A program made the translations under genes and the position numbers. DNA of 64,000 nt, taken from contig NC_013385.1 of the NCBI RefSeq assembly GCF_000024605.1, positions 124,001 through 188,000 on the forward strand, written 5' to 3'. The notes under the pieces were generated by a model. The model was not told the origin of the DNA, ran no database searches, and saw only the letters and a program-made list of their open reading frames with translations. Within the stretch, counting starts at the first letter, position 1, and the number at the start of each line of letters is the position of its first letter. The stretch is from Ammonifex degensii KC4. GTDB taxonomy: Bacteria; Bacillota; Desulfotomaculia; Desulfotomaculales; Ammonificaceae. Positions 1-64,000 of this stretch are shown here, one piece after another.

Positions 1-349
1 CGTCGGTTCCGGCCTCTCGACTTCCCGCAGGGGTTTGAGGAAGGCCATGGAACTGGCCCGGGAGAGAAAGATACGTGCCGTCGCCGTCACCTGTCCCGAC
101 AGGCTGACGCGCTTCGGCTTCGAGTACCTGGAAGAGTACTTCTCGAGCTTCGGCGTCGAAGTCCTCGTGCTCAACCGGGAAGAAGACAAAAGCCCGCAGC
201 AGGAACTGGTAGAAGACCTTCTCACCATAGTCACCTCTTTTGCAGGCAAGCTCTACGGGCACAGGTCGCACAAGGTAAAAAAGCTTAAGAATGAGGTGAA
301 GGAGGCACTCTCCCGCCTTGATACTGACGACCAGCTTGAGACTCCCTGA
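1..349 (+). CDS. tnpA: IS607-type serine resolvase TnpA, C-terminal part (5' end outside window)
   Basis: The frame is open from the first bases of the window, so the gene starts upstream. The visible part begins with the VGSGL...RRGL stretch and continues into DRLTRFGFEYLEEYF and the FGVEVLVLN segment, which are typical of the catalytic domain of IS607-family serine recombinases. The catalytic serine and the N-terminal MerR-like DNA-binding domain would lie upstream and are not seen. In IS607 elements this enzyme makes the cuts for excision and integration. The 3' end overlaps tnpB by 32 bases, the usual arrangement for this family. An internal TTG at 35 is not taken as the start, because family similarity continues to its left. 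Confidence 0.85.
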   Translation, partial: VGSGLSTSRRGLRKAMELARERKIRAVAVTCPDRLTRFGFEYLEEYFSSFGVEVLVLNREEDKSPQQELVEDLLTIVTSFAGKLYGHRSHKVKKLKNEVKEALSRLDTDDQLETP

Positions 350-1910
350 TGAACTGGTCGAGCCCTTGAAGAACCTCACCGCCCTGGGACTCAAAGTCCA
401 GGAGCGGGTGCTGGCGATGTACTGGTCGCCTGAAGGCCTGGAAGCCGTGGTCTCTTCCCCTGGCAAGGCGTGGAAGCTTTTAGACACACAGCTTTCCCGC
501 CCGCAGGATGTCTACGTCCCCAGCCGCGCGTGGCGCTGCATCCTGGAGTCGGCAGGGCGCATCCTGCGCTCCATGGCCGAGAGAAAACGCATCTTCGAGC
601 TCCTCCTGCCCTACTTCAACGGCAAGGCCAAAGACGCCGCGAAGGAGCTTTACGGCCTGCTCAAAAAAGACGGGGAAGGGGAGAAGTTCGGGTATCTCTT
701 CAACGTGGCCGAGGCTGTGGCCAACTTCTACGCCGAGCACGAGAGGCTTCCTAAAGACTTCTTCGAACTCCAGAAAAAGCCCGAGCCTAAAAAGTTCACC
801 TTCACGACTTCCCCGGACGACGGTCCTGAGAAAGGGCAGGTGGTGAGGTACGAGTGCGACGGGAAAGTCCTGCGGGGCCGGGTGAAGCTTCCGAACTCTC
901 CCGAGCCCAGGAAGGAAGAAGACTGGCGGTGGTTCTCCTTCGAGGCCGAACTCCCGGAGAAGCTCCGGGAGAAGCTGGCTCAGGGAGGAAAGCTCTGTGC
1001 CCCTGACCTGAGGCTCAAGGTCAAGCCTTCGGGCAAGCTCGTCGCCCTCCTCGATGTCAAGGTGGAGGTGCCGGAAAAGACGCCTTCAGGTGAAAAAGAC
1101 CGGGCGCTGGGGGTCGACTGGGGCCTGAGGAAGCTCGTGACCGGCACCGTGGTCTCGAAAGAAGGACAGCTCACCCCTCCCTTCTTCGTCTTCTGGCAGG
1201 CCTTAAAAGGCAAGCTCCTCCGCATCCGGGAGGAGATAAGCCGGCTGCAGAAAACACGCGACCGGTATGAGAGGAAAAGCCCGGAGTGGAAGGAGTACAA
1301 CCGGATGATAGCCTCTGCCTGGCAGAAGTACCACCGGATACAGCACCAGCTCGCCCACCAGGTGTCGAGCCTCTTAGTGCTCTTAGCTAAGGCATGCAGT
1401 TGCCGGTACATCTTTGTCGAGTGGCTTCTCACCCTGCGTGGGGAGAAGGGAAGGTCGAAGGACCTCAACTGGTGGGTGACCACCACGGTGAGGGGGCTCC
1501 TCTTCAGGCTTCTGAGGTATAAAGCAAGACTCCTAGGGATCAGGGTCATACCGGTTCCTCCGGGCGGCACGAGCACCGTTTGCCCCAGATGCCTGAAGGA
1601 AGGCAAGCACGTCAAGTCGCCGGGGGAGCCTGAGGAGAAGGACTCCGGTTCCTGGTTTGTCTGTCCTTCCTGCGGGTACAGCGCCGACCGGGACTACGTG
1701 GGGAGCCTCAACGTCGGGAGGACGGGCTTTAAGCTTGAAAGGCCGCTGACCTACACGGTCTGTCAGGCCGCGGCGGAGCCGTTCCCGTCGCAGGGAGCCC
1801 TTGAGGCGATGACCTTCACCACGCTGGGGTACGTCAAAAGCGTCTTCGTGGCCAACTTCAACGCGCTGACCAGACTCCTGAATTCCGCAGTCTTACCTAG
1901 CATAACCTAG
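318..1910 (+). CDS. tnpB: IS607-type TnpB, RNA-guided nuclease family (OrfB), 530 residues
   Basis: This is a TnpB-family protein with the RuvC-like active site in three parts: an Asp in GVDWG (residue 267), a Glu in FVEWL (residue 368) and an Asp pair in ADRDYVG (457/459). A four-Cys zinc ribbon (CPRC and CPSC) lies just before the last motif. TnpB proteins are RNA-guided DNA nucleases that favour transposon retention. At 530 residues it is longer than most TnpBs (about 400), partly from an N-terminal region and partly from a tail of about 65 residues after the last motif. The start is a TTG at 318, 12 bases after AAGGAGG and inside the end of tnpA. The stop lies only about 16 bases before the yqfD start. 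Confidence 0.9.
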   Translation: MILTTSLRLPDELVEPLKNLTALGLKVQERVLAMYWSPEGLEAVVSSPGKAWKLLDTQLSRPQDVYVPSRAWRCILESAGRILRSMAERKRIFELLLPYFNGKAKDAAKELYGLLKKDGEGEKFGYLFNVAEAVANFYAEHERLPKDFFELQKKPEPKKFTFTTSPDDGPEKGQVVRYECDGKVLRGRVKLPNSPEPRKEEDWRWFSFEAELPEKLREKLAQGGKLCAPDLRLKVKPSGKLVALLDVKVEVPEKTPSGEKDRALGVDWGLRKLVTGTVVSKEGQLTPPFFVFWQALKGKLLRIREEISRLQKTRDRYERKSPEWKEYNRMIASAWQKYHRIQHQLAHQVSSLLVLLAKACSCRYIFVEWLLTLRGEKGRSKDLNWWVTTTVRGLLFRLLRYKARLLGIRVIPVPPGGTSTVCPRCLKEGKHVKSPGEPEEKDSGSWFVCPSCGYSADRDYVGSLNVGRTGFKLERPLTYTVCQAAAEPFPSQGALEAMTFTTLGYVKSVFVANFNALTRLLNSAVLPSIT

Positions 1911-1926
1911 CGTGGGAGGAACGGTG

Positions 1927-3291
1927 ATGGCCTTGCGTTTCTTCCGCTACTTGCGGGGCTATGTTTTGCTTAAGCTGGAAGGCAAAAAAATAGAGCGCTT
2001 CCTCAATATGGCCTTGACGCGCGGCATCAAGTTCTGGGACGTCCGCTACTTGGGAAAGGACCGGGTTCTTTTGCGGGTGCGTTGGGGGGCGGTGCGGGCT
2101 CTTAGGCACATTTCCCGGCTTACCTCCACCCGCCTCACCATCCAGGAGAAAATGGGGCTCCCTTTTCTCATCGGCCGGTTAAAGAGGCGCCGCGCTTTCT
2201 TGGGCGGGGCTCTGTTTTTCCTGGCCCTCATCTATTTCCTTTCCCTTTTCGTTTGGCGGGTGGAGGTGACGGGAGCGCAGAAGCTTTCCCCGGCGGAAAT
2301 CCTTAAGGTAGCGGCACAGGCAGGGCTTAAGCCTGGGGTCCTGCACCGGCAGGTAAACGGTAAAGAAGTGGAGCGGGTGCTGAAGGAGCAGCTGCCCCAG
2401 CTGGCCTGGGTGGGAGTGGAGGTTAGGGGTACGCAGGCCATTATAAAGGTGGTGGAGAAAAAGCTTCCAGAACCGGCAGCCGGACCAGCGCATATAGTGG
2501 CCCGCAAGGCGGGGCTCATAAAGGAGCTTTTGGTGCTGGAAGGAACACCTAAAGTTAAAGAGGGAGATACGGTACTGCCGGGGCAGGTGCTGATAGCGGG
2601 GGAGGAGATGGTCGTGCCCCAGGGCGAAAGCGAACTCCGCCCGGTTTGCGTCCGGGCCAAGGGGATGGTCAAGGCCCGGGTGTGGTACCAAGGTTACAGT
2701 GAGGCGCAACTGGAAGAAAGGGGGGAAAGACCTACGGGCAGGAAGGCACAGAGCCTTTTCCTCGAAGTAGGGGGGCACCGTTGGCGGCTTTACGGGAGTA
2801 GCTCTCCTCCCTTCGGCTGCTACCGGGTGGAGGAAAAGAGGCATAAGCTTAGTTTAGGGAGGAATTTCTCCCTTCCCGTGGCGGTCGAAAAAAAGGTATA
2901 TTATGAGTGGGAGCCTTATAAGCTGAGGCGCACTCCCCAGGAGGCGCGCCGGCTGGCCGAGGAGAGGGCCAGATCTTACCTGCGGGCCTGCCTTCCGGAA
3001 GGGGCGCGCCTGATCGGAGAACAAGTGGAAGAGGTAAAAGGGCCCAAGGAAGAGGGGCTTATCCGGGTAAGCGTCAGGTGGGAAGTGGAGGAAGATATCG
3101 GCCAAGTTAAGGAGTTCACACCGGAAGGAGGGCAAGAAGGCCAGATAAATGGAAGAAATCAGGATCCCCGTGGAGGATCAGCAGGCGGCCATGGAGATTC
3201 TGGGCCGCTTCGACGAGCACCTGAAGGCCATAGAGAAGGCCACGGGAGTACAGTTACTTTTGCGGGGAGGAGAGTTTGTCTTACGCGGTGA
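1927..3291 (+). CDS. yqfD: Sporulation protein YqfD, with an abnormal 3' end running into phoH
   Basis: The protein matches YqfD of spore-formers: a short cytoplasmic start with RGYVLLKLEG, one membrane segment around residues 85-105 (FLALIYFLSLFVW), and an outer region with VEVTGAQKLSP and KEGDTVLPGQVL. YqfD is needed at a late stage of sporulation. I place the start at ATG 1927, six bases after GGAGGA; a GTG at 1924 is possible. At 454 residues it is longer than the usual roughly 400. The last 48 or so codons lie over phoH in another frame and look like out-of-frame translation. A TAA in the neighbouring frame sits immediately before the phoH ATG (3146-3148), so a one-base-type frame change near 3100 is likely. 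Confidence 0.85.
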   Translation: MALRFFRYLRGYVLLKLEGKKIERFLNMALTRGIKFWDVRYLGKDRVLLRVRWGAVRALRHISRLTSTRLTIQEKMGLPFLIGRLKRRRAFLGGALFFLALIYFLSLFVWRVEVTGAQKLSPAEILKVAAQAGLKPGVLHRQVNGKEVERVLKEQLPQLAWVGVEVRGTQAIIKVVEKKLPEPAAGPAHIVARKAGLIKELLVLEGTPKVKEGDTVLPGQVLIAGEEMVVPQGESELRPVCVRAKGMVKARVWYQGYSEAQLEERGERPTGRKAQSLFLEVGGHRWRLYGSSSPPFGCYRVEEKRHKLSLGRNFSLPVAVEKKVYYEWEPYKLRRTPQEARRLAEERARSYLRACLPEGARLIGEQVEEVKGPKEEGLIRVSVRWEVEEDIGQVKEFTPEGGQEGQINGRNQDPRGGSAGGHGDSGPLRRAPEGHREGHGSTVTFAGRRVCLTR

Positions 3292-4108
3292 GCCCCAGCA
3301 GGTGAAGGAAGGTAGTGAGGTGCTCTACCGCCTGAAGGATGCCTACCGTACTTACGGCAGCATAACCATGCGGGAGGTAAACCAGGCCATAAGAGCGGCC
3401 AAAGGAGCAGAAAAAGATAAGGAGCTGGTGGACGAGATCCTGCTCACCACCCCGCGGGGTAAGCAGGTAAGGCCCAAGACGCCGGGTCAGAAGCGCTACG
3501 TGGACGCCATAAGGCGTTACGACATCACCTTCGCCATAGGCCCGGCGGGTACAGGGAAAACTTACCTAGCGGTGGTGATGGCGGTCATTTGGCTGCGCCA
3601 GAGGCGCATAAGCCGGATAATCCTCACTCGCCCGGCGGTGGAGGCGGGGGAGAAGCTGGGTTTCCTCCCCGGGCGCCTGGAGGAAAAGGTCGATCCCTAC
3701 CTACGCCCTCTCTACGACAGCCTCTACGATGTGCTGGGGGTAGAGAACACCGAGCGCTACTTGGAAAGGCGGATCATCGAGATAGCGCCCCTGGCCTACA
3801 TGCGGGGGAGGACGCTGGAGGACGCCTTCATCATCCTGGACGAGGCGCAGAACACCACGCCGGAGCAGATGAAGATGTTCCTCACGCGCTTGGGCTTCGG
3901 TTCCAAGGCGGTCATCACAGGAGATATCACCCAGATAGACCTCCCGCGGGGGCAGGAGTCGGGGCTGGTGGTGGCCCAGCGCATCCTTCAGGGTATCGAA
4001 GGAATTTCCTTCCAGTACCTCACCGGCGAGGACACCATAAGGCACCCGCTGGTTATGGAGATAATCCGGGCTTACGAGCGGGCGGAGGCAGAGAAGGCCA
4101 AGGAGTGA
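3149..4108 (+). CDS. phoH: PhoH-family ATPase
   Basis: This is a 319-residue PhoH-like protein. An N-terminal region similar to a KH/RNA-binding fold is followed by the ATPase core. Walker A is GPAGTGKT at residues 131-138 and Walker B is IILDEAQN with Asp231 and Glu232. The ITGDITQIDLP motif follows. PhoH proteins are predicted RNA-associated ATPases and sit next to ybeY in most bacteria, where both are tied to ribosomal RNA handling. The ATG at 3149 directly follows an out-of-frame TAA and has a GAAGG site upstream. It ends four bases before pgpH. Confidence 0.95.
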   Translation: MEEIRIPVEDQQAAMEILGRFDEHLKAIEKATGVQLLLRGGEFVLRGEPQQVKEGSEVLYRLKDAYRTYGSITMREVNQAIRAAKGAEKDKELVDEILLTTPRGKQVRPKTPGQKRYVDAIRRYDITFAIGPAGTGKTYLAVVMAVIWLRQRRISRIILTRPAVEAGEKLGFLPGRLEEKVDPYLRPLYDSLYDVLGVENTERYLERRIIEIAPLAYMRGRTLEDAFIILDEAQNTTPEQMKMFLTRLGFGSKAVITGDITQIDLPRGQESGLVVAQRILQGIEGISFQYLTGEDTIRHPLVMEIIRAYERAEAEKAKE

Positions 4109-4111
4109 AAA

Positions 4112-6298
4112 GTGGTGGTAGAAGGAAAAAGTTTTTGGCGAGGTCTGCTTAAAGAGCCGAGGATCAAAAGAGTAGGGGCGGCTCTATTTTTATTCCTCTG
4201 CCTGACCCTGCTCGCCGCCTTTCAGTTCTTCCCGGAAGGGACGGATCTAGAGGTGGGGCAGGTAGCTCCCCGCACCATCAAAGCGCCGCGGGCTGCCGTT
4301 TTCGAGGATAAGGTGCGGACAGAAGAACTGCGCCGGGAAGCGCAGGCTAGGGTGCCCAAGGTTTACGACATCGATCCCAAAGTGCTGGAGTCCATCCGCA
4401 AGGACATGCGGGACAGCATCGAAGCTGTCATAGCGGCAGCCAAATCTCCGGCACAGGGGGAGGCGGCCAGGGTGGCACTCGTCAAATCCTCCCTCCCCTT
4501 CCCTATTTCCGACGATCTGGCGCAGGCACTTTTGAACCTGCCGGAAAGCCGTTTGCGCCAGTTGGGTAGTTATTTAGACACCTTGGTAACCCAAGTGATG
4601 GTGAAAGGGGTGAAGCAGGAGGATCTTCAGGCCACCAAGGAGCAGTTGCGGGAAAGGATAAAGCTTCTGGCCCTTGATCCGGTGGAAGAGCGCTTCGCAC
4701 AGCTGATCATCCAGCATACCTTGCGCCCCAACTCTTTCTACAACCCGGTGCAAACCGAGATCTTGCAGCAGCAGGCGCGGGAAGCGGTGCCGCCGGTAGT
4801 GGTGACCATAAGGCCAGGGGAGAAGATAATCGGCGAGGGGGAAGTAGTAACCCCTGAGCATATTGCCAAGCTCAAGGCTGTAGGGCTTTACCACTCCCGT
4901 CCCTCCTTTGGCACGGTGGTAGGTATAGCCCTCATGATGGCCCTCCTTACCTTTGCCTTCTTCTACTACATCTACCAGCAGCACCCGAACGTCTACCGGG
5001 ACGCCAACCAGCTCTACCTGATAAGCTTTGTCGTGGTAGGGGTACTTTTGCTGGCCAAGTTCATCCTGGCAGTGGATGTACAGCAGTGGCCTAGCTTGGG
5101 GTCCAAGCTCGGCTATGCCGTGCCGGTGGCGGTGGTGGGCATGCTGCTGGCCGTCTTAATCAACTCCCGCTTGGCAGTGGTGGCGGTGGCCTTAACCGCC
5201 TTGCTCGTAGGCATGCTGGCGGATAACCAGCTGCGCTTTGCCTTGGCCGGCATGCTTACCGGCCTAGCGGGTGTATACGGCGTGGCCAAGCTTCACCGGC
5301 GGCGGGATCTGGTCCGGGCCGGCATGCTTACGGGCCTTACTGGCGTGGGAGTTACCTGGGGGATCGAGCTTGCTTCCCAGACACCTCTGGCCATACTGGG
5401 TCCGGCTGGGCTGGCACTTGGTATCTTGAATGGGTTGTTAAGCACCATCCTTACCAACGGGGCCCTGCCGGTTCTGGAGCACCTTGGCGGCATAACCTCG
5501 CCGGTGCGGTTGCTGGAGCTGACCTCGCCGAGCGAACCTTTGCTTAAGAGACTGGCGTGGGAGGCTCCCGGCACCTATCACCACAGCGTCATGGTGGCCA
5601 ATCTGGGGGAGGCGGCGGCCGAGGCCATAGGGGCCGATATCTTGACCGTGCGCGCTGGAGCTTATTATCATGACATAGGAAAACTCCGCCGCCCCTCCTT
5701 CTTTGCCGAGAACCTGCTGGGAAGCGAGAACCCCCACGATCGTTTGGCTCCCAGCCTTTCCACTCTGATCATTACCTCCCACGTGAAGGACGGGGTGGAG
5801 ATAGCGCGGGAGTACAAACTGCCGGAAAAGATAATAGAGATCATCGAGCAGCACCACGGTACAAGCCTGGTCAGTTGCTTTTACCAGAAGGCCCTGCAGG
5901 CCGAGCAGAAGGGGATACAGGAGGCCGATTTCCGCTATCCCGGCCCTAAGCCGCAGACGCGCGAAGCGGCCATCGTCATGCTGGCGGACTCGGTAGAAGC
6001 GGCGGTGCGCTCCATGAACCATCCTCCTCCCGGACAGATAGAGGGGCTGGTGCGGCGCATAATTAAAGAAAAGCTCCACGACGGGCAGCTGGACGAGTGT
6101 GCCCTGACCTTCAGGGACTTAGAACTTATCGCACACGCTTTTGTCCACGTGCTAACAGGGCTTTTCCACACGCGGGTCGAATACCCCCGAGTCGAGAACG
6201 GAAAAGGGGCAATGAGCTATGACGGTGATAGTCCAGAATCTGCAAGAGAAGGTGAAGGTAGAGAGCGAGTGGCTGTCAGCCGTCAGGCGGGCGGCTGA
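4112..6298 (+). CDS. pgpH: PgpH-type membrane HD-domain phosphodiesterase (7TMR-HD)
   Basis: The 728-residue protein has an N-terminal membrane anchor (about residues 22-42), an extracellular domain, several membrane spans between about residues 270 and 450, and a cytoplasmic HD domain. The HD residues include YHHSVM (His490/491) and YYHDIGK (His520, Asp521). Family members hydrolyse cyclic di-AMP, which in Firmicutes controls osmotic and cell-wall balance. The start is GTG 4112 after GGAG. The last 27 or so codons overlap ybeY in a different frame, and the tail after VEYPRVENGKG looks non-homologous, so the reading frame probably ran past its usual end. Confidence 0.93.
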   Translation: MVVEGKSFWRGLLKEPRIKRVGAALFLFLCLTLLAAFQFFPEGTDLEVGQVAPRTIKAPRAAVFEDKVRTEELRREAQARVPKVYDIDPKVLESIRKDMRDSIEAVIAAAKSPAQGEAARVALVKSSLPFPISDDLAQALLNLPESRLRQLGSYLDTLVTQVMVKGVKQEDLQATKEQLRERIKLLALDPVEERFAQLIIQHTLRPNSFYNPVQTEILQQQAREAVPPVVVTIRPGEKIIGEGEVVTPEHIAKLKAVGLYHSRPSFGTVVGIALMMALLTFAFFYYIYQQHPNVYRDANQLYLISFVVVGVLLLAKFILAVDVQQWPSLGSKLGYAVPVAVVGMLLAVLINSRLAVVAVALTALLVGMLADNQLRFALAGMLTGLAGVYGVAKLHRRRDLVRAGMLTGLTGVGVTWGIELASQTPLAILGPAGLALGILNGLLSTILTNGALPVLEHLGGITSPVRLLELTSPSEPLLKRLAWEAPGTYHHSVMVANLGEAAAEAIGADILTVRAGAYYHDIGKLRRPSFFAENLLGSENPHDRLAPSLSTLIITSHVKDGVEIAREYKLPEKIIEIIEQHHGTSLVSCFYQKALQAEQKGIQEADFRYPGPKPQTREAAIVMLADSVEAAVRSMNHPPPGQIEGLVRRIIKEKLHDGQLDECALTFRDLELIAHAFVHVLTGLFHTRVEYPRVENGKGAMSYDGDSPESAREGEGRERVAVSRQAGG

Positions 6299-6668
6299 AC
6301 TGGCGCTGGATTTGCTGGGCCCTCGGCGGGAGGTGGAGGTGGGGGTTACTTTACTGGATGACACTGGTATAAGGGAACTCAACCGCCGCTACCGGGGAAA
6401 GGACGCCCCCACCAACGTCCTGGCCTTTCCCATGGGGGAGGAGGAGCCGCCGGTTTTGCTTTTAGGAGATGTGGTGATCTCGGTGGAAACGGCTCGGTCC
6501 GAGGCCGAAGAAGAAGGCAAAGGGATAGAGGAGAAGCTGGCCCACCTGGTGGTGCACGGTGTTCTGCACCTTTTGGGCTATGACCACGAGACCGACGCGG
6601 AGGAAGCCTTAATGCGGGAAAAGGAAGAAGCCGTCTTGGCGGTGTGGAGGCGGGAGCGTGCGGGATGA
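6219..6668 (+). CDS. ybeY: Endoribonuclease YbeY
   Basis: This 149-residue protein carries the YbeY zinc site HGVLHLLGYDH near residues 112-122, with three histidines, and the conserved NRRYRGKDAPTNVLAFP segment. YbeY is a single-strand endoribonuclease for 16S rRNA maturation and quality control. It lies in the standard phoH-pgpH-ybeY-cdd-era order. It overlaps the end of pgpH by 80 bases, which is long for such a junction. The dgkA gene commonly found between ybeY and cdd in Firmicutes is absent here. Confidence 0.95.
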   Translation: MTVIVQNLQEKVKVESEWLSAVRRAAELALDLLGPRREVEVGVTLLDDTGIRELNRRYRGKDAPTNVLAFPMGEEEPPVLLLGDVVISVETARSEAEEEGKGIEEKLAHLVVHGVLHLLGYDHETDAEEALMREKEEAVLAVWRRERAG

Positions 6669-7038
6669 AGATCTGGTGCGGCTGGCGCTGGAGGCTAAGG
6701 AGCGGGCCTACGCTCCCTATTCCGGGATTAAGGTAGGGGCGGCCCTCCTTACCCGGGAGGGCAAGGTTTTCACCGGCGCTAACGTGGAGAACGCTTCTTA
6801 CGGCCTTACTCTGTGCGCGGAAAGGGTAGCGGCGGTCAAGGCGGTAAGTGAAGGAATGAAAGAATGGCTGGTCCTGGCGGTAGCCTGGAACCGGGAGGAT
6901 TTCTGCCGCCCCTGCGGGGCCTGCCGCCAGGTGCTTTTCGAGTTTGCTCCTGCTCTGCGTGTACTCATGGCTAACGCCCGAGGAGAATACGAAGAGGAGG
7001 TATTGGCGGCGCTTTTACCCAGCGCTTTTGCGAAATGA
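6658..7038 (+). CDS. cdd: Cytidine deaminase
   Basis: The 126-residue protein has the tetrameric cytidine deaminase signature: NVENASYGLTLCAER with zinc Cys and catalytic Glu, then PCGACRQVL with the two further zinc cysteines. It converts cytidine and deoxycytidine to uridine forms in pyrimidine salvage. The start is GTG 6658, overlapping the last 11 bases of ybeY. Its stop overlaps the era ATG in ATGA, which indicates translational coupling. Confidence 0.95.
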   Translation: MRDEDLVRLALEAKERAYAPYSGIKVGAALLTREGKVFTGANVENASYGLTLCAERVAAVKAVSEGMKEWLVLAVAWNREDFCRPCGACRQVLFEFAPALRVLMANARGEYEEEVLAALLPSAFAK

Positions 7039-7937
7039 CGGAAAAGGAATACCGCTCGGGATTCGTAAGTGTAGTGGGAAGGCCCAACGTAGGTAAGTCC
7101 ACCCTCATAAACCACCTGGTGGGGCAGAAGGTGGCCATAGTTTCCGATAAGCCCCAGACCACCCGTCACCGGATCTTGGGTGTTCTCACCTTACCGGAAG
7201 CCCAGATAGTCTTCGTGGACACGCCGGGCATACACAAACCCCGGCACCGGCTGGGGGAGTACCTGGTCACCCTAGCCCTGGGGGCTCTTAAAGGAGTGGA
7301 CCTGGTGCTTTTCTTGAGCGAGGCTACCTCTCCTCCTGGAGCGGGGGATTACTTCATCCTGGAGCAACTGAAAAAAGCGGAAGTTCCCGTCATCCTGGTG
7401 CTTAACAAGATCGATCTTATCTCCAAGCCGCGCCTTCTTCCCCTCATCGATCTCTGGCGGCAGGAGCACGACTTTGCTGCCATAGTACCCGTCTCGGCCC
7501 TCACGGGGGAGAATCTTGAGCGGCTGGTGCAGGAGATCGTGGAACACCTTCCGCCCGGTCCCCAGTACTTCCCGCCCGAGGTCACCACCTCCCAGCCCCC
7601 CGAGTTCGTAGTGGCCGAGCTCATACGGGAAAAGGTCCTCCACCTCACGCACGAAGAAGTACCCCACGGGGTGGCGGTGGTGGTGGAGGAGATGGCCTCT
7701 AGACGGAAGGACCTGGTTTACCTCCGAGCCACTATCTACGTGGAAAGGGAGAGCCACAAGAAGATCATCATCGGGGCCGGAGGACAGATGCTGCGGCAGA
7801 TCGGGCAGAAGGCCCGGGAGGAGATAGAGGCTTTCCTGGGCAAGAAGGTGTATCTCGATTTGTGGGTTAAGGTGAAGGAGAAGTGGCGGCGGGACGACGT
7901 GGCCCTCCGCCAGCTGGGCTACAAGCCGGAAGAATGA
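7035..7937 (+). CDS. era: GTPase Era
   Basis: The 300-residue protein has GRPNVGKST (residues 15-23), the switch region TTRHRILG, DTPG (G3), NKID (G4) and a C-terminal KH domain with KKIIIGAGGQMLRQIG. Era binds the 3' end of 16S rRNA and helps assemble the 30S subunit. It closes the yqfD-era operon. The 3' end overlaps the convergent ubiX gene by about 19 bases, leaving no room for a separate terminator. Confidence 0.97.
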   Translation: MTEKEYRSGFVSVVGRPNVGKSTLINHLVGQKVAIVSDKPQTTRHRILGVLTLPEAQIVFVDTPGIHKPRHRLGEYLVTLALGALKGVDLVLFLSEATSPPGAGDYFILEQLKKAEVPVILVLNKIDLISKPRLLPLIDLWRQEHDFAAIVPVSALTGENLERLVQEIVEHLPPGPQYFPPEVTTSQPPEFVVAELIREKVLHLTHEEVPHGVAVVVEEMASRRKDLVYLRATIYVERESHKKIIIGAGGQMLRQIGQKAREEIEAFLGKKVYLDLWVKVKEKWRRDDVALRQLGYKPEE

Positions 7938-8485
7938 GGCCACGGGCGGTTAAGCCGGTTGGGTATTCCTAGGAGGTTCAAAATGCGCCCCAAAAAGAAA
8001 TCGACCATATCTTCTATGCTCCGGGGGCGATGGTAAAAGGCGGGCACCGGAGGGGCGATTATTACCCCTAGTCGGGCCAGCTTCAACATGTTTTCCAGGT
8101 GCAGGGCGCTCAGAGGGGTCTCGCGGGGGACCAAGATAAGCGGTCTTCTCTCTTTAAGGGTAACGTCGGCCGCCCGCAGGATGAGGTTTTCCGCGTAGCC
8201 CTGGGCTATCCCGGCCAGGGTCTTCATGCTGCACGGTATCACCACCATCCCCTGGTGAAGGAAAGAGCCGCTGGCGACGGGTGCCTTCCAGTCCCCCTCA
8301 TTATAAGCAAAGTCGGCCAACCCCCTCACTTTTTCTGGGGAAATCCCCATTTCCTCCCGGATCAGATCTTCTGCCTGCCGGCTTAGAAGCAGGTGGGTTT
8401 CTACCTTATGCTCTTTGAGGACCTCTAAAAAACGCACCCCCAGATAAACGCCAGAGGCTCCGGTCAAGGCTACCACTAGACGCAT
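7919..8485 (-). CDS. ubiX: UbiX-family flavin prenyltransferase
   Basis: The protein begins MRLVVALTGASGVYLG, the FMN-binding start of UbiX/Pad1 proteins, and contains IPCSMKTLAGIA and VPRETPLSALHLENM. These enzymes prenylate FMN to make the cofactor of UbiD-type decarboxylases, used for aromatic acids and quinone or other pathways. I choose the ATG at 8485 because GGAGGGGAG lies five bases upstream; an earlier in-frame codon at 8509 lacks such a site. No ubiD partner is seen in this window. About 189 residues, normal for the family. Confidence 0.93.
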   Translation of the reverse strand: MRLVVALTGASGVYLGVRFLEVLKEHKVETHLLLSRQAEDLIREEMGISPEKVRGLADFAYNEGDWKAPVASGSFLHQGMVVIPCSMKTLAGIAQGYAENLILRAADVTLKERRPLILVPRETPLSALHLENMLKLARLGVIIAPPVPAFYHRPRSIEDMVDFFLGRILNLLGIPNRLNRPWPHSSGL

Positions 8486-8541
8486 AAATACTCCCCTCCG
8501 TTTCCCCAATATTTTAGCCTTGCCGAAGCCTCAAGGGCAAA

Positions 8542-10409
8542 TTAAACCAAGATCACCCGGTAGTGACGCAGCCAGAGATCGACCTGCAGGAAGTAGGCCA
8601 GCAGCTGGGGGCCGGTCATGAGCTGGCCGAACCAGGGGGTATCCACCCCTACGCCGCCGGTGAGGGTAAGTTCTCGCAGTTTCTCCCGGTTTACCAGAGG
8701 CAAAAGAGGAGATTGCGGGTCTTCCAAGAGACGGAGCATGGCGGTCTTGACGAACTGGGAGTAGGCGGGATGGTGGGTCTTGGGGTAAGGGCTTTTGCGG
8801 CGCTGTAGGACGGAGTCGGGGAGTATTCCTTTGAGCGCTAGCCGCAAGATTCCTTTCTCTTTCCCTCCCCAGAACTTCATTTCCCAAGGGATATTCCACA
8901 CGTACTCCACCAGCCGGTGATCGCAGAAGGGGACCCGTGCCTCCAGCCCCGCGGCCATGGCCATCCGATCCTTGCGTTCGAGGAGCACCGGCATGAAGTA
9001 AAAAATGCTTAAGTAACTAATCTCGCGTAAGCGGGCGGCATGGGCTTCCTCCCCCGGCAACCGGGGTACCTCCGCCAGGGCCTCGGCGTACCTCTGGGCC
9101 AGGTACTCCTGGGGACGTAAAAGCTTTTGGAGCTCCGGGGAAAGAAAAGACTGGCGCCAGGAAGAGTGGCGTATCCAGGGAAACCAAGAAGAAGATAAGT
9201 CCTCCGCGCGGCGAAACCAGGGATACCCGCCGAATATCTCGTCCGCTCCCTCTCCCGAGAGGACCACTGTCACCTCCTTCTTCACCTCCTGCGCTAGAAG
9301 CAGGAGGGAGGAATCGATGTCGGCCATTCCCGGCAGGTCGCGGGCTTTTAGGGCGGGCAGGAGGGCCTGCCCCAGCTCCTCCGGGTCAATCACTACGGTG
9401 CGGTGGCGAGTTTGAAGCAGAGAAGCCACTTCGGTCGCCCAAGGGGTGTCGTACTGGGGCTGGAACTGGTCGGGGGAGAAGTAGCGGGCATTTTCCCGGT
9501 AATCCACCGCGAAGCTGGCCAAGGTCTCCCCCTTTTCCCGCAGAGCGGTGGCGGCGAAAAAGGTGACGGCGCTGGAATCGAGTCCTCCGGAGAGAAGACT
9601 TCCTAAGGGTACGTCGCTTATCAGTTGTCGGTGTACGCAGTCCTCCAGGAGGAAACGTACCTCGGCGGCGGTGCGGGAAGTATTCTCTTTGTGCGGCCGG
9701 CTTTCCAGTCGCCAGTAACGCTGAACCTGCATACCTTGAGGTGAATAGGTTAGCCAGTGCCCCGGTTTGAGTTCTTTGATGTGTCGGAAGACGGCGCAGC
9801 CGGGAGTGCGTCCCGGACCCAGGACGAAAATTTCGGCTAGGCCCACTTCGTCCACTTCGGGGGGGACAGCCGGGTGGACTAGCAAAGCTTTAATTTCCGA
9901 AGCAAAAAGAAAAGCGCTTCCCCGCTGGCTAAAAAACAGCGGCTTTATGCCTAACCGGTCGCGGGCCAGAAAAAGCGTTCTTTCTTTTTCGTCCCAGACG
10001 GCAAAGGCGAAAATGCCGTTGAGCTTGGAGACGCACTCGGTTCCCCAGGCTAAGTAAGCCAGAAGAACTGCTTCTACGTCGGAGTGGGTTTGGAAGCTGA
10101 AGCCTAAGGAGCGTAGCTCTTGCCGGAGTTCCGGCAAGTTGTAGATCTCCCCATTGTAGACTATAACCCAGATCCTCCCGTCAAGCTTTTGCGTGAAGGG
10201 CTGCTTTCCTCCTTTTGCGTGAAGGGCTGCTTTCCTCCTTCGGGGTCAAGCACAATTAAGCGCCGGTGGGTAAAAGCGGCCCGGGGAGAAAGCCAGATTC
10301 CCTCCTCATCGGGACCGCGATGGCCCACCGCAGCTCCCATCTGCTCTATCACTTCGCGCTGGCGGGTGAGGTCCTCTTCCCAGTCAATCCAGCCGGCAAA
10401 ACCGCACAT
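8542..10409 (-). pseudogene. asnB: Glutamine-hydrolysing asparagine synthase, split by a 26-bp tandem duplication
   Basis: The N-terminal part (from ATG 10409) starts MCGFAGW, with the nucleophilic Cys2 of the glutaminase domain, and contains HRGPDEEG. It hits a stop after 82 codons, at about 10161. The remainder (below 10137) continues the same protein with LNGIFAFAVWDE and the synthetase PP-loop SGGLDSS. The break lies at two exact copies of a 26-base unit (10186-10211 and 10212-10237). Removing one copy restores a continuous frame through KLDGRIWVIVYNGEIYN, as expected of AsnB. As it stands only fragments would be made. The start has AAGGGGGAGG upstream. Confidence 0.92.
10186..10237. repeat. 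Perfect 26-bp tandem duplication inside asnB
   Basis: Two adjacent identical 26-base units (starting CTTTTGCGTG on the plus strand) cover 10186-10211 and 10212-10237. Because 26 is not a multiple of three, the second copy shifts the asnB frame. It could arise by slippage and revert the same way. Confidence 0.97.
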
Positions 10410-10565
10410 GGGGCCTCCCCCTTAAACTTAGAAATCTCACGTTCACAAAATTATGCTCGCCCCTGCCCTTTGATGTGCGGCTTTTTCGCAGGTGCATAAA
10501 GACCGAAAGCTATTCCTTTTCCGTATGTTTTGCGGTATTCTGGAAGTAAAGGGTTTGGAAGAAGG

Positions 10566-11219
10566 ATGTGGCGTACGGTGGGCTGTGCTTTTCCGCTGAT
10601 CTTGCTTCTTCTCATCCCGCTGCTCTTCTTCCTTTTCTACTTTCAGCTCGCTACCTTCTCTTTCACCAAGCTCGGCCTTTCTCCCGAGACGGCCATTCTT
10701 TTTTTCGGACTTTGTCTTATAGGAGGAATAGTCAATATTCCCATTTCCCGGCGACGCATTATAGTGGAAGAAGGCACCTTTTTTGGCTTCCCCTTTTTCT
10801 TTTATTACCCGCCGCGGGTGCGCGAGCAGATCATCGCCCTTAATTTGGGTGGAGCCATCCTGCCAGGACTTTTCAGTCTTTATCTGCTTTTTACCCGAGC
10901 TCCCTTGGTGCCTTCGATTATAGCTACAGCAGTGGTGACGGCGGTGGCCTATGCTTTGGCCCGTCCGGTGCCCGGCATGGGGATCACGCTGCCGGCTTTT
11001 GTGCCACCGCTGGTAGCGGCAGCGGCGGCGTGGCTTGTGGCGCGGGAAAACGCCGCTCCGGTGGCCTACGTTGCCGGTGTCTGGGGGACGCTCATCGGGG
11101 CTGATCTCCTTAACTGGCCTCGCTTTAAGGATCTGGGAGCGCTGGTCCTGAGTATCGGGGGAGCGGGGATCTTCGACGGCATTTTTTTGGTGGGCATCGT
11201 GGCCGCTTTGCTGGCCTAA
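10566..11219 (+). CDS. DUF1614-type membrane protein
   Basis: This is a hydrophobic protein of about 217 residues with roughly seven membrane segments, starting with FPLILLLLIPLLFFLFYF near residues 9-26. It carries ISRRRIIVEE, RVREQIIALNLGGAILPG, and an acidic membrane-edge motif GTLIGADLLN, which fit the DUF1614 family of unknown function. I place the start at ATG 10566; the GAAGAAGG site lies very close to it. It stands alone between asnB and a HIT gene. No function can be assigned beyond integral membrane protein. Confidence 0.75.
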   Translation: MWRTVGCAFPLILLLLIPLLFFLFYFQLATFSFTKLGLSPETAILFFGLCLIGGIVNIPISRRRIIVEEGTFFGFPFFFYYPPRVREQIIALNLGGAILPGLFSLYLLFTRAPLVPSIIATAVVTAVAYALARPVPGMGITLPAFVPPLVAAAAAWLVARENAAPVAYVAGVWGTLIGADLLNWPRFKDLGALVLSIGGAGIFDGIFLVGIVAALLA

Positions 11220-11262
11220 AAACCTTTTTAAAACCATTAAAATCTGGGGAGGGGAAAGTTTT

Positions 11263-11655
11263 ATGCAAGAGTGCCTTTTCTGCAATCTGCCGCGGGAGGC
11301 TGTCATCGCCGAGAACGAATTGGCTTTTGCCATCTTCGACAAGTACCCGGTAAACCCGGGGCACACCTTGGTCATTCCCAAACGGCACTTTGCTTCCTTC
11401 TTCGAGGCTACGGAGGAGGAAATAGTGGCCCTTTACCGCCTTTTGCACGAGGTCAAAAAGCTTTTAGACGAGCGCTACCACCCCGACGGCTACAATGTAG
11501 GCGTGAACGTAGGAAAGTGCGCTGGCCAGGTGATAATGCACCTGCATTTCCACGTCATTCCGCGCTTCGAAGGGGATGCACCCCGTCCGGGGGGCTTAAG
11601 GCGGGTGAAGGACCCGATCACTCCTTGGGAAGGAGAGGGAGAAAAGAGCAAGTAG
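11263..11655 (+). CDS. HIT-family nucleotide hydrolase/transferase
   Basis: The 130-residue protein begins CLFCNLP and has the histidine-triad motif HLHFHVIPR near residues 93-101. HIT proteins of this type act on nucleoside phosphoramidates or dinucleotides; the exact substrate cannot be read from sequence. The start ATG 11263 follows GGGGAGGGG. The next gene begins on the base after the stop, so the two are likely co-translated. A second HIT gene lies at 59344. Confidence 0.92.
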   Translation: MQECLFCNLPREAVIAENELAFAIFDKYPVNPGHTLVIPKRHFASFFEATEEEIVALYRLLHEVKKLLDERYHPDGYNVGVNVGKCAGQVIMHLHFHVIPRFEGDAPRPGGLRRVKDPITPWEGEGEKSK

Positions 11656-12372
11656 ATGGCAGTACCCATCGGGATTACGGTGGGGCTCGACCAGGACGAG
11701 TCCCGTTACCTTTTGCCCCGCGCCTATGCGGAGGCGGTAAGCCAAGCAGGGGGGCTGCCCGTTTTGCTTCCCCCGCTTTTTCCTAGCGAGTTGCCTGCGG
11801 TCCTGCAGCTCGTCCGGGGAATTATTCTTTCCGGCGGAAACGATCTGAATCCAGCCTATTTCGGCGAAGAGTGCCTCCCCGCGACTCGGCGCATCGACCC
11901 CGAAAGGGACGCCTTTGAGCTTGCTCTGGCCAGGCTGGCCTTGCGCCGCCGGGTGCCGCTTTTGGGCATCTGCCGGGGGATGCAGGTGCTGAACGTGGCG
12001 GCCGGGGGAAGCATCTATCAGGACCTTTCCTTGGGGATACCCAACCCTCTGAAGCACTTTCAGGAGGCTCCCCGCTGGTACGCCTCGCACTGGGTAGAGC
12101 TGCTTCCCGGTTCGCGGCTGGCCAGGATAATGGGAGGTATCACCCGACTTAAGACCAACTCCTTCCACCACCAGGCCGTCCGCCAGGTGGCGCCCGGCTT
12201 TAAAGCGGTGGCCTGGACTTCGGACGGCGTGGTGGAAGCCATAGAGGCGGAAGGGGAAACTTTCGCCTTAGGGGTGCAGTTCCACCCGGAGACCATGATT
12301 CACAAGGAGCCCATTTTCTTACGTCTTTTTGTGGCTCTGGTGCAGGCGGCCGGCGATGCTTGGCGGGATTGA
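11656..12372 (+). CDS. Class I glutamine amidotransferase-like hydrolase (PuuD / peptidase C26 type)
   Basis: The 238-residue protein has the Cys of the triad in GICRGMQVLNV, followed by GGSIYQD, and the His-Glu pair in QFHPE. This fits gamma-glutamyl-gamma-aminobutyrate hydrolases and relatives, which cleave gamma-glutamyl amides. It starts directly after the HIT stop codon. No putrescine pathway genes are near, so the true substrate is uncertain. Confidence 0.88.
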   Translation: MAVPIGITVGLDQDESRYLLPRAYAEAVSQAGGLPVLLPPLFPSELPAVLQLVRGIILSGGNDLNPAYFGEECLPATRRIDPERDAFELALARLALRRRVPLLGICRGMQVLNVAAGGSIYQDLSLGIPNPLKHFQEAPRWYASHWVELLPGSRLARIMGGITRLKTNSFHHQAVRQVAPGFKAVAWTSDGVVEAIEAEGETFALGVQFHPETMIHKEPIFLRLFVALVQAAGDAWRD

Positions 12373-12409
12373 ACCTTAAAGCCCAAATGGGATAAGATTA
12401 AGGACAAAG

Positions 12410-13444
12410 ATGTGGCGGATGATGGATGCTAACCTTAACCGGTTGCGTGAAGGGCTGCGAGTGCTGGAGGACTTGGCCCGCTTTACCTTCCAGGAGCGCG
12501 CTTTGGCCGAAGAGGCCCGGGCCTTCCGGCACCAGGTAGCTTGGAGCCGGGAGCCGGAGCAGGCCGAGTGCTTGGTCCACCGGGACGTGGCGGGCGATTG
12601 GGGGAAGGATTACCGCTCTCTTCCTTACCCCTCCTTGAAGGAACTCGTTCTGGCCAACTCCCGGCGCGTGCAGGAAGCGGCCCGGGTGTTGGAGGAACTC
12701 GCGCGGCTCACCCTCCCGGAAAGGGAGGAGTTATTTCGCAAAGTGCGCTTCTGGGCCTATGCGGCGGAGAAAAAGTTATATTCTTTGGCTACAGGAGAAG
12801 AACGCCGGCAGCGCTGCTGGCGCTGGCGGCTTTACGTCATAGTGGGTTCGGAGCACACGGGCGGGCGCGAGGTTCCGGCGGTGGTGCGGGCGGCCATAGC
12901 CGGAGGAGCGGAGGTTATCCAGCTCCGGGAGAAAAAACTATCCACCCGGGCGCTTTACTCCTTGGCCCGCCAGCTCCGGGAGATAACCGGGGAGGCAGGG
13001 GTAGACCTCATCATCAACGATCGGGTGGACGTGGCCCTGGCGGTAGGGGCAGATGGGGTGCACCTCGGGTCAGAGGATCTTCCCCTGCCTGAGGCCCGCC
13101 GGGTCATCGGGGACAAGCTCATTCTAGGGGCTACGGCCCACTCTTTGGAAGAAGCCCTAGAAGCTCAGGCGGCGGGAGCCGACTACCTGGGAGTGGGGCC
13201 GGTCTTTCCTACCGCTACCAAGCCGGAACTCAAACCTGGGGGGTTAAAACTTCTTCGGGAAGTAGCTTCCCAGGTATCCTTACCGGTGGTGGCCATAGGG
13301 GGTATCACGGCGGAGAACGTGCGGGAAGTCTTAGCCCAGCCTGGGGTAAAGTGCGTGGCGGTGATTCGCGCAGTAGCAACAGCTCCTGATGTTAAAGAGG
13401 CGGCGGCGCGGCTGAAACAAGCGATGGAGGGGATGGGATCTTGA
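12410..13444 (+). CDS. thiE: ThiD2-ThiE fusion: thiamine phosphate synthase with N-terminal ThiD2 domain
   Basis: Residues 1-130 ([21 protein letters not shown], then [16 protein letters not shown]) match the ThiD2 type of domain, a substitute for the hydroxymethylpyrimidine phosphate kinase ThiD. Residues 140-344 are Thi[37 protein letters not shown] and VAIGGI. ThiE couples the thiazole and pyrimidine phosphates to thiamine phosphate. The fusion would place kinase and coupling steps in one chain; the kinase role is inferred from the family. It leads thiE-thiC-thiL and overlaps thiC by four bases. Confidence 0.9.
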
Positions 13445-14745
13445 CTCAACTGGAAGCAGCCCGTAAAGGCGAGGTTACTCCCGCCATGGAAAGGGTGGCA
13501 GCGCGAGAGGGACTGGCGGTGGAGAAGGTGCTCGAAGGAGTGGCGGCAGGGAAGATAGTGATCCCGGCCAACCACAACCACCGTAATCTAGACCCTACAG
13601 GCATCGGCGCGGGGTTGCGAACCAAGGTTAACGCCAACCTGGGCACCTCTCCCCAGTTCCCCGATCCGGAGAGGGAACTTCACAAGTTGCAGGTAGCCCT
13701 AGCGGCGGGAGCCGACACGGTGATGGACCTAAGCACCGGCGGGGATCTGGACGCGGTAAGACGCCTCATCTTGACCCACAGCCCCGTTCCTGTGGGTACA
13801 GTTCCCATTTACCAGGCGGCCGTAGAGGCGCGGGAGCGGCACAGGAGCATAGTGGCCATGACCGCCGACGAGCTCTTTGAGGTGATCGAGCGCCAGGCGG
13901 CCGATGGTGTGGACTTCATGACCGTCCACTGCGGCGTCACTATGGAAAGCGTGGAGAGGCTCAAGCGCCAGGGCAGGGTGACCGACATCGTCAGCCGGGG
14001 AGGCTGCTTCATACTGGGGTGGATTATCCACCACGAGGAAGAGAATCCCCTTTACGCCCAGTTCGACCGCCTGCTCGACATCTGCCGGCGGTACGACGTC
14101 ACTCTGAGTCTAGGTGACGGGCTGCGTCCTGGCGCCTTAGCCGACGCCACCGACCGGGCTCAAATTCAAGAGTTGATCATACTGGGGGAGCTGGTGGACC
14201 GGGCGCGGGAGGCCGGGGTTCAGGTCATGGTGGAGGGTCCGGGGCACGTTCCGCTGGATCAAGTGGCTCTCAACGTCCAACTGCAGAAGTCCCTCTGCCG
14301 CGAAGCTCCTTTCTACGTTCTGGGACCTCTGGTCACCGACGTGGCGCCAGGGTACGACCACATAGTGGCGGCCATAGGAGGAGCAGTGGCGGCCATGGCT
14401 GGGGCGGACTTCCTCTGCTACGTCACTCCTGCCGAGCACCTGGGCCTCCCCACCGCCGAAGACGTGCGCGAAGGAGTGATAGCCGCCCGCATAGCGGCCC
14501 ATGCCGCCGACCTGGTCAAGGGGGTGCCGGGGGCTAAAGAGTGGGACCTGGCCATGTCGCGGGCTCGGAAGAGGCTGGACTGGGAAGAGCAGCTCCGCCT
14601 GGCCCTGGACCCGGAAAAGGCGAGGCGCTTGCGGCAAGAGAGGAACCCCGAAGGTATCAGAGAATGCACCATGTGCGGGGAGTTCTGTGCCATGCGCCTG
14701 GTGGCCGGCTTCCTCGGCCTTGATTCAAAGGCCAGGACCTGCTGA
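13441..14745 (+). CDS. thiC: Phosphomethylpyrimidine synthase ThiC
   Basis: ThiC is a radical-SAM enzyme that converts aminoimidazole ribotide to HMP phosphate. The 434-residue protein shows NLGTSP near the start, [21 protein letters not shown], and the C-terminal cluster motif [11 protein letters not shown] (CxxCxxxxC) typical of the family. The start is TTG 13441, overlapping the thiE stop in TTGA. The length is normal for the short bacterial form without the long N-terminal extension. Confidence 0.96.
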
Positions 14746-14758
14746 GAGAAGGGAGAGC

Positions 14759-15778
14759 GTGGAGCTCAAAGAGATAGGGGAGTTCGGGCTCATCTACCGG
14801 CTGACGCAAGACCTGCCCTCTGCTCGTGAGGTGATCCAGGGGGTGGGGGACGACGCGGCAGTGCTGGCGGTAGGGGATAAATGGTTTCTCTTCACCACCG
14901 ACGTTCTGGTGGAAAAGGTGCACTTCCGCTGGGATCTGGCTTCCCCTGCCGACGTGGGGTTCAAGACGCTGGCGGTCAACGTAAGCGATATCGCCGCCAT
15001 GGGCGGCCGCCCTACCTATGCTCTGGTCACCCTGGGGCTTCCCCTGGACTTCCCGGTAGAAAAGGTAGAGGAGTTTTACGCCGGGCTTAAGGAAGCGGCC
15101 GAGGAATACGAAGTGATCCTGGTGGGCGGGGACATCACCCGGTCGGATATCTTCTTTGCCGGGGTGGCCTTGCTGGGAGAGGTGGAGCCGGGGAAGGCTA
15201 AATTCCGGAAGGGAGCACGCCCGGGGGATATCCTCTGCGTCACGGGGCCTTTGGGAGGGGCTGCGGCCGGGCTGGTGCTTCTCGAGAGCAAAGAAGAACT
15301 GCTTCCTGAAACCATGGCCCACTTTCTTCGGCGCAAGTACCGTCGCCCCGATGCCCGACTAGAGGCCGGAAGGATCTTGGGAGATTTTGAAGAGGTGCAC
15401 GCTTTGATCGACATAAGTGACGGTCTGGCTGGTGATGCCCACCACCTGGCCCGGGCTTCAGGAGTAGAGGTCAACCTTTACCGAGCAGCCTTGCCTATTT
15501 ATCCTCCCGCCCAGGAGCTCGGCCGGCGCCTGGGAATAGATCCGGCCAGGTGGGCCCTCTTCGGCGGGGAGGATTATGAACTTCTCTTCACCGTAGAGCC
15601 TTCCGCTGTGGGTAAGGTGGCCAAGGCTTTAGAGGGAGTGGGGCTCAACCTTTTCCCTCTGGGCTTTGTGGAAGAGGGAGAAGGGGTGAAGCTCGTCCTG
15701 CCCGATGGCCGGGAAGAAGAGCTAGAATGCGGAGGATACGACCATTTCCGGGGAAGTTTCTATGAGCCTACGCCTTAA
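14759..15778 (+). CDS. thiL: Thiamine-monophosphate kinase ThiL
   Basis: ThiL makes thiamine diphosphate. The protein has EFGLIYRL, GVGDDAAVL, TTDVLVEKVHF, NVSDIAAMGG, GGDITRS and DISDGLAGDAHHLA, all typical ThiL/PurM-fold motifs for Mg-ATP and substrate binding. I choose GTG 14759 (339 residues), which follows AAGGGAG; a longer open frame upstream lies over thiC and is not homologous. The 3' end overlaps tsaE by 17 bases, joining thiamine and t6A genes in one transcript, an arrangement seen in other Firmicutes. Confidence 0.95.
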   Translation: MELKEIGEFGLIYRLTQDLPSAREVIQGVGDDAAVLAVGDKWFLFTTDVLVEKVHFRWDLASPADVGFKTLAVNVSDIAAMGGRPTYALVTLGLPLDFPVEKVEEFYAGLKEAAEEYEVILVGGDITRSDIFFAGVALLGEVEPGKAKFRKGARPGDILCVTGPLGGAAAGLVLLESKEELLPETMAHFLRRKYRRPDARLEAGRILGDFEEVHALIDISDGLAGDAHHLARASGVEVNLYRAALPIYPPAQELGRRLGIDPARWALFGGEDYELLFTVEPSAVGKVAKALEGVGLNLFPLGFVEEGEGVKLVLPDGREEELECGGYDHFRGSFYEPTP

Positions 15779-16244
15779 GAGCCGATCGCCGGAAGAAACG
15801 CAAGCCATAGGGGAGAAGTTAGGGGGTATCTTACGCCCGGGCGACATCGTGGCCTTGGAGGGGGAGCTGGGTGCGGGCAAGACCTGCTTCGTGCGGGGGT
15901 TGGCGCGTGCCCTGGGGGTGCGGGAGCCAGTAGCCAGTCCCTCTTTTGTCTTGGTGCGGGAGTACCGGGGGGAAAGGTTCCTCCTTTATCATTTCGATGC
16001 CTACCGGTTGGAAGACCCGAGAGCTTTCTGGGATCTGGGGGTGGAGGAATACTTTGCTTCCGGGATAAGTGTCATCGAGTGGGCCGAGAAGGTAGCAGCT
16101 GTTTTGCCGGAAGAACGGCTGGAGGTGCGCTTGGAGTACGTCCCGGACAATCCTGAAGCGCGCTTCATAGAGATCGAAGGGTATGGGAGACGGGGAAAGG
16201 AGTTGTTGGAGGCTTTAAGGCATGCGCTTGGTTCTGGGAATTGA
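15762..16244 (+). CDS. tsaE: tRNA t6A ATPase TsaE
   Basis: The 160-residue P-loop protein has GELGAGKTCFVRGLARALG, then SPSFVLVREY and HFDAYRLEDP, and VIEWAEK. TsaE is the ATPase that drives the cycle of the TsaBD complex in making N6-threonylcarbamoyl-A37 of tRNAs. Its order with tsaB, rimI and tsaD, each overlapping the next, is the usual one. Confidence 0.95.
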   Translation: MSLRLKSRSPEETQAIGEKLGGILRPGDIVALEGELGAGKTCFVRGLARALGVREPVASPSFVLVREYRGERFLLYHFDAYRLEDPRAFWDLGVEEYFASGISVIEWAEKVAAVLPEERLEVRLEYVPDNPEARFIEIEGYGRRGKELLEALRHALGSGN

Positions 16245-16908
16245 GACGAGCACGGCCCAGGCCTTAAGTGTGGCGGTGGTAGGGGAAGAGGGACTTTTGG
16301 CCGAAGCCACGGCGCGGGGCGAGAGATGGCACGCGGAGCGCCTCTTCTCTTTTATCGAGTGGGTGCTTGAGTCGGCAGAGGTAAAACTGGAGGAGCTTGG
16401 TGGCATCGCAGTTTCCACCGGTCCTGGCTCCTTCACCGGCATTCGTCTGGGGGTGGCGGCAGCCAAGACGCTGGCCCAGGTCTTAAATTTACCGGTTTTC
16501 GGCGTACCCACCCTGGAGGCTTTGGCTTTACCCTGGCAGTACTGTGCCCTTCCAGTATGCCCGCTGGTTCCCTCGCGGCGACAGGAGGTCTTTGCTGCCC
16601 TCTACCGACAAGGAGAACTATTGAAGGAACCCTGGGCGGCTTCGCCGGCGGAAGTGGCGGCGGAGCTTCGGCCTCTTGGCCCCATCCTGCTTACCGGAGC
16701 GGGGGCCAAGCTTCATGCCCCTGTTTTCCGGGAGCTGCTGGGAGAACAAGCTATTTTCCCTACGCCTCTGCCCGACGGCCCGTCGGCGCAGGTAGTAGCT
16801 TCCCGGGGGCTGGACTTTCTTAAGCAAGGGATGAAAGGGGATCTTTTTGAACTTTCTCCCATCTACTTGCGTCCGCCGGCGATAAGTGGGAGGGGCCAAG
16901 CCTCATGA
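16222..16908 (+). CDS. tsaB: tRNA t6A protein TsaB
   Basis: The 228-residue protein starts LVLGIETST and contains GPGSFTGIRLGVAAAKTLA, the conserved TsaB region that packs against TsaD. It is an ASKHA-fold partner without its own catalytic activity. It overlaps tsaE by 23 bases and rimI by four (ATGA). Confidence 0.95.
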   Translation: MRLVLGIETSTAQALSVAVVGEEGLLAEATARGERWHAERLFSFIEWVLESAEVKLEELGGIAVSTGPGSFTGIRLGVAAAKTLAQVLNLPVFGVPTLEALALPWQYCALPVCPLVPSRRQEVFAALYRQGELLKEPWAASPAEVAAELRPLGPILLTGAGAKLHAPVFRELLGEQAIFPTPLPDGPSAQVVASRGLDFLKQGMKGDLFELSPIYLRPPAISGRGQAS

Positions 16909-17375
16909 CCTTGCAGGTAGTGACCATGACGCCGGAACATTTGGACGAGGTACTGGAAATAGAGCGCTTATCCTTTCCCCTTCCTTGGGACCGGGATACC
17001 TTCCTCTTCGAGATACTCATTAACAAGCTGGCGGAATACGTGGTGGCTTTGTGGAACGGTAAGGTAGTGGGATACGGGGGCATGTGGATAGTAGCGGACG
17101 AAGGGCACATCACCAACATCGCCGTGCACCCAGACTACCGGCTGCGGGGAGTGGGAAGAGAGATCCTAAAGGAGCTTATCCGGCGGGCAAGGGAGAAGGG
17201 TCTTTCCCGCATGACCTTGGAGGTGCGCCCCTCAAACGCAGTAGCCCGGCACCTTTACCGGAGCCTCGGCTTCGTCGAGAAGGGGATAAGGAAGCGTTAT
17301 TACCGGGACAATGATGAAGACGCTATCATTATGTGGTTAGAGGATTTGCAGGTGATGCCCCGTGAAGAACGGTAA
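16905..17375 (+). CDS. rimI: Ribosomal protein alanine acetyltransferase RimI
   Basis: The 156-residue GNAT protein has ITNIAVHPDYRLRGVGREIL, the acetyl-CoA loop (RGVG), LEVRPSNAVARHLYRSLGF, and RKRYYRD near the end, as in RimI. RimI acetylates the N-terminus of ribosomal protein S18. It lies between tsaB and tsaD and overlaps both, which is typical. Confidence 0.94.
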   Translation: MTLQVVTMTPEHLDEVLEIERLSFPLPWDRDTFLFEILINKLAEYVVALWNGKVVGYGGMWIVADEGHITNIAVHPDYRLRGVGREILKELIRRAREKGLSRMTLEVRPSNAVARHLYRSLGFVEKGIRKRYYRDNDEDAIIMWLEDLQVMPREER

Positions 17376-18381
17376 GGTACTGATCCTAGGCATCGAGACC
17401 TCCTGCGATGAGACGGCAGCCGCGGTGGTAGCCGACGGCTACGAGATCCTTTCCAACGTGGTTTCCTCCCAGGTGGAGATCCACCGGTGCTTTGGCGGGG
17501 TAGTGCCCGAAGTGGCCTCCAGGCGGCATCTGGAGATGCTGAACCCCGTCATCGACCTGGCCCTGAAAGAGGCAGGGGTAAGCTTTGACGATTTGGATGC
17601 GGTGGCGGTGACCCAGGGCCCCGGCCTGCTGGGTTCGTTGCTGGTGGGACTTATGGCTGCCAAAAGCCTGGCTTTTGCTTTAAAGTTGCCCCTCATTGCC
17701 GTACATCACATAAAGGCTCACGTTTACGCCAATTTTCTTGCCTATCCCCGCGTGGAGTTCCCTTTTGTGGCCCTGGTGGTGTCGGGAGGGCACACCGATT
17801 TGATTTATGCGACTTCCCACAGCGACTTCCGGTTGATCGGCCGTACCAAAGACGATGCAGCTGGAGAAGCTTTCGACAAAGTAGCGCGTTTCTTAGGGCT
17901 AGAGTATCCTGGCGGCCCGGCCATCGAAAGAAAAGCGCGCCAAGGCGACCCTGCGGCCTTTCCCTTGCCCCATCTTCAACGGACTGGCGAAGATTTCGAT
18001 ACCAGCTTCAGTGGCCTCAAAACGGCGGTCATCTATCGCTGGCGCCAAGCCCAGGAAAAAGGAGAAAAAGTACGAGTGGAAGACGTAGCTGCCAGCTTCC
18101 AGGCCACGGTGGTGGAAATCCTACAGGAAAAGGCTTTTGCCGCCGTACGCGCCTTCAAAGTGCCTACACTTCTTCTGGCCGGCGGGGTGGCGGCCAACGG
18201 CCACCTGCGGGCCCGCTTCACCACCCGGGCGCAAGAGGAGGGGATAAACCTTCTGATTCCTCCCCCGGCTCTCTGCACCGACAACGCCGCCATGGTGGCC
18301 GCCGCCGCTTACTACCAGTTTCTGCGGGGAGATTTTGCTCCCTTGACCATAAGCGCCGAGGCTGGCCTTCCCTTGGGCTAG
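17362..18381 (+). CDS. tsaD: tRNA t6A threonylcarbamoyltransferase TsaD
   Basis: The 339-residue protein has LGIETSCDETAAAVV, the metal-binding HHIKAHVYA motif, VSGGHTDLI, GRTKDDAAGEAFDKVAR and LAGGVAANGHLR. TsaD transfers the threonylcarbamoyl group to A37 of ANN-decoding tRNAs. The start is GTG 17362, overlapping rimI by 14 bases. The 3' end overlaps the convergent small gene at 18378 by four bases. Confidence 0.97.
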   Translation: MKNGKVLILGIETSCDETAAAVVADGYEILSNVVSSQVEIHRCFGGVVPEVASRRHLEMLNPVIDLALKEAGVSFDDLDAVAVTQGPGLLGSLLVGLMAAKSLAFALKLPLIAVHHIKAHVYANFLAYPRVEFPFVALVVSGGHTDLIYATSHSDFRLIGRTKDDAAGEAFDKVARFLGLEYPGGPAIERKARQGDPAAFPLPHLQRTGEDFDTSFSGLKTAVIYRWRQAQEKGEKVRVEDVAASFQATVVEILQEKAFAAVRAFKVPTLLLAGGVAANGHLRARFTTRAQEEGINLLIPPPALCTDNAAMVAAAAYYQFLRGDFAPLTISAEAGLPLG

Positions 18382-18572
18382 AAGCAACCGAGCTGGCAGG
18401 CCACAATCCTTATTCCCAGCTGGTCGCAGGCAGCTCCCACGATCCTGGGCGCTACTCCCAACTCAGCGGCCAGCTGATGGGCGCGCAGACAAGAAAGCTT
18501 GCCGTCTTTAGCCGTCTCCTTCACGGCTGCCAGCACCTGCGGCGGCACCTCAATAGGGGGTTTTTGCTTCAA
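18378..18572 (-). CDS. Small conserved-looking helix-turn-helix protein, function unknown
   Basis: I place the start at TTG 18572, behind GAGGAGGG, giving 64 residues; the longer frame upstream has no ribosome-binding site. The protein has KLSCLRAHQLAAELGV followed by VGAACDQLGIRIVACQLGCF. The first part looks like a helix-turn-helix and the end is rich in Cys (four in all). It is divergent from the fdhD-like gene, with 70 bases between the starts. A regulator or metal-sensing role linked to formate dehydrogenase maturation is possible but is only inferred. Confidence 0.6.
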   Translation of the reverse strand: MKQKPPIEVPPQVLAAVKETAKDGKLSCLRAHQLAAELGVAPRIVGAACDQLGIRIVACQLGCF

Positions 18573-18642
18573 GGCGATTCCCTCCTCGGAAGTTTGGTGA
18601 AGCTTTCTGCCAGGAGATTTTATCACGAAAGGAGGAACTGGG

Positions 18643-19329
18643 TTGATTGTTCACTGGAAAATCGTTCGCTACCTCCAAGGAGAGCAGCGCGAAGTAATGG
18701 ACGAGGTAGCCGAAGAAAGGGCCTTCAAAATTGTGCTCGACGGTCAGTTTCTCACCACCCTTTACTGCCTTCCAGCAGAGCTGGAATATCTGGTGTTAGG
18801 GCATCTCTGGCATTTAGGTAAGATCCGTCACCCGGCGGAGGTGGCGCAGATCGAGGTCCTGGCAGAGGAGATTAGAGTCTCCTGCCGCCCCGGCAGGACG
18901 TCCTACCCTCCTGTTTCTTCTTCCCCTTTGCGGGCGGATCCGGGGGAACTTTTCTCCCTGGTAAAAGCTCTGGACGAGGAGCCTCTCTTTTCCCGGACCG
19001 GTGGAGTGCATGTAGGCATCTGGGGCCGGGGAGGGGAGGTAATCTTCCGCACCGCCGACACCGGGCGGTACAACGTCCTCGATAAGCTAACCGGTTTTGC
19101 CCTGACCCGAGGGATTTCTCCTTCCGAGCTCGTTTTGGGCTTCAGCGGGCGCATGACGCGGGGAATTATGGAGAAGGTGGCTCGGCTTGGGGTGAAGCTC
19201 ATAGTCTCGCCGGCAGCTCCCACTTCTGCGGGGCTTGAGTTGGCTTTGAAGAAAGGTATTACTGTGGTCGGCTTTGTCCGCCAGGGCCGCTTAAATGTTT
19301 ACACCTATCCGGAAAGACTTTTTCTCTGA
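18643..19329 (+). CDS. fdhD: FdhD-like formate dehydrogenase accessory protein lacking the CxxC motif
   Basis: The 228-residue protein matches FdhD in its second half: SRTGGVHVGIW, DTGRYNVLDKLTGFAL, LGFSGRMTRGIMEKVARLGVKLIVS and a VVGFVRQGRLNVYTYPERL end. FdhD passes sulfur to the bis-MGD cofactor of formate dehydrogenases. The family CGVCG motif is absent: the place before the RTGG segment reads RTSYPPVSSS, and the only nearby Cys is in VSCRPGR. The protein is also shorter than the usual 260-280. The TTG start at 18643 follows AAAGGAGG. An IS200/IS605-type element starts about five bases after its stop. Confidence 0.85.
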   Translation: MIVHWKIVRYLQGEQREVMDEVAEERAFKIVLDGQFLTTLYCLPAELEYLVLGHLWHLGKIRHPAEVAQIEVLAEEIRVSCRPGRTSYPPVSSSPLRADPGELFSLVKALDEEPLFSRTGGVHVGIWGRGGEVIFRTADTGRYNVLDKLTGFALTRGISPSELVLGFSGRMTRGIMEKVARLGVKLIVSPAAPTSAGLELALKKGITVVGFVRQGRLNVYTYPERLFL

Positions 19330-19349
19330 GGCTGTGAACTTCCCCTGAC

Positions 19350-19368
19350 TGAAGGGGTTGTTGAAAAA
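19350..19368. repeat. TGAA target duplication and left inverted repeat of the IS1182-type element
   Basis: TGAA at 19350-19353 is followed by GGGGTTGTTGAAAAA. The preceding bases CCCCTGAC (19342-19349) are the left arm of the split hairpin. Confidence 0.9.
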
Positions 19369-21187
19369 CAAATTGCGACAAACAAGAAAGTTGATTAAAC
19401 CATGAGGCATTTATGTTGTAGTTACGGTCGTGTTGTGGTACATTAGTGTTGTAGGTTGTTTTGAAGGGATGAGAGTAGATGATGGGTAAAAAAGTACGTC
19501 AGTGTTCTATGTTCTTTGGTTGCTGGCACAGCCTTATCCCAGAAAACCACTTTCTGCGCCAGGTAGAAAGGGTAGTCGACTTCTCCTTCATCCGGAAAAA
19601 GGTGGCTCATCTGTATTCCCACACCGGCCGGCCTTCCATTGACCCCGAAGTGCTTATCCGGATACTGCTCATAGGCTATTTTTACGGCATTACTTCCGAA
19701 CGCGAACTAATGGAGCAGATTCGGGTCAACCTGGCTTTCCGGGAATTCATAGGGTACGAGCTGGACGAGGAGATTCCCGACCATTCCACCCTGTCGAAGA
19801 ACCGCCACGGCCGTTTCAAGGGTACTTCTGTCTTTCAGGAGATTTTTGATGAGATTGTTCGGCAGTGCATGGCAGCGGGTCTAGTAGCCGGCAAGCACCT
19901 TTCTTTTGACGGCACTACTATTCAGGCCAACGCTTCCTACGATTCCATGGTACCCAGGCGGGTAGTTGAGATGTCCCCTGCGGAGTACATCCAAAAAGTA
20001 GAACAGGAAAATCCTGTGACACCAGAGGTGGAAGAAGAGCAGCAAATGTCCATGGAAGAGGGAACTACACTAGATGATTCTGGAACACCTCCCGGCTCGA
20101 ATGGAAACTTCTGTTCTGTTGCGTCCGGGCCAGAGGATGCCTTGGTAACAGACGACACTGCGGATACCCCGCAAGAGGGCTTGAGTTTTGCTTCCAAAGC
20201 CGGTGGCGGCAAAAAGATGTCGGGCAAGTCAAGAAGGTCAGAGAAGAAGACCAACGCTACTCACATAAGCCGCACTGACCCGGACGCCAGGATATTTGCC
20301 CGTCCCGGGCAACCGAAAAAGCTGGGCTACATCGAGTGTGTTACGGTAGATAGCCTGTACAACATTATCACTGGGGTTGAAGTAATTCCCGGCAACGCTG
20401 GTGAGGCCCGAGTACTGGTTCCCATGATAACTTCCCAGATGTTCAAGTTTGGCTTTCGGGTGGACTCCGTATCGGGTGACAAGGCCCACGGTGAATCACG
20501 CGTCTACAAAGAACTTCTGGCGCTGGGCATCAAACCTTTCATTCCCCATCAAAACTTTCATGAAACCAACCGAAACATCTGGCCCCAGGAAAAGTTCCGG
20601 TATGATGCCAAGGAAGACTGCTATATTTGCCCTAACGGCAAAGTTCTCCGGTATCAAGGGTGTATAGACCGCGGGATTATGAAGGTGTACCGGACAAGGC
20701 CCAGAGACTGTAAGGATTGCCCGTATAAATCTCAGTGTACCACTTCTGAGAAGGTAGGTCGGACTATCAAACGGCATGTAGACGCACGGGTGTTTGAATA
20801 CGTTGATCGGCTACTCAAGCGCCCTGAAGCCCGGGAGGCTGCAATCTGGCGGCGTACTGGACCCGAGACTGTATTTGGGGAAGCTAAGGAATACCACGGG
20901 CTTAGGAGGGCTAAGTTTAGAGGTCTTGAACATGTTAAAGAACAGTGCCTGCTAACTGCTACGGCCCAGAACATAAAGCGTATGGTCAAGGCATTAACAA
21001 GGAGAAAACCTCCCAAAGTAAGGGAGGCTGCTATGCCTGCTAGAACCCTAAAAGCCAACCAGGTTCAAACCAGGTCGAGTTTTTCTTTGATTCAGTCAAA
21101 CTTAACAGCTTTGTGCTCCGGCCCGATTGTTTTTCAGCGGGCCATAGCTTAGTCCAAGGTAGAAAGAAGGCCTTTTTCAACAGCCCC
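19354..21187 (+). mobile_element. IS1182-type insertion sequence, 1,834 bp
   Basis: It is bounded by 15-base imperfect inverted repeats (GGGGTTGTTGAAAAA at 19354-19368 and TTTTTCAACAGCCCC at 21173-21187; 14 of 15 match). It carries one long transposase gene. The four bases TGAA occur directly outside both ends (19350-19353 and 21188-21191), a target duplication. The insertion point is the loop of the right-end hairpin of the surrounding tnpB element. Confidence 0.92.
19479..21152 (+). CDS. IS1182-family DDE transposase
   Basis: The 557-residue protein begins with the family pattern FFGCWHSLIPENHFLRQVERVVDF, then HTGRPSIDPEVLIRILLIGYFYGI and LSKNRHGRF. Likely catalytic residues are Asp144 (SFDGTT), Asp334 (SGDKAHG) and Glu468 (VFGEAKEYHG). 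A Cys cluster (CYICPNG and CKDCPYKSQC) lies between, as in other IS1182 transposases. The middle, residues 170-260, is a low-complexity acidic then basic insert. The frame is intact, so it may be active. ATG 19479 and ATG 19482 are both possible starts. Confidence 0.95.
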   Translation: MMGKKVRQCSMFFGCWHSLIPENHFLRQVERVVDFSFIRKKVAHLYSHTGRPSIDPEVLIRILLIGYFYGITSERELMEQIRVNLAFREFIGYELDEEIPDHSTLSKNRHGRFKGTSVFQEIFDEIVRQCMAAGLVAGKHLSFDGTTIQANASYDSMVPRRVVEMSPAEYIQKVEQENPVTPEVEEEQQMSMEEGTTLDDSGTPPGSNGNFCSVASGPEDALVTDDTADTPQEGLSFASKAGGGKKMSGKSRRSEKKTNATHISRTDPDARIFARPGQPKKLGYIECVTVDSLYNIITGVEVIPGNAGEARVLVPMITSQMFKFGFRVDSVSGDKAHGESRVYKELLALGIKPFIPHQNFHETNRNIWPQEKFRYDAKEDCYICPNGKVLRYQGCIDRGIMKVYRTRPRDCKDCPYKSQCTTSEKVGRTIKRHVDARVFEYVDRLLKRPEAREAAIWRRTGPETVFGEAKEYHGLRRAKFRGLEHVKEQCLLTATAQNIKRMVKALTRRKPPKVREAAMPARTLKANQVQTRSSFSLIQSNLTALCSGPIVFQRAIA

Positions 21188-21191
21188 TGAA
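21173..21191. repeat. Right inverted repeat of the IS1182-type element and TGAA target duplication
   Basis: TTTTTCAACAGCCCC (21173-21187) is followed by TGAA and then GTCAGGGG (21192-21199), the right arm of the split hairpin. Confidence 0.9.
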
Positions 21192-21515
21192 GTCAGGGGC
21201 TTCAGCCAGGTTAACGCCGGGTCGTCCTTGAAGGCTACCGGCCTTCGTGCCTGCCCCGGGTACGGGGAGGGAGCAGTCCCCGAGCCGTAGGCCCAACTGC
21301 CGGCCTTCCCTAGTTTACCGGGTGCAAGTAGCCAGCGGGTCCGTGCCTTGTGCCGTGCTGCCTTGTAGGCCGCAGGAGAACTTCCCCCTGCCCCTGACAC
21401 GGCTGCCCCTCCGTCGCCGGAGAGGTCTTAAAACGCGTACACGCACAAAAACCGGTCAAAGATGTTTTCAGTAGCCAGGAAGTCCGCACTCACGTCCTTG
21501 ACTTTGCCGCACGCC
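21192..21515 (-). ncRNA. Candidate guide-RNA (reRNA) region at the tnpB 3' end
   Basis: About 240 bases between the tnpB stop and the right-end hairpin have no gene and are GC-rich with many possible stems on the minus strand. They run through CGGCGTTAACCTGGCTGAAG into the hairpin arm. In TnpB elements the guide RNA is made from the tnpB 3' end and right end, so this is where it would lie. The IS1182-type insertion would cut it off from its guide segment. Position and family knowledge only; there is no direct evidence of transcription. Confidence 0.35.
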
Positions 21516-22833
21516 GTCAAGCTTCCAGCTTCTTCCCGTTTTCCCTCCCAGGAGTGTACCGCTCTATGGAGAGCTCCCCGCATAAGGGACACCTCCGGGA
21601 GGTGTTTGTGGGGCTGACCCTCACCACCAGGATCCCGGCGTGCAGGGCCTTGTACTCCGTGTACCTGACGATGCGGCCCCTCAGCCAGTACCCCAGCTTC
21701 TGGTTGAGATAGTGCGACCTTGTGCCCCTCTCGGGCCGGAAATTTTTGAGGTTCTCGAAGACGATGATTTTTGCGCCGTAAAGGCACGCAAAATCGACTA
21801 TCTGCCGCGACACCCGGTGCACCAGGTAATCATTGAAGTTGGTTATCTTCTCCCAGGGGTCGCGGGCAAAGGCCTCCCCTTCGGGTATGACGCGGGTCTG
21901 CCTCTGGAGGTTGACCACCTTTTCGAGATACCTCTTCCTAAGGCGGTTGTCCTCAGCACCCGGCAAGAACCGGGCGGCCAGGACCCTACCTTCGGTATCC
22001 CTCACCGTCATGACGGCGTGGTGCTCAAGCCCCAGGTCGACCACGCACACCCTGAGGGAAGGGTCTGTCTTAACGAGGTGCCGCACGGTGGTCTTCTTGA
22101 GGACGCTTGCCCGAAAGGATGAGCCGCTCTGAAGCTGATCCGTCAGGAGGAAGAAGTAGCTTTTCAGGACCTGGTCCTGGACGGGGGACCGTACCTGGAA
22201 GAGGGGGAAGTGGAGCTCCCATCCATGATTTTTCTTGACCAGGCGCGGCGAACCTGCTTCGTACCCTTCAGGGATTTCCGGCGGGTCAAGCAGCACCACC
22301 TTCCGGTAGCCGTAAGACCGGCCCGTGAAGACCTTAAGCAAAATGTGCCTCTCGGGCCTGAGCCGCCTCAACTCCGTCGCGTAGTACGTGGGCCAGGTGT
22401 GCACCTCATCGGGAAACACGGGCGGCCTCTCGGTGAAAGGCACGCGCTTCTTACCCTGCTCCATCCTCTTCCGGTTGCGCTCCTCGTGCTTCTGCCTGCG
22501 CCCCTGCCACCTCTCGTAGTTGCTTTTCCAGGCGAGGGCTATGCCCCGCGCTTCGGCCATGGCCGCACGCCTGAAGCCGGAAGGAAGGTTGGAGAACTCT
22601 GCGTCGAAGGGATAGAGCGGGTTGGGGTTGTCTCTGGTGCGGTGGGTGAGTAGTTCCGCCTGCCTGAACCAGTCGCCCCTCTCCAGCAGTTCCTGGTGGT
22701 CGTGGAAAAGCTGCAGGCAAAAGTCGACTACCTGCCGGTAGAGGCACACGGTAGCCTGGAGCATGCGGGAGGTTTTCTCTCCTACCAGGAGCCTCACGCG
22801 CAGGATCTTGCACGGGCCATGAAGGTGCGGCAT
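21428..22833 (-). pseudogene. tnpB: IS200/IS605-type TnpB with a frameshift at the zinc ribbon
   Basis: From 22833 the frame encodes a TnpB with RuvC-I Asp266 (VVDLG), RuvC-II Glu360 (VFENLKNF) and the first zinc pair CPLCG. It stops at about 21517 after GKKLEA. The next frame carries the missing end: LTACGKVKD followed by SADFLATENIF, which holds the RuvC-III Asp, and stops at 21428. One extra base near the AAGCTT at about 21519 would join them. Even then the second zinc pair has only one Cys, so decay is likely. It is not closely similar to the IS607 TnpB at the window start. As read, the product lacks the third catalytic residue. Confidence 0.85.
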
Positions 22834-22924
22834 ACCTCATTCGCCTGCCTTCTGACTCTTAGTGCACATCTTCTGCACATATGCTGCCACAAACAAAAGA
22901 GTAAAGCAAGACCGCGCCTAACTC

Positions 22925-22938
22925 CTGACTGAAGTCAG
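22925..22938. repeat. Left-end hairpin of the tnpB element
   Basis: CTGAC, loop TGAA, GTCAG forms a perfect five-base-pair stem with the same loop and inner stem as the split right-end hairpin. It lies about 90 bases upstream of the tnpB start. Confidence 0.8.
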
Positions 22939-23249
22939 AAGAATGCGGCGCGGAAATTCTCTTCAATCGTTTTTGGGTGAGTTACGGTTAAAATTGGCTC
23001 TCCAAATCACTTCTGCTATTTGTTCGGGCTCGACCGTTTCGAGTTCGCCGCTGTCTAATTTAAAGCATGAGCAAAGCGGAATCTTGGCGCTGTACGGCCC
23101 GGAAGCTGTTTGCCTTGGCCGAGGTGCATTTAGAGGTGCGCTCGGGAGAGGGGCAAAAAAGAAAGCCGCAGGAGCGGCTTACATTGCAGGAGTTGATGTC
23201 ATGGAGGTAGATCGCCTCATGGCTTTCATTTTTTGTTTATCAGGGCATA
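22939..23249. other. Gene-poor stretch between the tnpB element and the formate dehydrogenase operon
   Basis: No convincing gene. On the minus strand an open frame without a clear start ends at 22963 with LDSGELETVEPEQIAEVIW..., which looks protein-like and could be the 3' remnant of a lost gene, perhaps cut by the tnpB element. A plus-strand frame from 22943 to 23290 has no ribosome-binding site and crosses a terminator, so I do not call it. The minus-strand terminator at 23150-23180 is the only clear signal. Confidence 0.4.
23150..23180 (-). terminator. Intrinsic terminator of the formate dehydrogenase operon
   Basis: Read on the minus strand, AAGCCGC, loop TCCT, GCGGCTT is followed by TCTTTTTT. 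It lies 70 bases after the last small frame of the operon. Confidence 0.85.
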
Positions 23250-23390
23250 TTAGAGTTCAGCATTTTTCTGGGCCAGATGCTTGCCGATAAAGAAAGCATC
23301 ATTAAGTGCCCAGATGCCAAGTCCACCGAGGTTGGAAAGCCAAAGCAACCGCATTGCTACTGGGGGCTTCCTCCGACGCTCTAACTCCAT
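23250..23390 (-). CDS. 46-residue TM2-like membrane fragment
   Basis: From ATG 23390 the frame reads MELERRRKPPVAMRLLWLSN then GGLGIWALNDAFFIGKHLAQ and stops. The GGLGIWAL.D segment is like the second half of TM2-domain proteins, but the first membrane helix is missing and an in-frame stop lies just upstream. It is either a small single-span protein or the remnant of a TM2 gene. It follows the carbonic-anhydrase-like gene by 21 bases and precedes the operon terminator. Confidence 0.4.
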   Translation of the reverse strand: MELERRRKPPVAMRLLWLSNLGGLGIWALNDAFFIGKHLAQKNAEL

Positions 23391-23411
23391 GTTGACCGCG
23401 GTTTTCCGTCA

Positions 23412-23861
23412 TCACCGTCTTTCCTCAATGGGCACTTCTTCAAACACGACCTCTCCATTCTCCACGAAAGCGAAGAAAGCGCGAACTTGTATGCCTCTCT
23501 GTCGCAGCCGATTAGCGGCAGCCTGCAAATCCTCCCGCTGTCGCTTTCGTAATTCGTCGGGGGAAGCATCGGGATAGCGGTGTTTATAATAGCCGCAGTC
23601 GTCGTGGGCGATGATAGCAATGCGGTGGATGCGGTGTGCTCTGAGCAGCAGGTTGAGCCGTTCGGTTAAGGCGACTTCCTCTTGAGCGACGAATGCTGGA
23701 CCGCCTGCTACTGCCACCAAATCGCAACGGTCCATATCCACCCCCCGTCGCAGGAACTCAAGGGTGGCAGCGACAAAGCGTTCGTCGCTGCAAAAGATGG
23801 CTAAGTTGCCGCTGAACTCGTCCTGCCATAGCGTCCAGCTGCGAAACCGTTCTGGCTGCAT
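23412..23861 (-). CDS. Beta-carbonic-anhydrase-like protein
   Basis: The 149-residue protein has the zinc-site pattern of small beta-carbonic anhydrases: a Cys-Ser-Asp-Glu-Arg motif (FCSDERF), then AVAGGPAF, and AHDDCGYYK with His and Cys spaced as ligands. In classical enzymes the first motif is CxDSR; here it is CSDER, so the Asp-Arg spacing differs by one and activity is not assured. It lies 109 bases downstream of fdhA in the same direction, which suggests supply or removal of CO2/bicarbonate for formate dehydrogenase. That link is inferred. Confidence 0.75.
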   Translation of the reverse strand: MQPERFRSWTLWQDEFSGNLAIFCSDERFVAATLEFLRRGVDMDRCDLVAVAGGPAFVAQEEVALTERLNLLLRAHRIHRIAIIAHDDCGYYKHRYPDASPDELRKRQREDLQAAANRLRQRGIQVRAFFAFVENGEVVFEEVPIEERR

Positions 23862-23969
23862 CGTCGCACCTCCATCGTCAATACCTTAAAAAATGTCGTC
23901 GATTTCCGGTAGCGCAAAAACCCTGGGGGTCGACGATACTTTTGCTCAGGGAAAATTTGGAAAGATTGT

Positions 23970-26666
23970 TCAGCGCACGGCTTTTTCTATCCGCACGGCT
24001 ACTCCTTTAAAGGCAGGTGTCTTGGCGCGCGGGTCGCAGCGGTGTCCCACCAGAAGGTTTATGGGGTTGTCGGCATCGTGGAAGGTGGCGAAGACTACCC
24101 CGCGCGGCAGGTTGGAGTTGGGGGTGGTATCTATTTTCATAGAGCCGTGGCGCGAGGAAATGAGGACTCGGTCGCGAGGCTTGATTCCCAGCTCCGCCAT
24201 GTCTTCTGGGTTCATTTCTAGAAGGGTCTCCTGATAAAAGCCCAGCGGGGTACGCCGGGTCATAGTGCCTGAATGGTAATGAGTGAGGTAGCGGCCAGTG
24301 ATCAGCAGGAAAGGATAGTCCTTATCCGGCTGCTCGTCGGGCGGGGCGAAATGTACCGGGTGGAAGCGTCCTTTACCCCGGGTGAAGTTTTCCTGGTGAA
24401 GAATAGGGGTGCCGGGGTGTTCGGGGTGAGGGCAGGGCCAGAATATTCCTTCGGGCTCGGCTTCTAAGCGTTCGTAACTCACCCCGCCGTAGATGGGGGT
24501 AAGCTGCGCTATTTCCTCCATGATGGCGGCCGGGGAAGAGTAATTCCAGGGATGTCCCATCTCCCGGGCCAAGAGGGTGACTATCTCCCAGTCTGGTTTG
24601 GCCTCCCCTACCGGGTTTATGGCGCGCCGTACTCGCTGAATGCGGCGCTCGGTATTGGTGAAGGTGCCGTCTTTTTCGGCAAAACTGGCTGCCGGTAGAA
24701 CCACGTGGGCAAAGCGCGCGGTTTCGGTGAGAAATATGTCTTGCACCACCAAGAACTCCAGATTTTCCAACGCCTTTTTCACCAGGCTGGTATCGGCTTT
24801 GGTCACCATGGGGTTCTCGCCCACGATATAGAGGGCTTTTATCCTGCCTTCGGCGGCCGCTTCAAACATTTCGGTGGCGGTGAGCCCCGGATGATCCGGG
24901 ATTTCTACTCCCCAGGCCGCGGCAAACTTAGCCCTCACTGACGGGTCGGTCACCGCCTGATACCCGGGGAGGTAGTCGGGTAGGGCTCCCATGTCGCAGG
25001 CTCCCTGCACGTTGTTTTGTCCTCTCAGCGGTAAGACACCACTTCCTCTCCTCCCCACGTGGCCGCAAAGCAGAGCCAGGTTGGCGATGGCATAGACGTT
25101 GTTCGTACCGCAGGTATGTTGGGTTATACCCATGGTGTAGATGATAACAGCGTTTTTAGCCCGGGCGTAGTGGCGTGCCACCTCAATGATGAGTTCTTCC
25201 GGTACACCGGTTATGGCCGCGGCCAAGGAGGGTGGGTACTGCATCGCCGCTTCCCGGAAGGCGGCAAAGTTTTCCGTACGGTAGATGACAAACTCCTGAT
25301 TCCACAGGTTCTCTTGAAGACATACGTGAGCTATAGCGTTGAGTAAAGCAATGTCAGTGCCGGGGCGCAGCTGCAGGTGGTAGTGGGCGCGTGAGGCTAT
25401 CTCCGTACGCCGGGGATCGATCACGGCCAGCACCGCCCCGCGCCGGAGAGCTTTCTGGATCTGGATGGCCGCCACCGGGTGAGTCTCAGTGGTGTTACTG
25501 CCGATTACCAGGATGAAGTCGGCTTCGGCTATCTCGGCAAGCTGGTTGGTAGCTGCGCCGCTACCAAAGGCTTCCCTCAGAGCTACCAGGGTGGGGGCGT
25601 GGCAGAGGCGGGCGCAGTGGTCGATGTTGTTGGTACCTAAAACTGCCCGGGCGAACTTGTTAAGCAAATAGGCTTCTTCGTTGGTTATGCGGGCAGAGGC
25701 AAGTACTCCTATGGCGTCCGGCCCGTATTTTTCTTTTATCTCGGTGAGGCGCCGGGCTACCAGCTTCAGGCTGGTGGGCCAGGTGACCTTGGCGAAGAGG
25801 AAGGGGTCGCGTATGAGAGGCATTTTTAGCCGATCCCGGTGATGGATAAAGCCGAAGCCGAAGCGTCCTTTGATGCACAGCCAGCGGCCGTTGACCGGCG
25901 CATCGGGGCAAGATTGCACCCCTATCACCCGCTCGTCTTTAACGACCAGGTAGAAGGAGCAGCCAGTGCCGCAGTAGGGGCACACGGTCTTTACCTTCTT
26001 GACTTCCCAGTGCCGTCCCTGTCCCCACATGGGTTTGGGGAATAAGGCTCCGACCGGGCAGACGGCCACGCAGTTACCACAGAACACGCAGCCGGCCTTT
26101 TCCAAGGGGAGCTCGAAGGGAGGGGTGATTTTGGTGCGTACCCCACGGTAGGCGAAGTCTATAACGGCTTTCCCCATAATCTCGTTGCAGACGCGCACGC
26201 AAAGGCCGCAGAGGATGCACTTATTCATGTCCCGTACGATGAAGGGGTTGCTGTCTTCTATCGGGTAATTCCGCTTTTCTCCTTCAAAGCGAGTCCGGCG
26301 CACCCCGTAGCGGTAGGCCAGATCTTGCAGGACGCAGGAACCGGTGCGCTCGCAGGTAAGGCAGTCTTCGGGATGGTTGGCCAGAAGGAGCTCTATCAGG
26401 GTGTAGCGGGCGTGGCGCACCGCTGGGCTTTCAGTTTCCACCACCATACCGTGGCGAACTGGGGTGATGCAAGCCGCCGGCAGCTCTTTCCAGCCCCGCA
26501 CCTCCACTATGCACAGGCGGCAGCCTCCCCATGGGCTGAGCTCTGGGTCGTGGCAAAGGGTAGGAATGTAAATGCCGGCCTGGCGGGCCGCCTCCAGGAT
26601 AGTGGTTCCTTCGGGAACGGTGACTTCTTTTCCGTTTATGACCAGTGTTACCATTTTCTCTTTCAA
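23970..26666 (-). CDS. fdhA: Formate dehydrogenase catalytic subunit, Cys-type, with NuoG-like N-terminus
   Basis: The first 240 residues hold a 2Fe-2S domain (TLCHDPELSPWGGCRLC), a His-Cys cluster (HPEDCLTCERTGSC) and two 4Fe-4S motifs (CILCGLCVRVC, CVFCGNCVAVC). The molybdopterin domain follows, with its own cluster CPYCGTGC. The active-site position reads DHCARLCHAPT, with Cys (about residue 355) where selenium enzymes have Sec; there is no in-frame TGA. It reversibly oxidises formate to CO2. I prefer TTG 26666, ten bases after AGGGGG; ATG 26654 is the alternative. About 898 residues. With the two upstream genes it would form an NAD(P)-linked cytoplasmic complex. Confidence 0.92.
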   Translation of the reverse strand: MKEKMVTLVINGKEVTVPEGTTILEAARQAGIYIPTLCHDPELSPWGGCRLCIVEVRGWKELPAACITPVRHGMVVETESPAVRHARYTLIELLLANHPEDCLTCERTGSCVLQDLAYRYGVRRTRFEGEKRNYPIEDSNPFIVRDMNKCILCGLCVRVCNEIMGKAVIDFAYRGVRTKITPPFELPLEKAGCVFCGNCVAVCPVGALFPKPMWGQGRHWEVKKVKTVCPYCGTGCSFYLVVKDERVIGVQSCPDAPVNGRWLCIKGRFGFGFIHHRDRLKMPLIRDPFLFAKVTWPTSLKLVARRLTEIKEKYGPDAIGVLASARITNEEAYLLNKFARAVLGTNNIDHCARLCHAPTLVALREAFGSGAATNQLAEIAEADFILVIGSNTTETHPVAAIQIQKALRRGAVLAVIDPRRTEIASRAHYHLQLRPGTDIALLNAIAHVCLQENLWNQEFVIYRTENFAAFREAAMQYPPSLAAAITGVPEELIIEVARHYARAKNAVIIYTMGITQHTCGTNNVYAIANLALLCGHVGRRGSGVLPLRGQNNVQGACDMGALPDYLPGYQAVTDPSVRAKFAAAWGVEIPDHPGLTATEMFEAAAEGRIKALYIVGENPMVTKADTSLVKKALENLEFLVVQDIFLTETARFAHVVLPAASFAEKDGTFTNTERRIQRVRRAINPVGEAKPDWEIVTLLAREMGHPWNYSSPAAIMEEIAQLTPIYGGVSYERLEAEPEGIFWPCPHPEHPGTPILHQENFTRGKGRFHPVHFAPPDEQPDKDYPFLLITGRYLTHYHSGTMTRRTPLGFYQETLLEMNPEDMAELGIKPRDRVLISSRHGSMKIDTTPNSNLPRGVVFATFHDADNPINLLVGHRCDPRAKTPAFKGVAVRIEKAVR

Positions 26667-26682
26667 GCTTGGACGACCCCCT

Positions 26683-28632
26683 TCAGAGCCGCTTAACAGC
26701 TTGGAAACGGCAGATTTCAAAGCAGCGGCCGCATTTGACGCAAACCTTTTCGTCAATGTGGTGAGGCTTTTTCTTTTCTCCCTTGATGGCTTTGACCGGG
26801 CAGACGTAGGCGCAGGCGCCGCAGCCTATGCACTTCTCGGCTAAAATAACGAAGCGCCGCAAGGCCATGCACTCGCCGGCGGAGCAACGTCTTTCCGTCA
26901 CGTGTTGCAGGTACTCACTGCGGAAGAAGCGCAGGGTGGTCAGCACCGGGTTGGGAGCCGAGGTTCCCAGCCCGCAGAAGGAGGTGGCCTTGACCACCTG
27001 CCCCAGGAACTCCAAGAGGGAAAGATCGCTGGGGCTTCCCTCCCCTCTGGTGATGCGCTCTAGGATGTTCAGCATCTGCTTGGTCCCCTCACGGCAGGGA
27101 GTGCACTTGCCGCATGATTCCCGCTCGGTGAAGTTCAGGAAGAAACGGGCGGTGTTTACCATGCAGTTGTCTTCGTCCATGACCACTATGCTTCCCGAGC
27201 CCATCATGGCCCCGGCCCCGGTGAGGGATTCGTAGTCGATGGGCAGGTCGAGCATGTCTTCAGGTATGCAACCTCCCGAAGGCCCTCCTATCTGCAAGGC
27301 CTTGAAGCGCTTGCCTCCTTTAATTCCCCCGCCTATATCGAAGATAAGTTCTTTCAAAGTGGTGCCCATGGGGACCTCTACCAGTCCGGTATGTTTCACC
27401 TTGCCGCTCAGAGCAAAGATCTTGGTGCCTTTGCTACCTTTGGTGCCAATGTTGGCGAACCACTGGCTGCCACGCAAGATTATCAAGGGGACGTTGGCGA
27501 AGGTCTCCACGTTGTTAAGCACAGTGGGCTTACCGAAAAGCCCCTTCTCGGTGGAGCGGGGCACTTTGATGCGTGGAATGCCCCGGTTTCCCTCTATGGA
27601 GGCCATGAGCGCGGTGGACTCGCCACAGACGAAGGCTCCTGCCCCTTCGTTTATGTGCAGGTGGAAGCTAAAGCCGGAGCCGAGGATGTTTTCTCCCAGG
27701 AGCCCTGCCGCATAGGCTTGTTCTATGGCTATTCTTAGTCGCTTCACTGCCAGGGGGTACTCTGCCCGGACGTAAACGTAGCCCTCGTCGGAGCCTATGG
27801 CGTAGCCGCAGATGATCATTCCCTCGATGACCGCGTGTGGGTCGCCCTCCAGGAGGGCGCGATCCATGAAGGCCCCCGGATCGCCCTCGTCGGCGTTGCA
27901 GATGACGTAGCGCTTGGAACTCGGTACTCGCCGGGCGGCCTCCCATTTCTTGCCGGTGGGGAAGCCGGCTCCTCCCCTGCCCCTAAGCCCAGATTTTTTG
28001 ATTTCTTCGATTACCTCTTCGGGGCTCAAAGAGAAAAGGACGGAGGTCAAGGCCCGGTAGCCGCCGGCGGCTATGTACTCCGCTATGTCCTCTGGATTGA
28101 TGTAGCCGCAGCGCTCCAGGACCACCCGTTGCTGCTTGCGGTAGAAGGGTATTTCGGGCAAGAAGGGATATGTTTTCCCTGTATCGTCCCGGAAGAGGAG
28201 TCGTTCGACGGGCTTTCCTCCCTTGAAGTGCTCCTCCACTATGGCCGCCACGTCCTCCAGTTTTAGCCGGCAGTAAAGGACCCTTTCCGGCATGACCAGG
28301 GCCAGCGGACCTTCTTCGCAAAGCCCCAAACAGCCTACCAGAGTAACGGTGACCTGCTCTTCCAGGCCGGCCTTCTCTATGGCTTTCCGAAAGGCTTCGG
28401 GTAGAGAAAAAGAACCAGCCGCTCCGCAGGTAAGCCCGCCGCATACTAGCAAGCGCCGCTGGCCGCTGCCCGGAGGGGGAAAACGGGAATTGAGCCACGC
28501 TTTACGCCGCCTTTTGCACTCGGGATCGTCGTGGCAGAAGGGGCCGTCCCGGCGGCACAGCACGTAATCTTTGCAGGGAGTTTGGGGAGAGTGGGTACAG
28601 CGGGAGCAGCACCGATCCATCAACGACCGCAC
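26683..28632 (-). CDS. NuoF/HydB-like diaphorase subunit with an extra Cys-rich N-terminus
   Basis: The 649-residue protein has, in order: a Cys-rich start (Cys 8, 9, 12, 20, 26, 33 and 39), a thioredoxin-like 2Fe-2S domain (CGGLTCGAAG, GCLGLCEEGP), the NuoF core with GRGGAGFPTG for NAD(P)H and ADEGDPGAFMDR for FMN, the cluster ESCGKCTPCREG, and a C-terminal 2x4Fe-4S ferredoxin domain (CIGCGACAYVC, CVKCGRCFEIC). It should pass electrons between FdhA and NAD(P). The GTG start follows GGAGGGG by seven bases. The short Cys-rich start is not part of the usual family plan. Confidence 0.93.
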   Translation of the reverse strand: MRSLMDRCCSRCTHSPQTPCKDYVLCRRDGPFCHDDPECKRRRKAWLNSRFPPPGSGQRRLLVCGGLTCGAAGSFSLPEAFRKAIEKAGLEEQVTVTLVGCLGLCEEGPLALVMPERVLYCRLKLEDVAAIVEEHFKGGKPVERLLFRDDTGKTYPFLPEIPFYRKQQRVVLERCGYINPEDIAEYIAAGGYRALTSVLFSLSPEEVIEEIKKSGLRGRGGAGFPTGKKWEAARRVPSSKRYVICNADEGDPGAFMDRALLEGDPHAVIEGMIICGYAIGSDEGYVYVRAEYPLAVKRLRIAIEQAYAAGLLGENILGSGFSFHLHINEGAGAFVCGESTALMASIEGNRGIPRIKVPRSTEKGLFGKPTVLNNVETFANVPLIILRGSQWFANIGTKGSKGTKIFALSGKVKHTGLVEVPMGTTLKELIFDIGGGIKGGKRFKALQIGGPSGGCIPEDMLDLPIDYESLTGAGAMMGSGSIVVMDEDNCMVNTARFFLNFTERESCGKCTPCREGTKQMLNILERITRGEGSPSDLSLLEFLGQVVKATSFCGLGTSAPNPVLTTLRFFRSEYLQHVTERRCSAGECMALRRFVILAEKCIGCGACAYVCPVKAIKGEKKKPHHIDEKVCVKCGRCFEICRFQAVKRL

Positions 28633-28654
28633 CGGCTTTCCCCTCCGTTGACCT

Positions 28655-29104
28655 CTAGTACTTTTTTAAAAGGGCTAGAGCCTTCTCCGGGTCCAGCCGA
28701 CCGTGCGTCTCCTCGTCCACCACTACCACCGGAGCCATGCTGCAAGCCCCTACGCAGGAGACTACTTCCAGGGTGAAGCGCCCGTCGGCGGTGGTGTCTC
28801 CCGGTTCCACGCCCAGCTCCCTTTTTAGGGCGTGGAAGATCTGCTCCGAGCCGCGGACGTGGCAGGCGGTGCCCAGGCAGACGCACACCGTGTGCTTCCC
28901 TCGGGGCTTAAGGCGAAACTGAGCGTAGAAAGTAGCCACGCCGTAAACCTTGCTTAGGGGAACCCCCAGTTCCTGGGCCAAGGTGCGCAGGGCCGGTTCC
29001 GGCAGGTAGCCGTAGTGGCGCTGCAGGGCGAGCAAGGCGGCTATAAGCTTTTCCGGCTTTCCCCGGTAGATCCGGACTACCTCTTCCAGGATCGCTTCTT
29101 CCAT
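28655..29104 (-). CDS. NuoE-like 2Fe-2S thioredoxin-fold subunit
   Basis: About 149 residues, with the four-Cys 2Fe-2S site in CLGTACHVRG and SCVGACSMAPVVVV, preceded by the helical region HYGYLPEPALRTLAQELGVPLSKVYGVATFYAQF. This is the usual partner of NuoF in hydrogenases and formate dehydrogenases. I use ATG 29104 (MEEAILEE) after GAGGTGG; the ten residues before it lack a site. It overlaps the upstream cyclo-ligase gene by 28 bases. Confidence 0.94.
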   Translation of the reverse strand: MEEAILEEVVRIYRGKPEKLIAALLALQRHYGYLPEPALRTLAQELGVPLSKVYGVATFYAQFRLKPRGKHTVCVCLGTACHVRGSEQIFHALKRELGVEPGDTTADGRFTLEVVSCVGACSMAPVVVVDEETHGRLDPEKALALLKKY

Positions 29105-29676
29105 GTTTCCACCTCGTCGAAGTGGTAAATACAACTGGGAGTAACCAAAAGGTGCAGGCGCTGATCGTGAGGTTCGGCCCCCACGTCTTCTACTATCTGA
29201 AAGTCGTAGGCCAGGCCCACCCGCAGGGCAGGGGAGCGGGAGAGGAAGCGGTCATAACAACCCCACCCGTATCCCAGTCTGTATCCTTTTAGGTCAAAAA
29301 CAAGGCCTGGTACCGCGACCAGGTCTATCTTTTCGGGGGGGACAGAAGGGCAGGTGGGACGGGGTTCGGGTATCCCTCCTGGTCCCGGTACCAGGTCATC
29401 GGGGTAAGCCTTTATGAGGCGCGCGGTAATTTCTTTCTTCTCCCGTAAGGTCACCGGCAGGGCTACAAGTTTACCTTCGGCCAAGGAGGTCAAAATTATT
29501 TTCTCAGTGGGTACCTCCTGGCGGAAGGCATAGTAAAGCAGCAGCACCTTTGCCTGCCGGTAGGCAGACAGGGAGAGGAAAAGTTCTGCCACCCTTTTCC
29601 CCGCTTGGGCTACTTCCTTGGAGGAAAGAGCAAGCCTCTTTTGCAGAAATTCCTGGCGTAGATGCTCCTTCTTCAT
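29077..29676 (-). CDS. 5-formyltetrahydrofolate cyclo-ligase
   Basis: The 199-residue protein has KKEHLRQEFLQKRLALS at the start, then PVTLREKK, IDLVAVPGLVFDLKGYRLGYGWGCYDRFL, the family signature for ATP and folate binding. It turns 5-formyl-THF into methenyl-THF. As first gene of the formate dehydrogenase operon it ties that operon to folate one-carbon metabolism, as expected of an organism with a Wood-Ljungdahl type pathway (inferred). Confidence 0.93.
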   Translation of the reverse strand: MKKEHLRQEFLQKRLALSSKEVAQAGKRVAELFLSLSAYRQAKVLLLYYAFRQEVPTEKIILTSLAEGKLVALPVTLREKKEITARLIKAYPDDLVPGPGGIPEPRPTCPSVPPEKIDLVAVPGLVFDLKGYRLGYGWGCYDRFLSRSPALRVGLAYDFQIVEDVGAEPHDQRLHLLVTPSCIYHFDEVETWKKRSWKR

Positions 29677-29978
29677 GGTTTTAAAAGTAACGCTTCTTTC
29701 AGGCGGTTGTCAAAGGAGGGAGGTTTAACGGCTAAAGTTTGGCGGTGAAAGGTAGTTAAAGTGCCGGGTGGGCTGAGCTTAGATTGCGTAGGAAGGCGCT
29801 TTCCAGGGAAGAATTTTTATTGGGTACCAGATCATCCAGTCGAAGAACCTGGTTTTAAAAGAAAAAAAGTGTTTTGAAGAGAAAGGAGGGATTTTACCGA
29901 AAGAATTTCCGGAGAATGCTTTAAAACGCTGGTATTTCGGCAGCGGAGACTTTTGCCTTTGGGCCGAAACTTCGCTAG
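29677..29978. other. Divergent intergenic region, upstream part
   Basis: About 300 bases between the cyclo-ligase and the groES promoter. No coding frame with a start and site is convincing. An AAAGGAGGG at about 29882-29890 has no start codon at a usable distance. It must hold the promoter of the minus-strand formate dehydrogenase operon, which I could not identify with confidence. Confidence 0.4.
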
Positions 29979-29984
29979 TATAAT
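29979..29984 (+). promoter_or_regulatory. Likely -10 box of the groES-groEL promoter
   Basis: TATAAT lies 15 bases before the CIRCE element. A good -35 box at 17 bases is not seen; TTGCCT at 29953 is 20 bases away. Confidence 0.6.
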
Positions 29985-29998
29985 TTCGTGATCCTTTA

Positions 29999-30025
29999 TT
30001 AGCACTCACCTCGACTGAGTGCTAA
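29999..30025. promoter_or_regulatory. CIRCE operator (HrcA binding site)
   Basis: TTAGCACTC (29999-30007), nine spacer bases, GAGTGCTAA (30017-30025): a perfect match to the HrcA operator. It overlaps the groES transcript start and predicts heat-shock control by HrcA, whose gene is not in this window. Confidence 0.97.
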
Positions 30026-30053
30026 TAAAAACGAGGAGAAGGAGGGGTCAGGC

Positions 30054-30338
30054 TTGATCAGACCGCTGGGTGATCGGGTAGTTGTCAAGCCTTTGCCTGC
30101 CGAAGAGGTGACCAAGGGAGGCATTGTGCTTCCCGACACGGCCAAGGAAAAGCCCCAGAAAGGGGAAGTGGTGGCCGTGGGGCCGGGAAGGCTTCTGGAG
30201 AACGGTCAGCGCGTTCCCATCGATGTCAAGGTAGGAGACAAGGTTCTCTACTCCAAGTACGCTGGTAACGAGGTCAAGATCGACGGGGAAGAGTACCTCA
30301 TCTTGCGTGAGAGCGACATCCTGGGCGTACTGGAGTAA
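30054..30338 (+). CDS. groES: Co-chaperonin GroES
   Basis: The 94-residue protein has [13 protein letters not shown], the mobile-loop region [18 protein letters not shown], and [31 protein letters not shown]. It caps the GroEL chamber. The TTG start at 30054 follows AAGGAGGGG. CIRCE lies 29 bases upstream. Confidence 0.98.
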
Positions 30339-31982
<1,644 letters not shown>

Positions 31983-32002
31983 GAGCCGCTTCTTTCGGCA
32001 GA

Positions 32003-32040
32003 AAAGCTCCCGCTTGGACAGGCGGGAGCTTTTCTTTTAT
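32003..32040 (+). terminator. Intrinsic terminator after groEL
   Basis: AAAAGCTCCCGC (32003-32014), loop of eight, GCGGGAGCTTTT (32023-32034), followed by T-rich sequence. Confidence 0.93.
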
Positions 32041-32075
32041 AATTGACTCAAAAGGTTGGGGGGCAGGCGAAGCTC

Positions 32076-32993
32076 TTGCGAGCAAGGGAATGGGAAAACC
32101 TCATCGGCCGCACTCCGCTCGTCCTGCTTAAACGGTTGGGCGGGAAGGCTACCATCTTGGCCAAGTGCGAGTGGTTCAACCCGGGGGGCAGCGTCAAAGA
32201 CAGGGCGGCCCTTTTTATGCTTAAGGAGGCCCTGGCTTCCGGCAAACTTGCACCCGGCGGCACGGTGGTGGAGCCCACCAGCGGCAACACCGGCATAGCC
32301 CTGGCCTGGCTTAGCCGGCGCCTGGAGCTTCAAGTGGTGATCACCATGCCGGAAAATATGAGCCGCGAGCGCGTTGACTTGCTAACTGCTTACGGTGCTA
32401 AAGTGGTTCTCACCCCGGCGGAGAAGGGCCTGCCCGGAGCGGTGGAAGCGGCTAAAGAGCTGGTGCAGGAAATGAAAGGTGCTTTCATGCCCGACCAGTT
32501 CAGCAATCCGGCCAACGCCGAGGCGCACTACCGCACTACTGGTCCGGAGATCTGGGAGGATACCGAAGGCCGGGTGGACATAGTGGTGGCGGGGGTGGGT
32601 ACGGGGGGTACCTTAACCGGCATAGCCCGCTACCTTAAGGAAAGGAAGCCAGAGGTGCAGGTGGTGGCGGTGGAGCCGGCCGAGTCGCCGGTCCTCTCGG
32701 GAGGGAAGCCGGGCAGGCACGGCATTCAGGGAATAGGAGCGGGTTTCGTTCCTCCTTTACTGGCTCGCGAGCTTATCGACGAGGTCATTCTCGTTACCAC
32801 CGCAGAGGCGGTGGCAACCTGCCGGGAGCTGGCGGCAAAGGAAGGTATCCTGGCGGGCCTGTCTTCCGGGGCGGCCTGCCGGGCCGCTTTAAAGCTTGCC
32901 TCCCGGCCGGAAAACCGAGGAAAGGTTGTCGTTGTCATCTTTCCGGACAGCGGGGAGCGCTATATTTCCTTGGGGCTCTGGAGAAAAGCTTAA
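32076..32993 (+). CDS. cysK: Cysteine synthase family protein (PLP-dependent)
   Basis: The protein has NLIGRTPLVLL, FNPGGSVKDRAALFML with the PLP lysine, EPTSGNTGIALAW, GVGTGGTLTGIARYLKE, GIGAGFVPP and GLSSGAAC, as in O-acetylserine sulfhydrylases. It makes cysteine from O-acetylserine and sulfide. The frame is open from TTG 32043, but that codon touches the groEL terminator. I prefer TTG 32076 (MRAREWENLIG), after a GGGGGGCAGG stretch; neither site is strong. Cystathionine beta-synthase activity cannot be excluded from sequence alone. Confidence 0.9.
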   Translation: MRAREWENLIGRTPLVLLKRLGGKATILAKCEWFNPGGSVKDRAALFMLKEALASGKLAPGGTVVEPTSGNTGIALAWLSRRLELQVVITMPENMSRERVDLLTAYGAKVVLTPAEKGLPGAVEAAKELVQEMKGAFMPDQFSNPANAEAHYRTTGPEIWEDTEGRVDIVVAGVGTGGTLTGIARYLKERKPEVQVVAVEPAESPVLSGGKPGRHGIQGIGAGFVPPLLARELIDEVILVTTAEAVATCRELAAKEGILAGLSSGAACRAALKLASRPENRGKVVVVIFPDSGERYISLGLWRKA

Positions 32994-33008
32994 GGTTGGT
33001 GAGTAGAG

Positions 33009-34325
33009 TTGCGGGTGCTTTCGGGTCTCCGGCGCGGCGAAACCCTTCCGCGGGAAGAGCTGCGGGAGCTACAGTTGGTTCGCCTCAAAGCGCTTCTAGC
33101 CCGAGTTTACGAGCGCGTACCCTTTTACCGCCGCAAGATGGACGAAGCGGGGGTAAAGCCGGAGGACATAAGGTCTCTGGAGGATATCCGCCACCTTCCC
33201 TTCACCACCAAGGAGGACCTGCGCGAGAACTACCCTTTCGGCCTTTTCGCTGTACCTTTAAAAGATGTGGTACGTTTGCATGCTTCTTCCGGTACCACCG
33301 GCAAGCCTACGGTGGTGGGTTATACCCGCCGGGACCTGAACCTCTGGGCGGAGCTGGTGGCCCGGATTGTGCGGATGGCGGGGGTAGGGCGCGGGGATGT
33401 GGCGCAGATTTGCTTTTCCTACGCCCTGTTCACTGGCGGTTTTGGGCTGCACGCGGGGCTGGAGCGAGTGGGAGCCACGGTCATCCCGGCAGCGGCCGGG
33501 AACACCGAACGCCATGTGCGCCTCATGCAAGATTTCGGAACTACGGTCCTGGTGGGTACTCCTTCCTACATCCTCCACATTGCGGAGGTGGCCCGGCAGA
33601 TGGGTGTGGACCCTCGCTGTCTGCGGGTGCGCAAGGCCCTTTGCGGGGCCGAGCCCTGGAGCGAGGGGATGCGGGCCGAGATAGAGCGAGTCTGGGGGAT
33701 AGAGGCCTACGACAACTACGGTCTTTCCGAGATCATCGGTCCCGGCGTGGCGGGGGAGTGCCTGGAGCGCCGTGGGCTACACATCAACGAGGACCATTTC
33801 CTAGTGGAGGTGGTGAACCCGGAGACGGGGGAGCCGCTGCCGGTAGGGGAAAAGGGAGAGCTAGTCTTTACTACCTTGACCAAGGAAGCCCTTCCTCTCA
33901 TCCGCTACCGCACGCGGGACCTGTCGCGGCTCTTGCCCGATCCCTGCCCCTGCGGCCGTACCACCATCCGCATGGAGCGGGTTATGGGCCGCACCGACGA
34001 CATGCTGATAATCCGAGGAGTCAATGTCTTCCCTTCCCAAATCGAAGAGGTGCTTACCGGCATCCCAGGGCTGGCTCCCCACTACCAGATAATCGTAGAC
34101 CGCAAGGGGTATCTGGACGAGCTAGAGATCCAAGTGGAGCTGGCGCAGGAGGGGTTCACAGGATCTTACGAAGACCTGGAATCTTTAGAGGAGACGGTGC
34201 GCCACCGGCTGCAGTCGGTCCTTTCGATAACCCCCAAAGTAAAGCTTTTAGAGTACGGCTCGCTCACCCGCTCTACAGGTAAGGCCAAGCGGGTTATAGA
34301 CCGCCGCCGAGGGGGAGAGGGATGA
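33009..34325 (+). CDS. paaK: Phenylacetate-CoA ligase, first copy
   Basis: The 438-residue AMP-forming enzyme has the nucleotide motif [16 protein letters not shown], then [22 protein letters not shown] and [18 protein letters not shown]. It activates aryl acids such as phenylacetate to CoA thioesters, or works in reverse to yield ATP in amino acid fermentation. It overlaps iorA by four bases. The TTG start at 33009 is the only one giving the full N-terminus. It shares a 71-base identical stretch with the second copy at 36698. Confidence 0.94.
33165..33235 (+). repeat. 71-base identical tract shared by the two paaK genes, copy 1
   Basis: Identical to 36842-36912. The flanking paaK sequences differ at many third positions, so this tract stands out. 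Confidence 0.95.
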
Positions 34326-36097
34326 AGCTCTTAAGTGGCAACGAGGCCATAGCCCGAGGGGCCCACGAGGCGGGAGTTAAGGTGGCGGTGGCCTACCCGG
34401 GCACTCCCAGCACCGAGATTCTGGAGACCATCATTCGGCACTACCCGGAGATCTATGCGGAGTGGGCGGCCAACGAGAAGGTGGCGGTGGAGGTGGGAAT
34501 AGGGGCCTGCTTGGCCGGGGCCCGCACGCTGGTGGCTATGAAACACGTAGGGGTGAACGTGGCTGCTGATCCCCTGCTCACCCTGACTTACACCGGGGTG
34601 AACGCCGGTTTTGTCCTGGTTTCGGCCGATGATCCGGGGATGCACAGCTCGCAAAACGAGCAGGACAACCGGTTCTACGCCCGCTTCGCCCAAATACCTC
34701 TGCTCGAGCCGGCGGACAGCCAGGAGGCCAAGGATTTCACGAAGGCGGCTTTTGAAATAAGCGAGACTTTTGACACCCCGGTGCTTCTCCGGACCACCAC
34801 CCGGGTCTCTCACTCCAAGAGCCTGGTGAAGGAAGAAGAGCCGGTAATACCACCGACCAAAGAGTACCGTAAAGACTTTGGCAAGTACGCCGTGCTTCCA
34901 GCCCATGCTCGGGTTCTTCACGAAAAGGTGGAGAAACGCCGGGAGGAATTGCGGGAGTACGCCGAGACTTCCCCTCTCAACCGCATAGAATGGGGAGACA
35001 AGAGGATAGGTTTCATCACTTCTGGCATAGCCTACCAGTACGTGAAAGAGCTTTTCCCCTGGGCTTCGGTGCTTAAGCTGGGCCTGAGCTACCCCCTGCC
35101 CTTGAAGCTTATCCGCCAGTTTGCCCAGGAAGTGCAGAAGGTCATAGTGGTGGAGGAGCTGGAGCCGTTTCTGGAAGAGCAAATCTTGGCGGCGGGGATT
35201 AAAGTGCGGGGGAAGGAGCTGGTACCTAGGACAGGGGAGCTTTCCCCTGCACGATTGGCCTGGGGGCTTTCCCGGGATGAAGACTTAGTCCGCCTGGCCG
35301 AAGAGTACGGTACAAGGCTTGACTTCCCGCAAGGCGAAGAGAAGTTGCCGGTGCGGCCACCGGTTCTCTGTCCCGGCTGCCCCCACCGAGGGGTTTTTTA
35401 CGTCCTCAAAAAGATGAAGCTGGTGGTCACTGGCGACATAGGCTGCTACACTTTGGGCGGGCTTCCCCCGCTGGGAGCCATGGATACCTGCATCTGCATG
35501 GGGGCTTCTATAGGAATGGCGCACGGGCTGGTGAAGGCCGATCCGGAACTCGGCGGGCGCACGGTGGCAGTCATCGGCGACTCTACCTTTTTCCACACCG
35601 GTCTTCCTGCTTTGGCCAGTCTGGTCTATAACCGGGGTGCGGCCGTAGTTATTATCCTGGACAATCGCACCACCGCCATGACCGGACACCAAGACCATCC
35701 GGGGACGGGGAGAACGGCCAAAGGGGAGGAAACTCCGGCGCTGGATGCGGCCGAGGTGGCCCGGGTGCTGGGAGCAAGGTATGTGGAGGTGGTGGACCCT
35801 TATGACCTGCGGGCTGTGCACCGCGCGGTGGAGCAGGCCCTGCATTCTTCGCCGGCGGTGGTGGTGGCCCGGCGCCCCTGCGTCCTCTTAACCCGCCCTT
35901 CTCCTCGCCCCTTACCCTACCGGGAGGAGGTCTGCCGTGGATGCGGCCTTTGCCTGGAGCTGGGTTGCCCGGCACTGGCGCTGAAAGACAGGTCGCGCCG
36001 GAAGATAGTTATCGACCCTCTTCTTTGCGTGGGCTGTGGCCTTTGCGCCCAAGTCTGCCCCTTCGGGGCGTTGGAGGGAGGAGTTCATGGTAACTAA
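34322..36097 (+). CDS. iorA: Indolepyruvate ferredoxin oxidoreductase, alpha subunit
   Basis: The 591-residue protein combines a pyrimidine-binding domain ([28 protein letters not shown]), a TPP-binding domain ([29 protein letters not shown]) and two 4Fe-4S motifs at the end ([23 protein letters not shown]). It oxidatively decarboxylates aryl-pyruvates to aryl-acetyl-CoA and reduces ferredoxin. It lies between two paaK genes, with iorB next. Confidence 0.96.
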
Positions 36098-36740
36098 CAT
36101 TTTGGTAGCGGGAGTAGGAGGCCAAGGGATTTTGCTCACCGGGAAGCTCATTGCCCAGGCGGCCTGCCTTGCCGGCTTTAAGGTAAAGACTTCGGAGATA
36201 CACGGGATGGCCCAGCGGGGCGGGAGCGTGGTCACCCACGTGCGCTACGGGCCGGAGGTTTACTCCCCAGTGATCTCCCCGGGCACCGCCGATTTCCTCC
36301 TAGCCTTTGAGAAGCTGGAGGGGAGGCGCTCCTTGCCGTTTCTCAAGCCCGGGGGCCTGGTCATCCTCAACGACTATGCCCTGCCTCCTTTGCCGGTGGC
36401 CATAGGGCTGGAGGCTTATCCCCCGGATACGGAGGAATACATAGCCCGGCGCTTTCCTCTTCTGCTCATAGACGCCTTGCGCGAGGCGCGCCTTTACGGC
36501 GGCGACCCCCGGACGGCCAACGTTCTGCTCACCGGGGTCTTGGCCGCTTTTACCGAGATTTCCCGGGAGATGTGGGAAGAAGCCCTGGAGCGGACCGTCC
36601 CCCCTCGCTTCTTGGACGGTAACAAACGAGCTTTTGCCCGCGGCTTCGAACTGGGAGCCGCTTACCAGCAGAAAATGGCAGAAGGAGTGGTAGACCGATG
36701 TGGAACCCCAAGGCGGAGTGCTTGTCCCGGGAGGAGCTAG
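36087..36740 (+). CDS. iorB: Indolepyruvate ferredoxin oxidoreductase, beta subunit
   Basis: I use ATG 36087 ([20 protein letters not shown]) after GGAGGGAGG; it overlaps iorA by 11 bases. The glycine-rich VGGQGILL start and [19 protein letters not shown] are typical of the gamma-domain subunit of this 2-oxoacid oxidoreductase group. The last 14 codons overlap the next paaK in another frame. About 217 residues. Confidence 0.94.
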
Positions 36741-37996
36741 AAGAACTCAAGCTCGAGCGCCTCAAAAGTACGGTGCGCCATGCTTATGAGAACGTTCCCT
36801 TCTACCGCCGCAAGTTTCAAGAGGCAGGGATAAAGCCGGAAGACATAAGGTCTCTGGAGGATATCCGCCACCTTCCCTTCACCACCAAGGAGGACCTGCG
36901 CGAGAACTACCCCTTCGGCCTTTTCGCCGTGCCGCTCAAAGAAATTGTGCGCATTCATGCCTCCTCCGGCACCACCGGCAAGCCCACGGTGGTGGGCTAT
37001 ACGCGGGAAGATATCGAGGTCTGGTCAGAGGTCATGGCCCGCACGCTGGGGATGGCCAATGCCTCTTCCGAGGATGTGGTGCAGATCGCTTACGGCTACG
37101 GCCTCTTTACCGGCGGGCTGGGTGTGCACTACGGCGCGGAAAAGATAGGCTGCACGGTCATTCCCACTTCCGGGGGGAACACCAAGCGTCAGATCATGCT
37201 CATGCGGGACTTCGGCACCACCATCCTTTGCTGCACCCCTTCCTACGCCTGCTACCTGGCCGAGGTGATGGCGGAGCTAGGGGTAAGTCCCCGGGAGCTT
37301 AAACTCCGGGCCGGGCTTTTCGGGGCCGAGCCCTGGAGTGAGGGAATGCGCCGGGAGATCGAGAGCAATCTGGGGATAGAGGCTTTGGATATATACGGGC
37401 TTTCCGAGATCATAGGTCCCGGGGTGGCGGCGGAATGCCTCTGCAAAGAGGGCTTACACATCTGGGAGGACCACTTCCTTCCTGAAGTGATCGACCCGGC
37501 TACCGGCGAGCCGCTCCCTCCGGGCGAAGAAGGGGAGCTGGTCTTCACCACCCTCACCAAGCGGGGCTTTCCCGTGATCCGCTACCGCACCCGGGACATA
37601 TCATTTTTGCTGCCGGAGCCCTGTGCCTGCGGCCGGACGCACATACGCATGGGAAGGGTGAAGGGGCGCACCGACGACATGCTGATAATCCGGGGGGTGA
37701 ATGTCTTCCCCTCCCAGATCGAAGAGGTGCTCCTCTCCCTAGGCTATACCGAGCCCCACTATCTGCTGGTGGTGGATCGGGAAAGGCGCCTGGACGTTCT
37801 GGAGGTCTGGGTGGAGGTTTCGGAGGATATCTTCCGCGATGAAGTGCGGGGACTGGAAGAGCTGGAGGAAAAAATCCGGCGGGAGATAGAGGCAGTGCTG
37901 GGTATTGCGGTGAAGGTGCGGCTGGTGGAGCCCAAGACCATCCAGCGGAGCGAAGGGAAGGCCAAGCGGATCGTCGACAGGAGGGATCTGAAGTGA
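36698..37996 (+). CDS. paaK: Phenylacetate-CoA ligase, second copy
   Basis: The 432-residue paralogue of the gene at 33009 has [37 protein letters not shown] and [21 protein letters not shown]. Two ligases around one ior operon suggest different aryl or acyl substrates, or opposite directions of use. It begins at ATG 36698 inside the iorB end and overlaps the ACT gene by four bases. Confidence 0.94.
36842..36912 (+). repeat. 71-base identical tract shared by the two paaK genes, copy 2
   Basis: Identical to 33165-33235; it encodes [20 protein letters not shown] and the following residues. Confidence 0.95.
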
Positions 37997-38424
37997 CCGT
38001 CAAGCAGATTTCGGTCTTTCTGGAGAACAAGAGCGGGAGACTGGCGGCGGTGGCGCGCCTGCTCGCCTCGCGGGGGGTCAACATCCGGGCCTTATCCATT
38101 GCCGATACTTCCGACTTCGGCATCCTGCGCCTCATCGTGGACCGGCCGGAGGAAGCCTATCGTGCCTTGAAAGAAGAGGGTTTCACCGTATCCCTCACCG
38201 ACGTCCTGGCCGTGGCCGTGCCCGACCGTCCAGGCGGCTTAGCGCCGGCCCTAGAGGCTCTGAGTGAGGCTAACCTGAACATCGAGTACCTTTACGCCTT
38301 CGTGGCCCGGCATGCCGACCAGGCGCTGGTGCTTTTGAAGGTGAATGACCGCGAGCGGGCGGTTAAAGTACTTGAAGAGGCCGGCTTTAAGGTTCCTTCG
38401 CCTGATGAGATCTATTCTCTTTAA
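37993..38424 (+). CDS. Two-ACT-domain protein
   Basis: The 143-residue protein is two ACT repeats: [29 protein letters not shown] and then [30 protein letters not shown] domains bind amino acids and regulate enzymes. As last gene of paaK-ior-paaK it probably senses an aromatic or branched amino acid and controls the ligases, as seen by position in other anaerobes. There is no catalytic domain. It overlaps the convergent ytxC gene by 38 bases. Confidence 0.92.
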
Positions 38425-39250
38425 GCTTTGGTACGGCGCAGAGGGAGCATCCTCTGCATTCCTTCAAGCGGAAGAGCCTGGTAAAGAGAGGAAGGGCTGT
38501 GCTGGAGGGAAAGTAACCGTGAAGGACGATCTGGCGCGCCCCCAGAAGAATAAGGGTGCCCAGGATCCAGTCCTCCGGCCCTTCCTCCTCCGGGAAATCG
38601 GAAGGGGAGAGGTAGGCCAGCTCTTTCCCCTTGCCGTCGCAGAGGAGGACGCCTCCTGCCGCGGTGCGGTAGCAGTGCACCCGGTGGTAGCTGGCGCCGT
38701 GGCGCTGCCGGAAGCTTGTTAAGAAATCCAGGAGTTCCTCGCTTTCCTGGTAGAAAAGCGCCTCATCCACCACTTCGTAGGCCAGGCGCGAGAGGGGAAG
38801 CCGCAGCTCTTTTAGCCGGAAGTAGAGGAAGCCTTCGAGATCAAGTTTTATGGACGAAGAGGAAGAGCGCAGGTAGGAGGATAAGCGCTCCGCGATAAGA
38901 GAACGAAAAGGGGCTAAGGAAGGGTTTTTCCTTCGGCTAGAGAGGGCTTCGCGTATCGCCTGCTGCAAGACGGGTGAGTTCGGCAGTTCACCCTCCCAGA
39001 GAGAGTGAAAATAAAGGGTTAGGCCGTGGCACAAGAAGAACTCCTCCAGGAAGCGGCCCAGGCGCAGCTTCACGTAGCGCCTCTCGCTCTCCGACCTGGC
39101 CTCCACCTTTACCCACAAAAGATCTCCTTCCTTGTCAGTGTCCAGGCGGCAGGGTATTCTTTCTTTCCGGAGCTGCTGCAGTTCCCGGGCTAGGCCCTCC
39201 CGAAGGATCTTTCGCAAAGGAGCACTTCTCAGGCGCAAAGCGATCTCCAA
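38387..39250 (-). CDS. ytxC: YtxC-like sporulation protein
   Basis: The 287-residue protein has IAERLSSYLRSSSSSIKLDLEGFLYFRLKE, LAYEVVDEALFYQESEELLDFLTSF, and a C-terminal CRGCSLCAVPK. These fit the YtxC family, found in spore-formers and of unclear function. It is transcribed toward the ACT gene and overlaps it by 38 bases. The start ATG 39250 follows GGAGGGAAAG. Confidence 0.8.
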   Translation of the reverse strand: MEIALRLRSAPLRKILREGLARELQQLRKERIPCRLDTDKEGDLLWVKVEARSESERRYVKLRLGRFLEEFFLCHGLTLYFHSLWEGELPNSPVLQQAIREALSSRRKNPSLAPFRSLIAERLSSYLRSSSSSIKLDLEGFLYFRLKELRLPLSRLAYEVVDEALFYQESEELLDFLTSFRQRHGASYHRVHCYRTAAGGVLLCDGKGKELAYLSPSDFPEEEGPEDWILGTLILLGARQIVLHGYFPSSTALPLFTRLFRLKECRGCSLCAVPKLKENRSHQAKEP

Positions 39251-39390
39251 GGGCTTTCCCTCCTTTGCGGTTTTTCTCGGCAGGGGAAGTTTACGGCGTA
39301 AGCCTTTATTTTATGCCTGGAGACTCTGGCACTCGGTGAGTTTAAGGGGGTATCATTTTAAGGAAACACTGATGGAGTCTTCGAGGGGGA

Positions 39391-40563
39391 TTGGTGGAAG
39401 TGGCGTTGGCCGATGAGGCTTTGGAGCTGCATCGCAAGTACCGGGGCAAGATAAAGGTGGAAAGCAAGATCCCGGTTAAGGACAAGCGCGATCTTTCCCT
39501 GGTCTATACCCCCGGCGTGGCGGCCCCTTCGGAGGAAATCGCCTCCCGGCGGGAGCTGGTCTACGAGTACACCGCCAAGGGGAATCTGGTGGCGGTGGTG
39601 ACCAACGGCACGGCCGTTTTAGGTTTGGGGAATATAGGACCAGAGGCCGCCCTGCCGGTTATGGAGGGAAAGGCGGTCCTTTTCAAGACCCTGGCGGGTG
39701 TTGATGCCTTTCCCATCTGCCTGGCCACCAGTGACCCGGCCGAGGTGGTGCAGGCGGTAAAGCTCTTAGCCCCTGCTTTTGGCGGTATCAACCTGGAGGA
39801 CATAGCCGCCCCGGACTGCTTCTTCATCGAAGAGAGGCTGAAGGAAGAGCTTGACATCCCGGTCTTCCACGACGACCAGCACGGCACAGCCATCGTGGTG
39901 GGGGCCGCTTTATTAAACGCCCTGAAGCTCACCGGGCGGCGCCCAGAAGAGATAAAAGTCGTGGTGATAGGGGCGGGGGCGGCGGGAATAGCGGTTACCT
40001 GGTTGTTGCACAGGCTGGGGGTGCGCCACCTGCTGGTCTGCGACCGGGAGGGGATCCTGGTGCCCGGCAGGACGAGTAACCCCTATAAGGAGGCCGTGGC
40101 CAAGCTCACCAATCCGGAGGGCAAAGCCGGGAACCTGGCGGAGGCTTTGCGAGGGGCGGACGTACTCATCGGCCTTTCCCGCGGGGGGATAGTTTCGCCG
40201 GAGATGGTGGCCGGCATGGCTCCCAATCCCATAGTCTTCGCCTTGGCCAATCCGGAGCCGGAGATAAGGCCGGAGCTGGCGAGGCAGGCAGGGGCGGCGG
40301 TAATAGCCACCGGCCGCTCTGACTACCCCAACCAGGTGAACAACGCTCTGGCCTTCCCCGGCGTTTTCCGGGGGGCTCTTGACGTCCGCGCACGGGAGAT
40401 AAACGAGGCCATGAAGCTGGCGGCCGTCAAGGCCATAGCAGAGCTGGTAGAAGACCTGCGGCCGGACTACATTATTCCTGACCCCTTTGATCCGCGGGTG
40501 GTGCCAGCGGTGGCGCGGGCGGTAGCGGAGGCAGCGCGGCAGACCGGAGTGGCTAGGATTTAA
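39391..40563 (+). CDS. NAD(P)-dependent malic enzyme
   Basis: The 390-residue protein has SLVYTPGVAAPSEEIA, TNGTAVLGLGNIGPEAALPVMEGKAVLFK, EDIAAPDCF, PVFHDDQHGTAIVV and a Rossmann motif VIGAGAAGIAV, all typical of short bacterial malic enzymes. It decarboxylates malate to pyruvate. TTG 39391 or GTG 39394 serve the GAGGGGG site; the next ORF on the other strand overlaps its end by 11 bases. Confidence 0.95.
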   Translation: MVEVALADEALELHRKYRGKIKVESKIPVKDKRDLSLVYTPGVAAPSEEIASRRELVYEYTAKGNLVAVVTNGTAVLGLGNIGPEAALPVMEGKAVLFKTLAGVDAFPICLATSDPAEVVQAVKLLAPAFGGINLEDIAAPDCFFIEERLKEELDIPVFHDDQHGTAIVVGAALLNALKLTGRRPEEIKVVVIGAGAAGIAVTWLLHRLGVRHLLVCDREGILVPGRTSNPYKEAVAKLTNPEGKAGNLAEALRGADVLIGLSRGGIVSPEMVAGMAPNPIVFALANPEPEIRPELARQAGAAVIATGRSDYPNQVNNALAFPGVFRGALDVRAREINEAMKLAAVKAIAELVEDLRPDYIIPDPFDPRVVPAVARAVAEAARQTGVARI

Positions 40564-41476
40564 CTTCTGCCCTCTTTTTCTCTGCCTCTTCTTCTTGCCA
40601 GGTACGGCAAAAGGTGCAGACGGGTGAGACCGAGGGAAAGCCGCAAACCAAGCAATTCACCCGCGGCGGGCGGGCAGCAGGGTCGACGAAGCGGTGGGCC
40701 TGCTGGGTGTAGCCTTCATAGAAGGCCCTTTTAAGCCCAGGCGATTTCTCTTCCAACATATTGAGCACCGCCTTGTAGCGCTTGAACTTGGCTTCGGCGG
40801 CGTAGGGGCACTGGGCGGTGGTGGGTTTAATCCCGTGGAGCTCGGCGAAAGCGAGAATTTCTTTTTCCCCCTGGAGAGCCAGGGGCTTTATTTTGCGGGC
40901 GAAGCCCGGCTCCGGCGGCAGGACAGGCAGTCCCTTGGCCAGGTAGTGGAGATCCCAGCGCGTCAAGTTGGCCAGCAGAGAAGCGGCCATGTCGTCCAGG
41001 GTGTGACCGGTGGCCAGAGCATAGGCGTTAACGGCCAGGGCGTATTCGTTCATGAGGTGGCGCTTGGTGACCCCGCACAAGGCGCAGATTCTTTCCTGCC
41101 GGCGGGCGACTTCGGGTATGGTCTTGCCGAACTTTTCTTTGAGGCTAAATACCTCCAAGGGGATCTCCTTTTCGCGACAAAAATCCTCCACCGCCCGGCG
41201 CGAGTCGAGCGAAAAATTATTCTCTTCGATTCCTAAATCGACAAAGAAGCCCAGCACCTCGTACCCTAGTCGCTTCAAAACAAAAGCCGTGACCAGGGAG
41301 TCCTTTCCTCCGGAGAGGGCCACCACCACCCGGGCGCCGGGGGGCAGCATCCGGTACTTCTTTATGGTGCGGCTTATCTGCCGGAGGAAGAAGGTGTCAA
41401 AATGTTCCTGGCAGAAGGCAGCGTTGTGGGCCGGCAACTTTATGAAAGCTGGACCTCCGCATACACGACACTTCAA
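40553..41476 (-). CDS. ttuA: TtuA/TtcA-type tRNA 2-thiolation ATP pyrophosphatase
   Basis: The protein has two zinc-binding ends, CRVCGGPAF...CQEHF at the start and CLVCGFPSVSPVCTFC at the end. Between them lies the PP-loop SGGKDSLV and the cluster cysteines CALCG and CPY, with a TGHTLDD motif. TtuA enzymes thiolate U54 of tRNA in thermophiles, which stabilises tRNA at high temperature; other members act at other sites. I prefer TTG 41476, three bases after GGAGGA, over ATG 41494. No ttuB-like sulfur carrier is next to it. Confidence 0.85.
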   Translation of the reverse strand: MKCRVCGGPAFIKLPAHNAAFCQEHFDTFFLRQISRTIKKYRMLPPGARVVVALSGGKDSLVTAFVLKRLGYEVLGFFVDLGIEENNFSLDSRRAVEDFCREKEIPLEVFSLKEKFGKTIPEVARRQERICALCGVTKRHLMNEYALAVNAYALATGHTLDDMAASLLANLTRWDLHYLAKGLPVLPPEPGFARKIKPLALQGEKEILAFAELHGIKPTTAQCPYAAEAKFKRYKAVLNMLEEKSPGLKRAFYEGYTQQAHRFVDPAARPPRVNCLVCGFPSVSPVCTFCRTWQEEEAEKKRAEVKS

Positions 41477-41627
41477 AGCTCCTCCGACCTCCATTCTATA
41501 AAAGTCTTGTCCTTCACTTTATTTTAGATTTTTAAAGGCTGTCTACCAAGCGGGCAAAGCTTCCTGGCTGCGCGTGTGCTTCCGGGACGGGAATGGACAA
41601 CTTAATTGAGTGGGCCGGAACGAATAA

Positions 41628-41657
41628 AAGGCGGCAACCCAGGAGGGTTGCCGCCTG
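41628..41657 (-). terminator. Intrinsic terminator after the yeiH-like gene
   Basis: Read on the minus strand, GGCGGCAACCC, loop TCCT, GGGTTGCCGCC is followed by TTTTATTC. It lies 20 bases after the gene end. Confidence 0.93.
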
Positions 41658-41676
41658 AAGCTTTGGAGAGCCGTTT

Positions 41677-43005
41677 TCACTTTATGGGCTGGGCAATTAT
41701 CCCGCCGAAGAAGAGATGGCTCAGAATAAAGCCCATGACCACGTTCACCAGCACCACGGTGGAAAAGGCGATTACCGGCTTTATCCCTTCCACCTTGAGG
41801 TCCTTGAAGCGGGTGTTGAGCCCGATGCAGAGGAAGGCCAGGGTGAAAAGCCAGGTCCTCAGCACGTTGAGGTTGCCTATCACGTGGGCATTGACAGCCG
41901 TCCCGTAGGTGCTGACCCAGTAGGTGGAGAGGAGGGAGGCCACCAGGAAGGCCAGGACGAACTTGGGGAAGCGCTCCCAGATGACGCCAACGCCGGGGCG
42001 TCCGGTTTCTCCCTGGCCGTTTCCCCAGCGAGTGACGGCCACGATGGCCAGGATGAAGGCCACTATGGCTACCATGACGTCACGGTTGAGCTTTACTAAG
42101 GTGAAGACCTGCACCGCCTTTTCCGACACCATGGCGGCTGCTGCCAGCCCAGCAGCGTCGGCCAGCTCCGAGCCGCCGATCCAGGCCCCGGCCACCACGT
42201 CATTAAGCCCCAGCAGGCGGGAAAGGGCAGGCAGAAGAAAGATGAGCCCTAGGGCATAAAGCACTACCAGGGAAGCTACGTACCCCACCTTTTTCTGGTC
42301 GGCCCCGATGGCGCAACCCACGGCTATGGCTGCCGAAACGCCGCATATGGAAGAACCGGCTCCCAGAACTGCAGCAAATTCCCGCTCTAGGCCGAGCTTC
42401 CGAGAGATGAGGAAGGCTGTTGTAAACCCGGTGGCGATTATGAGGGCCGCCTCTAGGAATCCCCATATGCCACCCTTTACAATAGTAGTGAAGGGCAGAG
42501 CGGCTCCTAGAAGGACGATACCCGTTTTGATGTAAAACTCGGTGTGGTCGCTAGCTGCGCGGAGCCAGCGGGGTAAGGGAAGGAGGTTACCGATTATAAG
42601 CCCTAGGACCAGCGACCAGAAGGGATATTCCAGCCCGTAGTGCTTCAACGTCTGCTGGCTGCCTAGGATCAGCACCAGAAAGGCTCCCAGGAACAGCACG
42701 GTAAATCCTGCTATATAGTGTAGTACATTTTCTCCCATAGCTCTGGCTGCTATGGTGGTAAGAACTGTTAGCAATGCGTATACCAGTATGTATGCCGGTA
42801 GGTTGCTAATTAGATGACCTACTAAATCTTTTTTGGGCCACTCTACCGGCATGGCGTTCTTAATGATATCAGGGTTGGCAAAGTGCGTTGCAAAGGCCAG
42901 AAATACCAGTAGCAGGAAAAAGATGCCCAGATAAACTGACCACCAATCCTCACTGGTGATGAAGGGGCTTTTCTTGGTAGCTGTCTTGCAGGCAATTTCG
43001 GCCAT
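41677..43005 (-). CDS. yeiH: YeiH-type (UPF0324) putative sulfate/sulfite exporter
   Basis: This 442-residue membrane protein has about 12 hydrophobic segments and family motifs: FWSLVLGLIIGN, FYIKTGIVLLGAALPF, LGAGSSICGVSAAIAV, SGEL-like IGGSELADAAG and TWLFTLAFLCIGLNTRF. The family is called putative sulfate exporter; the substrate is not proven. An N-terminal 100 residues with two extra spans precede the usual core, so it is longer than the 330-350 of YeiH. It is divergent from a sensor kinase, and a TauE/SafE permease lies beyond, so sulfur anions are a likely theme. The start ATG 43005 follows AAGGAGG. Confidence 0.88.
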   Translation of the reverse strand: MAEIACKTATKKSPFITSEDWWSVYLGIFFLLLVFLAFATHFANPDIIKNAMPVEWPKKDLVGHLISNLPAYILVYALLTVLTTIAARAMGENVLHYIAGFTVLFLGAFLVLILGSQQTLKHYGLEYPFWSLVLGLIIGNLLPLPRWLRAASDHTEFYIKTGIVLLGAALPFTTIVKGGIWGFLEAALIIATGFTTAFLISRKLGLEREFAAVLGAGSSICGVSAAIAVGCAIGADQKKVGYVASLVVLYALGLIFLLPALSRLLGLNDVVAGAWIGGSELADAAGLAAAAMVSEKAVQVFTLVKLNRDVMVAIVAFILAIVAVTRWGNGQGETGRPGVGVIWERFPKFVLAFLVASLLSTYWVSTYGTAVNAHVIGNLNVLRTWLFTLAFLCIGLNTRFKDLKVEGIKPVIAFSTVVLVNVVMGFILSHLFFGGIIAQPIK

Positions 43006-43195
43006 TACGTTCCGTACCTCCTTAGCCGTGATGGTTCTTGTTGTAGGTTGTTTCCTTTTGTTTCTTGTTTAGGCTTGTATCACCTCCTGGCAAGCTCTAT
43101 GTGCTAGTAGGAACATTCGTGTTGATAATAGCACATCTTTCTTACGATTGTTACGTCTGCTTCGTGAAGTAATTTTGTCATCTTGCCGACAATAA

Positions 43196-43209
43196 TACCC
43201 TTAAGGGTA
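43196..43209. promoter_or_regulatory. Palindrome with CTTAAG core upstream of the sensor kinase gene
   Basis: TACCCTTAAGGGTA is a perfect 14-base palindrome in the 200-base divergent gap between the transporter and kinase genes. A related palindrome lies before the TauE gene (47075). It may be an operator for the adjacent regulator; this is inferred. Confidence 0.4.
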
Positions 43210-43258
43210 AGTGAAGGAGGAATTGTCGAAAGGAAAGCGAAATCAAGAGCAGAGGGAG

Positions 43259-45124
43259 ATGAAGCTGTTCATGCGTTTCTGGAACCGGAAGTTAGGGTTT
43301 GGCAAACAGCTTTTTCTTTTCACCTTTGTGCTACTAGCTCTGCCAAGTTTTCTTACCTTTTACATGTTGCACGTGATGCAGCGGGCAGAGCAAGGGATGA
43401 TCGAAGGGGATAAAGCCAAACTGGAGCGGGCCATGGCCTTGCTGGATCACCGTTTTCACGGCACCTTTGAAGATATATTGAAGGAACATAATGTGCCGCC
43501 TGATGCCCGGACCCGGGATAAGGTGCGGGTGCTCAACGAGGCGCTCAAACCCATCATCGACTCGGTAGCGGCCGAGTACCCGGGGGTGGAGTTCGGCTTT
43601 TACTCCAAGGATTTAGACGTCATCCTCAACGGGCGCACTGAAACCTACGGAGAAAACTTTTCTACCCGGCGCAAGGCGGATATTGAGCGCACCATCACTA
43701 CCCGCAGCCCGGTGGCTACCGTGGTAGGGCCCAGCGGCACAGGGCTTATTGAGACCTACCGGCCCCTCGTGCGCAATGGGGAGGTCATCGGCGCGGTGGT
43801 AGCGCAGGAGAACGCCAAAGACGTTTACCAGCGGCTGGCGCGGGTGCGGCGGGAGGCCTACCTCACCATCGCCGCCGGAATTGTCATTGGAGTAGGAGGA
43901 TTTTTCTTTCTGCTCAACCGTTTTTTGGAAATTATCAGCCGGGTTAAGGAAGGGCTTTCCCACCTGGAGACCGATCTGAGCTACCGGCTCCCCCCGGCTT
44001 TCGGTGAGCTAGGGGAAATTGCGGCGGCCATTAACCATCTAGCTAACCGCTTGGCGGAAGTGAAGAGTTTCAACGAGCTTATCTTAGATAACGTCGAGGC
44101 GGGCGTCATAGCCCTGGATACCGAGGGCAAGGTAGTGCTGGTAAATCCGGCGGCTGCCCGGACCCTGGGGGTTAACGCCAAGGAGATGGTGGGAAGGCCG
44201 GTGGCCGAGGTCTTTCCGCCAGGGCCGTTGCGGGAGGTTCTGGAGCGGGCCTGGCAGAAGGGGGAAACAGTACGCGAACTTTCTCTTAAGCACCCGGTGG
44301 GTGAAGGGGAAAGGGACCTCATCGTGGGGACCAACCTTCTCGCCGGCCCGCAGGGAAGCCCGGTGGGGGTGCTGCTCACCTTCAGGGACGTTACCGAGAG
44401 GCGCAGGCTGGAGGAGAGGGTGCAGCGCCAGGAGCGCCTGGCGGCGCTGGGCAAGTTCGTGGCTGGTGTAGCGCACGAGATCCGCAATCCCCTCACCACC
44501 ATAAGTGGCTATATCCAGATGTGGCAGCGTTACGGCAAGCCCACTCCTCACTCTCTTCCCTTGGTGGCCCAGGAAGTGCGGCGGCTTAACGCCATCGTGG
44601 ACAAGCTTTTGTTCTTTGCCCGCCCGGCGGAAATGAAGCTTCAGCCTTACGATCTCAACCAGCTGGTGGTTCAAGTGCTGCAGTTCATAGGCCACGCCCA
44701 GGACAATAAGGTAAAGGTGGAGGTTTCGCTTTCACCGGAGCTTCCTACGGTGCTCCTCGATCCCGAGCAAATGCGCCAGGTGCTCATGAACATAATCTAC
44801 AATTCTTATCAGGCCATGCCTAACGGCGGGCTTCTCAGCGTCTCCACCGAGCTGACGTCCGACGGCAAGTACGCGGTGGTGACGGTGGGCGATACCGGAT
44901 GCGGCATCCCGCCCGAGAACTTGCCCCGCATCTTCGATCCTTTCTTCACCACTAAGGCGCGGGGTAGCGGTCTGGGCCTGGCTCTGGCGCACGAAATAGT
45001 CACCGCCCATGGGGGGCATATCGAGGTGGAGAGCAAGGTAGGGGTGGGCACCACCATGCGCGTCTACCTGCCCGTGGGAGAAAAGGAGGTGCGAGTAGAT
45101 GGCCCGGGTGCTGGTGGTAGATGA
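43259..45124 (+). CDS. Membrane sensor histidine kinase (AtoS/NtrB type)
   Basis: The protein has one membrane span near the start (LFLFTFVLLALPSFLTFYML), an outer sensor domain of about 150 residues of Cache-like type with SKDLDVILNGR and IETYRPLVRNGEVIGAVVAQEN, a second span (LTIAAGIVIGVGGFFFLL), HAMP, PAS (LDNVEAGVIALDTEGKVVLVN), the phospho-His region GVAHEIRNPLTTISGYIQ and an ATPase with DTGCGIPPENLPRIFDPFFTTKARGSGLGL. The start is uncertain: ATG 43259, ATG 43271 and GTG 43211 are all open. It overlaps its regulator by 26 bases. The ligand is unknown; sulfur oxyanions are suggested by neighbours. Confidence 0.92.
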   Translation: MKLFMRFWNRKLGFGKQLFLFTFVLLALPSFLTFYMLHVMQRAEQGMIEGDKAKLERAMALLDHRFHGTFEDILKEHNVPPDARTRDKVRVLNEALKPIIDSVAAEYPGVEFGFYSKDLDVILNGRTETYGENFSTRRKADIERTITTRSPVATVVGPSGTGLIETYRPLVRNGEVIGAVVAQENAKDVYQRLARVRREAYLTIAAGIVIGVGGFFFLLNRFLEIISRVKEGLSHLETDLSYRLPPAFGELGEIAAAINHLANRLAEVKSFNELILDNVEAGVIALDTEGKVVLVNPAAARTLGVNAKEMVGRPVAEVFPPGPLREVLERAWQKGETVRELSLKHPVGEGERDLIVGTNLLAGPQGSPVGVLLTFRDVTERRRLEERVQRQERLAALGKFVAGVAHEIRNPLTTISGYIQMWQRYGKPTPHSLPLVAQEVRRLNAIVDKLLFFARPAEMKLQPYDLNQLVVQVLQFIGHAQDNKVKVEVSLSPELPTVLLDPEQMRQVLMNIIYNSYQAMPNGGLLSVSTELTSDGKYAVVTVGDTGCGIPPENLPRIFDPFFTTKARGSGLGLALAHEIVTAHGGHIEVESKVGVGTTMRVYLPVGEKEVRVDGPGAGGR

Positions 45125-46490
45125 CGAGGAGAGCGTCTGCCAGATGCTGAAGGACCTCCTGGAGACCGAAGGGTATGAGGTGGTCACGGCTCTGGAGGCC
45201 AGAGAAGCTCTTGAGAAGTTAGACCAGGAGGAGGTAAACGCGGCCCTGGTCGATATCCGTATGCCGGACATCGACGGGCTGGCCTTTTTCAAGCTTCTGA
45301 AGGAAAAGGGGTATACTTTCCCAGTCATTCTCATAACCGCCTACGGCTCCACCGATACGGCGATCGAGGCCATGAAGCTGGGCGCTTTTGATTACGTGCT
45401 CAAGCCTTTCAACATAGAAGAGCTTTTGCTGACGGTCAAGAAAGCAGTGGAGGTGGAGGCTTTAGCACGAGAGACGGAGGCGCTCCGGCGGGAGTTGGCG
45501 GGAGAGGCGCCGGCCGAAGAGATCATCGGCCGCTCTCCGGCCATGATCGAGGTCTTCAAGCAGATAGGCAAGTTTGCCGACACCGATTACACCGTACTTA
45601 TAGTGGGCGAGACGGGTACGGGGAAGGAACTGGTGGCGGGGGCGTTGCACCGTAACAGCCGCCGCTGCAACGGCCCCTTTGTGCGGATAAACTGCGCGGC
45701 CATCCCGGAGAACCTTTTGGAAAGCGAGCTTTTCGGCTACGAGAAAGGCGCCTTTACCGGTGCGATTTCCCGCAAGATAGGTAAGTTCGAACTGGCCGAA
45801 GGAGGTACCCTTTTTCTGGATGAGATAGGAGAGCTCCCCCTTTCGATGCAGGCCAAGCTTTTGCGGGTGCTGCAGGAGAAAGAGTTCGAGCGAGTGGGGG
45901 GCACCAAGACCATTAAGCTCAATGCCCGGATAATCGCGGCCACCAACCGGGATCTTGTGCGGATGGTGAAGGAGGGCACCTTCCGCGAAGACCTGTACTA
46001 CCGCCTCAACGTGGTGACCATCCACGTCCCGCCCCTCCGGGAGCGCAAAGAAGACATACCTCTTTTGGCAGAGCATTTCCTCCGGCAGGCGGTGGCCAAG
46101 CTAGGCAAGACGGTAAAGGGCTTCTCTCCCGAAGCTTTAAACCTCCTAAAGGCCTACGACTGGCCAGGAAACGTACGGGAGCTGCGTAACGTCTGCGAGC
46201 GGGCAGTGGTCCTGGCCCAAGGTCCCCTCATCCTCCCCGAAGACCTGCCGGTGACTCTGCGTCAGCCGGAAGAACTCGGTTTGGGAGAAGGGGAAATAGA
46301 ACTGCGGCTACGTTCGGGACAGACGCTGGCGGAGATCCTGCACGATGTGGAGCGCACGGTCATCTTAAAAGCCTTGCGGGAGCACAACTACAACCGCACC
46401 CGCACCGCCCAGGCTTTAGGCATCAGCCGGCGCACCCTCCACCTGAAGCTTAAGGAGTACGGTCTGGGGGAGGAGGGGGAGCCAAATTGA
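45099..46490 (+). CDS. Sigma-54-dependent response regulator (NtrC family)
   Basis: The 463-residue protein has a receiver domain with VVDDEE and phospho-Asp52 (LVDIRMPDIDG), an AAA+ domain with Walker A GETGTGKE (about 170-177), the sigma-54 contact loop GAFTGA (217-222) and GGTLFLDEIGEL, and a Fis-type helix-turn-helix (NYNRTRTAQALGISRRTLHLKLKEYG). It should activate promoters read by RpoN. It pairs with the kinase upstream. I did not find a clean -24/-12 promoter near the transporter genes by eye. Confidence 0.96.
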   Translation: MARVLVVDDEESVCQMLKDLLETEGYEVVTALEAREALEKLDQEEVNAALVDIRMPDIDGLAFFKLLKEKGYTFPVILITAYGSTDTAIEAMKLGAFDYVLKPFNIEELLLTVKKAVEVEALARETEALRRELAGEAPAEEIIGRSPAMIEVFKQIGKFADTDYTVLIVGETGTGKELVAGALHRNSRRCNGPFVRINCAAIPENLLESELFGYEKGAFTGAISRKIGKFELAEGGTLFLDEIGELPLSMQAKLLRVLQEKEFERVGGTKTIKLNARIIAATNRDLVRMVKEGTFREDLYYRLNVVTIHVPPLRERKEDIPLLAEHFLRQAVAKLGKTVKGFSPEALNLLKAYDWPGNVRELRNVCERAVVLAQGPLILPEDLPVTLRQPEELGLGEGEIELRLRSGQTLAEILHDVERTVILKALREHNYNRTRTAQALGISRRTLHLKLKEYGLGEEGEPN

Positions 46491-46503
46491 GAATTTTGGG
46501 TAG

Positions 46504-46532
46504 TTGTCAAAAACAACGAGTTCCGATATAAT
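46504..46532 (+). promoter_or_regulatory. Sigma-A-type promoter before the UspA gene
   Basis: TTGTCA (46504-46509) and TATAAT (46527-46532) with a 17-base spacer, close to consensus. It means the UspA gene can be read independently of the two-component genes. Confidence 0.8.
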
Positions 46533-46577
46533 TGGTTAGTGAAAATTGTAACTTTCTCAGTTGGAGGGGTGGGAGCG

Positions 46578-47012
46578 ATGAAGCTACTGGTGCTCTATGA
46601 CGGCTCGACGAACGCGCTGCGGGCGGCAGAGAGTGCGGCGAAGCTGGTAAAGGCCATGGGCGGCGGAGAAGCAGTCCTCTTGCAGGTAGTGGAGTTTTGG
46701 GAGTCGGGGGCTTGGGGTTTTCTGACCTTGCCCGACGAGGAGCAGGAGCGGATCATTAACCAGGCCAAGGAGAAAGCACTGGCGGGCATGTGCAAACCGG
46801 AACAGGTACTTAAGGAAGCGGGGGCTAAGGTAGAGAAAGTGGTCCTGGTGGGCGAGGTAGTCCCTACGATCATCGAGTACGCCGATCAAATGAACCCCGA
46901 TCTCATCGTCATGGGCAGCCGGGGCATGGGCCCCATAAAGGAACTGGTGCTGGGGGGGATTTGCCACAAAGTCCTGCAGCTAGCCAAACAGCCGGTCATG
47001 GTGGTAAAGTAG
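46578..47012 (+). CDS. Universal stress protein (UspA family)
   Basis: From ATG 46578, after GGAGGGG, the 144-residue protein starts MKLLVLYDGSTNALRA and ends with DLIVMGSRGMGPIKELVLGGICHKVLQLAKQPVMVV, holding the GxxG-x9-G ATP-binding pattern of this group. The role is stress adaptation, not specific. A longer frame from 46539 has no binding site. It sits between the regulator and the TauE gene. Confidence 0.93.
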   Translation: MKLLVLYDGSTNALRAAESAAKLVKAMGGGEAVLLQVVEFWESGAWGFLTLPDEEQERIINQAKEKALAGMCKPEQVLKEAGAKVEKVVLVGEVVPTIIEYADQMNPDLIVMGSRGMGPIKELVLGGICHKVLQLAKQPVMVVK

Positions 47013-47074
47013 CACCTTGAGACCCGAAGGGGGTGTTAGGGAGAAGGGAGGTTTAAGGACTAGGATGGCATGAA

Positions 47075-47086
47075 GCTCTTAAGAGC
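47075..47086. promoter_or_regulatory. Palindrome with CTTAAG core upstream of the TauE/SafE gene
   Basis: GCTCTTAAGAGC is a perfect 12-base palindrome 77 bases before the start codon. It shares the pattern C-pyrimidine-CTTAAG-purine-G with the palindrome at 43196. Position fits an activator site, but the link is inferred. Confidence 0.4.
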
Positions 47087-47162
47087 AGAAGAGAAAGTAC
47101 CTTGTTTTGCTGTTGCGGTTGTTTTTTGGCTCACGATACTACCACGGTAGAGGGGGGAAAAT

Positions 47163-48098
47163 ATGCTGGCTTTGCTTTCAAGTACCGTCCTGCTGGCGCA
47201 GGGTACGGCAACAGGGCAAGCGGCTACAGCTGCTGCGGCTGACCCTAGCGGTTCCAACTGGTGGATTTGGCCTCTACTCCTTTTCATCTTCACGGTGGTT
47301 CTTGGGATAGTGGCTGTTTTGGGCGGTGTAGGCGGCGGAGTCCTCTTCACCCCTCTGGTGGGCGGTTTCTTCCCCTTCCACCTGGACTTCGTCCGTAGCG
47401 CGGGATTGCTGGTAGCACTTTCCGGCTCTTTGGCGGCGGCACCGGGGCTTCTGCGCTCCAACCTGGCGAGCTTAAGATTGGCCTTGCCGGCCGCTCTGCT
47501 GGCCTCTACCGCCAGCGCCTTTGGTGCTCTGGTGGGGTTGGCCCTGCCCAAGAACGTGGTGCAGATTCTGCTTGGCATCACCATTCTCTTCGTGGCTTTC
47601 CTCTTCATCGTCTCCAAACGGGCCGAGTTTCCCCACGTACCCCACGCCGACAAGCTGGCGCAGGTCCTCAAGATCCACGGCATCTACTACGAGGCCTCTA
47701 CCGGGCAGACGGTGGAGTGGACCGTCTGGCGCACACCTGTAGGGCTCATTCTCTTCATCTTCATCGGGTTCATTGCCGGCATGTTCGGTCTGGGAGCCGG
47801 GTGGGCCAACGTACCGGTGCTGAACCTGGTCATGGGCGCCCCCTTGAAGATCGCGGTGGGTACCAGCAAGTTCCTCCTGTCCATCACCGATACTTCTGCG
47901 GCCTGGGTGTACCTCAACTCCGGGGCTTGTCTTCCGATGATAGTGGTGCCCTCGGTAGTGGGGATCATGCTGGGTTCCTTCATCGGGGTTAAGCTTTTGA
48001 CCATCGTGCGTCCCAAGGCGGTGCGGTACGTCGTCATCCTGCTCATGATAGTCGCCGGCATAAGGCCTCTGCTACAGGGCCTCGGCATCTGGAAGTAA
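47163..48098 (+). CDS. TauE/SafE-family sulfur anion permease
   Basis: The 311-residue membrane protein has eight to nine hydrophobic segments. The family motifs are GGVGGGVLFTPLVG near the start and IGFIAGMFGLGAGWANVPVLNLVMGAPLKIAVGTSKF in the second half, an inverted repeat of the same idea. TauE/SafE proteins move sulfite, sulfonates or related organic acids. The first 35 residues look like a cleavable or membrane-leading segment. A DUF1634 gene follows at 12 bases. Confidence 0.9.
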   Translation: MLALLSSTVLLAQGTATGQAATAAAADPSGSNWWIWPLLLFIFTVVLGIVAVLGGVGGGVLFTPLVGGFFPFHLDFVRSAGLLVALSGSLAAAPGLLRSNLASLRLALPAALLASTASAFGALVGLALPKNVVQILLGITILFVAFLFIVSKRAEFPHVPHADKLAQVLKIHGIYYEASTGQTVEWTVWRTPVGLILFIFIGFIAGMFGLGAGWANVPVLNLVMGAPLKIAVGTSKFLLSITDTSAAWVYLNSGACLPMIVVPSVVGIMLGSFIGVKLLTIVRPKAVRYVVILLMIVAGIRPLLQGLGIWK

Positions 48099-48110
48099 GG
48101 GGGGAAGAAG

Positions 48111-48533
48111 ATGAGCGACAAGGGCAAGGCGGTAGAAATCCCGCGGGAGCAGCAGGTTTACGCCACCGTCCTGTACTGGGGTATGCTCATAGGCATGGGC
48201 CTGCTCATAGTGACCTTTATCCTCTATGTGTTCGGGGTGCTCAAACCCTTCATCCCGGTAACGGAGCTTCCTAAGCTCTGGGGGATGAAGGTCAAGAAGT
48301 TCGTCGAGGTGGCGCGGGTACCTACCGGCTGGAACTGGGTGTACTATCTGGGCAAGGGAGACTTCCTTAACTACATCGGCATTGCCATACTGGCGGGCCT
48401 GCAGGTGCTAGGGTTTATAATACTTTTCCCCTTCTACGTCGCCAAGCGCGACGTACCCTTCACCATCATCGTGCTGGCCGAGATAGTAGTGCTGCTGCTG
48501 GCCATCAGCGGGGTTATCCACCTGGCGGAGTAG
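48111..48533 (+). CDS. DUF1634-type small membrane protein
   Basis: The 140-residue protein has three membrane segments: VLYWGMLIGMGLLIVTFILYVFGVL, YIGIAILAGLQVLGFIILFPFYV and FTIIVLAEIVVLLLAISGVIHL. This fits DUF1634, a family often adjacent to TauE/SafE permeases and probably a partner subunit. The start follows GGGGGGAAG and the gene ends before a strong terminator. Confidence 0.85.
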   Translation: MSDKGKAVEIPREQQVYATVLYWGMLIGMGLLIVTFILYVFGVLKPFIPVTELPKLWGMKVKKFVEVARVPTGWNWVYYLGKGDFLNYIGIAILAGLQVLGFIILFPFYVAKRDVPFTIIVLAEIVVLLLAISGVIHLAE

Positions 48534-48557
48534 GCGGTTTTCAAAAAGGCTTTCCGG

Positions 48558-48590
48558 AAAAGGGGAAGGAAGTACCTCCTTCCCCTTTTC
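48558..48590 (+). terminator. Intrinsic terminator after the TauE-DUF1634 pair
   Basis: GGGGAAGGA (48562-48570), six-base loop, TCCTTCCCC (48577-48585), then TTTTCTCT. A-rich bases on the left make it usable in both directions in part. Confidence 0.92.
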
Positions 48591-48669
48591 TCTGTCTTGC
48601 TGTTTTCTGGGCCCCTTAATTATAATCCCCTTTAAAAGACCTGGGTCTCGAGGAAAGGAGCGGTGATCT

Positions 48670-51126
48670 TTGGCACGGCGAGCTACGGCGGAAGAGGTCA
48701 GAGCCATTTGCACTGAGGAGGAACTGGGTTCTTGGCTCAAAACCGATGAGATCGAACCGCTGGAGAGCATCATCGGTCAAGAGAGAGCGGTAAAAGCCTT
48801 AGAGTTCGGGCTGGAGATAGAGGATCAGGGGTTCAACATCTTCGTGGCCGGCCTTCCGGGAACGGGGCGGACCACGGCGGTAAAGAACTTTTTAGAAAAC
48901 ATAGCTAAAACCAAGCCCACTCCCTCGGACTGGTGTTACGTCTATAATTTCCGGGATCCTTACACCCCCCGAGCTATCGAGCTACCGGCAGGCAAGGGGG
49001 TGGAGTTTGCCCGGGATATGAAGAACTTTATCGCCTCTGCCCGCCGGGAGATCCCCCGGGCTTTCGAGAGCGAAGAGTACGCCAAAAAGAGGGAAGAGAC
49101 CATCGAAACTTTTAATGCCCAGCGCAACCGCCTTTTCCAGGAGCTGAACGAGCGGGCGAGTGAGGCCGGTTTCATGATCCAGCCTACGCCTACCGGTCTC
49201 TTCATCATCCCGGTAATCGACGGCGAACCCATTAAAGATAAAGACTTTGCCGCTTTGCCCCGCGAGCAGCAGGAGGAGATCATAAGGCGGCGCGAGGAAC
49301 TGGAGGCTGAGGTTGCCAGTACTTTCAGGGAACTGCAGAACATCGAGCGCATGGCGCACGAGGCGATAAGGGAGCTTGACCGGCAGGTGGCTGACTACGT
49401 GCTGGGGCTCCTGCTTAAAGAGATGCAGGAGAAATACCGCTCCCTGCCGGCCGTGCTCAACTACCTGGAGGCGGTCAAGGCAGACATTTTGGACAACCTG
49501 GCCCTTTTCCGCGGCCGGGCAGAGGGGGAGCGGCCGGGGCCGCCGTGGCACCGGGAGGACCCCTTCCGGCGCTACGAGGTCAACGTGCTGGTCGACAACA
49601 GCGAGCTCCAGGGAGCCCCGGTGATAGTGGAGTACAACCCTACCTACAGCAACCTGGTGGGGCGCATCGAGCGGGAGGCGGTCTTCGGGGCTCTTATCAC
49701 CGACTTCACCATGATCCGCCCCGGGGCTCTGCATAGAGCCAACGGCGGCTATCTCATCATTCCCGTGGAGGAGATGGTGCGCAACCTCTTCTCCTGGGAT
49801 GGGCTCAAGCGGGCTTTGCGGGAAGGGAGGGTGGTCATCGAGGACATAAGCGAGCGGCTGGGGCTTTTAACCACCAAGACCCTGCAGCCCGAGCCCATAC
49901 CCTTAAAGCTCAAGGTCATTCTTCTGGGCGACCCCTGGCTTTATTACATCTTTTTCCACTACGATCCCGATTTCCAGGAGCTCTTTAAGGTGAAGGCGGA
50001 GTTTGGCACCCGCATGGACCGGACGCCGGAAAATGTGCGCAAGTACGCCGCCTTTTTCCGTACCCTCTGCGAGAAGGAAAATCTTTTGCACCTGGATGCT
50101 TCGGCGGTGGCCAAACTGGTGGAGTACGGCTCGCGTCTGGCGGAGGACCAGACCAAGCTGGCCACCCGGTTCTCGGAAATTGCCGACGTGGTGCGGGAAG
50201 CCTGCTACTACGCCCGTAAGGAAGGAGCAGCTTACGTCTCGGCTTGCCACGTGCGCCAGGCCATCGACGCCCGCTTCTACCGCTCTAACCTCATCCAGGA
50301 GCGCATCCAGGAGATGATCACCCGGGGCTTTATCAAGATCGAGGTGACGGGGGCCAAAGTGGGGCAGGTCAACGGTCTGGCGGTCATCGACCTGGGGGAC
50401 ATCTCCTTTGGGCGGCCTCAGCGTATAACGGCCACGGTGGCTGCGGGCAAGGAGGGGGTAATCGATATCGAGCGGGAGGCGCGGCTGGGCGGGCGCATCC
50501 ACACCAAAGGGGTGCTCATCCTCACCGGCTACCTCAACGAGAAGTACTACCGCGAGGCCCCCTTGAGCCTGGCGGCGCGCCTGGTCTTCGAGCAAAACTA
50601 CGAGGGAGTGGAGGGGGACAGCGCCTCCAGCGCCGAACTGTATGCGCTCCTCTCGGCCCTCTCCGGTCTTCCCATCAAGCAGAACCTGGCGGTCACCGGC
50701 TCGGTGAACCAGAAGGGGGAGATCCAAGCGGTAGGGGGGATTAACGAGAAGATAGAAGGGTTCTTCGACATCTGCAAGGCCAAGGGCCTGACGGGCGACC
50801 AGGGGGTGATTATCCCCTCGGCCAATAAGGAAAATCTCATGCTGCGGGAAGATGTAGTGGAGGCGATAAAAGAGGGGCTTTTCCACATCTACTTCGTGGA
50901 CACGGTGGACGAGGGGATAGAGCTCTTGACCGGGGTGCCGGCGGGAGAAAGGGGACCTGATGGGAAGTTCCCGCCCGACACCGTGCACGGGCGGGTGGCG
51001 GCCCGGCTCAGAGAAATGGCGGAGCAGATAAATAACCTAGAGGAAGAAGGAGGGGGAGAGGAGATCCTGGAGGGAGAGAATGGAAACGGGGAAGAAGACG
51101 GAGAAACGGATAGCGCAGAAGATTGA
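48670..51126 (+). CDS. Lon-like ATP-dependent protease (AAA_32 / LonB type)
   Basis: The 818-residue protein starts with an AAA region: IIGQERAVKALEFGLEIEDQGFNIFVAGLPGTGRTTAVKNFL (Walker A GLPGTGRT). A coiled-coil stretch follows, then NGGYLIIPVEEM, and the C-terminal Lon protease domain with a Ser-Lys dyad: Ser651 in EGDSASSAE and Lys694 in GGINEKIEG. It is a cytoplasmic relative of Lon without the N-terminal LAN domain. The TTG start follows AAAGGAG. The last 16 codons, acidic, overlap ogt by 47 bases. Confidence 0.94.
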   Translation: MARRATAEEVRAICTEEELGSWLKTDEIEPLESIIGQERAVKALEFGLEIEDQGFNIFVAGLPGTGRTTAVKNFLENIAKTKPTPSDWCYVYNFRDPYTPRAIELPAGKGVEFARDMKNFIASARREIPRAFESEEYAKKREETIETFNAQRNRLFQELNERASEAGFMIQPTPTGLFIIPVIDGEPIKDKDFAALPREQQEEIIRRREELEAEVASTFRELQNIERMAHEAIRELDRQVADYVLGLLLKEMQEKYRSLPAVLNYLEAVKADILDNLALFRGRAEGERPGPPWHREDPFRRYEVNVLVDNSELQGAPVIVEYNPTYSNLVGRIEREAVFGALITDFTMIRPGALHRANGGYLIIPVEEMVRNLFSWDGLKRALREGRVVIEDISERLGLLTTKTLQPEPIPLKLKVILLGDPWLYYIFFHYDPDFQELFKVKAEFGTRMDRTPENVRKYAAFFRTLCEKENLLHLDASAVAKLVEYGSRLAEDQTKLATRFSEIADVVREACYYARKEGAAYVSACHVRQAIDARFYRSNLIQERIQEMITRGFIKIEVTGAKVGQVNGLAVIDLGDISFGRPQRITATVAAGKEGVIDIEREARLGGRIHTKGVLILTGYLNEKYYREAPLSLAARLVFEQNYEGVEGDSASSAELYALLSALSGLPIKQNLAVTGSVNQKGEIQAVGGINEKIEGFFDICKAKGLTGDQGVIIPSANKENLMLREDVVEAIKEGLFHIYFVDTVDEGIELLTGVPAGERGPDGKFPPDTVHGRVAARLREMAEQINNLEEEGGGEEILEGENGNGEEDGETDSAED

Positions 51127-51601
51127 GGTACCCTCCTGGGGCGAGTTCCTGGCCCTGTGGTCCACCGAGGGCAAGCTTTGTAAGCTTTCCTTCCCCGGCT
51201 TCTGGCAGGATTCGGAAGGTCACCCCGGCTGTCCTTCATCAGGTGAAAGGCTGGCTCTGGCCTTGAAAGCTTACTTTGCCGGGGAGCAGGTGGACTTTAG
51301 CTGGGTGCCGCTCGATCTAGGTGCTTATACCCCTTTCCAGAGGCGGGTGCTGGAGTTTGCCCGGGGACTTCCTTACGGGGAAGTCGTCTCTTACGGCGAT
51401 TTGGCCCGGGCCCTAGGAATACCCGGCGGGGCACGGGCGGTAGGCCGGGCCTTGGCGGCTAACCGCATCCCCATTATCATCCCCTGCCACCGGGTAGTCG
51501 CCCGCCAGGGGCTGGGGGGATTCAGCCTGGGCCTCGACTGGAAGCAAAAGCTCCTGGCACTGGAGAAAAAGGGCTTTTGCCGTAAGCGCCACTTGTGCTA
51601 A
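51080..51601 (+). CDS. ogt: Methylated-DNA-[protein]-cysteine S-methyltransferase
   Basis: The 173-residue protein has [30 protein letters not shown] and the active-site IPCHRVV, with the methyl-accepting Cys136. It removes O6-methyl from guanine in DNA, by irreversible self-methylation. ATG 51080 lies inside the end of the Lon-like gene, after GGAGGGAGAG. Confidence 0.95.
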
Positions 51602-51604
51602 AAT
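51577..51604 (+). promoter_or_regulatory. Likely promoter of rplU-rpmA
   Basis: TTGCCG (51577-51582), 16-base spacer and TAAAAT (51599-51604), at the end of ogt and 39 bases before rplU. Confidence 0.55.
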
Positions 51605-51642
51605 ATCGCTTGGTCTGGCTTAGAGGAAGGAGTGGAAAGGAA

Positions 51643-51951
51643 ATGTACGCCGTTATCGAAACGGGTGGCAAGCAGTACCGGGTAGAAGAAGGACAGCGGC
51701 TGAAAGTGGAAAAGCTGCCGGCAGACGTGGGGGAAGTGGTGCATCCCCGCGTGCTGATGGTGGTCAAGGACGGTGAGGTCAAGATCGGCGCGCCCGAGGT
51801 TGAGGGGGCGCGGGTGGACCTCAAGGTCTTGGGGCACGGGAAGCACCCCAAGATCGTGGTCTTCAAGTACAAGCCCAAGAAGAACTACCGGCGCAAGAAG
51901 GGGCACCGGCAGCTCTACACCGAGGTTCTGGTCGCCAAGATAGAGGCGTAA
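51643..51951 (+). CDS. rplU: 50S ribosomal protein L21
   Basis: From ATG 51643 the 102-residue protein reads [18 protein letters not shown] and contains [30 protein letters not shown], as in L21. The AAAGGAA site is just upstream; an upstream open frame is not part of L21. L21 binds 23S rRNA. It is 31 bases from rpmA, with no gene between. Confidence 0.98.
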
Positions 51952-51982
51952 AACTCGCTTTTAAGGAAAGGGGGGATACGTT

Positions 51983-52246
51983 ATGGCCCATAAAAAGGGT
52001 GTTGGCAGTTCGCGTAACGGGCGAGATTCTAACGCTAAATACCTGGGCGTAAAGTGCGGCGACGGCGAGTTCGTCACGGCGGGCTCGATCCTGGTGCGTC
52101 AGCGGGGCACTAAGTTCCACCCCGGCAAGAACGTGGGGCGGGGTGGCGATGACACCCTCTTTGCCCTGGTGGACGGCTTCGTGCGCTTCCACTCCCGGGG
52201 CCGGGAGCGCAAGTACGTGAGCGTGATTCCCGCGCTGACAAGCTAA
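51983..52246 (+). CDS. rpmA: 50S ribosomal protein L27 without N-terminal extension
   Basis: The 87-residue protein begins [19 protein letters not shown], the mature L27 start, then [23 protein letters not shown]. Many Firmicutes carry a short N-terminal extension here that is cleaved by the protease Prp, encoded between rplU and rpmA. Here neither the extension nor prp is present, which is consistent. The gene follows AAAGGGGGG. Confidence 0.98.
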
Positions 52247-52272
52247 GTTCCATAGGTTCGGGCGGATCGGCC

Positions 52273-52302
52273 AAGGCGGGAGGAGTTAAACCCGCCTTTT
52301 AC
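52273..52302 (+). terminator. Intrinsic terminator after rpmA
   Basis: AAGGCGGG (52273-52280), ten-base loop, CCCGCCTT (52291-52298), then T-rich. It ends the ribosomal protein unit and precedes cobQ. Confidence 0.92.
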
Positions 52303-52332
52303 TTTTTAAAGAGTCTTGGGGAGGTACGCTTT

Positions 52333-53817
52333 TTGGCCAAGGCTTTGATGGTTCAGGGAACCACCTCGCACGCGGGAAAGAGTTGGCTGGTAACCGCTCT
52401 TTGCCGGCTTTTGCGGCAGGAAGGCTGGCGGGTTGCTCCCTTCAAGGCCCAGAACATGTCCCTTAACGCCTATGTCACCCCCGAGGGTGGAGAGATCGCC
52501 TACGCCCAAGCCCTGCAGGCAGAAGCGGCGGGGATCCCTCCCTCGGTGGACATGAACCCGGTCTTGCTCAAGCCCCAGCGGGACACCACAGCCGAGCTGA
52601 TACTTCAAGGGAAGGCGGTAGGTTTGCTTTCGGCGCGGGACTACCGGGGGGAGTGGCTGAATAGGGCTTGGGAGGCGGTAAAAGAAAGCTTCAGTCGTCT
52701 AGCTGACCGGCACGAGATCATCGTCATCGAAGGAGCAGGTAGTCCGGCGGAGGTAAACCTCAAGGACCGGGACATTGCCAACATGCGGGTGGCCGCTTTG
52801 GCTAGAGCCCCGGTCATCCTGGTGGCCGATATCGACCGGGGCGGCGTTTTCGCTCAGCTGGTGGGAACCCTGGAACTCCTTTCCCCGGAGGAGCGCGAGC
52901 GGGTAAAAGGGCTGGTCATCAACAAGTTTCGCGGGGAGCTTTCCATCTTAGAGCCGGGCCTGCGCTTCCTGGAGGAGCACACGGGCAAGCCAGTGCTGGG
53001 GGTGCTCCCTTACGTGGAACTGCCGGGCTTAGGGGCGGAGGATTCCCTTTCGCTCGGAGATGGGGGAGGGGAAGGGGAGATCGAGGTGGCGGTGGTCCAC
53101 CTTCCCCGGATAAGCAACTTTACGGATTTCGAGCCTCTTTCCCTGGAGCCGGATGTGTCCTTGCGCTTCGTCCGTTATCCGCGGCAGCTGGGTCATCCTG
53201 ACCTGATAATCCTGCCGGGAACCAAGAGTACTATAGACGCGCTTAAGTGGCTCCGGCAGACGGGCTGGGACCAGGCTCTTCTGCGGGCGGCAAGAGAAGG
53301 GACTTTTCTGCTAGGCATCTGCGGCGGCTACCAGCTTTTGGGAAAGGAACTTTGCGATCCCGGAGGATGGGAAGGAGAGAAAGGTTCTTATCCAGGCCTG
53401 GGGCTCTTGGAGGTGAGCACGGTCTTCGGCCCGGAAAAGGTTACCAGGTACCGGCGGGCTAAAGTCATAGCCCGTAGCTGGCTGGTGGCGGAGGGCACGG
53501 AGGTGGAGGGGTACGAGATTCACCGGGGGATCACCTTCCCGACGGGCAAGGTAACGCCCCTTTTCGCCGCTAGCGGGGAGGAGGAAGGGGCCTGGCGAGA
53601 AAATGTAGCCGGGACTTATCTACACGATCTTTTCGTATCCGACCAGTTCCGCCGGGCCTTTCTCGATGCCCTGCGCCAGCGGCGGGGACTTCCACCCCGC
53701 TCCTTCCCGGCCCTGGCCTACCGACAGCACCGGGAAAGGTGCTTAGACCGGTTGGCGGAACTTTTGCGGAAGCACCTCCGGCTGGAGCTTATTTACCAGT
53801 GGCTGGAAAGGCGGTGA
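52333..53817 (+). CDS. cobQ: Cobyric acid synthase
   Basis: The 494-residue protein has VQGTTSHAGKSWLVTALCR (P-loop), APFKAQNMSLNAYVT, EGAGSPAEVNLKDRDIANM, LVADIDRGGVFAQ, and the glutaminase part with ICGGYQLLGKE (Cys) and a C-terminal His. It amidates cobyrinic acid diamide at four side chains. TTG 52333 follows GGGGAGG; ATG 52348 is possible. It is four bases from apgM. Confidence 0.96.
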   Translation: MAKALMVQGTTSHAGKSWLVTALCRLLRQEGWRVAPFKAQNMSLNAYVTPEGGEIAYAQALQAEAAGIPPSVDMNPVLLKPQRDTTAELILQGKAVGLLSARDYRGEWLNRAWEAVKESFSRLADRHEIIVIEGAGSPAEVNLKDRDIANMRVAALARAPVILVADIDRGGVFAQLVGTLELLSPEERERVKGLVINKFRGELSILEPGLRFLEEHTGKPVLGVLPYVELPGLGAEDSLSLGDGGGEGEIEVAVVHLPRISNFTDFEPLSLEPDVSLRFVRYPRQLGHPDLIILPGTKSTIDALKWLRQTGWDQALLRAAREGTFLLGICGGYQLLGKELCDPGGWEGEKGSYPGLGLLEVSTVFGPEKVTRYRRAKVIARSWLVAEGTEVEGYEIHRGITFPTGKVTPLFAASGEEEGAWRENVAGTYLHDLFVSDQFRRAFLDALRQRRGLPPRSFPALAYRQHRERCLDRLAELLRKHLRLELIYQWLERR

Positions 53818-53821
53818 AGGC

Positions 53822-55030
53822 TTGAAGTACGCGGTTATCCTGGCGGACGGCATGGCCGATTACCCCTGCTCCTCTTTGGGGGGGCTTACCCCCTTGGCCT
53901 ACGCCCGCACTCCTAACCTGGACGCCCTGGCTCGCACGGGGCTGGTAGGAGAGGTGAGAACCGTACCTCCGGATTTCCCTCCCGGCAGTGACGTGGCCAA
54001 CCTGGCGGTGCTGGGCTACGATCCCCGGCGCTACTACACCGGGCGGGCTCCTTTAGAGGCGGCCAGCCAGGGGATAGAGCTTTCTCCTGCGGATCTTGCC
54101 CTGCGCTGCAACCTGGTCACCCTCTCCCCGGCGGAGGAATACGCTGACCGGGTCATGCTGGACTACAGTGCCGGGGAGATACCCACCGAGCGGGCTGGGG
54201 AACTCATAGCTTTTCTCCAGGAGAGGCTGGGGGATTCTCACATCCAGTTTTATCCGGGAGTGAGCTACCGGCACCTTATGGTCTGGCGGGAGGGGCCGGA
54301 CCCGGATAAGCTCAAACTCACCCCGCCCCACGATATAACGGGGCAGAGGATAGGGCCCTACCTCCCTCAGGGGGAGGGGGCGGAGCTTCTGCGGGAGCTG
54401 ATGGTCCGGGGAGCCGCACTTTTAGCCTCCCTTCCGAGAGATAACACGGCCAACGCTATCTGGTTCTGGGGAGCAGGGCGCCGGCCGCAGCTTCCCCTTT
54501 TCAGGGAGCGCTTCGGGCTTACAGGAGCGGTGGTGGCGGCCGTGGACCTCATCAAGGGGATAGGGAGGCTCTGCGGTATGCGTGTACCTTTGGTCCCCGG
54601 GGCTACGGGCAACACCCGCACCGACTACCGGGCCAAAGCGCAGGCGGCGTTAAAAGAACTCCACGAGGGGGCGGACTTCGTCTTCGTCCACATTGAAGCC
54701 CCGGACGAGGCCGGGCACCAGGGAGACCTGGAAGAGAAGATCCGGGCCATCGAGTCCATAGACCGGCTGGTGGTGGGGGAGATATTAAAAGGCCTCCGGG
54801 AAAGTTTTCCCTCCTGGCGCCTACTAATCCTACCTGATCATCCCACCCCGGTGGTCTGCCGCACCCATACTTCCGACCCGGTGCCTTTCCTGGCCGCGGG
54901 CGACCCTCCTTTGCCCGGCTCGGGCGAGGGGCGTCCCTTCACCGAAGAGGCGGCGGCCAGCTCCTCTTTCAAGCTGGAAGAGGGGCATCGCCTGCTTCCC
55001 TGGTTATTGGGAAAGGAGGCGGGGAATTGA
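53822..55030 (+). CDS. apgM: Archaeal-type 2,3-bisphosphoglycerate-independent phosphoglycerate mutase
   Basis: The 402-residue protein has the alkaline-phosphatase-superfamily metal motifs AVILADGMADY, PPGSDVANLAVLGYDP (Ser nucleophile) and HIEAPDEAGHQGD...LPDHPTP. This is the ApgM family, more usual in archaea. It interconverts 2- and 3-phosphoglycerate. Its place between cobQ and cbiA, with tight overlaps, is striking: it may serve glycolysis, or instead a phosphatase step in cobalamin synthesis (speculative). TTG 53822 follows GGAAAGGCGG. Confidence 0.92.
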   Translation: MKYAVILADGMADYPCSSLGGLTPLAYARTPNLDALARTGLVGEVRTVPPDFPPGSDVANLAVLGYDPRRYYTGRAPLEAASQGIELSPADLALRCNLVTLSPAEEYADRVMLDYSAGEIPTERAGELIAFLQERLGDSHIQFYPGVSYRHLMVWREGPDPDKLKLTPPHDITGQRIGPYLPQGEGAELLRELMVRGAALLASLPRDNTANAIWFWGAGRRPQLPLFRERFGLTGAVVAAVDLIKGIGRLCGMRVPLVPGATGNTRTDYRAKAQAALKELHEGADFVFVHIEAPDEAGHQGDLEEKIRAIESIDRLVVGEILKGLRESFPSWRLLILPDHPTPVVCRTHTSDPVPFLAAGDPPLPGSGEGRPFTEEAAASSSFKLEEGHRLLPWLLGKEAGN

Positions 55031-56403
55031 AGCGGCTGGTAGTGGCAGGAGCGGAAAGCGGCAGCGGCAAGACTACGGTGACCCTGGGGCTGATGGCAGC
55101 CTTCAGGCGGCGGGGCCTTAAAGTGCAGGGCTTCAAAGTAGGCCCTGATTATATCGACCCGGGCTTTCACACGGCCGTAACAGGGAGGGTGGCCCGCAAC
55201 CTTGACCCCTGGCTCATGCCGGAAGAGGTCTTGTGCGAACTCTTTCTGCGCGGGAGCCGGGGGGCGGATTTGGCGATCGTCGAAGGGGTGATGGGGCTTT
55301 ACGACGGCAGGGGTAGCTTAACAGAGGGGAGTACGGCCGAACTTAGCAAGATCTTGCGTGCCCCGGTGGTGCTGGTGGTGGCGGCCCGGGGGATGAGCAC
55401 TTCGGCGGCCGCCGTGGTCCTGGGCTTTAAGGCTTTCGACCCGGAAGTGAGGCTGGAAGGAGTGATCTTCACCGGAGTGGGGAGCGAAAAACATGCTCGC
55501 CTTTTGCGGGAAGTGGTGGAGTCCCGGGTGGGGGTGAAGGTTTTTGGCTGCCTTCCCCGCTTGCCGGAACTTGAACTTCCCTCCCGCCACCTGGGACTGG
55601 TGCCGGCGGCGGAAAGGTCGGATCTGAAAGAATATGCCGCCCGGTTGGCCGACGTAGTCGAGGCCAACTTAGATTTGGACGGGTGTCTAACCCTGGCCTC
55701 TACCGCTCCTCCCCTCCTTCCTCCGGCCACTTCCCTTTTTCCTCCTTCTCCCCGGGCCCCGCAGGCCAGGATAGCGGTGGCTTACGACCAGGCCTTTTCC
55801 TTCTACTATCCGGAGAACCTGGAGTTACTGGAAGCCTTCGGAGCGGAAATCGCCCCTTTCAGCCCCTGCGAGGCTTCTACCCTGCCGGAGGGGAGCTCGG
55901 CTTTGTACCTGGGCGGTGGCTTCCCGGAAGTATTTGCCCACAAGCTCAGTGCCAACCTGCCTATTAAAAAAGCGATAAGGGCAGCGGTGGAAAAGGGCAT
56001 GCCGGTTTACGCCGAGTGCGGAGGGTTAATTTATCTGTGCTCCTCCCTGGCCTGGAAAGGGGAGGAGTTTCAGCTGGTAGGGGCGCTTCCTTTTAAAGTG
56101 ACGATGGGGGAGAGGCTCAAGCGGCTAGGTTACGTCGTGGCGGAGGTGCTTACTCCTTCTCCCTTTTTCCGGGCGGGGGAGAAGGTGCGAGGGCACGTTT
56201 TTCATTATTCCCGTCTGGAAGGGGAGAGTGGCCTTCCCCCTGCCTTCCGCCTACGCCGGAGCGGCGGGGAGGTGGAGGCGGAAGGGGTGGTCTACCGCCG
56301 CACCTTGGCCTCTTACCTTCACCTGCACTTCGCCTCTTTTCCTGCTTTAGCCGAACGCTTAGTGGAAGCCGCGGCGCTTTACCGGCGGGAAGGAATTTTG
56401 TAA
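55027..56403 (+). CDS. cbiA: Cobyrinic acid a,c-diamide synthase
   Basis: The 458-residue protein has AESGSGKTTVTLGLMAAF (P-loop), VGPDYIDPGFHTAVTGR, EGVMGLYDGRG and a glutaminase domain with YAECGGLIYLC (Cys) and HYSRLE. It amidates the a and c side chains of cobyrinic acid. It overlaps apgM by four bases (TTGA). No cobalamin riboswitch is evident upstream of the cobQ group. Confidence 0.96.
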   Translation: MKRLVVAGAESGSGKTTVTLGLMAAFRRRGLKVQGFKVGPDYIDPGFHTAVTGRVARNLDPWLMPEEVLCELFLRGSRGADLAIVEGVMGLYDGRGSLTEGSTAELSKILRAPVVLVVAARGMSTSAAAVVLGFKAFDPEVRLEGVIFTGVGSEKHARLLREVVESRVGVKVFGCLPRLPELELPSRHLGLVPAAERSDLKEYAARLADVVEANLDLDGCLTLASTAPPLLPPATSLFPPSPRAPQARIAVAYDQAFSFYYPENLELLEAFGAEIAPFSPCEASTLPEGSSALYLGGGFPEVFAHKLSANLPIKKAIRAAVEKGMPVYAECGGLIYLCSSLAWKGEEFQLVGALPFKVTMGERLKRLGYVVAEVLTPSPFFRAGEKVRGHVFHYSRLEGESGLPPAFRLRRSGGEVEAEGVVYRRTLASYLHLHFASFPALAERLVEAAALYRREGIL

Positions 56404-56448
56404 AGCTTGGCCGAACGATCTTAAAAGCGGGAAGGACTGAGGAAGGGC

Positions 56449-56943
56449 ATGGAGGCGGCGGAAGCTCTGGCCCTCTTGCGGGCCCAGTACCATGATTTCT
56501 TAAACCATCTGCAGGTCATCCTGGGATTTCTGGATCTCGGCCGCGAGGACCGCGCGCGGGAGCAGATAGGCCGGGCGGTGAAAGACATTGTTTCCCGGGG
56601 GCAGGTGGCCAAGTGCGGCCTGCCGGAAGTAGCCTGGCTTCTGCTTCTTTTTCAGGCAGAGGCACTCAAAGTAGGAATAAAAGTCTTTTTCGAGATAGAA
56701 AAGGCTTCTACTTTCCCTGTAGCTCCTTCCGGCCTGGCGCTTATTTCTTCCTGCCACCGGCTCATCCTGAAGGCGGGCAAAGATATGGAGCTTCTGGTGG
56801 TGGGTCGTCCCTGGCCGGAGGGTTACCTCTTGCGCTACGTGGGAAAGCTTAATTGGGAAGAGGTGGCAAGTAAGCTCAATTCGCCCCAGGTCACCTTCGG
56901 TCCCGAAGACCTGAGCATAAGGCTTTTGACGGGAGAGTTTTAA
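56449..56943 (+). CDS. spo0B: Spo0B-like sporulation phosphotransferase
   Basis: The 164-residue protein starts with a helix pair containing YHDFLNHLQVILGFLDLG, where the His in the HDFLNHLQ motif is the likely phospho-acceptor. The helical hairpin is that of Spo0B. The rest is a degenerate kinase-like fold without clear ATP motifs. It precedes obg directly, the position of spo0B in bacilli. It would take phosphate from Spo0F to Spo0A in the sporulation relay. The assignment rests on the His motif and synteny. Confidence 0.78.
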   Translation: MEAAEALALLRAQYHDFLNHLQVILGFLDLGREDRAREQIGRAVKDIVSRGQVAKCGLPEVAWLLLLFQAEALKVGIKVFFEIEKASTFPVAPSGLALISSCHRLILKAGKDMELLVVGRPWPEGYLLRYVGKLNWEEVASKLNSPQVTFGPEDLSIRLLTGEF

Positions 56944-58200
<1,257 letters not shown>

Positions 58201-58204
58201 GCTT

Positions 58205-59326
58205 ATGCGACGGGAGGAGTTTAAGCACTGTCGCCGCCTGGTGGTCAAGGTAGGGACGAGTTCTATTACTTTGCCTTCCGGGGAGCTCAATTTGGAGCAA
58301 ATAGCCAAGCTGGTGGACGAACTGGCGGCTGTTCACCGGGAGGGGAAAGAAGTTCTGCTTGTCTCCTCGGGAGCCATCGGAGCGGGCATGGGGAGGCTGG
58401 GGCTTAGGAGCCGGCCCCGCACCATACCGGAAAAGCAGGCCTGCGCCGCAGTGGGGCAAGGGCTGCTCATGCAGATCTACGAGCGCTTCTTCTCTTCCCA
58501 CGGCATCACCGTGGGGCAAGTGTTGCTCACGCGGGACGACTTTGCCCACCGCCGCCGTTTCCTGAACGCCCGCAACACGCTCCTTACCCTGCTGGAGTAC
58601 CGGGTGGTTCCCATCATCAACGAAAACGACACGGTGGCGGTGGAGGAGATTCGCCTGGGGGACAACGACACCCTTTCTGCCCTGGTGGCCAGCCTGATAA
58701 ACGCCGAGCTCCTACTCATCCTCTCTGATGTGGATGGGCTTTACACCGGAGATCCCCGCCGCGACCCGCAGGCCCGGCTGATTTCCGAGGTTAAAGAACT
58801 CACGCCGGAGATATGGGCTTTGGCCGGCGGACCCGGTTCGCAGGTGGGTAGCGGGGGAATGCTTACCAAACTGGAAGCGGCCCGCATTGCCGGCCGCTCC
58901 GGCTGCACCCTAGTGATCGCCCGGGCTTCCCTGCCGGGGGTGATAAGGCGCGTCCTGGCCGGAGAGGAGATCGGGACCGTCTTCTTCCCTCGCGAGAAGC
59001 TGCGCGAGAAGAGGCGCTGGCTGCTCTTCGGCGCCCAGGTAAAGGGAAAAATCTACGTGGATGCGGGAGCGGCCAAGGCTTTGCGGGAAGGAGGGAAGAG
59101 CCTTCTCCCCTCCGGCATCGTAGGAGTAGAGGGAAACTTCGAGGCGGGGCACGCCGTTAGCATAGTGGACCCCGAAGGGAAGGAGATCGCGCGGGGCCTG
59201 GTGAACTACTCAGCAGCGGAAGTAGAGCAGATCAAAGGGTGCAAGACTTGCGAGATCGAGGCCGTGCTCGGTTCCCGCCTTTATGATGAAGTGGTGCACC
59301 GGGACAACCTGGTATTGCAGGAGTAA
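58205..59326 (+). CDS. proB: Glutamate 5-kinase
   Basis: The 373-residue protein has VVKVGTSSITLPSGELN, SSGAIGAGMGRLG, NENDTVAVEEI, GDNDTLSALVA and a C-terminal PUA domain (IYVDAGAAKALREGGKSLLPSGI). It starts proline synthesis. The order obg-proB-HIT-proA is compact; proA follows 508 bases later. Confidence 0.97.
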   Translation: MRREEFKHCRRLVVKVGTSSITLPSGELNLEQIAKLVDELAAVHREGKEVLLVSSGAIGAGMGRLGLRSRPRTIPEKQACAAVGQGLLMQIYERFFSSHGITVGQVLLTRDDFAHRRRFLNARNTLLTLLEYRVVPIINENDTVAVEEIRLGDNDTLSALVASLINAELLLILSDVDGLYTGDPRRDPQARLISEVKELTPEIWALAGGPGSQVGSGGMLTKLEAARIAGRSGCTLVIARASLPGVIRRVLAGEEIGTVFFPREKLREKRRWLLFGAQVKGKIYVDAGAAKALREGGKSLLPSGIVGVEGNFEAGHAVSIVDPEGKEIARGLVNYSAAEVEQIKGCKTCEIEAVLGSRLYDEVVHRDNLVLQE

Positions 59327-59343
59327 GGAGGTTTCAAACGGCA

Positions 59344-59838
59344 ATGGAAAGGTTGTGGGCTCCTTGGCGGGCGGTTTACGTCAGCAAGAGCGCTGGTCAG
59401 CCGGAGTGCATTTTCTGTGCTAAGCTACAGGACAACCGCGACGAGGAGAATCTCTTATTGCTGCGGCGCGAGCACGCTTTCGTCCTAATGAACCTCTACC
59501 CTTACAACAATGGGCACCTGCTGGTAGCCCCCAACCGCCACGTGGGTGACGTCACGGAGCTTACGCCGGAGGAGTGGCTGGAAATTTTCACCTTAACCAA
59601 GGACATGGTGGAGATCCTGCGCCGGGTGATGCGCCCTGATGGTTTCAACATCGGCATAAACCTGGGTAAAGTGGCGGGCGCAGGGATACCCGAGCACTTC
59701 CACGTCCACATCGTACCTCGCTGGGAAGGAGATACCAGCTTCATGACCGTCTTCGGTGAAGTGCGGGTAATCCCGGAAGCCCTAAGCGATACCTACGCTA
59801 AGCTTAAAAAAGCTTTAGAGGAGGTAGGGTTGGCATGA
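59344..59838 (+). CDS. HIT-family protein (Ap4A phosphorylase-like)
   Basis: The 164-residue protein begins RLWAPWRAVYV and has CIFCAKL, NLYPYNNGHLLVAPNRHV and the triad HFHVHIVPRW near residue 120. Members of this subgroup are diadenosine tetraphosphate hydrolases or phosphorylases. It lies between proB and proA with a four-base overlap to proA; a link to proline synthesis is not known. Confidence 0.92.
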   Translation: MERLWAPWRAVYVSKSAGQPECIFCAKLQDNRDEENLLLLRREHAFVLMNLYPYNNGHLLVAPNRHVGDVTELTPEEWLEIFTLTKDMVEILRRVMRPDGFNIGINLGKVAGAGIPEHFHVHIVPRWEGDTSFMTVFGEVRVIPEALSDTYAKLKKALEEVGLA

Positions 59839-61094
59839 ACCCGATTGAGGAAGCGGTGGTGACTAAAGCGCGGAGGGCTAAAGAGGCGGCCAGGCGGCTA
59901 GCTTACCTTCCCACTACGGTCAAGGATAAGGCCCTTCTGGCCATGGCCGACGCCCTAGAACGGGAAAAGGAGTTCATCTTAGAAGCCAACGCCCGTGACA
60001 TGGAGGCGGCTCGGGCGAAGGGGCTGTCCAAAGCTTTGCTTGACCGCCTCATGCTCAACGAGAAGCGCATCCAGGAGATGGCCCAGGGCCTGCGGGACGT
60101 GGTAAAGCTTCCCGACCCGGTGGGGGAGATCGTGGCCATGTGGAAGCGGCCTAACGGGCTGATGATAGGGCAGATGCGCGTGCCCTTAGGGGTTGTGGGG
60201 ATGATCTACGAGGCCCGTCCCAACGTCACCGTGGATGCCGCCGGCCTCTGCCTTAAAGCGGGGAACGCGGTAGTTTTGCGGGGAGGGTCGGAGGCCCTTA
60301 ACTCCAATGCGGCCATAGTCAAGGTCATAGCCCGGGCGGCGGTGGAGAGCGGGATTCCGGAAGGAGCTATAGAGTTCATCGATCGTCCGGAACGCGAGGC
60401 GGCCCAGGTACTGATGCGTCTCAACGAGTATATAGACGTCCTCATCCCCCGCGGAGGAGCAGGGCTCATCCAAACTGTGGTCCGCACGGCCACCGTCCCC
60501 GTCATCGAAACGGGGGTGGGGAACTGCCACGTGTACGTGGACGCGGCGGCTGATCTAGCCAAGGCGGAGGCCATCGTCATCAACGCCAAGTGCCAGCGCC
60601 CCGGCGTATGCAACGCCATGGAGACCTTGCTTGTCCACCAGGAGGTAGCGCCGCGCTTCCTGCCTGCCGTAGGAGAGAAGCTGAAGGAACGCGGGGTGGA
60701 GATAAGGGGCTGTCCCATCACCCTGCAGTACCTGCCCTGGGCCCGACCGGCCACCGAGGAGGACTGGGCCACCGAATTTCTTGACCTCATCCTCGCCGTC
60801 AAGGTGGTGCAGAGCTTAGACGAGGCTCTGGATCACATCTACCGCTACGGTACCAAGCACTCGGAAGCCATCGTGACCGAAGACTATTCCACTGCCCGGC
60901 GCTTCCTAAAAGAGGTGGATGCGGCGGCCGTTTACGTCAACGCCTCCACCCGCTTCACCGACGGGGGGCAATTTGGCTTCGGAGCAGAAATCGGTATCTC
61001 TACCCAGAAGCTCCACGCCCGGGGTCCCATGGGGCTGAAAGAGCTCACCACTATAAAGTACATAATCTTGGGCGAGGGGCAGGTGCGTGAGTGA
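59835..61094 (+). CDS. proA: Gamma-glutamyl phosphate reductase
   Basis: The 419-residue protein has the aldehyde-dehydrogenase-type fold with LGVVGMIYEARPNVTVDAAGLCLKAGNAVVLRGGSEA, NAKCQRPGVCNAMETLLVH (catalytic Cys) and VYVNASTRFTDGGQFGFGAEIGIS. It makes glutamate semialdehyde for proline. The start is ATG 59835, overlapping the HIT gene stop. Confidence 0.97.
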   Translation: MNPIEEAVVTKARRAKEAARRLAYLPTTVKDKALLAMADALEREKEFILEANARDMEAARAKGLSKALLDRLMLNEKRIQEMAQGLRDVVKLPDPVGEIVAMWKRPNGLMIGQMRVPLGVVGMIYEARPNVTVDAAGLCLKAGNAVVLRGGSEALNSNAAIVKVIARAAVESGIPEGAIEFIDRPEREAAQVLMRLNEYIDVLIPRGGAGLIQTVVRTATVPVIETGVGNCHVYVDAAADLAKAEAIVINAKCQRPGVCNAMETLLVHQEVAPRFLPAVGEKLKERGVEIRGCPITLQYLPWARPATEEDWATEFLDLILAVKVVQSLDEALDHIYRYGTKHSEAIVTEDYSTARRFLKEVDAAAVYVNASTRFTDGGQFGFGAEIGISTQKLHARGPMGLKELTTIKYIILGEGQVRE

Positions 61095-61099
61095 CCTTT

Positions 61100-61136
61100 T
61101 CCCTCCCGCGCTCATAAACTGGGTCTGCGGGAGGGA
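61100..61136 (+). promoter_or_regulatory. Hairpin that covers the ribosome-binding site of the amidase gene
   Basis: TCCCTCCCGC (61100-61109) pairs with GCGGGAGGGA (61127-61136), loop 17. The right arm contains the GGGAGGGAGG ribosome-binding site, 4-7 bases before the start, and no T run follows. It can therefore hide the binding site, or be an imperfect terminator for proA. This is a structural inference. Confidence 0.5.
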
Positions 61137-61142
61137 GGAAAA

Positions 61143-61699
61143 ATGCGCATAGTGATCGATCCAGGGCACGGAGGAAGCGATCCGGGAGCAGTTTGCGGGA
61201 ATCTGCGGGAGGCGGATCTTACCCTTAGGTTGACCAGGCTTATAGCGGAAAGGGTGGCTCCGCCGGCGACTGTCATCCTGACGCGCGGGGAAAACCGGGA
61301 CGTTTCGCTTAATGAGAGAGTGCGGATAGCCAACCGCCACAACGCTGATCTTTTCCTTTCCCTGCACTTCAACGCAGGCGGAGGGAGGGGCTTTGAAAGT
61401 TACGTCCATCCCTCAGCTTTTCCCCTCACCCGCTACTACCGGCAGATCCTGCACGCGGCGGCCACCGGTTTTCTCCTCCCGCAAGGGACTCGAGACAGGG
61501 GAGGGAAGGAAGCTGACTTTTACGGCTCCGCTACACCCGCATGCCCGCCGTACTTTTAGAGTGCCTTTTCCTGGATCATCCGGAAGATGCCCGGCTTCTG
61601 TCCAGGGTGGGTTTTTTGGAGGCGCTGGCTACGGCCATAGCCCAGGGAATAAATGTGCTCAGGCAAGAGAGGGAGCTTTTACGCAAATTCCTTGGCTGA
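61143..61699 (+). pseudogene. N-acetylmuramoyl-L-alanine amidase (AmiC/CwlD type), frameshifted
   Basis: The first frame has IVIDPGHGGSDPGA (zinc His), LNERVRIANRHNADLFLSLHFNA and GGKEADFYG, then stops at 61559 after 138 residues. The remaining part, MPAVLLECLFLDHPEDARLL...AIAQGINVL, continues in another frame to a stop at 61697-61699. A single base missing near 61523-61526 (TACG.GCTCCG) accounts for the shift; with it the join would read DFYVLRYTRMPAVLLE. The catalytic Glu (VLLE) is in the second frame, so the product as read is inactive. No signal peptide is seen, so export is unclear. Confidence 0.88.
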
Positions 61700-61772
61700 A
61701 AGGGGAAATTTAGTCATTGATCGGAGGACGGAAAAGGTTTATAATGGAGCCAAGCAGGATGGAGACCCCGGC

Positions 61773-62345
61773 ATGCGCCTGGGTTTGTTGGGTGGGACTT
61801 TCGATCCCATTCACTTCGGCCACCTGGCAGTAGCCGAAGCGGTGCGGTATGAGATGGGCCTGGATAAGGTATATTTCATACCGAGCGGGCAACCTCCGCA
61901 CAAAAAGAGGAAGGTTGCGCCCGCCGAGCATCGCCTGGCGATGGTCAGGCTGGCCGTGGCCTCCAACCCGTACTTTGAGGTTTCGACCGTGGAGATCGAG
62001 CGTCCAGGTCCCTCCTATACCGTAGACACGGTAAAGGAGTTCCGCCGGCTCTTCCCGCAGGCAGAAATCTTCTTCATCCTGGGGATGGATGCGCTGGCCG
62101 AGTTTCTGACCTGGCACCGCGTAGAGGAGCTCTTGACGCTCTGTCACTTCGTGGTGGCTACGCGCCCGGGCTATCCCTCGGCAGTGAAAGGCGGACGAGG
62201 ACGTAGGGTTACGGTGCTTCCGGTTCCAGGAGTAGCGGTTTCTTCCACGGAGATCCGGGAACGGGTCCGCGCAGGAAAGCCGATCAAGTATCTTCTGCCG
62301 GAAGCCGTAGAGGAGTACATCTACGCCCACGGTTTGTACCAGTAA
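61773..62345 (+). CDS. nadD: Nicotinate-nucleotide adenylyltransferase
   Basis: From ATG 61773 the 190-residue protein has LGLLGGTFDPIHFGHLAVAEA (nucleotide-binding HxGH), PSGQPPHK, FILGMDALAEFLTWHR and VSSTEIRERVRAGKPIKYLLP. It adenylates nicotinate mononucleotide to deamido-NAD. The longer frame upstream lacks homology. In many Firmicutes yqeK follows; here an RRM gene is next and yqeK is absent. Confidence 0.96.
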   Translation: MRLGLLGGTFDPIHFGHLAVAEAVRYEMGLDKVYFIPSGQPPHKKRKVAPAEHRLAMVRLAVASNPYFEVSTVEIERPGPSYTVDTVKEFRRLFPQAEIFFILGMDALAEFLTWHRVEELLTLCHFVVATRPGYPSAVKGGRGRRVTVLPVPGVAVSSTEIRERVRAGKPIKYLLPEAVEEYIYAHGLYQ

Positions 62346-62405
62346 AAGGCGCGGCGGAGGCAATCATCCTGCGAGAACCATATCGAGTCAAGAGAGGTGA
62401 GGCAA

Positions 62406-62669
62406 GTGGCGCGGACCCTGTATGTGGGCAACCTGCCGTGGTCGACGCAGGCGGAAGAGCTGGCGGAGATCTTCTCGGCCTACGGCGAGGTACTGTCCAG
62501 CCGGATCATCGTTGACCGGCAAACAGGTCGTTCGCGGGGCTTCGGCTTCGTCGAGGTGCGCGACGAAGACGCGGAGGCCATGATTCGGGCTCTCAATGGG
62601 GCCGAATATGGCGGGCGCGTGCTCGTAGTCAACGAAGCCCGTGAGCGGCAGAGCCGTCCTCGGCGCTAA
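62406..62669 (+). CDS. RRM-domain RNA-binding protein
   Basis: From GTG 62406 (after GAGG) the 87-residue protein is a single RRM: RTLYVGNLPWSTQAEELAEIFSAYGEV (RNP2) and GRSRGFGFVEVRDEDAEAMIRALNG (RNP1), ending in a basic tail RERQSRPRR. Such small RRM proteins are scattered in bacteria and are sometimes cold-induced. It lies between nadD and rsfS. Confidence 0.93.
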   Translation: MARTLYVGNLPWSTQAEELAEIFSAYGEVLSSRIIVDRQTGRSRGFGFVEVRDEDAEAMIRALNGAEYGGRVLVVNEARERQSRPRR

Positions 62670-62786
62670 CCGGAGGACGACAAACTAGGATTTAAGGGGC
62701 CAGGGGACGCTCAGAGAAAGAGCCGTCTTATGGCCCCTTATCCTCATATAGTAAAATTTTTAAAGCGAGGAGCGCGAGAGATTAAA

Positions 62787-63143
62787 GTGAATCCCCGGGA
62801 AATAGTGGACCTCGTCATCGAGGCCGCTCAGGAAAAGAAAGGCTACGACATCCTGGCCCTAGAAGTGGGCAAGCTTCTCCCCCTATGTGACTACTTCGTG
62901 ATCCTCAGCGGCAACAACCCCATTCAAGTGAAGGCCATAGCCGAGCACATAGAAGAGAGACTGGCTAAGCAGGGCGTAAACCTGCTTCACCGGGAAGGGT
63001 TTCAGGAAGGGCGCTGGGTTTTGCTCGATTTTGGCGATGTAGTGGTGCACGTCTTCCTGGAAGAGGAAAGGGAGTTTTACGGGCTGGAGCGCCTCTGGCG
63101 CGACGCGCCAGTGCTCAGGAAGGAAGCCGCCCAGCTCGGTTAA
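62787..63143 (+). CDS. rsfS: Ribosomal silencing factor RsfS
   Basis: From GTG 62787 the protein has 118 residues, normal for the family; the frame also opens at ATG 62730, giving 19 more residues without similarity. It has KKGYDILALEVGKLLPLCDYFVILSGNNPIQVKAIAEHIEE and GRWVLLDFGDVVVHVFLEEEREFYGLERLW. RsfS binds L14 of the 50S subunit and blocks subunit joining when nutrients are low. Confidence 0.94.
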   Translation: MNPREIVDLVIEAAQEKKGYDILALEVGKLLPLCDYFVILSGNNPIQVKAIAEHIEERLAKQGVNLLHREGFQEGRWVLLDFGDVVVHVFLEEEREFYGLERLWRDAPVLRKEAAQLG

Positions 63144-63154
63144 GGAGGCTTTTT

Positions 63155-64000
63155 ATGATCGACCCGAATGTGTTGCAGGAAGTAGAGCGCCTGCGCGGCG
63201 AGATGGTGGAGACCCTGGTGGAGCTCATTAGGATACCCGCTTTAAGTCCGGATAACGGGGGCGAGGGGGAGCTCCGCAAGGCGGAGAAGCTGGAAGAAAT
63301 CATCCGCCGCTGGCCCTTCGACCGGATAGAGCGCTATGACGCCCCGGATCCCAGGGCTTTAAACGGTATACGCCCCAACCTCCTGGCCTACTACTACGGC
63401 GAGAGAGGAAAAGAGAGCCCCCGTTTGTGGATCCTCACCCACCTGGATGTAGTTCCCCCGGGCGACCTGGAAAAGTGGACAGAAACCTCTCCCTTTAACC
63501 CTTTGGTCAAGGAAGGTAAAGTTTACGGCCGGGGAAGCGAAGATAACGGGCAGAGCCTGGTAGCCTCCCTTTACGCGGTGAAGGCGCTCATGAACCTGGG
63601 TCTCAGGCCCAAGCGGACCTTCGTCTTAGCCTTCGTCAGCGACGAGGAGACGGGTAACAGGTACGGCATTGAGTGGCTCATAAAGAACCACCCGGAGCTT
63701 TTCCACCGGGAGGATCTGGTCCTAGTGCCCGACGGGGGAGACCGGGAAGGAATTTTCATCGAGATCGCCGAGAAAAGCCTTCTCTGGCTGAAAATCAGGG
63801 TAGAGGGAAAGCAGGTGCACGGAAGCACCCCCCACAAGGGGTTTAACGCCTTTCGGGTAGCCCTGGACTACGCCTCCTCTCTCGACCGGCTGCTTCATGA
63901 GAAGTATGCCGATAAAGACGAACTCTTCGAGCTCCCGGTGAGTTCCTTCGAGCCCACCATGGGGAAAAGCTTGAGCGATGCCCCCAACATAATCCCCGGC
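63155..64000 (+). CDS. M20-family metallopeptidase, 5' part (runs past the window)
   Basis: From ATG 63155, after AAGGAGG, 282 codons are open to the window end. It has LWILTHLDVVPPGDL (first metal His and Asp), GRGSEDNGQS (bridging Asp), FVSDEETGNRYGIEWL (catalytic and ligand Glu pair) and VPDGGDREG. This fits M20 peptidases and deacylases such as succinyl-diaminopimelate desuccinylase or dipeptidases; the substrate is not known. The dimerisation domain is cut off. Confidence 0.88.
   Translation, partial: MIDPNVLQEVERLRGEMVETLVELIRIPALSPDNGGEGELRKAEKLEEIIRRWPFDRIERYDAPDPRALNGIRPNLLAYYYGERGKESPRLWILTHLDVVPPGDLEKWTETSPFNPLVKEGKVYGRGSEDNGQSLVASLYAVKALMNLGLRPKRTFVLAFVSDEETGNRYGIEWLIKNHPELFHREDLVLVPDGGDREGIFIEIAEKSLLWLKIRVEGKQVHGSTPHKGFNAFRVALDYASSLDRLLHEKYADKDELFELPVSSFEPTMGKSLSDAPNIIPG

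Follow-up and report, generated by a model that had tools for sequence, protein, structure and literature searches.

Insertion of an IS1182-family element at the centre of a tnpB-element end hairpin in Ammonifex degensii, and the symmetric targets of its transposase branch

An intact IS1182-family insertion sequence in Ammonifex degensii KC4 was found to interrupt the hairpin at the right end of a tnpB element, and a copy of the hairpin loop stands on each side of the insert. Taken together, the evidence makes it likely that the IS1182 element entered a tnpB element that was already resident, and that its transposase picks targets with dyad symmetry and duplicates their centre. The event illustrates well how one IS1182 branch targets palindromes, but it is no evidence that tnpB ends are singled out. 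For that branch, the analysis leads from a single anecdote to a target rule that can be tested (arms at offsets 5-8, 4-5 bp stagger). The features lie in a stretch of 64,000 nucleotides, hereafter the window, and are listed in Table 1.

Table 1 Positions of the insertion sequence, the split hairpin and the surrounding tnpB element in the window
Feature	Position	Strand	Remark
IS1182-family insertion sequence, intact, 1834 bp	19354-21187	+	One of 3 full genome copies
IS1182 transposase ORF, 557 aa, DUF772 and DDE_Tnp_1_6	19479-21152	+	
Left terminal inverted repeat GGGGTTGTTGAAAAA	19354-19368	+	
Right terminal inverted repeat GGGGCTGTTGAAAAA	21173-21187	-	
TGAA, left target-duplication copy (hairpin loop)	19350-19353		
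TGAA, right target-duplication copy	21188-21191		
CCCCTGAC, one arm of the split tnpB right-end hairpin	19342-19349		Joined flanks, folding
GTCAGGGG, second arm of the split tnpB right-end hairpin	21192-21199		Joined flanks, folding
Presumed outer boundary of the tnpB element, GTGAACTT (+ strand)	19334-19341	-	Inferred boundary
tnpB ORF, 438 aa, C-terminus lost through a 1-nt deletion at about 21519-21527	21517-22833	-	
tnpB left-end structure, outer stem CCGCGCC/GGCGCGG enclosing TGACTGAAGTCA (22926-22937)	22912-22953		Folding

The transposase scored 401 bits against the IS1182 model NF033551 (cut-off 270), and the presence of GGGGYTGTTGAAAAA at each IS end together with a single 557-aa ORF also agrees with the IS1182 family. 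The element begins with GGGGTTGTTGAAAAA and ends with TTTTTCAACAGCCCC, and its placement between two TGAA copies in the preliminary description was confirmed to the base. When the flanks were joined without the IS, they gave CCCCTGAC-TGAA-GTCAGGGG, that is, an 8-bp stem with a 4-nt loop, which folded as DNA at -8.2 kcal/mol (z = -3.3) and was matched in stability by 0 of 200 shuffles. Sequence and folding thus bore out the claim that the flanks rebuild the right-end hairpin of the tnpB element with a TGAA loop, and the matching core proposed for the left end, TGACTGAAGTCA, was found where it had been placed. Both arms were kept and TGAA alone was duplicated, which supports the proposed insertion at the centre of the palindrome with duplication of the loop. 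Perfect hairpins of 8-bp stem and 4-nt loop occurred at only 3 of about 64,000 window positions, so a chance landing in such a loop is unlikely.

The TnpB protein passed the cut-offs of PF07282 (33.8 bits, cut-off 26.3) and TIGR01766 (43.9, cut-off 32), and its 77 bits against NF040570 were below the cut-off of 100. Inspection of the element's ORF list by eye showed no tnpA-like (Y1 transposase) ORF, and the element may be tnpB-only or decayed. Its end hairpins are common to relatives: the left end recurs in genome G097 and the right end in G017, G112 and Ammonifex thiophilus, the right-end version of G017 being CCTCTGACTTCAGTCAGGGGAGGTTCAA and that of G112 near-identical. The left end reads ACGCCTAACCCCTGACTGAAGTCAGAAGAATGCGGCGT in G097 against GCGCCTAACTCCTGACTGAAGTCAGAAGAATGCGGCGC in the window, and the outer stem of G097 is CACGCC/GGCGTG, with bases changed and pairing kept. 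In A. thiophilus, as in further tnpB relatives, GTTCAC/GTTCAA follows the hairpin, and the presumed outer end GTGAACTT may be compared with it.

The TnpB frame ends after ...GKKLEA through a 1-nt deletion relative to A. thiophilus, and intact homologs run on. The lost frame (window 21517-21530, minus strand) would continue ...ACGKVKDVSADFLATENIFDRF. The deletion removes the second cysteine pair and KDVSADF, which aligns by motif with RuvC-III of intact homologs, so that the complete C-terminal RuvC-III/zinc segment of active TnpB is absent here. In other TnpB elements, guide-RNA scaffolds end at the last hairpin. Here the IS interrupts this last hairpin, at a distance of about 330 bp downstream from the tnpB stop, so by analogy loss of the native guide RNA through the insertion is plausible. 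Silencing of the nuclease by the IS, as the preliminary description had suggested, is also plausible, and it is confounded by the independent frameshift in tnpB. In another part of the window, positions 301-1264 match an ORF directly upstream of the A. thiophilus tnpB (contig L205:2645-3608, 79%), and this ORF may be a further TnpB-like fragment.

The A. degensii genome is 2.16 Mb and its nearest relative in our searches was A. thiophilus. This sister species has an orthologous tnpB element with 88.9% identity over 1681 bp, and its end hairpin is uninterrupted (GCCCCTGACTTCAGTCAGGAAAGGTTCAC, CCTGACTTCAGTCAGG; L205 about 5270-5300). The empty-site element with a hairpin that had been named as confirmation of the history therefore exists, though its stem is only 6 bp. 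The A. thiophilus tnpB itself (L205 3637-5044) is split into two frames, so this element has decayed despite its intact end hairpin. At the fdhD locus of A. thiophilus, window positions 19315-23971, which reach from fdhD to the next syntenic block, are absent and about 14 bp stand instead, which means that the tnpB elements of the two species are at different places. The absent segment includes about 1 kb past the tnpB left end, and since it exceeds the tnpB element, the exact tnpB boundaries remain inferred.

Elsewhere on this A. thiophilus contig (L205:6955-6982), TGAAGTCAGGGG directly follows a solo IS right end, TTTTTCAACAGCCCC; unrelated sequence comes next, and the other side has been lost. 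The sequence suggests that a hairpin of this type was hit a second time, independently. Another A. thiophilus copy has the left flank CCTC-GGCA-TCTA. The A. thiophilus C33 copy is without a right end and the copy of Thermoanaerobacterales 50_218 (L029) is without a left end, so no full target can be read from either.

A search of the A. degensii genome found exactly three copies of the IS. Besides the copy in the hairpin, one sits at CCCC-GGGC-TTAA-AGGA-GGGG and one at CCCC-GGCT-TTTAA-CCCT-GGGG, so the frame CCCC-N4-[4-5 bp duplication]-N4-GGGG is common to all three (C4-N12-G4 words number 5 in the 64-kb window). These two sites pair only at offsets 5-8 from the duplication, with 4-bp arms around a 12-13-nt centre, and they are neither real hairpins nor tnpB ends. 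The only uninterrupted core TGACTGAAGTCA in the genome is the one at the host tnpB element's left end. The three sites are thus alike by symmetry and arms, not as transposon ends. So the expectation that most copies would sit in TGAA loops of such hairpins failed for two of three, which are at unrelated, non-hairpin sites, but the dyad with C4/G4 arms at the same distance was kept. The wider suggestion that end hairpins of one transposon family are, as such, the target of another was not supported, because the other two copies lie elsewhere and the copies of relatives lie in other palindromes.

IS1182 flanks were read from genome contigs, from the host's order and from plasmids, and the pairing of flanks was tested on 19 insertions of the window element's branch with a 4-5 bp duplication by permuting the partners. 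In elements whose ends resemble GGGG/CAGG/GAG/GAT...TGTTGAAAAA, the duplications are mostly of 4-5 bp at dyad centres. At offsets 5-8, 56 of 76 positions were paired against 30.6 expected (p ≤ 5 × 10−5, 19 sites). These offsets were first noticed in the three A. degensii copies and tested afterwards, and the result survived removal of these copies (44/64 against 23.7, p ≤ 5 × 10−5). Pairing at offsets 1-4 was 37/76 against 25.3 (p = 0.004, 19 sites), and at offsets 9 and beyond a clear excess was not found at the 19 sites. Full 4/4 pairing at offsets 5-8 was seen in four of the first five short-duplication sites against 0.5% of window positions (binomial probability about 4 × 10−9). C stood at -8 in 14 and G at +8 in 16 of the 19 sites, and with such a base preference a symmetric consensus of bases may account for part of the signal.

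True hairpins with a duplicated loop were found at L243 (GGCGTCACAACC-GTCC-GGTTGTGACACC), L247 (GTCCGAAATAC-GTAC-ATATTTCGGAC), L255 (CAGCTTTG-CGGA-CGAAGCTG) and L258, and a further dyad site in the branch is GTCT-N4-TTGA-N4-AGAC. The alphaproteobacterial sites L255, L257 and L258 are mutually similar and may come from one repeat family, hence they are not fully independent. Flanks were symmetric without a duplication at L012 (15-bp perfect arms), L237 and L246, and symmetry was weak or absent at L250, L253, L256 and L238, so the dyad rule is a strong preference and not absolute. Over all 19 sites, hairpin stability was modestly above that of chimeric controls (p = 0.014), and thermodynamic stability was rejected as the sole criterion, being weak beside the pairing at offsets 5-8. 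Some further observations were made on these flanks: IS1182 ends at L012, L058 and L157 adjoin palindrome arms of the GGGGTCAGGTCTT/GGGGTCAGACTTG type, which are REP-like in appearance; the copies at L015 and L019 lie between two unlike hairpins, which would fit recombination between two copies; and the draft genome G026 carries the end GAGGCTGTTGAAAAA at nearly 30 places, a high-copy element with similar ends.

Other members of the family treat palindromes differently. In Bacilli, in two genomes of the host's order and on several proteobacterial plasmids, IS1182 elements were found with whole-hairpin duplications, typically of 16-30 bp and often of terminator-like hairpins; another IS1182 set has CTAG duplications. 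In the transposase tree, the short-duplication set including the window element (95/93), the whole-hairpin duplicators (100/99) and the CTAG set (100/100) formed separate clades; IS1272 was not among its rows, and long branches were flagged, so depth and order are unsure. A uniform behaviour of all IS1182 elements with palindromic targets was rejected, as the three duplication types separate in the tree. At the level of transposase sequences, the tree shows that duplication type follows phylogeny. This clade pattern offers a natural series for studying the different registers in which palindromes are read by a single transposase fold. Tentatively, the family might have radiated by shifting strand transfer relative to the palindrome, to the axis (duplication of 4-5 bp, as in the window element's branch), to the stem foot (duplication of the whole hairpin) or with removal of the hairpin (IS1272). 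If so, insertions would recur in the structured ends and the repeats that other mobile elements carry, and one transposon family would prune the guide-RNA ends of another.

How the IS came to sit in this hairpin could be explained in other ways. That it landed there by accident with little target preference is hardly credible: some sites of relatives are without clear symmetry, but all three A. degensii copies have C4-N12/13-G4 and the permutation result holds with and without them. Specific targeting of the end hairpins of IS200/IS605-type (tnpB) elements is improbable. One of the three A. degensii copies does lie in such a hairpin, and the solo IS end of A. thiophilus abuts TGAAGTCAGGGG, but the other two A. 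degensii copies are at non-tnpB sites without a tnpB-like core, the third A. thiophilus copy has the flank CCTC-GGCA-TCTA, and the copies of relatives are in other palindromes. As an exclusive rule, strict tnpB-hairpin targeting was thus largely refuted by the sites of the other copies.

A more serious alternative, which we regard as possible and still the weaker reading, is that the structure recognised is an extruded hairpin or cruciform, with the transposase joining the IS ends at its loop, as in pathway c of the IS1272 model. Cruciform recognition fits the perfect hairpins with duplicated loops in the window and at L243, L247, L255 and L258, and it fits the sister clade, whose whole-hairpin duplications vary over 16-30 bp and would be hard to obtain from a fixed duplex footprint; moreover, the IS1272 model predicts a loop-only duplication (PMC5678879). 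However, at the two other A. degensii sites a hairpin could only have a 4-bp stem and a 12-13-nt loop, which gives no usefully stable fold, and the pairing excess is centred on offsets 5-8 and not beside the loop. The fixed offset and the non-hairpin sites are better accounted for if a transposase dimer reads duplex DNA than by a cruciform.

In the reading that we prefer, a tnpB (IS200/IS605-type) element would already have been resident downstream of fdhD before the IS arrived. The transposase would pick a two-fold symmetric target in which a 4-5 bp centre is flanked on both sides, at about 5-8 bp, by short inverted arms, and CCCCTGAC-TGAA-GTCAGGGG would have been taken for meeting this rule, with CCCC/GGGG at offsets 5-8 and full inner pairing. 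The hairpin would thus have been chosen because the dyad rule was satisfied, not because it was part of a transposon. A transposase dimer would presumably read the symmetry from duplex DNA and not from an extruded hairpin, and a 4-5 bp staggered cut at the symmetry axis would lead to duplication of only the centre. The insertion would also have severed the native guide-RNA 3' end from the tnpB transcript, and the tnpB case would then show concretely how one mobile element can split another's guide-RNA end.

Targeting of palindromes is not new in this family. IS1272 and TnSha1 of staphylococci, both of the IS1182 family, target inverted repeats and terminator hairpins without sequence homology, and Siguier et al. 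are cited in the same papers for palindrome targeting by some IS1182 members (PMC5678879, PMC4923244), a behaviour that the window element shares. It resembles IS1272 and TnSha1 in family and in having inverted-repeat targets. However, IS1272 is reported to delete or replace its stem-loop target with no duplication (PMC5678879, PMC4923244), and loop-only duplication was drawn as a possible pathway in its model (PMC5678879), whereas the window element keeps the arms and duplicates the 4-nt centre. The ISBspe1-like IS1182 elements of Bacilli and plasmids share the family, hairpin targets and related ends (CAGGCTGTCGAGAAA), but they belong to a clade apart and their duplications span the whole stem-loop (about 16-30 bp), whereas the window element duplicates TGAA only. 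ISPse1 of Paracoccus, also of the IS1182 family, is like the window element in its reported 4-bp duplication (PMC3281130), and that paper is silent on palindromes. ISRm22 is reported to insert at the palindromy axis of REP sequences with a 6-bp direct repeat (PMC1525189), and ISRm22, ISPpu9/10 and IS1397 are like the window element in inserting inside repeated palindromes, but they belong to other IS families and have REP targets, whereas the target here is a tnpB end. Against this background, palindrome targeting by IS1182 is known, and the fixed-offset dyad rule together with the clade pattern looks like a refinement of it.
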